Position numbers and translations under genes: made by a program. A stretch of DNA of 25,336 nucleotides from a virus. Positions within the stretch are counted from its first letter, which is position 1. Every line of letters begins with the position of its first letter. The stretch covers positions 1-25,336 of IMG/VR virus record IMGVR_UViG_3300050014_000287; one strand, given 5' to 3'. The notes beneath the pieces are model-generated. The model searched no databases. It was not told the origin of the DNA and saw only the letters and a list, made by a program, of their open reading frames with translations. Of the stretch, positions 1 through 25,336 are shown in pieces.

Positions 1-2
1 AC

Positions 3-2003
3 CTAGGCCGCTCTTTCCGCAAGGCGCACAAAATGTTCGCCCCGCCGCCCAAACTCTCCCTCTCTGAGTGGGCAGATCGTTACGCCTACATCCCTAAAGA
101 GTCCGGCGCATTCCCCGGCAAGTTCCGTACCGACTTCGCCGAATATCAACGCGGACTCATGGAAGCCATCACCGATCCAGACATCGAAACCATCATCACC
201 ATGTGGGGAGCGCAGACCGGGAAAAGCCAGGTGCAACTCAATGCGCTCGGCTATTACGCTCATTGGGAGCCCAGCCCCATCCTCTGTGTCCAAACCTCCG
301 AACGCGAGGCCGAGAAGTACTCCAAAAATCGCATCGCAAAAATGATCCGCGACACGCCCGTACTCCGTGGCCTCTTTCCATCACCTCGTTCGCGCGACTC
401 AGGCAACACGCTACTCAACAAAGAATTTCCCGGCGGCGTGCTTATCATTGCCGGAGCCAACGCGCCGGCTGGCCTGGCCTCCATGCCGATCCGTGTCTTA
501 TTGCTTGACGAGGTGGATCGCTGGGAAGATTCCGCCGGCACTGAGGGCGATCCCGCCGATATCGCCGATAAGCGCACTACAACTTTTTGGAATCGTAAAA
601 AGCTCCTCGCCTCGACGCCGGGCATCAAGAATCTATCCCGCATCGAGCGCGCCATGGAGTCAAGCGACAAGCGCCGCTACTACGTCCCGTGTCCGCACTG
701 CGGCGAGATGCAAACTCTCGAGTGGAAGCGCCTCAAGTGGGAAGTTGACAAGGTAGAAGGCTCCCGTCCGCACGTCCTTTCTTGGTGTTACATCTGCCTC
801 AATGGATGTGTGATCGAAGAGCGCGCCAAGCATGAGATGATCCGGCGCGGCCAGTGGCGCGCCACGGCGCAGAGTCACGACGGCAAGACGGCCGGTTTCT
901 ACCTCAACGCGCTTTACTCGCCCGTCTTGGATTGGGTGACGATTATCCGCGAATGGCTCGAAGCGCAGACCTCGCTCGAATCCATGAAGGTCTTTGTCAA
1001 CACGCGCCTGGCTGAAACGTGGGAGATTCGCGGAACTGGCGCGAACATGACGGAACTCGAAAAGCGTCCGCGGTTCAACCATGAGCTGCTACCCGCGGGC
1101 GTCCTCTGGCTCACCGCTGGAGTGGACACACAAGATGATCGTCTTGAGTGTTCCGTGTGGGGGTGGGGCCTTGACGATGAACGCTGGTCCATCGAACACA
1201 AAGTCTTCCCCGGTGATCCGTCCTTGCCGGACACAGACCCGGCCAGCCCCTGGTCCGCTCTCCGCATCTACCTGTTGGAAGATTGGGAGCATACCGCCGG
1301 TGTCACGATGCGCATTGCCGCCGCCCTGATCGACTCAGGCGGCCATCACACCGAGCGCGTGTACGAATTCACCCGCAAGCACGAGATGCGCCGCTGGCAC
1401 GCCATTGTGGGCCGTGCCGGTATTGGTCGGCCGCTGCTCAGTTCCGGAACCCGCGTCGGCCCGTACAAAACGTTGCTCTACACCGTAGGCGTCGATAGCG
1501 CTAAAGAGGATGTGTTCACATCCCTGCGCGTTCTCAAGTCCGGGCCGCAATCCACGCATTTCAGCAACGCGCTCGATAGCGAGTATTTTCGCCAGCTCAC
1601 GGCTGAGAAGTTTGTCATCACCAAACGCAGCTTTGAAACAACCGGGGCGTGGGTCAAAACCTCTGAGCGCAATGAGACGCTCGATTGCGCCGTCTACGCG
1701 CGCGCCGCCGTCTCTGTGCGCCGCCCCAACTTCCGCAAGATCGCCAAAAGCCTTTTCCGCGTCTCTGAAAAACTCCGCCTCGAGCGCGAGGCCGCCGGTA
1801 TGCCAACTCCCGCGCCCACCGAGGAATACATCGGCTCCGATCAGGAGTCAGTTGAAAGCGAAACGCCGTCCGATTGGGCACAGAAGACAGCCGATACGGC
1901 CGTGAAACTGGAAGCGGTGCTCACCCAGGCAGCGAAGCCCGCGCCCGTGCGCCGCCGGCCGTCCGCCGCATCCCGGCTCCGGAACTTTGGACGCACCCTC
2001 TAA
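3..2003 (+). CDS. Phage terminase large subunit (GpA type), 5' end cut by the window
   Basis: This is the ATP-driven DNA packaging motor and cos-cleaving nuclease. The frame is open to the window edge. The first Met (33) aligns with lambda GpA about 20-25 residues in, so the true start is probably upstream. Numbered from that Met, a Walker A-like GAQTGKSQ is at 59-66, a Walker B RVLLLDEVD at 154-162 and a motif III-like LLASTP at 191-196. A zinc-binding region has CPHC at 220-223 and CYIC at 252-255. Three acidic positions suit the C-terminal RNase H-like nuclease: D365 in AGVDTQDDRLE, D434 in LIDSGGHHT and D551 in NETLDCAVYA. The lambda phrases WEWAD/PKES, CPHCGE and RRNEALDC have clear counterparts. 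The last 80 residues are Ala/Pro/Arg-rich and unlike a folded domain. A small terminase gene would lie upstream of the window. Confidence 0.95.
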   Translation, partial: LGRSFRKAHKMFAPPPKLSLSEWADRYAYIPKESGAFPGKFRTDFAEYQRGLMEAITDPDIETIITMWGAQTGKSQVQLNALGYYAHWEPSPILCVQTSEREAEKYSKNRIAKMIRDTPVLRGLFPSPRSRDSGNTLLNKEFPGGVLIIAGANAPAGLASMPIRVLLLDEVDRWEDSAGTEGDPADIADKRTTTFWNRKKLLASTPGIKNLSRIERAMESSDKRRYYVPCPHCGEMQTLEWKRLKWEVDKVEGSRPHVLSWCYICLNGCVIEERAKHEMIRRGQWRATAQSHDGKTAGFYLNALYSPVLDWVTIIREWLEAQTSLESMKVFVNTRLAETWEIRGTGANMTELEKRPRFNHELLPAGVLWLTAGVDTQDDRLECSVWGWGLDDERWSIEHKVFPGDPSLPDTDPASPWSALRIYLLEDWEHTAGVTMRIAAALIDSGGHHTERVYEFTRKHEMRRWHAIVGRAGIGRPLLSSGTRVGPYKTLLYTVGVDSAKEDVFTSLRVLKSGPQSTHFSNALDSEYFRQLTAEKFVITKRSFETTGAWVKTSERNETLDCAVYARAAVSVRRPNFRKIAKSLFRVSEKLRLEREAAGMPTPAPTEEYIGSDQESVESETPSDWAQKTADTAVKLEAVLTQAAKPAPVRRRPSAASRLRNFGRTL

Positions 2004-2047
2004 AAATAATTTCACAACTGTGCTCGCCGTCACATACAGAGTTTCGA

Positions 2048-2065
2048 TTGTATCGTACCATACAA
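2048..2065. promoter_or_regulatory. 18-bp palindrome, candidate operator
   Basis: TTGTATCGTACCATACAA is an inverted repeat with perfect 6-bp arms (TTGTAT/ATACAA) and a centre that is symmetric except at two positions. It lies 41 bp before the next gene's ATG, in the only long gap after the terminase. The size and symmetry suit a dimeric repressor of the Xre/Cro or LexA kind. No copy was noticed elsewhere in the window. I see no convincing -35/-10 pair around it. Confidence 0.4.
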
Positions 2066-2106
2066 ACAGATCAGAAAGAGGCAGCCAGCCTCAGAGGAGT
2101 AAAAAA

Positions 2107-2589
2107 ATGAGCTACTACGCAATCGAAGCACGTAAAGATGGGCAGCACAACACCATCACGATAGTCGGCGAGTGCAACTCGAAAGGAACTACAATCGATC
2201 GGCTTTTTGAAGATCGTCGTCTGCGGGATCTAAGCGAAGAAGAAATGCAGAAGATGACCTCCGACCTGTTGCATTCTGGAAGCGCCAGCCACGACACCAC
2301 AACATATTTTCTTGAAGAACTCACTTGCGCCGAAGCGCGGATCAAGCCTAGCCCGTCAGGCTTTGGCGAGTATTACGTCGATGGCCAAGGCGATGCGTGG
2401 GCATCGGAGGCCGATCTCCTCTGTGAGATGCGCAATGGCGATGGAACTTTGCTCGAACTCGGAAAAGATGAGCTACCCAAAGGCGTGAAAGATATTCGCG
2501 GTCATATTCACTATGAGCCCGCCCGCATTTTTGCAATCATCGACAGCGATGGCGAGTTTGAGGGCTACACCTCCATCGTCCTCCTTTAG
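2107..2589 (+). CDS. Hypothetical acidic protein, 160 aa
   Basis: I do not recognise this family. The start is set at 2107 because AGAGGAG lies just upstream (about 2093-2099), and the in-frame codons before it cover the palindrome region and look non-coding. The protein is soluble with no signal peptide or membrane segment. It is rich in Asp/Glu, starts MSYYAIEARKDGQ and ends in a hydrophobic strand, SIVLL. Its middle has the pattern GEYYVDGQGDAWASEADLL. It sits between the terminase and a SprT-like gene and has its own leader with a palindrome, so it may be an accessory gene with separate control. A small DNA-mimic or anti-defence role is conceivable from the acidity but has no direct support. 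Confidence 0.7.
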   Translation: MSYYAIEARKDGQHNTITIVGECNSKGTTIDRLFEDRRLRDLSEEEMQKMTSDLLHSGSASHDTTTYFLEELTCAEARIKPSPSGFGEYYVDGQGDAWASEADLLCEMRNGDGTLLELGKDELPKGVKDIRGHIHYEPARIFAIIDSDGEFEGYTSIVLL

Positions 2590-2628
2590 TCTCCGCCGCG
2601 CCCACCTCGGGTAAGCGTTGCGTCCCGC

Positions 2629-3330
2629 ATGGCAGCGGGGGCCGGTACGGAACCCGGCAGAAAGCCTTGGCTTGAAATGAAAGACAAGATCACAGAGCAG
2701 CAATACCTCGATTTTCAAGCGGCGTTTGATTTCTTCAACGCTCAACTCTTTGCGGACTCGCTGCCTCAAGTGCTGGTCACCTTGCAGCGTCACGCCAGGG
2801 CGCGCGGATACTTCGCCCCGGAACGCTTCCACGGGCGCGGAAATAAAGTCACCATCCATGAGATTGCGCTCAACCCCGATTGCTTCTGTGATGAGACAGA
2901 CGAGCGCATTCTTTCGACCCTGGCTCATGAGATGGCTCACCTGTGGCAGCAAGTCCACGGTCGCGCGCCGCGCCGCTGCTACCATGACCGTGAGTGGGCG
3001 GCGAAGATGAAAGCCATCGGCTTGCAGCCCACCGCAACCGGCCAGCCCGGCGGCAAAGAGACAGGTCAATCTGTCACTCACTTTGTTGTGAAGGACGGCC
3101 CCTACGCCCGCGCCTATGCCAAACTCAAGGCCAAGGGCCTCAAGCTCCGCTGGGAGTCACCCGCGCCCATGGCCGCCGAAGCCAAAGCCAAAGCGGACAG
3201 CAAGACAAAGTTTACCTGCCCATCGTGCGAACAGAATGCCTGGGCCAAGCCGGATGCCGTGCTGATCTGCGGCAACTGTTTCGAGGACGATTCCAGCGAC
3301 CCGCAAACCATGCTTGCCAATGCCGCATAA
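2629..3330 (+). CDS. SprT-like zinc metalloprotease-fold protein
   Basis: A SprT/Spartan-type fold: HEMAH (HExxH) at residues 100-104 gives two zinc ligands and the catalytic Glu, and H119 in CYHDREW is a candidate third ligand. Upstream, FDFFNAQLFADSLPQVLVTL is the usual SprT N-terminal helix and strand. A C-terminal zinc ribbon follows, with CPSC at 197-200 and CGNC at 214-217. SprT-family proteins act on DNA-bound or DNA-crosslinked proteins; the target here is unknown. The start is uncertain: ATG 2629 gives 233 aa, ATG 2677 gives a cleaner N-terminus (MKDKITEQQ) and 217 aa, and neither has a good ribosome site. A gene of this kind between terminase and portal is accessory and not a conserved virion gene. 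Confidence 0.85.
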   Translation: MAAGAGTEPGRKPWLEMKDKITEQQYLDFQAAFDFFNAQLFADSLPQVLVTLQRHARARGYFAPERFHGRGNKVTIHEIALNPDCFCDETDERILSTLAHEMAHLWQQVHGRAPRRCYHDREWAAKMKAIGLQPTATGQPGGKETGQSVTHFVVKDGPYARAYAKLKAKGLKLRWESPAPMAAEAKAKADSKTKFTCPSCEQNAWAKPDAVLICGNCFEDDSSDPQTMLANAA

Positions 3331-3333
3331 CCG

Positions 3334-3358
3334 ATAAGGCCGCGCAATGTGGCCTTAT
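3334..3358 (+). terminator. Rho-independent terminator candidate
   Basis: ATAAGGCC (3334-3341) pairs perfectly with GGCCTTAT (3351-3358) around a 9-nt loop, followed by a T/C-rich tract. It begins 4 nt after the SprT-like stop codon. It would separate the terminase/accessory segment from the portal segment unless read through or anti-terminated. Confidence 0.6.
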
Positions 3359-3399
3359 TCCTTCTAAATCTCCTCTAAATTAGCGTTGTTTTCGCAATG

Positions 3400-3424
3400 T
3401 TGCCCATAGTTAAGTTATGGGCAA
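3400..3424 (+). promoter_or_regulatory. Hairpin enclosing the start codon of the next gene
   Basis: TTGCCCATA (3400-3408) is the exact reverse complement of TATGGGCAA (3416-3424), with a 7-nt loop. The second arm contains the ATG (3417-3419) of the gpW-like gene. In mRNA this 9-bp stem would hide the start codon, and no Shine-Dalgarno sequence is visible nearby. As DNA it could instead be an operator. Confidence 0.45.
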
Positions 3425-4061
3425 CCTACTCAATCCAGCTACGCCGATCAATCAATTCCATGATTCTGATGTTCCGCTGGAGCCCACTGACCTCCGCGCC
3501 GGAGACTCGTGGAATTGGATTCGCGTGTTCCCTGATTACCCCAGCGGCCTCTACCAGCTCAAGTACATCCTCAACAGCGCCAGCAATCGCTTTGTGATCG
3601 ATGGAACGCTGGCTACCAACCCGCCCATCACCGCCGATAGCGACGGTCAATCCTTCGACATTCAGGCTCCTGCAACGCTCACGGCTACCTGCCCATCTGA
3701 CACCTATCAGATGGTGGCTATCCTGCTGGGCATTGCGGGCACCACGGCCGCCGGTGAGCAAGTCACGTTACCACTTCAAGACGTGATCGTGTCGCCGAAC
3801 CTGGCCACCGCCACCGGCCCCGTGGATACGCGCAGTGACATCAAGAAAAACCTTGACGCCGTGAACGCATGTCTCCTGGGCAACACCGACCCCGGCGTTT
3901 CGGAGTACATGATTAACGGCCGCCAGCTCAAGCGCTTCCCACGCGCCGACCTCATCAAAGAGCGTTCATTCTGGCGCGCTCAATACAAAGCCGAACTCCG
4001 CGCCAAGGGTGAGTACGCCCCGCGCCGCGTAATCGGTTTCCGTTTCACGACGAGTTTGTAA
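3417..4061 (+). CDS. Phage structural protein with a gpW-like C-terminal region
   Basis: 214 aa in two parts. Residues 15-130 look like a beta-rich domain (DLRAGDSWNWIRVFPDYP, then alternating strands), as in small phage proteins of unknown role. Residues 139-198 read L.AVNACLLG, then YMINGRQLKRFPRADLI, then a charged helix. This resembles lambda gpW, the head-completion protein that stops DNA leaking and forms the site for FII; gpW has the same A..AL.dL..G, dGR.V and dL..yI..LE pattern. The position between terminase and portal is that of W in lambda (A-W-B). The family call rests on this pattern and the gene order, so it is moderate. The start is the only Met near the N-terminal domain and lies inside a hairpin. 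AGGGAG for the portal gene follows directly. Confidence 0.6.
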   Translation: MGNLLNPATPINQFHDSDVPLEPTDLRAGDSWNWIRVFPDYPSGLYQLKYILNSASNRFVIDGTLATNPPITADSDGQSFDIQAPATLTATCPSDTYQMVAILLGIAGTTAAGEQVTLPLQDVIVSPNLATATGPVDTRSDIKKNLDAVNACLLGNTDPGVSEYMINGRQLKRFPRADLIKERSFWRAQYKAELRAKGEYAPRRVIGFRFTTSL

Positions 4062-4070
4062 GGGAGCCGC

Positions 4071-5840
4071 ATGGCACACATTGAACCTATCAATCGCAGC
4101 ATCATTTCCCGGTTTCGCGGCGCTATCGACGTCTTTCTCGGCAAGCGTTCGCTCACCTCCGATTCCACGCTGGCCCAGCTCGGCGGGTCGAGCGGCTACT
4201 CCGGCTTTCAGGCTGCAAAGCAGACCCGGATGAGTGTCGATTGGCCTTCGGCCTCGCGTTCCGCCGATCAGGATCTGCAAGTCGATCTGCGTAAACTCCG
4301 CGCCCGCGCCCGCGATCAGGCCATCAACTCGCCCATTGCCTCCCGGTTTCTGGCGATGGTGCGCGCCAATGTCGCGGGCAAACATGGCGTCAAGTTGGCG
4401 TTCAAGGTTGCCCAGGTACGCAAGAGCAAAAACAGCAACGGCCTGGATGAAAAGGCAAATGAGGAGTTGCGCCGCGCGTGGCGTGAGTGGGGTAAGAAGG
4501 GTTCCTGCACCGTCTGTGGCCGCTACTCATGGCGCGAGGTGCAACGGCTCATCACAGAGAACACAGGGCGCGACGGTGAGCAGCTTATTCGCAAAGTCTA
4601 CGTGCCCAAAACCGTCAACCCGTTCGGCTTTCAAATCCAACTTATCGACGCCGATCAGCTTGACGACAATTACAACCTCATGGGCCGCGCCGATGGAACG
4701 CAGATCCGCATGGGCGTTGAGGTGGACGCTAATCAAAAGGCACTGGCCTATCACATCTTCCAGGGCAACCCTTACGAGGCATCGTTCGGCAGCTCCAACC
4801 GCGTGCGTGTTCCCGCCGATCAGATCATCCATTGGATCATCGCGCACCGCACCGGCCAGACGCGCGGCTACCCGTGGATGGCCTCCGGCATGGGCCAGTT
4901 GCGGATGCTTGACGGGTACTTCCAGGCGGAGTTAGCTGCCGCGCGCATCGGCGCTTCCATGCTTATGTCTATCGAGACCGCCAAGGACGCCGATCCCGAC
5001 GCCGATGAAATCGAAGGCGACGGAACCAACGCCGATGGTTCCAAAGCTATCGACATCGGCATCGGCAGCGCCATCGACCTCACGGGCACCGGGGCCACAC
5101 TCAACAATCACACGCCCACGCATCCGACCAACGCCTTTGACCCGTTCACAAAGCAATCGGGACGGCTGATCGCATCCGGTTTTAATGTTCCCTATCACTC
5201 GCTATTCAACGATCTAAGCGGCGTGAATTATAGCTCCGCACGTATCGGCGAGATGGAGGTACGCGAGTTTTGGATGGAGATGCAGACCTCGTTTATCGAT
5301 AACGTGGCAGAGCCTATTTACGATGCGTGGCTCGGCGCTGCTCTTCTCAATCAAGCCATCGCTCTGCCTTTTGCGGACCGCAAGCGGTTCTGCGGTGAAT
5401 TCATCAAGTGGGAGCCGCGCCGTTGGCCGTGGATTGATCCGCTCAAGGATGTGCAGGCCAACACCTTGCTCGTGCAAAACGGTTTCGAGACACACGAAAG
5501 CATCCTCAACAGCGTGGGCCGTGATCTGGAAGAAACCTACACGGAATTGGCGCGTGAACAGGAACTCGCGGACGACTTGGGCATCGCGCTTGGCACCGAT
5601 ATTCGCGGCCAGGGCACAAGCGAAATCAACAATGAAGATGAGACGCCGGAAGATGCCACCGGCGAGGCCCCAAAAGAGGAAGACGAAAAACCCACGTCGC
5701 CCGCAAAACCCGTCAGGCCAAAGGCCGGCACAAAGCCGGCCCCGGCAAAGCCGAAAGTGAAACCGGGCCGCAGTCTCACGCGCGGAATGCATCCGGCCAA
5801 TGCCGCGCTGTGGGACCTCACGAAAGAGGATGAACAATGA
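4071..5840 (+). CDS. Phage portal protein, lambda family
   Basis: Forms the dodecameric ring at the capsid vertex through which DNA enters and leaves. The N-terminal signature of the lambda gpB family is clear: W at 58, RSADQDL at 63-69, [18 protein letters not shown] at 76-93, then NVAGKHG. Further on are [27 protein letters not shown] and [11 protein letters not shown], all typical of the family. The 589-aa length is close to lambda gpB. The last 70 residues are a low-complexity Glu- then Pro/Lys/Ala-rich tail ending in [11 protein letters not shown]. The start follows AGGGAG at good spacing. The stop overlaps the next gene's ATG (ATGA), so translation of the fibre gene is coupled to portal translation, which is odd for an exported protein. 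Confidence 0.93.
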
Positions 5841-8362
5841 CACGCACACTTCGCACCCTTGCAGTGATCATAGCTTTTACTGTTCTCTGCGCCCTGATCC
5901 CTGCTCTCTGTTTTGCGCAGACGGTGACGGTCACCGCGCAGCATCTTGGGGGTACCGTTCCGTTCACGGGCATGGTATCTTGGCAGCCCACGCTCACTAA
6001 CGGCACGCCCGCCAGTGTCCAGATGTATGGCGGTGGGCAGACAACCACACCCCCACTCACCACATATGCCTCCGCTGGAGCATTCACGCTTGTCGTTCCC
6101 GCGACTGATCTGACTAACCCCGCGAACCTCTGTTTCCGCGTCACGGCGCTGCTGAAAGGCGTCAACGTGCTCGGACCCGGTTACACGTGCGTGCAGCCGC
6201 ATTACGCGGCTACTTCTTCTGGAGATTGGTGCCAGGCTGGCGTGTGCAATTTCGATAACTACATTCCCAACCTTCCCGCACAGTCGGTGGAGCAGGGTTT
6301 GAGCACCATCAACGGCCTGGCCGGCCAGTTCACTTTTCATGGTCCCGGCCTGACTCAGGCCGGAACGGACTTCTATTTTGGCGGTGGTGGCGGCGGCGGC
6401 TGGGCGTGGCTCGGCACATGGAATAGCAGCACAGCTTATGCCATCGGCGATGCAGTGGGTTATCTTGGCTCCTCCTATCTAGCCACTGCGGAAAGTACTA
6501 ACCATTCGCCAACTGACACAACTTACTGGTCTCTCCTGGCTCAGGCTGGCGCGCCGGGAGCTGCTGGCGCGATAGGTCCAGCCGGGCCAACCGGACCAAC
6601 AGGACCGACCGGGGCTACAGGTCCGCAAGGGGCAACAGGACCGACGGGGGCCTCTGGCCCAACCGGGCCGCAAGGATCGCAAGGGATTCAAGGCAACACC
6701 GGCCCGGCGGGAGCAACCGGAGCTACCGGGCCTCAAGGACCATCGGGCGGATCAACTAACTGGCGCGCAGCATGGAGCGGTTCGAACGCCTACGCCGTTT
6801 ATGATGCAGTGAGTTATAGCGGCTCATCTTATATCGCCACAGCCTCCGGAACGAATCACGAGCCGGATATCAGCCCCTCGTACTGGCAGCTACTGGCTCA
6901 GGCCGGAGCAACCGGCGCAACGGGCGCGCAAGGCTCTCAGGGCATCCAGGGAGCAACCGGTAACACCGGAGCTACGGGCGCCACAGGACCGACCGGAGCG
7001 GCTGGACCGAACTCTGTCAGCACGGCAACCACAACGTCAATGTCTTGTCTGCTCAAAGGCAACGGATCGAACGTGGCCTGTGCCGGTTCGGGCACTGATT
7101 ACGATCCGGCAGGCGCGGCCAGCACGGCACAGGCGAACGCTATCGCAGCAATTCCGGCGGCATCCTCCACCACTCCGAGCATGGACGGCACAGCGGCGAT
7201 TGGATCGAGCGCCACCTACGCCAAAGCCGATCACGTCCACCCTGCGGATACGAGCCGTCTCGCGGTCTCCGCATTCACGGCGGCGGCCATTGAGTCACTG
7301 ATCGGAGCCAGCGAATATGATGCCTACGGCGCGGCGGCCACAATCACACTGAGCGGCCTGGGCGGCGTTCCAACCACACGAACCGTCAACGGCCACGCGC
7401 TGAGCGCCAACGTGACCATCAGCGCCTCGGACCTGACCACTGGTACATTGCCTCACGGGCAGCTCCCCGCGCTCGTCTCCGGCGACATACCGGCCAACGC
7501 GGCCAACACTAGCGGCGGCGCAGCCACGGCGGCAAACTTCACCACGCCGATCACCGGCCCGGTGATGGGCAATGGCGCATCGGCTCCCAGCGCGGCCACG
7601 AGCCACAATCACAGCGTCATCGCCAACTGCATTGCGGCCAGCGGCTCCGGCACAGCGTACACCTGCTCCACGGCTCCCACATTTACTCCGGCCTCCGGTG
7701 ATCACATCCAGTTCAAGGCCGATGTGGCGAACACCGGCGCGGCCACGCTGGCGGTCAACGGTGCGTCCGCGGCCAGCATCAAGAAGTGGGGTGCAAGCAG
7801 CACGCTCGCGGCCAATGACCTCTTGGCTGGCCACTGGATCAGCGCGACCTACGACGGCACTTACTGGCAGTTGGAGGGGCAGCTCGGAAACGCCAACGCG
7901 ACGCAGGTCAACGGGGCCACGGTGCCAGCCTCGGCTAATGTTTTGGGCAGCAACTCGATCGGCCAACCAGTGGCGGCGAATGCAGCTCAGATTGCTTCAG
8001 CGATGGCTGGTCAGCGGCCTTTCCTTTGTCAGCCGGGAGGCATCGGCGACGGTCTGAACGCTATCACGGCGGGAACCTATCCCATGGTGGCGTGCAAGAA
8101 CACGACTGGCGTTACGGTGACGCTAAGTGGTGTGTCCTGCTACTCGAACAATGCCGGGTCTACGACGCTGGCAATCGCCGACTACAACTCTTCGGGAACA
8201 CTGGTGGGCACCGTGGCCGCTGCATTCACCTGTGCGAATCCTTACGCGAACGGAACATTCGGGAGCCAAACCACAATGTCCTCCGGAGACTATCTTCTCT
8301 TCACGATGGTGGCAGACGGCACGACGAAAACAACCTCATACGAGATTCACGGAGTCTACTAA
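5837..8362 (+). CDS. Collagen-like tail fibre/adhesin with signal peptide
   Basis: 841 aa. Residues 1-27 form a Sec-type signal peptide (basic start, hydrophobic core, ALCFA before Q28). A Cys-containing beta region follows (28-180). Then come two aromatic modules of about 49 residues (189-237 and 308-356) with the pattern W..Y..GDAV.Y.GSSY.AT...TN..P...YW, like CBM5/12 chitin-binding modules. They alternate with collagen repeats: 22 Gly-X-Y triplets at 238-303 and 11 at 357-389. [14 protein letters not shown] at 461-474 is a phage fibre stalk motif, and a VNG...IKKWG / [12 protein letters not shown] segment is also common in fibres. The likely role is host or surface binding. The position between portal and protease is not the usual fibre site. 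GAGGA precedes the start. Confidence 0.8.
6740..6863 (+). repeat. Fibre module repeat, copy 1
   Basis: The DNA coding for the end of the first collagen run and the second aromatic module of the fibre. The first 28 bases (6740-6767) are identical to 25173-25200. After one mismatch a further 12 match, followed by a diverged but clearly homologous stretch. This is a substrate for recombination between the two fibre genes. Confidence 0.75.
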
Positions 8363-9079
8363 ATGAAAAGACTGATTGCACTTCTCGCGCTTCTTCCCCT
8401 GCTGGCTATGGGCGGGGGACAGACTGTGATGACAGGGAATCACCGCCACGTGTTTGCGGCGGGCGGCACGCCCACTTGGACACAGAAGAATCTTAAAGTA
8501 GGCTCTACTTCTGCGACATTTACGAATCCCCTTACCAGCGGAAGCGTGATCATATGCAGCGCGGGCTACGCTCAGACGAGTGCATACACGTTATCTGATA
8601 CTGCTGGCAATTCTTATGCTGACTCTGGCTTTGGTAGGATGGGCTATTCGGCAAATATGTACTACAATCAAGTACTCATCGCCTATAACACCCACACAAC
8701 CGCTTCCGACACAATTACCGCTTCTCCATCGGATAGCTACCAGTTGGCTTGTTCTGAATGGACCGCCGGAGGGGGAACAATTTCCATTGACCAGAAGGCG
8801 TCGGTTACAAACCAAACATCTGGCACTGGCGGAGCAAACTCTTTAGTCCTTCCTTCCATAACAACTACAGCGGCGGGCGATTTGATTTATGTGGCTATAG
8901 GCTCTCAGTCGGCCAATATCACAGCAGGAACTAGCCCAAATGCCTTCACGCTGATTCAAGCGAATCTTGGGCTTGGGTCAGAATATTTCATTCAGCCAGC
9001 AGCCGGAGCGATAGCGGCAACAGCAAGCGATACCACAACCGGAGAACATTGGACCGGGATTGTAATTGCTTTCAAGTAA
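8363..9079 (+). CDS. Predicted exported beta-rich protein, unknown function
   Basis: 238 aa beginning MKRLIALLALLPLLAMGGG, a strong signal-peptide-like segment; a cleavage site is plausible within residues 15-25. The mature part is rich in Ser, Thr, Gly and Ala with short alternating strands, no long helices and only two Cys, consistent with a secreted beta-sandwich. It ends HWTGIVIAFK, a final strand typical of jelly-roll-like lectin or adhesin domains, but I cannot assign a family. The ATG follows the fibre stop codon directly (TAA then ATG), so the two are one transcription and translation unit. Base composition is slightly more AT-rich than in the structural genes. It may partner the fibre or be a second surface adhesin. 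Confidence 0.65.
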   Translation: MKRLIALLALLPLLAMGGGQTVMTGNHRHVFAAGGTPTWTQKNLKVGSTSATFTNPLTSGSVIICSAGYAQTSAYTLSDTAGNSYADSGFGRMGYSANMYYNQVLIAYNTHTTASDTITASPSDSYQLACSEWTAGGGTISIDQKASVTNQTSGTGGANSLVLPSITTTAAGDLIYVAIGSQSANITAGTSPNAFTLIQANLGLGSEYFIQPAAGAIAATASDTTTGEHWTGIVIAFK

Positions 9080-9091
9080 CTAGGAGGCATC

Positions 9092-9484
9092 ATGGCAGTT
9101 CAGTTGGCGACACCATTTTCGATCAGCGGCCCCGGCATCACGGCGGAGACCGACGCATACGCGGCAGCAACGCGGTACACCATTGACACGGTGGGTCAGA
9201 CCATCCAAGTCACTTTCCCGCTGGGCACGGCGACCACCAGCGGCGGCAAAACAACGGCGTTTGTGCCGGGGCTGCTGGCCAATCAGAGCGGTTCCGTCTC
9301 CATCCAGTTTTCGCTCATCAGCAACACCTGGAGCGCGTCGAACCAGCAGACAGGTACGCTGACCAGCGGGCAGATTGCGGCGGTACAGGCCATCATGGCT
9401 GGGGTTGAGTCGGCGATCCGCGATGCAGCAGAGGCTTTCGCGCTGAGTGTCGGCGTGCTGGCCGGTACGAATGTGCCGTGGTAG
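9092..9484 (+). CDS. Hypothetical small protein of the fibre cassette, 130 aa
   Basis: Not recognised. There is a good ribosome site (TAGGAGG about 9 nt before ATG). The protein has no signal peptide, unlike the two genes before it. Residues 1-85 are beta-prone and Thr/Ser/Gly-rich (FSISGPGITAETDAYAAATR). Residues 90-122 form a helix (SGQIAAVQAIMAGVESAIRDAAEAFALSVG), and the end is NVPW. It is the last gene before a strong terminator, closing the three-gene cassette between portal and protease. A small virion or fibre-attachment protein is possible; nothing in the sequence proves it. Confidence 0.65.
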   Translation: MAVQLATPFSISGPGITAETDAYAAATRYTIDTVGQTIQVTFPLGTATTSGGKTTAFVPGLLANQSGSVSIQFSLISNTWSASNQQTGTLTSGQIAAVQAIMAGVESAIRDAAEAFALSVGVLAGTNVPW

Positions 9485-9508
9485 AGCGGTAAAAGCGGGA
9501 GTACAGCA

Positions 9509-9537
9509 GGGCGGGGCTTAGGCCTCGCCCTTTTCTT
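9509..9537 (+). terminator. Rho-independent terminator closing the fibre cassette
   Basis: GGGCGGGGC (9509-9517) pairs with GCCTCGCCC (9522-9530), 9 bp with one G-U, around a TTAG loop. TTTTCTTT follows at 9531-9538. It lies 25 nt after the cassette's last stop codon and 44 nt before the capsid gene. Confidence 0.75.
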
Positions 9538-9580
9538 TGCAAATTGGCGAGCTTTTTCGCTTTGGGCGCAACGTCAAAGT

Positions 9581-11608
9581 ATGAGCACTAAGAGCATACC
9601 GGCGGCGCTTCCGATGCAGTATAGGGCCGCGAAAATTGATGCGGAGCCGAAAGAGGGCGAACGGCTGTCTGGCCCCGATCCGGGCCGGTTTCGCTTTGCC
9701 GTCTCCAGTGAAACCCCGTATCTGCGGAATTATTGGGAGGGCGCTGCGAATGAGATTCTTCAGCACGACAAGAAGAGCATTCGCACGGATCGCCTCGATT
9801 CCGGCCAGGTTCCCAATAACTTCAATCACGATCCCAATAAACAACTCGGCATCGTAGATAAGTATGAAATCAATGACGGCCGGCTTGTGGTTGAGGGTCC
9901 GTTCAGCCGCTCGGCGTTTGCGCAGGAAAAGCGCCAGGATTATGACGACAAGATCCTCACATCCGCATCCGTGGGTTACCGCATTCATAAGATGGTGCGC
10001 ACTGAGGATGAGGACAACCCCGATGCGCCCGACGAATGCCGCGTAACCGATTGGGAGCCGTTCGACGCATCGTTCGTCACCGTGCCCGCTGATCCAACCG
10101 TCGGCGCGGGCCGCTCTGAATCCAGCGATAAGAACTTCTCGGTTGAAATTGAAACCGTCTTGCGGCGGAGCGAAGTACCGCCCGCTGCCCAACCTGCAAT
10201 CGAAGTGCCACCGCAACAGGAGAACAAAAACATGGCCGAAACGGCTGAGAAAACCGCAGCGGAACTTGAGCTTGTGCGGCGCAATGACATTATGGCCGTT
10301 GCGACCGATTCTGATTTCCGTAAGTACGTCACCATTGACGAGGCCCAGAAAGCCATCGCCGACAATACCTCCTCGGATAAGTTCCGCGACCTCGTTTCGC
10401 GCAAGATTTGCGCGGCCAACGATGCCAGCAAGGTGGGCACCGCGGGCAGCAACCTTTTCAGTGAAATGGATCAGTCCGACCAGAAACGGTTCTCCGCTTT
10501 CCGGTTGGTCCGTTCGCTCACCAACTCCGCGCGCCCCGGCACTTTCTCCACATCTCTGTGCGATGCGGCCCTGGAGCGCGAGTTCAGCGATGAACTGAAA
10601 AAGCGCCTCAAGATCACCACGGAAGGCCCGCTGATTCCGGACTCCATGTCGCGCGCCCTGGGTACGCAGACCATCGGCAGCGGAGCCGGCCAGATAGCGG
10701 TGACCTCCGAGGCCGGTGCCGTGGCAACCTACACGCGGCCGGAAGTCATCGAGCTTTTGCGTAATCGTCCGCGCGTTGAGCAGCTTGGCGCGCGCCGCCT
10801 GGGTGGATTGACCGGCATCATCCGGTTGCCCCGCCAGTCCGGCGCCGGCACTGCGCAGTGGGTGGGTGAGGGCGCGGCTGTGACTCCTGCCGATCTCTCT
10901 ATGGACTTCATCTCCGTGACTCCGCGCCGCATCTCGGCGCAGACCGCATGGACCGTTGAACTGTTGGCTGAAACTGCGCCCGACATTGAGGGCCTGGCCC
11001 GCGCCGATCAGGACCGGGTCATCATGCTCGCCCTTGACCTGGCCGCAATCAGCGGTCCCACCGGCGGCGCGAACCCGGTTGGCTTGATGAATATCACCGG
11101 CCTCACGCTGCTTTCGCCCTCTGGCACTGCGTTTGCAGACGGTGGCAAGCCGCTCACCTGGGCTGACATTCTTGCGTTTGAATCCACCGTTGCAGCCGCC
11201 AACGCGGATGTGGCCACATCTGGATTCATGTTCACGCCGGAGGTACGCGCCCAGCTCAAGGCAACGCCGAAGTTTGCATCCGGCTACGCCGTCCCGATCT
11301 GGGATGACGGCCCCAAGGACCCGCTGGGTATCGACACGCAAGGCCCCGCCGGCTATCGCGCGGCCGTCACCAATCAGCTCGCCAAAAACGGAACCAAGGC
11401 AGGCGTAACCGGCTCCATCCTGCACAACGCCATCTTTGGCGATTGGGGCCAGTTGATCGTTGCCGATTGGGGCGCGCGTGAGGTGGTTGTCGATCCGTAC
11501 ACCCAGGCCGCCAGCGGCGCGATTGTGGTCACTCAGCGCGCGCTGCACGACGTTGCTTGCCGGCACGTCGCCGCCTTCGTTGCCAACCCCTACATCGCAA
11601 TCAGCTAA
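9581..11608 (+). CDS. Fused prohead protease (U35 type) and HK97-fold major capsid protein
   Basis: 675 aa with two parts. Residues 12-175 are a HK97-type prohead protease: PMQYRAAKID start, SSETPYLRNY, a likely catalytic His in NFNHD (H83), a likely catalytic Ser in ILTSASVGYRI (S128 or S130) and the family ending WEPFDASFVTVPADP. Residues 218-675 are a HK97-fold capsid protein: a helical scaffold-like delta region at 218-340, then RNRPRVEQLGARRLGGLTG, RLPRQSGAGTAQWVGEG, the GPTGGANPVGLMN loop and the closing VVDPYTQAASGAIVV. The fusion lets the protease enter the shell with the capsid protein, cut off the delta region and destroy itself, so no separate scaffold gene is needed. It replaces lambda C-Nu3-E. 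A good internal ribosome site precedes Met218. The start at 9581 has only a weak ribosome site. Confidence 0.92.
   Translation: MSTKSIPAALPMQYRAAKIDAEPKEGERLSGPDPGRFRFAVSSETPYLRNYWEGAANEILQHDKKSIRTDRLDSGQVPNNFNHDPNKQLGIVDKYEINDGRLVVEGPFSRSAFAQEKRQDYDDKILTSASVGYRIHKMVRTEDEDNPDAPDECRVTDWEPFDASFVTVPADPTVGAGRSESSDKNFSVEIETVLRRSEVPPAAQPAIEVPPQQENKNMAETAEKTAAELELVRRNDIMAVATDSDFRKYVTIDEAQKAIADNTSSDKFRDLVSRKICAANDASKVGTAGSNLFSEMDQSDQKRFSAFRLVRSLTNSARPGTFSTSLCDAALEREFSDELKKRLKITTEGPLIPDSMSRALGTQTIGSGAGQIAVTSEAGAVATYTRPEVIELLRNRPRVEQLGARRLGGLTGIIRLPRQSGAGTAQWVGEGAAVTPADLSMDFISVTPRRISAQTAWTVELLAETAPDIEGLARADQDRVIMLALDLAAISGPTGGANPVGLMNITGLTLLSPSGTAFADGGKPLTWADILAFESTVAAANADVATSGFMFTPEVRAQLKATPKFASGYAVPIWDDGPKDPLGIDTQGPAGYRAAVTNQLAKNGTKAGVTGSILHNAIFGDWGQLIVADWGAREVVVDPYTQAASGAIVVTQRALHDVACRHVAAFVANPYIAIS
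10218..10234 (+). promoter_or_regulatory. Internal ribosome binding site and start codon at the protease/capsid junction
   Basis: AGGAG at 10218-10222 lies 9 nt before an in-frame ATG (10232-10234), codon 218 of the fusion. The Met falls right after a Pro/Gln/Ala-rich linker, where the capsid part begins. Initiation here would give a free capsid protein of 458 aa, as lambda makes Nu3 from inside C. The spacing is ideal and better than at the gene's own start. Confidence 0.5.
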
Positions 11609-11637
11609 TCACCCAGCAACACAACAACCACAACAGG

Positions 11638-11655
11638 CGGGGCCGCAAGGCCCCG
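11638..11655 (+). terminator. GC hairpin after the capsid gene, weak or partial terminator
   Basis: CGGGGCC (11638-11644) pairs perfectly with GGCCCCG (11649-11655) around a GCAA tetraloop. No T-run follows (TCGTTACA), so it may be an mRNA-stabilising or attenuating hairpin that protects the abundant capsid message and not a true terminator. It lies 15 nt before the next ribosome site. Confidence 0.4.
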
Positions 11656-11681
11656 TCGTTACAAATCCCAGGAGGGGATCG

Positions 11682-11984
11682 ATGCTTACAGCGAACAAGG
11701 GAAATAAGAGCGTCAACGTCGTGCTGCGCGTTGACATGGTTGTGGACGGTGAGCGCATGGAAAAGGGAGACGTGGTGGAAATTTCCGGCCACAACTTCAA
11801 ATACCTCGTCCAACATGATCGCGTGGCCGAGGCAACCACCGAGAACATCGCCGCCGTCAAGGCGGAGGTTAAAAGCGCGAAGGAAGCCGCCGAACGCGCC
11901 AAGCTGCCCAGCGATAACGAAGTCCTCAAGGCCCGCGTTGCCAACCTGGAAGCCGAACTGGCCACCGCAAAGAAAGGCAAGTAA
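11682..11984 (+). CDS. Small capsid-adjacent protein with C-terminal coiled coil
   Basis: 100 aa. The start is set at 11682 by AGGAGG at 11670-11675 with a 6-nt gap; the open frame upstream runs into the hairpin and is not coding. Residues 8-50 form a small beta domain (VVLRVDMVVDGERMEKGDVVEISG) followed by a short helix, like small phage proteins found after capsid genes. Residues 54-97 are a charged helix with heptad-like spacing (VKAEVKSAKEAAERAK, then NEVLKARVANLEAELATAKK), likely a coiled coil. The position matches lambda FI, a packaging helper, but sequence similarity to FI is not evident. It could also be a minor head component. Confidence 0.7.
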   Translation: MLTANKGNKSVNVVLRVDMVVDGERMEKGDVVEISGHNFKYLVQHDRVAEATTENIAAVKAEVKSAKEAAERAKLPSDNEVLKARVANLEAELATAKKGK

Positions 11985-11990
11985 ACCGCC

Positions 11991-12293
11991 ATGTTTGGGG
12001 ATTCCGATCTCGCTGTTTTCTTCGCCGACTTCGGCGCAACCACGCCGGTGATCTGGAATAACGAGCCCGCCGTGAACGGAATCCTCGACACGTCCACCGA
12101 TGTTTTCTCGCACGGCGGAGGCCCTGGAGGCGTGGAGCGCAACACGGTCATGCTCCACATCCCGTACAACGCTTTCACGGCCACGCCCAAGCCCAAAGAT
12201 TCAATCACCGTGGGCGGTGTTTCGTACACCGTCCACTCCCTGCCTGAATCGCGCGACATGCAGGTCACTGAGTTGTATCTCAAGAGAGCGTGA
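11991..12293 (+). CDS. Head-tail joining protein, lambda FII-like
   Basis: 100 aa. The layout agrees with the lambda FII / Phage_attach family: a short N-terminal helix (MFGDSDLAVFFADFG), a strand with NEPAVNGILDT corresponding to GVFDDP, strands carrying NTVMLHIPYNAF, then KPKDSITVGGVSYTVHSLPES, which matches the FII phrase RRGDTLTIGEENFWVDRVSPD, and a last strand TELYLKRA. FII binds gpW in the filled head and makes the surface on which the tail docks. A gpW-like protein upstream and a gpU-like protein downstream agree with this. It begins 6 nt after the previous stop without a strong ribosome site, so it is probably coupled. Confidence 0.65.
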   Translation: MFGDSDLAVFFADFGATTPVIWNNEPAVNGILDTSTDVFSHGGGPGGVERNTVMLHIPYNAFTATPKPKDSITVGGVSYTVHSLPESRDMQVTELYLKRA

Positions 12294-12344
12294 TGCAAAC
12301 CAACTTAACGAATCGAATGCTGCAACCTGATCGCGAGGGAAGCT

Positions 12345-12731
12345 ATGAGCAAGAGTGTAAATTCCGTAACATTGCTGGGCAACGTAGGCCAGCCGCCGGA
12401 ATCGAAGCAATCGCAAAACGGAACATTGCGGACGACGGTCTCCATTGCGACCAACGAACGGAAAAAAGTTCCCAACACTGACAAGTGGGAAGATCACACC
12501 GAGTGGCATTCGGTGATCTTCTTTGGCCGCCTGGCTGAAATCGCCCGCGACTATATCCGCAAAGGCTCCAAGGTCTATATCTCCGGCCGCCTCCGCACCA
12601 TCACCTGGGAAGACGACACCCAGCAGAAACGCTGGAAAACCAACATCGTTGCCGAGGAGCTTGTCTTGCTCGACGGCAAAGACTCCACCCCTGCCAAAGT
12701 TCCCGATGAAGCGTACGGCGAGGCGTTCTGA
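12345..12731 (+). CDS. ssb: Single-stranded DNA-binding protein (SSB), OB fold
   Basis: 128 aa. The SSB signature is clear: NSVTLLGNVGQPPES at 6-20, TTVSIATNER at 30-39, WEDHTEWHSVIFFGRLAEIA at 48-67 (W54, F59 and F60 in the base-stacking positions), then YIRKGSKVYISGRLRTITWE and KTNIVAEELVLLDG. The C-terminal tail is only 18 residues and ends DEAYGEAF, a weak version of the acidic tip ending in Phe that recruits partner proteins. SSB coats single-stranded DNA in replication and recombination, so its presence among head-tail genes is unusual. The start has GAGGGA upstream. The stop overlaps the next ATG (TGATG), tying it to late tail expression. Confidence 0.93.
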   Translation: MSKSVNSVTLLGNVGQPPESKQSQNGTLRTTVSIATNERKKVPNTDKWEDHTEWHSVIFFGRLAEIARDYIRKGSKVYISGRLRTITWEDDTQQKRWKTNIVAEELVLLDGKDSTPAKVPDEAYGEAF

Positions 12732-13180
12732 TGGCTCAGACCATCTGGACGCAAGCCGCAACGGCCATCATGACCGCACTCAACGCCCCAGGCGCGCCCG
12801 CTCCGTTCTACCGGGCGCGCTTTGAGGCTGTGGGTAACACTGAAACTGCCGGAAACCTCTACCCGACCAAGATCGATTGCAAGTACGAGTGCGCCCAAGA
12901 CTCCGTAAGGATCGACGCCTCAATGGTGGTACGCGCCAGCATCGCAGCCACCGATCAGGTTGACCTGGCCGCTGATCCGCTCGTGCTGTGGGCGTGGCAG
13001 CGCATCCGCATTGATCCCACGCTGGGCCAGCTCGTGGAAGATGCCTACGTCGATAACATTGAAATCGGCTACGTGGATAAGTCTGCAAGTGATCAGGTTT
13101 GCGTGGATATGACGATCCGGGTTGAAGTAGAGGTAGACAGAAACGACCCGTCAATCAATAAAACGTATTTGGCCGCTTAG
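12731..13180 (+). CDS. Tail terminator / minor tail protein U-like
   Basis: 149 aa. It lies directly before the tail tube gene, where lambda U lies before V. An N-terminal helix (MAQTIWTQAATAIMTALNAP) is followed by strands (YRARFEAVG, YPTKIDCKYECAQD), a region naming start and end positions (DPLVLWAWQRIRIDPTLGQLVEDAYVDNIEIG) and a last strand VCVDMTIRVEVEVDRNDPS. This order matches the tail terminator fold, whose hexamer caps the growing tail and joins it to the head. The call rests on order and fold-like pattern, as these proteins diverge widely. Its ATG overlaps the SSB stop by one base. Confidence 0.6.
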   Translation: MAQTIWTQAATAIMTALNAPGAPAPFYRARFEAVGNTETAGNLYPTKIDCKYECAQDSVRIDASMVVRASIAATDQVDLAADPLVLWAWQRIRIDPTLGQLVEDAYVDNIEIGYVDKSASDQVCVDMTIRVEVEVDRNDPSINKTYLAA

Positions 13181-13198
13181 GCCTGGAGGAAACACGAA

Positions 13199-13942
13199 AT
13201 GGCTTTGCTTGCGCCAACAGTAACCGTAACCCCGGCACCTACTACCGTCACCGCAGTGCAGGCGGTTGCGGTCACTGTTGCCGTTACCGGCTCCGGCGCC
13301 ACGCCCACCGGCTCCGTGAAAATAACCAGCGGCGCTTTCACGTCCGCCGCCACGCCTTTGGTGGCTGGCTCCGCAGTCATCGCCATTCCGCCCGGCGCAT
13401 TGGCCGTGGGCATCAACGCGCTGGCCACCGCCTACACTCCGGATGTGAACAGCGATGCCGTGTACACCGCAGGCACTGGCACAGCCAACGTGACGGTAAC
13501 CGCCGTCGCCGTTACGCCCTGCAAGTTGCAAGGCTATGTGGCCCAGCTTGGCTACGTTCCGGCCGCCGGTGGGGCCATGCAAATTCTTGCCGGTCTCAAA
13601 GACCTTGACGGCGAGTTCAAGGCGGATGAGTTGGATTCGAGCGACCATAGCGGATCGTGGAAGGGTCGCATGTTGGGGATGCTCGATTTCACCGCTACCG
13701 CCAAGCTCGATTACATCGCTGGCGATTCCGGTCAGGAAGGATTCTTGCAGGCGCTCATCAACCGCACCCCACTGCAAATCTATCTCTTTCCGAAGCAGGG
13801 CGCTGGCTCTGGAGTCGATCAGTACGCGGGCACCGTGGTCATTCCCAGTTACAAGTGGTCTGGCAAGATGAAGGATTTGCAGGACGCCACCTTCAGCCTC
13901 GCTAACGCCGCGAACACCGGGTTTGCGGTCTCCGCGCAGTAA
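13199..13942 (+). CDS. Major tail tube protein with N-terminal Ig-like domain
   Basis: 247 aa. Residues 5-104 look like a bacterial Ig-like domain: PTVTVTPAPTTVTAVQAVAV, GSGATPTGSVKITSG, a G-rich turn and a closing ANVTVTAV strand. Residues 110-247 fit a tail tube protein: QLGYVPAAGGAMQILAGLKD, the WKGRMLGMLDFTATAKLDYIA strand-helix unit, LINRTPLQIYLFPKQG, and the ending WSGKMKDLQDATFSLANAANTGF. In lambda gpV the Ig-like domain is at the C-terminus; here it is at the N-terminus. Such domains stud the tail surface and are thought to bind cell surface sugars weakly. GGAGG lies 9 nt before the ATG. A strong terminator follows the gene. Confidence 0.8.
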   Translation: MALLAPTVTVTPAPTTVTAVQAVAVTVAVTGSGATPTGSVKITSGAFTSAATPLVAGSAVIAIPPGALAVGINALATAYTPDVNSDAVYTAGTGTANVTVTAVAVTPCKLQGYVAQLGYVPAAGGAMQILAGLKDLDGEFKADELDSSDHSGSWKGRMLGMLDFTATAKLDYIAGDSGQEGFLQALINRTPLQIYLFPKQGAGSGVDQYAGTVVIPSYKWSGKMKDLQDATFSLANAANTGFAVSAQ

Positions 13943-14032
13943 CCGGGGTCCCTGGTGATGGGTCCTTATCACCGGGGTGGAGTTAGTTCAGGGCGCTCCC
14001 AGGTTATGCCTTCGCCGGGGAGCTTTGAGGGA
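13943..14032 (+). promoter_or_regulatory. Structured spacer after the tail tube gene
   Basis: This non-coding stretch holds a hairpin, GGTGAT (13954-13959) with ATCACC (13968-13973), followed by G- and C-rich sequence leading into the terminator. It may stabilise the 3' end of the tail tube mRNA. No promoter was recognised. Confidence 0.35.
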
Positions 14033-14070
14033 AGGGCCAGCCGCCTTGTAACCGGCTGGCCCTCTTTTTT
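14033..14070 (+). terminator. Strong Rho-independent terminator after the tail tube gene
   Basis: AGGGCCAGCCG (14033-14043) pairs perfectly with CGGCTGGCCCT (14053-14063), an 11-bp GC-rich stem with a 9-nt loop, followed by C and six Ts (14065-14070). It would cut transcription between the highly expressed tube gene and the low-copy chaperone and tape measure genes. Confidence 0.9.
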
Positions 14071-14090
14071 ACACAGAAAGTTGAGGAATT

Positions 14091-14486
14091 ATGGGAACCG
14101 TAGTGATCTTCAAAAAGCCAATCTTTGTTGACTTCGACCGCCGCCGCGAGGTGGTTTTCAATTTGAACACCGAGATTCTCATCCGCAACGCCGGCGGAAA
14201 GGATAGCTCGTTGTGGGACACCATTGGTGAGACCAAGGATGAGGCCACCGGCCAGATCAGCCGAACCCTCGATGTGAATGTCGAGAACCTGCGCCTGTAC
14301 CTCTGGGCGGCGCTCCAGGGGGATGCCAGGGCGCGCGGTGAGGCTCTGACGATAGAAGATGTGGGCGCGCTGCTCTCGCGCCGCAAATGGGTCATTCCAG
14401 CCGTCCGGGCCATCAGCGAGGCGCTCAACCAATACTACGGAGATGAGCCCGCGGGGGAAACACCCGCCCCAGCCGTAAGCGTGTAA
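14091..14486 (+). CDS. Tail assembly chaperone, G-like
   Basis: 131 aa, starting after TGAGGA at good spacing. It sits between tail tube and tape measure, the G position. It has an N-terminal beta part (VVIFKKPIFVDFDRRREVVFNL), a middle with DVNVENLRLYLWAALQGDARA and a helical C-terminal part (TIEDVGALLSRRKWVIPAVRAISEALNQYYG), then a Pro/Ala tail. This fits tail assembly chaperones that coat the tape measure protein while the tube polymerises. The tail after residue 120 is encoded over a GGGGGAA run and a stem-loop, and the -1 frame is open there, so a fraction of ribosomes probably continues into the T-like frame as lambda G does into GT. Confidence 0.75.
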   Translation: MGTVVIFKKPIFVDFDRRREVVFNLNTEILIRNAGGKDSSLWDTIGETKDEATGQISRTLDVNVENLRLYLWAALQGDARARGEALTIEDVGALLSRRKWVIPAVRAISEALNQYYGDEPAGETPAPAVSV

Positions 14487-14869
14487 GCTCGGGGCGCACA
14501 ACACGCAAAAAGGTCTCACTATGGACATGGGAAGATGCTTTCCGCATGGTCTGCGGTGAGATGGGCCTCGCACCCTCTGAATTCTATCGGCTGCTCTACT
14601 CGGAGTTGAGCCTCATCCTTGAGGGCTACCATGCGCGCCACAAGCGCGAACAGCGCGAACGCCGCGAGGAGTCCGCGTGGATGGTGAGCTGGCTGCTCAT
14701 CCCGCACAGGAAAGCCGATGCCGATCCCATCACGCCCGATCAACTCATGGGCCGCAAACCGCGCGGCAAGCCCGCGCCAGCGTTCGCCAATGACGAAGCC
14801 AAGGCACGTGCGCTGGTTACCGCTTTTGCTGCACAATCGAAGAAGAAGAGGTTGACTGATGGCAAGTAA
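14447..14869 (+). CDS. Tail assembly chaperone, T-like part made by -1 frameshift
   Basis: The frame is open from 14447 (just after a TGA at 14444) to the stop at 14867-14869. The first Met in it is 14546, but the conserved-looking core starts earlier: SLWTWEDAFRMVCGEMGLAP, then SEFYRLLYSELSLILEGYHA and a basic helix, so a start at 14546 would cut the domain. A -1 shift at 14453-14459 would give a G-T fusion of about 259 aa (123 residues of G plus 136). The C-terminal half is charged and ends AAQSKKKRLTDGK. The stop overlaps the tape measure ATG (14859). In lambda the T part binds the tape measure or tube subunits. Independent initiation at 14546 with GGGAAG upstream is the alternative. Confidence 0.7.
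   Translation, partial: ARGGNTRPSRKRVSSGRTTRKKVSLWTWEDAFRMVCGEMGLAPSEFYRLLYSELSLILEGYHARHKREQRERREESAWMVSWLLIPHRKADADPITPDQLMGRKPRGKPAPAFANDEAKARALVTAFAAQSKKKRLTDGK
14453..14506 (+). promoter_or_regulatory. Programmed -1 ribosomal frameshift signal (candidate)
   Basis: A GGGGGAA heptamer (14453-14459) is read G GGG GAA in the G frame. A 5-nt spacer follows, then a stem of CGCCCCAGC (14465-14473) with GCT, a bulged C and GGGGCG (14487-14496). The G stop codon is in the loop. Loop bases GCGTGT (14479-14484) are also exactly complementary to ACACGC (14501-14506), so a pseudoknot is possible, though the 4-nt connecting loop is short for it. The GGG codon re-pairs perfectly after slipping; GAA to GGA has a middle mismatch, so the site is not a perfect X XXY YYZ. 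Confidence 0.65.
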
Positions 14870-16979
14870 GGGCGGCGTGATCGTTGTCGTATCCGGCGAA
14901 GACAAAACCGGCGAAGTCTTCGCCGCAGTCAAAAAGCATTTGGACGAAACCCAGGCCGCCGCCAAGTCCACTTCGGAATCCCTCGGCAACATCGGCAAGA
15001 TACTCCAAAGCGGCCTCCAGACGGCGGGTATTGCCATCGGCATCGCTGCCATAGTGCAAGGTTTTAAATCGATGGTCACCTCCACCATGGAGGCCGGTGT
15101 CCAGCTTGCTCACCTGAATCAGCAGACTGGCATTTCCGTTGAAAACCTCTCCATCCTCAAATATGCTGCGCAATCGACCGGCGTTGACTTTGATACCCTC
15201 ACGCGTGGCTTCAAGAAACTCGCGGTCACTGCCTATGAGGCCGATAACGGGAACAAAACAGCAGCCAAAGGCTTTGCACAGCTCGGCATCTCCACCGAGC
15301 AACTCCGCGCCAAGGGTGATGATATGTATGGCGTTCTGACTCTGATCGCCGACAAATTCCACGCCATGCCCGACGGAATCAATAAGAGCGACACAGCCGC
15401 CAAAATCTTCGGCGCCCGCATGGGCTCTGAGATGATCCCCGTCCTTGATGCTCTCGGCGGCAAGATGGACTCAGTGAAAGCCGAGGCCCAGGCACTCGGC
15501 ATCGTGTGGGATGAAGCGGGAATCCAAAAGATGGAGGAGATGCATAAGACCTCCGCTAAACTTCAAGGCGCGCTACAGGGACTTGGCTTATCTCTTATCT
15601 CCGACCTCGCGACACCCCTTGAAACTGTCATTGTCGATCTGACAACCGCTATTACAAAAATGCAAACATTGATGGATATAGGTGGAAATATCCATAAGGC
15701 TAAGCAGGGCGATCAAGCTGCCACCACAATGGCATCGCTTCCCCTTGAATTGAGAGGCTTTTCCAATCCAGATAAAACCATGCATGATGCGGCAGCTCAA
15801 AAGGGTGCTCTAGAGGCCCAATTGAGAGCCGCAGGACTTTCAGAGGCAAAGAAAGCTGAGCTACAAAAGCAATGGCATGACGCGGATCTGCGCGAAAATG
15901 CCGCCTATTTCCAGAAGTCCACCGATCAGGTTTCTGCCGCCTATACCGCAAGAGAAAAGTTTGTAAAAGGTGATCCGAATGATCACAGGGGCCGTGTGGC
16001 CTTTTTGGCTGACGATAAGAAAACGACCGACAATCTCACAAATAGTCTTGCACAGCAAGCAGCGGCAATGTCGCGTCTAAACGATGCAATGAAGACTACT
16101 TCAAAGACGTCTTCGTCATCCGGTGGCGGCGGAGGTGCGCACAGCGGCTCTAGAGGCGGTGCAGCCGGCGGGGATGGACTGGTTGTCGTTCCGTGGTCAG
16201 AGACCGCGTTGCAATCACAGATGGATGCCGCGCAACACTTGTTGGATGAGGCTCAAACAAAACGAAAGGAGTTGTTTGATGAGGCTGCGGCTCGGGCTGC
16301 GGCGGATGGCCAGGCGGCGTGGGACAAGATGAACGCCACGGATCTATCGTCCGCCGGACAGGGACTCTTTGGTCCCGCTAAACTACCAAAGGCTACGCTG
16401 GCGCCACAGGCGGCCGATCATAATGCAATTGATGGTGAGGCGGAAAAGTTTGCTCACGGTGTCTTCGATCCGCTCTTTGACTTGGGCGAAAAATGGGACA
16501 AGCAATGGAAGCAAATCCGCACCAACATGCTCAAGGACATTGGGCAGACGGCGGAGTCTCAACTTTTCAAGGGATTGTTCGGGGATAGCACCGGACGCGG
16601 CGGCAAGGGCTGGGATGGTAGCGGAGGCCGAAAGGGCGTATCGGGAACTGGGGGAGCGGTAGGAGCGGGACTTTCGTCACTGGAGGGGCTGTTTCACAAG
16701 AAGTCCAGCCCGGTATCGAATGGGACGGGAGCCACCGGCGCGGGAACGGTGCTCAGTTCGGTTGCGAGCTCACTACAGGCAGGTAAGGCGGCGGGTGCGG
16801 GTGCGGGCGGCGTGCAAGTGATCATCAACAACACGGGCACGCCGCAACAGGTCGATTCCACGCTCCAGTCCGGCGGCGGTGCCGATCCTGAGCAGATGGT
16901 GATTCAGATCATGACGAAAGATTTGAACACCCATGGCCCAATGTCACAAGGAATTCTTGGGCTGCTCTCGATGGCTTAA
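14859..16979 (+). CDS. Tail length tape measure protein
   Basis: 706 aa, mostly helical, in the lambda H position. The N-terminal half has the usual features: VFAAVKKHLDETQAAAKST, a hydrophobic segment (GLQTAGIAIGIAAIVQGFK, residues 50-68), then QLAHLNQQTGISVENLSILKYAAQ and FKKLAVTAYEADNG, a pattern found in many tape measures. A second hydrophobic stretch is near residues 243-265. The middle holds charged helices, and the C-terminal third is Gly/Ser/Ala-rich with GGVQVIINNTGTPQQV near the end. At about 0.15 nm per residue a tail near 100 nm would be expected if the whole chain is used. The ATG overlaps the T-like stop. The stop overlaps that of the facing minus-strand gene. Confidence 0.88.
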   Translation: MASKGGVIVVVSGEDKTGEVFAAVKKHLDETQAAAKSTSESLGNIGKILQSGLQTAGIAIGIAAIVQGFKSMVTSTMEAGVQLAHLNQQTGISVENLSILKYAAQSTGVDFDTLTRGFKKLAVTAYEADNGNKTAAKGFAQLGISTEQLRAKGDDMYGVLTLIADKFHAMPDGINKSDTAAKIFGARMGSEMIPVLDALGGKMDSVKAEAQALGIVWDEAGIQKMEEMHKTSAKLQGALQGLGLSLISDLATPLETVIVDLTTAITKMQTLMDIGGNIHKAKQGDQAATTMASLPLELRGFSNPDKTMHDAAAQKGALEAQLRAAGLSEAKKAELQKQWHDADLRENAAYFQKSTDQVSAAYTAREKFVKGDPNDHRGRVAFLADDKKTTDNLTNSLAQQAAAMSRLNDAMKTTSKTSSSSGGGGGAHSGSRGGAAGGDGLVVVPWSETALQSQMDAAQHLLDEAQTKRKELFDEAAARAAADGQAAWDKMNATDLSSAGQGLFGPAKLPKATLAPQAADHNAIDGEAEKFAHGVFDPLFDLGEKWDKQWKQIRTNMLKDIGQTAESQLFKGLFGDSTGRGGKGWDGSGGRKGVSGTGGAVGAGLSSLEGLFHKKSSPVSNGTGATGAGTVLSSVASSLQAGKAAGAGAGGVQVIINNTGTPQQVDSTLQSGGGADPEQMVIQIMTKDLNTHGPMSQGILGLLSMA

Positions 16980-17944
16980 ATCTGAGGGATGAGTTGGAAT
17001 GAATCCAGAAAGCGTAAAGCATCGGGATATGGTTGCCCTATTCTCGATACCACTGCTGTTTTATAGAACTTGGTGCCGACTAAATAGAAGCGGGCAGAAT
17101 AGTGGCCTATAGCGCTCTCTGCCTCAAACTCGATACCAGAGTGAGTGCCGAGTATGATTTTTTTCTCACTGAGAAGATGTGACGTGGAAGCCGTTAGAAA
17201 GCCATCTTTTACACGTTGCAACTCAGCATCAGAATCTAAGCCTCCAATTCCGCGATCATCCATCGTGACGAACATTCCTGTTTGACCATCCTGTGCAAAA
17301 TATAGGCGTAATTCAACGGTTCCCGTAGGCGTTGGAACATTATTTTTTGTTAAATGTGGCTCAGAGGGGCAGGAAACACTAAACCCATCAGAGGGATAAC
17401 TGTAAGTTTTAAACTGCGCGGCTTGCGTGGCAGCAAGCGGAATAGGCTGTTCGCTGGGCTGCAAAACTCCGACGATGGAATAAGTCTCGCTCTCTGTTAC
17501 TCCGGTACCATCGAGGCTCGGTGCTTGCATGGATAATTTTACTTGGCTGTGTTTGAATGTTGCATATATTGTGTCGTTTGGCCAAGGTCTCCTGCAATCA
17601 CGATAGACGGTAGATGCTCGATTATCCGCTAATGCGTTGGCTATATTGGCAGATATGTTAGCCTTCGCCACGCATTGTGCTATCACGATGCGTCCGTCCG
17701 GTAAAAGAAGTTTCAACGTTGCCCCTGTTATACTCACCGTGCCAGAGTCAGGAAGTGTCCAATGAGAAGTACACCCCGTGCTGTAGCAGTATGTGCTATC
17801 TTTCCCCTCAACTTCCCAATTATAAGAAGAGGTCATCGGAACATTTTCTATTATGGTAACTTTGATCTTTTTACTGTCTTCGGTCCATGCAAAGGCAGCG
17901 GAAAGGGAAAAGCAGAGAACGAGCGCGAGAAGCAGTCTGCGCAT
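16976..17944 (-). CDS. Predicted secreted accessory protein (moron)
   Basis: 322 aa. A signal peptide covers residues 1-19 (MRRLLLALVLCFSLSAAFA). The first mature part (20-165) has Cys at 53, 58, 91 and 117 and the string LKLLLPDGRIVIAQC, then DNRASTVYRDCRRP and ESETYSIVGVLQP. I associate this layout with secreted proteins of Acidobacteriota; that is from memory and unchecked. A second domain (180-322) starts YSYPSDGFSVSCP and ends ALRFLDSFQLIPQI, similar in layout to PsbP/DUF1795-type lipid- or surface-associated domains. The gene is on the opposite strand to the tail operon, more AT-rich than its neighbours, and has its own GGAGGT and a TATACT box. This suits a moron expressed from a prophage and acting in the envelope or outside the cell. 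Confidence 0.75.
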   Translation of the reverse strand: MRRLLLALVLCFSLSAAFAWTEDSKKIKVTIIENVPMTSSYNWEVEGKDSTYCYSTGCTSHWTLPDSGTVSITGATLKLLLPDGRIVIAQCVAKANISANIANALADNRASTVYRDCRRPWPNDTIYATFKHSQVKLSMQAPSLDGTGVTESETYSIVGVLQPSEQPIPLAATQAAQFKTYSYPSDGFSVSCPSEPHLTKNNVPTPTGTVELRLYFAQDGQTGMFVTMDDRGIGGLDSDAELQRVKDGFLTASTSHLLSEKKIILGTHSGIEFEAESAIGHYSARFYLVGTKFYKTAVVSRIGQPYPDALRFLDSFQLIPQI

Positions 17945-17947
17945 ATT

Positions 17948-17998
17948 ACCTCCAAATGAAAGCGCCCTAAGTATACAACGCCACGCCGTGTTTTAATC
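17948..17998 (-). promoter_or_regulatory. Promoter and ribosome site of the minus-strand secreted gene
   Basis: On the minus strand, TATACT (17970-17975) matches the -10 consensus at five of six bases. The -35 is weak (TTAAAA or GATTAA at 15-17 bp). GGAGGT (17948-17953) lies 3 nt before ATG. This is the clearest promoter-like sequence in the window and would allow expression independent of the late operon. Confidence 0.45.
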
Positions 17999-18044
17999 GA
18001 TGGCCAGTGGAAAAATCGCAGTGATCTCCATCTCAATTAAAGTT

Positions 18045-18752
18045 TTAGCCTTGAATCCGCAGACCGCGCGCCATGATCTGCCGCCAATTCTCTTGCCATA
18101 GTTCCGGGAAGGCCGCTTGCGCCGCGCGCTCCACATCCTGCTGCATTTCGAGCTTTGGCTTGATGCGCGCCTCGGGGATGAGCAGATAAAATGGGTAAGC
18201 GTCCCGATCCGTCCAGTACCGGCCCATGATGGCCTTGTGTCCATCGCCAAGGCTCTGCACAAAGAACACGAACCCCTGTACAACTTTCTGGTTGCGCAGT
18301 GCAATCTGGCCTTTGCGCGTGCGCGCCGTGAATCGGCCGCCCACCGCAGTGAGCAGCGCGCCTGGCTTTAGTTCTGCCGGAATGATCCCTGGGGCCAGTT
18401 GCCGGAGGTATTTGGTTGGCACCGAAATATAATGATGTCCACCCCACGGAACTTTCTCGCCGCCGTCCTCCTGGATGCCAAGATAATCAGGGTGGCCAGG
18501 CGTGTCGGTGTGCGTGTGAACGTCGGCCTCGATCACCACGCCATTCTTTTCCGCCGGCTTGATGCGGATGCCTTGCTGTGTGAAGTTGTTCCGGAGCGTG
18601 AACTTTCCGCCTAGGTTCTCTTGCACCACGGTCTGTCCGGCCTTCGCGCATCCCGTCAGCGTCTTGGCCAGGGCAAACGGTAGCTGCCTCTTTTGCAGAT
18701 CGTTCAAGCCCGCCACCGCTTCACTCACATCCACCGTTGCTTTGAGTTGCAT
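18045..18752 (-). CDS. Minor tail protein Z-like, encoded on the opposite strand
   Basis: 235 aa from ATG 18752 (MQLKATVDVSEAVAG); an upstream in-frame ATG at 18788 adds 12 residues. The pattern agrees with lambda gpZ and related tail completion proteins: VAGLNDLQKRQLPFALAKTL, a helix with AKAGQTVVQENLGGKFTLRN, IRIKPAEKNGVVIEADV, a central DYLGIQEDGGEKVPWGGHHY, SVPTKYLRQLAPGIIPAEL, KAIMGRYWTDRDAYPFYLLIPEA, then a closing amphipathic helix (MQQDVERAAQAAFPELWQ). GpZ is needed for correct joining of tail to head. Here it is on the minus strand between tape measure and M, while the usual Z slot holds an SSB gene. No clear promoter lies in the 45 bp between it and the divergent M-like gene, so one would have to lie inside the M-like coding region. 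Confidence 0.6.
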   Translation of the reverse strand: MQLKATVDVSEAVAGLNDLQKRQLPFALAKTLTGCAKAGQTVVQENLGGKFTLRNNFTQQGIRIKPAEKNGVVIEADVHTHTDTPGHPDYLGIQEDGGEKVPWGGHHYISVPTKYLRQLAPGIIPAELKPGALLTAVGGRFTARTRKGQIALRNQKVVQGFVFFVQSLGDGHKAIMGRYWTDRDAYPFYLLIPEARIKPKLEMQQDVERAAQAAFPELWQENWRQIMARGLRIQG

Positions 18753-18797
18753 GGCTCCATTTTGCGCCCTTTTCGATAAGAGCCGCATGGTTGAGTT

Positions 18798-19733
18798 ATG
18801 GCGACATTCCCGCTCATCTTCCCAAGCCTTTCGCGCCAACCGTCGATGGATACCTCAAAAAAAACCGAGGATGACACGATCCGTGATCCGATGGAGAGCG
18901 GGGATGTTGCTACGCGCCCGCGCGGAACCCGAGCCCGCCGCACATGGCCCTTCAACGTCCGTAACCTGGTCGCTGAGGATGTTCGCGCGTTGGATGAGTT
19001 TTTTATGTCCTCGTCTTACGCGGCGCGCGGCGGCAACGCATTCCTCTATCCCAATCTGCTCCCCAATTGGTCCTTTGAGTTCCCGGCCCTCAACGCCACT
19101 GACATTGTCTCCGGTTGGAACGCAGCCGCAGTAACTCAGGAGTCCATCGGTATCTCAACCGCAACCGTTGCGGATGGCACCCAGGCAATCAGCTTTGGCA
19201 CCGTGGCGGGGCAGGCTGTCGCGGCGAATACAACCGCCTCCGCGCAGCTCAACTGTGGCGTCGCGGTGCCCTGCAAGCCCGGCGAGGTGTATGTCTTCAC
19301 TGGGCAAGTAAACGCCAACGCGGGAACGCTGGCCGCCGGTGTCCTGAACGCGCAGGTAAGCGTGTCTTTCTTGGACGGCTACGGCAACCCGCTCTCCGCA
19401 CTCACTGGGCCTTCCGCAACCATCGGCGGCGGATGGCTCCCGTACGGATACCAGTTCACCGTTCCCGCCAATGCTGTGAGCTGCAGCATCGCTCTGCTTA
19501 CCACGCTCACCAATTCCACCGGAGTGGCCATCATGCTCGACGGCTCCGCGTCGGTTGCTTGGGACACAGTGGGCTGTGCGCTGCAAACCCCGCTCACGCT
19601 CTACGGCCGCATGGTTGGATCACATTCGCTCGGTTGCCTTGTGCGCTTTTCTTCGCTGCCTGAAATAGCCGACATCGGCTGGGGAAACGGCGTAAAAGTC
19701 TACGGAGCCAAACTCGAGCTCCAGGAGGTCTGA
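18798..19733 (+). CDS. Minor tail protein M-like with an inserted carbohydrate-binding-like domain
   Basis: 311 aa. Residues 1-84 (FPLIFPSLSRQPSMDTSKKT, GTRARRTWPFNVRNLVAEDV, LDEFFMSSSYAARGGNAFLY) and 278-311 (LGCLVRFSSLPEIADIGWGN, KVYGAKLELQEV) look like the two halves of an M-type tail tip protein, in which GG..F is normally followed at once by the last strands. Between them, residues 85-268 form a separate beta-rich domain: NLLPNWSFEFPALNATDIVS, GW, then alternating strands with TTLTNSTGVAIMLDGSASVAW. NL..NWSFE...GW resembles the start of CBM4/9-type jelly rolls. M joins tape measure and tail tip. The insert would project from the tip and could bind a host glycan. The stop overlaps the L ATG (TGATG). 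Confidence 0.7.
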   Translation: MATFPLIFPSLSRQPSMDTSKKTEDDTIRDPMESGDVATRPRGTRARRTWPFNVRNLVAEDVRALDEFFMSSSYAARGGNAFLYPNLLPNWSFEFPALNATDIVSGWNAAAVTQESIGISTATVADGTQAISFGTVAGQAVAANTTASAQLNCGVAVPCKPGEVYVFTGQVNANAGTLAAGVLNAQVSVSFLDGYGNPLSALTGPSATIGGGWLPYGYQFTVPANAVSCSIALLTTLTNSTGVAIMLDGSASVAWDTVGCALQTPLTLYGRMVGSHSLGCLVRFSSLPEIADIGWGNGVKVYGAKLELQEV

Positions 19734-20398
19734 TGAGCGCCGGTGCATCTCCCATGGCGGTTCTATCTTTGGCCGCGCAACGCGATAAATCCAAACTTGC
19801 CTCGGGCGACGCTTGGATTCTGCTTTTGGATATTATTTGGTCTGGCACACACATTCGCCTAGCGCGCAACGTGGACCCTATCCAGTTCGATGCTGGAGAC
19901 GGCAACGGAGTTCAGACCTATCAAGCCTTCAATTTTGACTTGCAGGTCCAGCAGCCTGGCAATTCAACCTTACCGACGATCACCCTGACCGCATCGAATG
20001 TCATGCGCATCTTGCAAGGTATTATTGAGCAATATGCGGGCATCGCGGGCGCCACCGCGAACCTTTACGTCTATAACACCGCGCATCCCTCCGGTGAACC
20101 AAACCTGGCCGTAACGACGACCGTAATGAAGACCGTCTGCACGGCGGAGGTGGTCACCTTTACGCTCTCAGCTCCATCTCCTATGCGTCAGCTTTTCCCT
20201 AAGTATCTTTATCGTGCCGATTTTTGCATGTATGTCAGTAATTACAAGGGGCCGCAATGCCGGTATGCTGGCGCACTCGCAAACTGCGACGGAACCTATT
20301 CTGGAGCAAATGGCTGTGTAGTGCATGACAACGCGGGCCGCTTCGGAGCTTTCCCCGGAATCGGAACCAACGGCATGGTTTTGGCGGCGCAGCAATGA
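19733..20398 (+). CDS. Minor tail protein L-like, four-cysteine metal site
   Basis: 221 aa, preceded by GGAGGT and overlapping the M-like stop by one base. The N-terminal beta domain has THIRLARNVDPIQFDAGDG, FNFDLQVQQPGNSTLPTITL and NVMRILQGIIEQYAGIAGA. The C-terminal part holds C165, C176, C185 and C195 in the pattern C..YVSNYKGPQCRY, ANCDGTYSGANGC and HDNAGRFGAFPGIG. Lambda gpL carries an iron-sulfur cluster on four Cys of its C-terminal domain, and this arrangement corresponds well. It is a tail tip component between M and K. The first 25 residues are Ala/Ser-rich and could be removed without harm to the fold, so a later start is possible. Confidence 0.85.
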   Translation: MSAGASPMAVLSLAAQRDKSKLASGDAWILLLDIIWSGTHIRLARNVDPIQFDAGDGNGVQTYQAFNFDLQVQQPGNSTLPTITLTASNVMRILQGIIEQYAGIAGATANLYVYNTAHPSGEPNLAVTTTVMKTVCTAEVVTFTLSAPSPMRQLFPKYLYRADFCMYVSNYKGPQCRYAGALANCDGTYSGANGCVVHDNAGRFGAFPGIGTNGMVLAAQQ

Positions 20399-20775
20399 CA
20401 ACAAAACTACCGTCCTCACTATGGCTTGACTTGTTGGGCAAGCCTTTCAGTGACGGCGCTCGCGGTCCGTATGCGTATGACTGCGTGGGCTTGCTCCTGG
20501 AACTCGAGTACCGCTTCGGCAATCCAGTTCCCGCTTGGGTGAGCCATGTGCGCGAACTGGCCGGCGCGCTAGGCTCCTGGGAGCCAATCACCGATCCTCA
20601 GCCTGGGGATGGCATCCTGATCCGGTCCGATAACCCACGCTGGCATGTGGGGGTGGTCTGCGGAGATGGTTATATGATTCATGCCCATCCGGACTGTGGA
20701 GTGGTCAGAGAGCGGTATAACTGCTTTCCGTGGCAAGCTCGAATTGAGGGCTTCTATCGATGGAAACAGGTCTGA
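20395..20775 (+). CDS. NlpC/P60-type peptidase, K-like tail tip protein
   Basis: 126 aa. It has the NlpC/P60 cysteine peptidase core: Cys30 in YAYDCVGLLLELEYRFG as nucleophile, His84 in PRWHVGVVCG as base and a His at 96 or 98 in YMIHAHPDCGVVRER as third residue. GDGILI lies just before the His strand, as in this family. The enzyme cuts peptide cross-links of peptidoglycan and probably opens the cell wall during DNA entry. It is the C-terminal half of lambda gpK alone; the N-terminal JAB domain of gpK is missing. Its ATG overlaps the L stop (ATGA), and its end overlaps the I-J gene by 16 bp. Confidence 0.9.
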   Translation: MTTKLPSSLWLDLLGKPFSDGARGPYAYDCVGLLLELEYRFGNPVPAWVSHVRELAGALGSWEPITDPQPGDGILIRSDNPRWHVGVVCGDGYMIHAHPDCGVVRERYNCFPWQARIEGFYRWKQV

Positions 20776-23700
20776 TCCCGAATGAGTTAGCCAATATTAC
20801 ATGCGTTGAGCCGCCAATCTCCGTTCCGGGCCTGTTTCCTCTTGCTTGTCGCTCCGTCCATATCATCGAGAACCTGAATCCTTTTCGGCCAGAGGATAAG
20901 CGCGTTATCGAGATTGATCCGCTGGATAACGAGAGTCTGGCGGCGATTGTCACGCGCGTCGGCCTGCACCCGGAAGACTATGAGTGCAGTCTCAATGGCG
21001 GCCTGATTCCAACGAGTGAAATATGGGCCACAGCGGTTAGCTGCGGCAATGATATTGTTCTTTTTCCTCGGACGGCTGGCGGCGCTGCGAAAAGTATGCT
21101 TGCCATACTGGGCGGAATCGTTGCCTGTCTTGCTGTTGGTCTGGCGATGTTCTTTTGCCCAGCCCTTGTACCGTTTGTCCTGGCAAATTGGAACATTGTC
21201 GTTGGTGGTTGCTTTTTAGGCGGCGAGATGCTGACAGCGTATCTGCTTCAGCCCGGCCAGCCCTCTCCGGCATCTTATTCCACAACCTATGATCCTACCG
21301 GGCCAAAGGGGCTTGCACGGCCAGGCGTACCCGTTCCGAAGGCGTATGGAACATTCGGATGGTGCGGAAATATTGTTTCCAGCTATGTGAGTTTCGCCGG
21401 GCCGAAAGCGTATATCAACGCGCTGGTAAGTTACGGCTGGGGAATTGCTAACAATATCGCTTCCCCGCTCCTCAACAATCAGAACATTTCTAATTTTGCC
21501 GACTGCTCATATCAGACCCGGCTCGGCAGCAACACCCAGGCGGCTATCGACGGCTTTGATAGCACGGTCAACGGCTACCCCCAAGATATTGAGCTTCTAG
21601 TGGCGAATGGGCACTTCGTTGTTTCCGGCACCGGAACGAACGTGCAAGGGTTGGAAATCACCGTGAAGTTCCCCCGCGGCCTCTATTGCGTCACAGCCGA
21701 TGGAAATTATGTAACCTGCCACTTTATTTACAGCATCGAAGTGGCCCCGCACGACTCCAATGATTGGACCATGCCGCTTTTTCCGAACATGGCTAATACC
21801 AGCACGGTGGCCAGCTTCCATTCGGGCGATACCTATGAGACCTGGCCGGCTTGGGTTGTCATCCCCACGGATCAGTTTGCTGGAAGCGGCCTCGTCTACG
21901 CCTCCGATAATGGAACGCACACGCCCGGTGATCCATGGACCTCGACGGAGAGTGTCACAACCATTAACCCGGATGGCTCATCCGGTAGCACGAGCCATAC
22001 ATTTCAAGGCGTTTGGCAGCCCTGCGATCCTAATACCAACCCTGTGTTATGTAGCTCGTGGTTCCAGGGATTCGTTCACGTTCAGAACTACACCACTTCG
22101 GCCATCTTTGATACCCAGTGCATCTATGGCCTCACGCCAGGCCAGTGGGATGTGCGCGTTACCAAAATCTGCTACTACCAGGATCAGCACTTACCCATTT
22201 ACAGCGACTCGACCGATGCACAGCATGTGGCGGATGGCTGGCTGTGGAATATCAACGAGCTTTTCTGGTCGAATCTAACTTACCCGAACATGGTCTTGCT
22301 GGGCGTGAAAGCGCTGGCTACCGAGCAGATGAGCGGCGCGAATATACAGATCATGGCCACCATTACCCATGATATTGGCGCAGACACCGTACTGCCGGCG
22401 GCGCTGGCTATTTATGAGCACGATAATCCGGCCATCGTGGCCTATGATGTGCTGACCAATCCGACCTATGGCATGGGTGTGCTCCCTGTCAATATCGACG
22501 TACCAGCCTTCGTTGCCTGGGCAGACTTCAATGACGAGCTGGTGACCAATCAGAATGGCAGCCAGGTGCGCCGTCACATCTTCGCGGGTGTCTTCGATCA
22601 AACGAGCGATGCCTGGAAGACACTCCAAACCATCGGCAATATGAGCCGTGCGGCTTTAGTTCCACTGGGAATGCGGTACACGGTGATTCTCGATGCGCCC
22701 GCCGATCCGGTGCAGCTTTTCACGGTAGGCAACGTAAAGAAGGACAGCTTTAAAGAGGAATGGCTCTCGCTCGATGAGCGCGCAACACTGATCGAATGCG
22801 CATTCGCGGATGCGGCCCGCAATTACCGCATGGACCTGCCCGTCTCGGCGATGACCGCGGCAGACATGAATTCCGGTCTTGAGCCGAAGATTGCACGCAC
22901 ACAACTGATTGGCTGCACGAGTCGAGATCAGGCTTGGCGCTGGGCATATCATCAACTAATTTCTACCAAACTTTCACTGCGCACGATCCAGTTTTCCGCT
23001 CCCATTGAGGCGGTATGTTGCAAAATCGGATCGGTGATTGCCTTCCAGTCCGACGTGACGCAATGGGGCGTCGGTGGCCGTGTACAGCCAGGCTCGACGC
23101 TGACCACTCTCAATATCGAGCGCACAGATCTCACTTTTGCCCCAGCCGCTGGATGGACAGTCAGCGTGCAGCATCCAGTGGTGAATCTTGGCACGGCACA
23201 GGTGTCCTCCACTTCCTCGAATGGCTCTATCGTCTACACCGCCGCTCCGCTGCCTCTGGGGCGTATTCTGAAAGCCGTGGGCCCTGATGGCACGGAATAT
23301 ACTGTCAACTCATATGGAGGTTCCGCGCTTACGCTTTCCGGCCCATCTTCACTTGTAAGCGGACAGACCATCACGCTCTACGACCAAGGCATGATCGAAT
23401 GCCTGAATGTGCTCAGCGTAGTAACCACACCCGCATCTTCCAGCGGTTCCGGCGGCGCCGTAATTACTGTTTCCGGCTCTTTCTCCGCAGTGCCATCAAC
23501 GGATAGCTCTTGGGCATATGGCCAGAGTGCAGGCGGCCAGCCCGCCAAGCTATTTCGTGTGATCAGCATTAAACAATCAGGAGATTTTAATTTCGACCTC
23601 GTGGCCCTCGAATACAATGCCGTTATCTACGAGGATGTTGTTCCGAACTACGGCCAGATCGTGGGCGTGCCAGATTCCACCCCAGCGATTATCAATCTCA

Positions 23701-24668
23701 CGCTCAGTGAGCAATACCAAAACGGCACACTAACAGGCTCAAGCAATTCATCTATCGTGTCCGTCGGCTGGCAGAACAGTAACACGGCTGTGGGAGCACA
23801 GGTACAGGTGCAGGCGGCTGGAGGGCCGTGGAATACCATTGGGAACATACAGGGCCAGGGCTGCACCTTTGTGGGCACAATCGGCGTTGCTTACAACGTG
23901 AGAGTGACCGGCTTTGATTGGCAGAGCAATTTAGTTGGTACTCCAGTCACAGCATCAATCACCGTGCAAGCCTCCACGAACGCCCCAGCCGCAGTCACCG
24001 GCTTCAACGGCTATGCTACATTGGCTCAAAACGTGCTTTTCTGGACTCCAGTCTCAGGAGCGGATCATTACGAAATACGCTACGCGGCCCAAGGTGCAGC
24101 CTCATGGAACACTGCGGTGGTACTGTGGGATGGGACTGGTACCACTTGGACGGATTCCGCTCTTCGGACAGGCGTCTACATGATCGTCGCGGTCAGCTCT
24201 TTGGCCACTGGCAGCCTGGAAAGTGTGAGTCCTGCAAATTGCCAGATCGCGGCTAGTAGCCAGTTGAATTACTCATCCTTTGCGGCATTTTTGAATACGG
24301 GCACAATCAGCGCATCAGGGCGGCTAACTTTCAGCTTGCCAGCCGGAAACGTCTACACCTCTTCGGGGCAGGAAATTTCCCTGGGTGTTCAGACTATCCA
24401 ATATCCTGGCACTCCGACACCGGGCACGAGCTATTACGGCTATGCCTTTTTGGATGCATCAGGCATACTCCATGCTATTCCTGATCCCGGAAGTGTTTCT
24501 CTTCCAGATCTTGCTCCGAATCCTACGCATGCTGCGGCTGCGGCCGCGGCGGGCATAGCCAACGCAATCATTATTTGGACGACGCCGAGCACGGGCGGCG
24601 GTGGCGGCAGTGGCGTAACTCTCCCTGGAAATGGCCCAAACAAACCACCTGGTTTCAGCTCTTATTAG
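20760..24668 (+). CDS. Central tail fibre / host specificity protein J with fused I-like beta-grasp domain
   Basis: 1302 aa. Residues 48-105 resemble a ThiS/ubiquitin-like beta-grasp domain (VIEIDPLDNESLAAIVTRVG, CSLNGGLIP, IWATAVSCGNDIVLFPRTAGG), followed by Gly-rich hydrophobic segments at 113-163. This matches lambda gpI, so I and J are fused. From about residue 500 the J homology is plain: LLGVKALATEQMSG, YDVLTNPTYGMGV, LIGCTSRDQAWRWAYHQLIS, GGRVQPGSTLTTLNIERTDL and KLFRVISIKQSGDF align in order with lambda J. Fibronectin type III-like repeats follow (one at about 1073-1162), then a Gly/Pro-rich tail. J is the tail tip protein that contacts the receptor. The start overlaps the K-like gene. 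Confidence 0.92.
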   Translation: METGLIPNELANITCVEPPISVPGLFPLACRSVHIIENLNPFRPEDKRVIEIDPLDNESLAAIVTRVGLHPEDYECSLNGGLIPTSEIWATAVSCGNDIVLFPRTAGGAAKSMLAILGGIVACLAVGLAMFFCPALVPFVLANWNIVVGGCFLGGEMLTAYLLQPGQPSPASYSTTYDPTGPKGLARPGVPVPKAYGTFGWCGNIVSSYVSFAGPKAYINALVSYGWGIANNIASPLLNNQNISNFADCSYQTRLGSNTQAAIDGFDSTVNGYPQDIELLVANGHFVVSGTGTNVQGLEITVKFPRGLYCVTADGNYVTCHFIYSIEVAPHDSNDWTMPLFPNMANTSTVASFHSGDTYETWPAWVVIPTDQFAGSGLVYASDNGTHTPGDPWTSTESVTTINPDGSSGSTSHTFQGVWQPCDPNTNPVLCSSWFQGFVHVQNYTTSAIFDTQCIYGLTPGQWDVRVTKICYYQDQHLPIYSDSTDAQHVADGWLWNINELFWSNLTYPNMVLLGVKALATEQMSGANIQIMATITHDIGADTVLPAALAIYEHDNPAIVAYDVLTNPTYGMGVLPVNIDVPAFVAWADFNDELVTNQNGSQVRRHIFAGVFDQTSDAWKTLQTIGNMSRAALVPLGMRYTVILDAPADPVQLFTVGNVKKDSFKEEWLSLDERATLIECAFADAARNYRMDLPVSAMTAADMNSGLEPKIARTQLIGCTSRDQAWRWAYHQLISTKLSLRTIQFSAPIEAVCCKIGSVIAFQSDVTQWGVGGRVQPGSTLTTLNIERTDLTFAPAAGWTVSVQHPVVNLGTAQVSSTSSNGSIVYTAAPLPLGRILKAVGPDGTEYTVNSYGGSALTLSGPSSLVSGQTITLYDQGMIECLNVLSVVTTPASSSGSGGAVITVSGSFSAVPSTDSSWAYGQSAGGQPAKLFRVISIKQSGDFNFDLVALEYNAVIYEDVVPNYGQIVGVPDSTPAIINLTLSEQYQNGTLTGSSNSSIVSVGWQNSNTAVGAQVQVQAAGGPWNTIGNIQGQGCTFVGTIGVAYNVRVTGFDWQSNLVGTPVTASITVQASTNAPAAVTGFNGYATLAQNVLFWTPVSGADHYEIRYAAQGAASWNTAVVLWDGTGTTWTDSALRTGVYMIVAVSSLATGSLESVSPANCQIAASSQLNYSSFAAFLNTGTISASGRLTFSLPAGNVYTSSGQEISLGVQTIQYPGTPTPGTSYYGYAFLDASGILHAIPDPGSVSLPDLAPNPTHAAAAAAAGIANAIIIWTTPSTGGGGGSGVTLPGNGPNKPPGFSSY

Positions 24669-24701
24669 CGCGGACTTTATGCGCGGTTTCATAGTGACAG
24701 T

Positions 24702-25336
24702 ATGAGACTGCGCACCCGCTTTCTGACTCTCGTTTTAGTGGTATCTGCTGCGGCTCTTCCTGCGCAGCAGATGACCACGATCACCGCCTCAAAACTGCTC
24801 AACATTGACGGTTCCCCGGTGACAGGAAAACTGTGCATAACGCCAGTGCAGCCCTCCGGATCAACCCAAGGATTCACCTTCGGCGGAGGTGGCCAGGGTG
24901 CTACCGCACAGCGTTGTTTCTCGGTGGCCGCCGGAGTGCTCCAATCAGGCGCGCAAGTGCCGGATACAAGCGCCAGCACACCCACCAATCTTTGCATCTT
25001 GGCGCAGCTCATCAATCCAAACCTGCCAACTTCCAGCAATCCGGTGCGCACCTGGCCTTGCCTCCAGCCAAGCGGGTCTACATGGTCTCTCGATTCCGTG
25101 ACCCTTTCCAGCGTTCCAGCGTTTCCCGTCTATCAGATTGTTGGCCCCACGGGAGCGACGGGACCGATGGGTCCATCGGGCGGATCAACTAACTGGCGCG
25201 GAGCATGGAGCGGATCAAACTCATACGCGGCTTACGATGCGGTGAGTTATGGCGGATCGTCGTACATTGCCACCGCGGCCAGCACTAATCAGTTGCCTAC
25301 CAACACTGCCTATTGGCAATTGCTGGCACAGGCGGG
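24702..25336 (+). CDS. Collagen-like tail fibre with signal peptide, 3' end cut by the window
   Basis: 211 codons are visible and the frame is open at the window edge. Residues 1-21 form a signal peptide (MRLRTRFLTLVLVVSAAALP, cut near AQQ). A domain of about 125 residues with several Cys follows (KLLNIDGSPVTGKLCITPVQ, TNLCILAQLINPNLPTS, TWPCLQPSGSTWSLDSVTL). Then come four Gly-X-Y triplets ([12 protein letters not shown]) and an aromatic module [40 protein letters not shown], like the two modules of the fibre at 5837. The DNA of the module is nearly identical to that of the earlier gene. It lies in the usual side-fibre position after J. The ribosome site is weak. Collagen-like repeats probably continue past the window. 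Confidence 0.8.
   Translation, partial: MRLRTRFLTLVLVVSAAALPAQQMTTITASKLLNIDGSPVTGKLCITPVQPSGSTQGFTFGGGGQGATAQRCFSVAAGVLQSGAQVPDTSASTPTNLCILAQLINPNLPTSSNPVRTWPCLQPSGSTWSLDSVTLSSVPAFPVYQIVGPTGATGPMGPSGGSTNWRGAWSGSNSYAAYDAVSYGGSSYIATAASTNQLPTNTAYWQLLAQA
25173..25296 (+). repeat. Fibre module repeat, copy 2
   Basis: Partner of the repeat at 6740, in the last gene of the window. The 28-base identity spans the codons for the end of a collagen run and the first residues of the aromatic module (PSGGSTNWR). Same orientation, about 18.4 kb apart. Confidence 0.75.

Follow-up and report, generated by a model that had tools for sequence, protein, structure and literature searches.

In IMG/VR virus record IMGVR_UViG_3300050014_000287, a putative tail chaperone gene, here called G, overlaps a second open frame, T, that lies in the -1 register, which raises the question of how the T protein is made. 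Comparison of this junction with those of related phages indicates that, very probably, a lambda G/GT-like -1 programmed ribosomal frameshift joins the two tail chaperones. The window, meaning the whole stretch of DNA that was analysed (25,336 bases), carries the structural module of a long-tailed phage, with genes for a large terminase, a portal, a capsid protein with a protease-like part, a tape measure and a lambda J-like central fibre.

The G/T pair is located between the gene for a probable major tail protein (13199-13942, assigned by position and without a PHROG match) and the tape measure gene (14859-16979), which adjoins it downstream. The N-terminus of the probable major tail protein includes an Ig-like stretch (Pfam Big_3_5, scoring under the cut-off). 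Elsewhere in the module, a gene for a single-strand DNA binding protein (12345-12731) is placed between head and tail genes, as it is in relatives; a collagen-like fibre gene with a carbohydrate-binding module (5837-8362) sits between the portal and capsid genes; and a lone minus-strand ORF of 322 aa (16976-17944), without a PHROG match, follows the tape measure gene. Between the tail protein gene and G, positions 14033-14071 hold a strong hairpin followed by six T (z -3.95) that resembles an intrinsic terminator and may lower chaperone expression; similar hairpins occur upstream of G in relative L030. A search of the window against Rfam gave no match.

A second chaperone frame under selection

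Gene G occupies the zero frame of the plus strand from 14091 to 14486, including its TAA stop (14484-14486). Its short product of 131 aa is assigned as a tail assembly chaperone from its place upstream of the tape measure gene and from weak matches to phrog_2115 'tail protein' in 11 of 13 aligned members (best E 3e-4). The T extension is open on the same strand, in the -1 frame, from 14447, directly behind a TGA (14444-14446), to 14869; it overlaps G by 40 nt and has its core at 14522-14866. Matches to Pfam family Phage_TAC_6 (PF09550) were found for 11 of 15 members at E up to 0.1 (best 1.3e-4), with the window's own T scoring 15.4-15.8 bits, below the curated cut-off of 23.4. A sequence search of the PDB turned up nothing credibly related to G or T, and a search of annotated phages returned no relative for G and two weak matches for T.

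When the T core is compared with its relatives, third codon positions differ most, and we therefore take T to be a real protein under purifying selection. Its frame contains no ATG, GTG or TTG before the ATG at 14546, which is already inside the WTWEDAFRMVCGE core. The earlier proposal that the T-like core begins before any Met of its frame thus holds, and the coordinates first given for the opening of the -1 frame at 14447, and for the heptamer, spacer, stem and loop complement discussed below were correct to the base.

A slippery heptamer conserved in register

The overlap contains the heptamer G GGG GAA (14453-14459, plus strand), read in the window as GCG GGG GAA ACA. The GGGGGAA string is not rare in the window (three occurrences, compared with 3.8 expected by chance), and within the main ORFs (6,968 codon positions) this is the sole in-register case. 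It departs from the canonical X XXY YYZ pattern in that the move from GAA to GGA would leave a G:U at the second position of the codon. An overlapping site that does fit the canonical pattern, GGGAAAC (14455-14461), was rejected on reading the frames, as its register is wrong for a shift from G to T. A Shine-Dalgarno-like GGAG (14440-14443) precedes the heptamer but is not kept in relatives, which have GGT, GGC or GGG.

Searches with G and T recovered 30 IMG/VR contigs having both genes. A host search covering about 790 genomes, sampled from the phylum and order that include locus L039, gave two loci: L039 itself, in an Acidobacteria MAG, and L100, in a genome from the same order. These two genome loci suggest a link between the lineage and Acidobacteriota hosts. 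T lies in the -1 frame of G in 21 of the IMG/VR contigs and in both genome loci, which together with the window make up 18 distinct junctions. A separate search with a DNA pattern around the heptamer added eight contigs, all of them unrelated chance matches.

Alignment of the homologous junctions, which the initial annotation had put forward as a check, bears out a conserved GGGGGAA: the heptamer is kept in the register xxG GGG GAA in 17 of the 18, and the remaining one, L012, has GGGGGAC. The sequence flanking it varies freely. Judged from codon use in the window, a kept Gly-Glu pair would be written xxG GGG GAA only about 1.1% of the time.

The shortest overlaps are the most informative about where the shift would occur. 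The stop of G directly follows GGGGGAA in five junctions. In four of these (relatives L005, L007, L016 and L028), TAG is the stop right behind the heptamer, the T frame opens 3-6 nt ahead of the heptamer, and the two frames share an open stretch of only 13-16 nt, locating the slip at GGG GAA. This stretch is 13 nt including the stop in L016 and L028, whose sites are GGGGGAATAG; there the zero frame reads GAG CCG GGG GAA TAG, the -1 frame reads TGA GCC GGG GGA ATA, and GGG is the only codon able to re-pair perfectly one base back. At the other extreme, the GGGGGAC relative has an 82-nt overlap (L012:3351-3432) with two further G runs, and its slip site is therefore uncertain. This junction counts against frameshifting, as the Glu re-pairing described above does not apply to GGGGGAC.

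A stem-loop at a nearly constant distance

Folding predicts a stimulatory stem-loop at 14465-14496 of the plus strand, separated from the heptamer by a 5-nt spacer (14460-14464). Positions 14465-14473 pair with 14487-14489 and 14491-14496 to give 9 bp, with C14490 bulged. All 18 junctions have a stem that starts, with its 5' arm, 5-6 nt past the heptamer; the spacer is 5-6 nt in the 17 measured, and L100 folds with a spacer of 5. Folding energies over the junctions average about two standard deviations below those of dinucleotide shuffles, and are strongest in L014, L038, L008 and L039. In the window itself, the stem does not surpass its shuffles in strength (z -0.6 to -1.1). The stem-position test is lax for any one sequence, with 13-55% of shuffles passing, and the case for the stem therefore rests on its presence in 18 of 18 junctions across diverged lineages. 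Taken alone, neither the heptamer nor the stem of the window exceeds chance; it is conservation in relatives that makes the signal convincing.

Compensatory changes in the stem, which were also proposed as a check, are seen to a slight degree: the short-overlap group has C-G/G-C and G-C/A-U changes, and this covariation stays within the shuffle range. MAFFT alignment of all junctions followed by RNAalifold gave only three pairs, because stem lengths and loops vary between lineages.

The initial annotation further described a possible pseudoknot, in which loop bases GCGTGT (14479-14484) would pair with ACACGC (14501-14506), also on the plus strand. This 6-bp complementarity is indeed exact in the window (P about 0.04), and the second stem is in register in only five of the 18 junctions, namely the window, L002, L011, L014 and L031. 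L012 has a different 6-bp match farther downstream, and the remaining junctions reach at most 4 bp. Within the window's group, one pair of stem 2 covaries (U-A to C-G), which is not significant against shuffles. A pseudoknot general to the family is rejected, since most relatives lack it; at best, it is a lineage-limited element that may form in the window and four relatives.

How the shift would proceed

The locus combines overlapping ORFs, a conserved slippery site in register and a T frame that is startless and selected, which are the features of a lambda G/GT-type -1 frameshift. According to this model, most ribosomes would complete G. While tRNA-Gly occupies GGG and tRNA-Glu occupies GAA (14454-14459), the stem-loop would hold the ribosome from 5 nt ahead, and a minority of ribosomes would slip back one base. 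Gly would then re-pair perfectly (GGG to GGG), and Glu would re-pair on GGA with the G:U in the middle. Translation would resume in the -1 frame at AAC ACC CGC to yield a fused G-T protein of about 259 aa, with the junction product AISEALNQYYGDEPAGENTRPSR if both tRNAs slip or AISEALNQYYGDEPAGGNTRPSR if the slip is confined to the P site. By analogy with lambda, G would coat the tape measure protein, and G-T, as the rarer form, would recruit the tail-tube subunit. We infer the slippage itself, its efficiency, a two-tRNA slip in preference to a P-site-only one, and the chaperone roles.

Other routes to the T protein

T could instead be a separate gene, translated from the ATG at 14546 or by termination-reinitiation at the stop of G. 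The two genes are adjacent, the ATG is in frame, and in the short-overlap group an ATA overlaps the TAG stop. However, a start at 14546 would lose the first half of the conserved WEDAF.VCGE motif, in which this ATG is embedded, and relatives have ATC, ATT, GTG or no start-like codon at the same place. Between heptamer and core, the T frame contains no ATG, GTG or TTG in 17 of the 18 junctions (L100 has a GTG). Neither start accounts for the invariant heptamer, and we regard a separate T gene as very unlikely. A combination that would speak against frameshifting, namely a separate T start in relatives without the slippery run, was sought among the -1-type relatives and was not found.

Still less probable is transcriptional slippage, in which one G added to the five-G run in some messages would yield the same -1 frame. 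Runs usually held to undergo such slippage are longer than five G. Furthermore, both A residues that follow the run show the same constancy as its G residues (17 of 18), and the stem lies 5-6 nt downstream; both features fit decoding by the ribosome rather than slippage by polymerase. An error of sequencing or assembly in a continuous gene, which the G run at the break and the single frame of a sister group might suggest, is for practical purposes refuted: the break is common to 21 IMG/VR contigs and two genome loci with differing surrounding sequences, and the in-frame group has a different linker and no G run.

Programmed frameshifting, the mechanism that was originally proposed for this locus, is thereby the favoured account, being supported by the conserved heptamer, the conserved position of the stem and the lack of a separate T start.

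A sister clade with a fused chaperone

Nine contigs (L021-L027, L030 and L059) encode G and T as one in-frame ORF, which has about 250 aa where measured and a linker resembling GGAAQAxxxPAKSKRAARKQTTWEDAF. As this sister clade makes the same G-T from one ORF, the fusion is the working form of the protein. In the G tree the fused contigs form one clade (100/100) placed among frameshifting relatives, with weak joining forks. L059 stands apart from the other fused contigs in the T tree, its T being of another origin, and T modules have therefore probably been exchanged.

Six fused records (L021, L022, L025, L027, L030 and L059, possibly fragments), with their fused loci at about 2500-3410, were searched for a second copy of G or T, and each gave exactly one match to G and one to T. 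The T4-like solution of a second G copy was thus absent from these six. A hidden reverse frameshift that would make short G was also rejected, as the fused clade has no conserved run or heptamer, and out-of-frame stops lie at scattered distances.

Judging by the fused clade, some of these phages do not encode short G, a point that weighs against the frameshift model. It is possible, though we think it doubtful, that the tail-chaperone frameshift was lost outright in this clade, leaving a single in-frame G-T with neither a separate G nor a visible slippery site. If so, these phages would build their tails independently of the ratio of G to G-T required in lambda, or would make short G another way, for example by proteolysis. 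The clade offers a natural comparison for asking why so many phages retain a frameshift at their tail chaperones.

Comparison with known recoding systems

Frameshifting by -1 between tail chaperones is widely conserved in long-tailed phages (PMC5009743). As in lambda G/GT, the window has two chaperone genes that overlap ahead of the tape measure gene, a predicted -1 shift near the end of the first gene and a predicted minor fusion product; unlike lambda, its family has GGGGGAA in place of lambda's heptamer, and a stem 5-6 nt downstream.

The initial annotation had considered G GGG GAA an unusual site, whereas it is a recognised tail-chaperone motif (PMC10885494, PMC5506516). GGGGGAA makes up all of about a thousand 'fivetwo' sites predicted with PRFect in the SEA-PHAGES set, and the authors of that study already noted the G:U re-pairing of the second tRNA (PMC10885494). 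A GGGGGAA frameshift with an H-type pseudoknot was predicted in corynephage phi16 (PMC5506516), and on inspection its record has GGGGGAA in the register GTG GGG GAA, followed by GAC TAA. The window thus shares its heptamer with the actinobacteriophage 'fivetwo' sites and phi16, and its register with phi16. It differs from them in lineage, and in that the stem is general here while a pseudoknot is possible in some relatives only.

T4-like phages have one short and one fused copy of the chaperone (PMC10885494). The fused clade shares the one-frame fusion, but has one G and one T match per record, without the short copy. The tape measure chaperone of Bacillus phage Silence (KT001912) gives a weak match to the T domain (30% identity, E 0.1); its CDS is annotated as joined and frameshifted, and its junction is without GGGGGAA.

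The frameshift of the window is therefore a well-supported, ordinary example of known tail-chaperone recoding, and it extends GGGGGAA frameshifting at tail chaperones to a phage lineage linked to Acidobacteriota. The comparative evidence is unusually clean, in that 13-nt two-frame overlaps in relatives would map the slip to GGG GAA from sequence.
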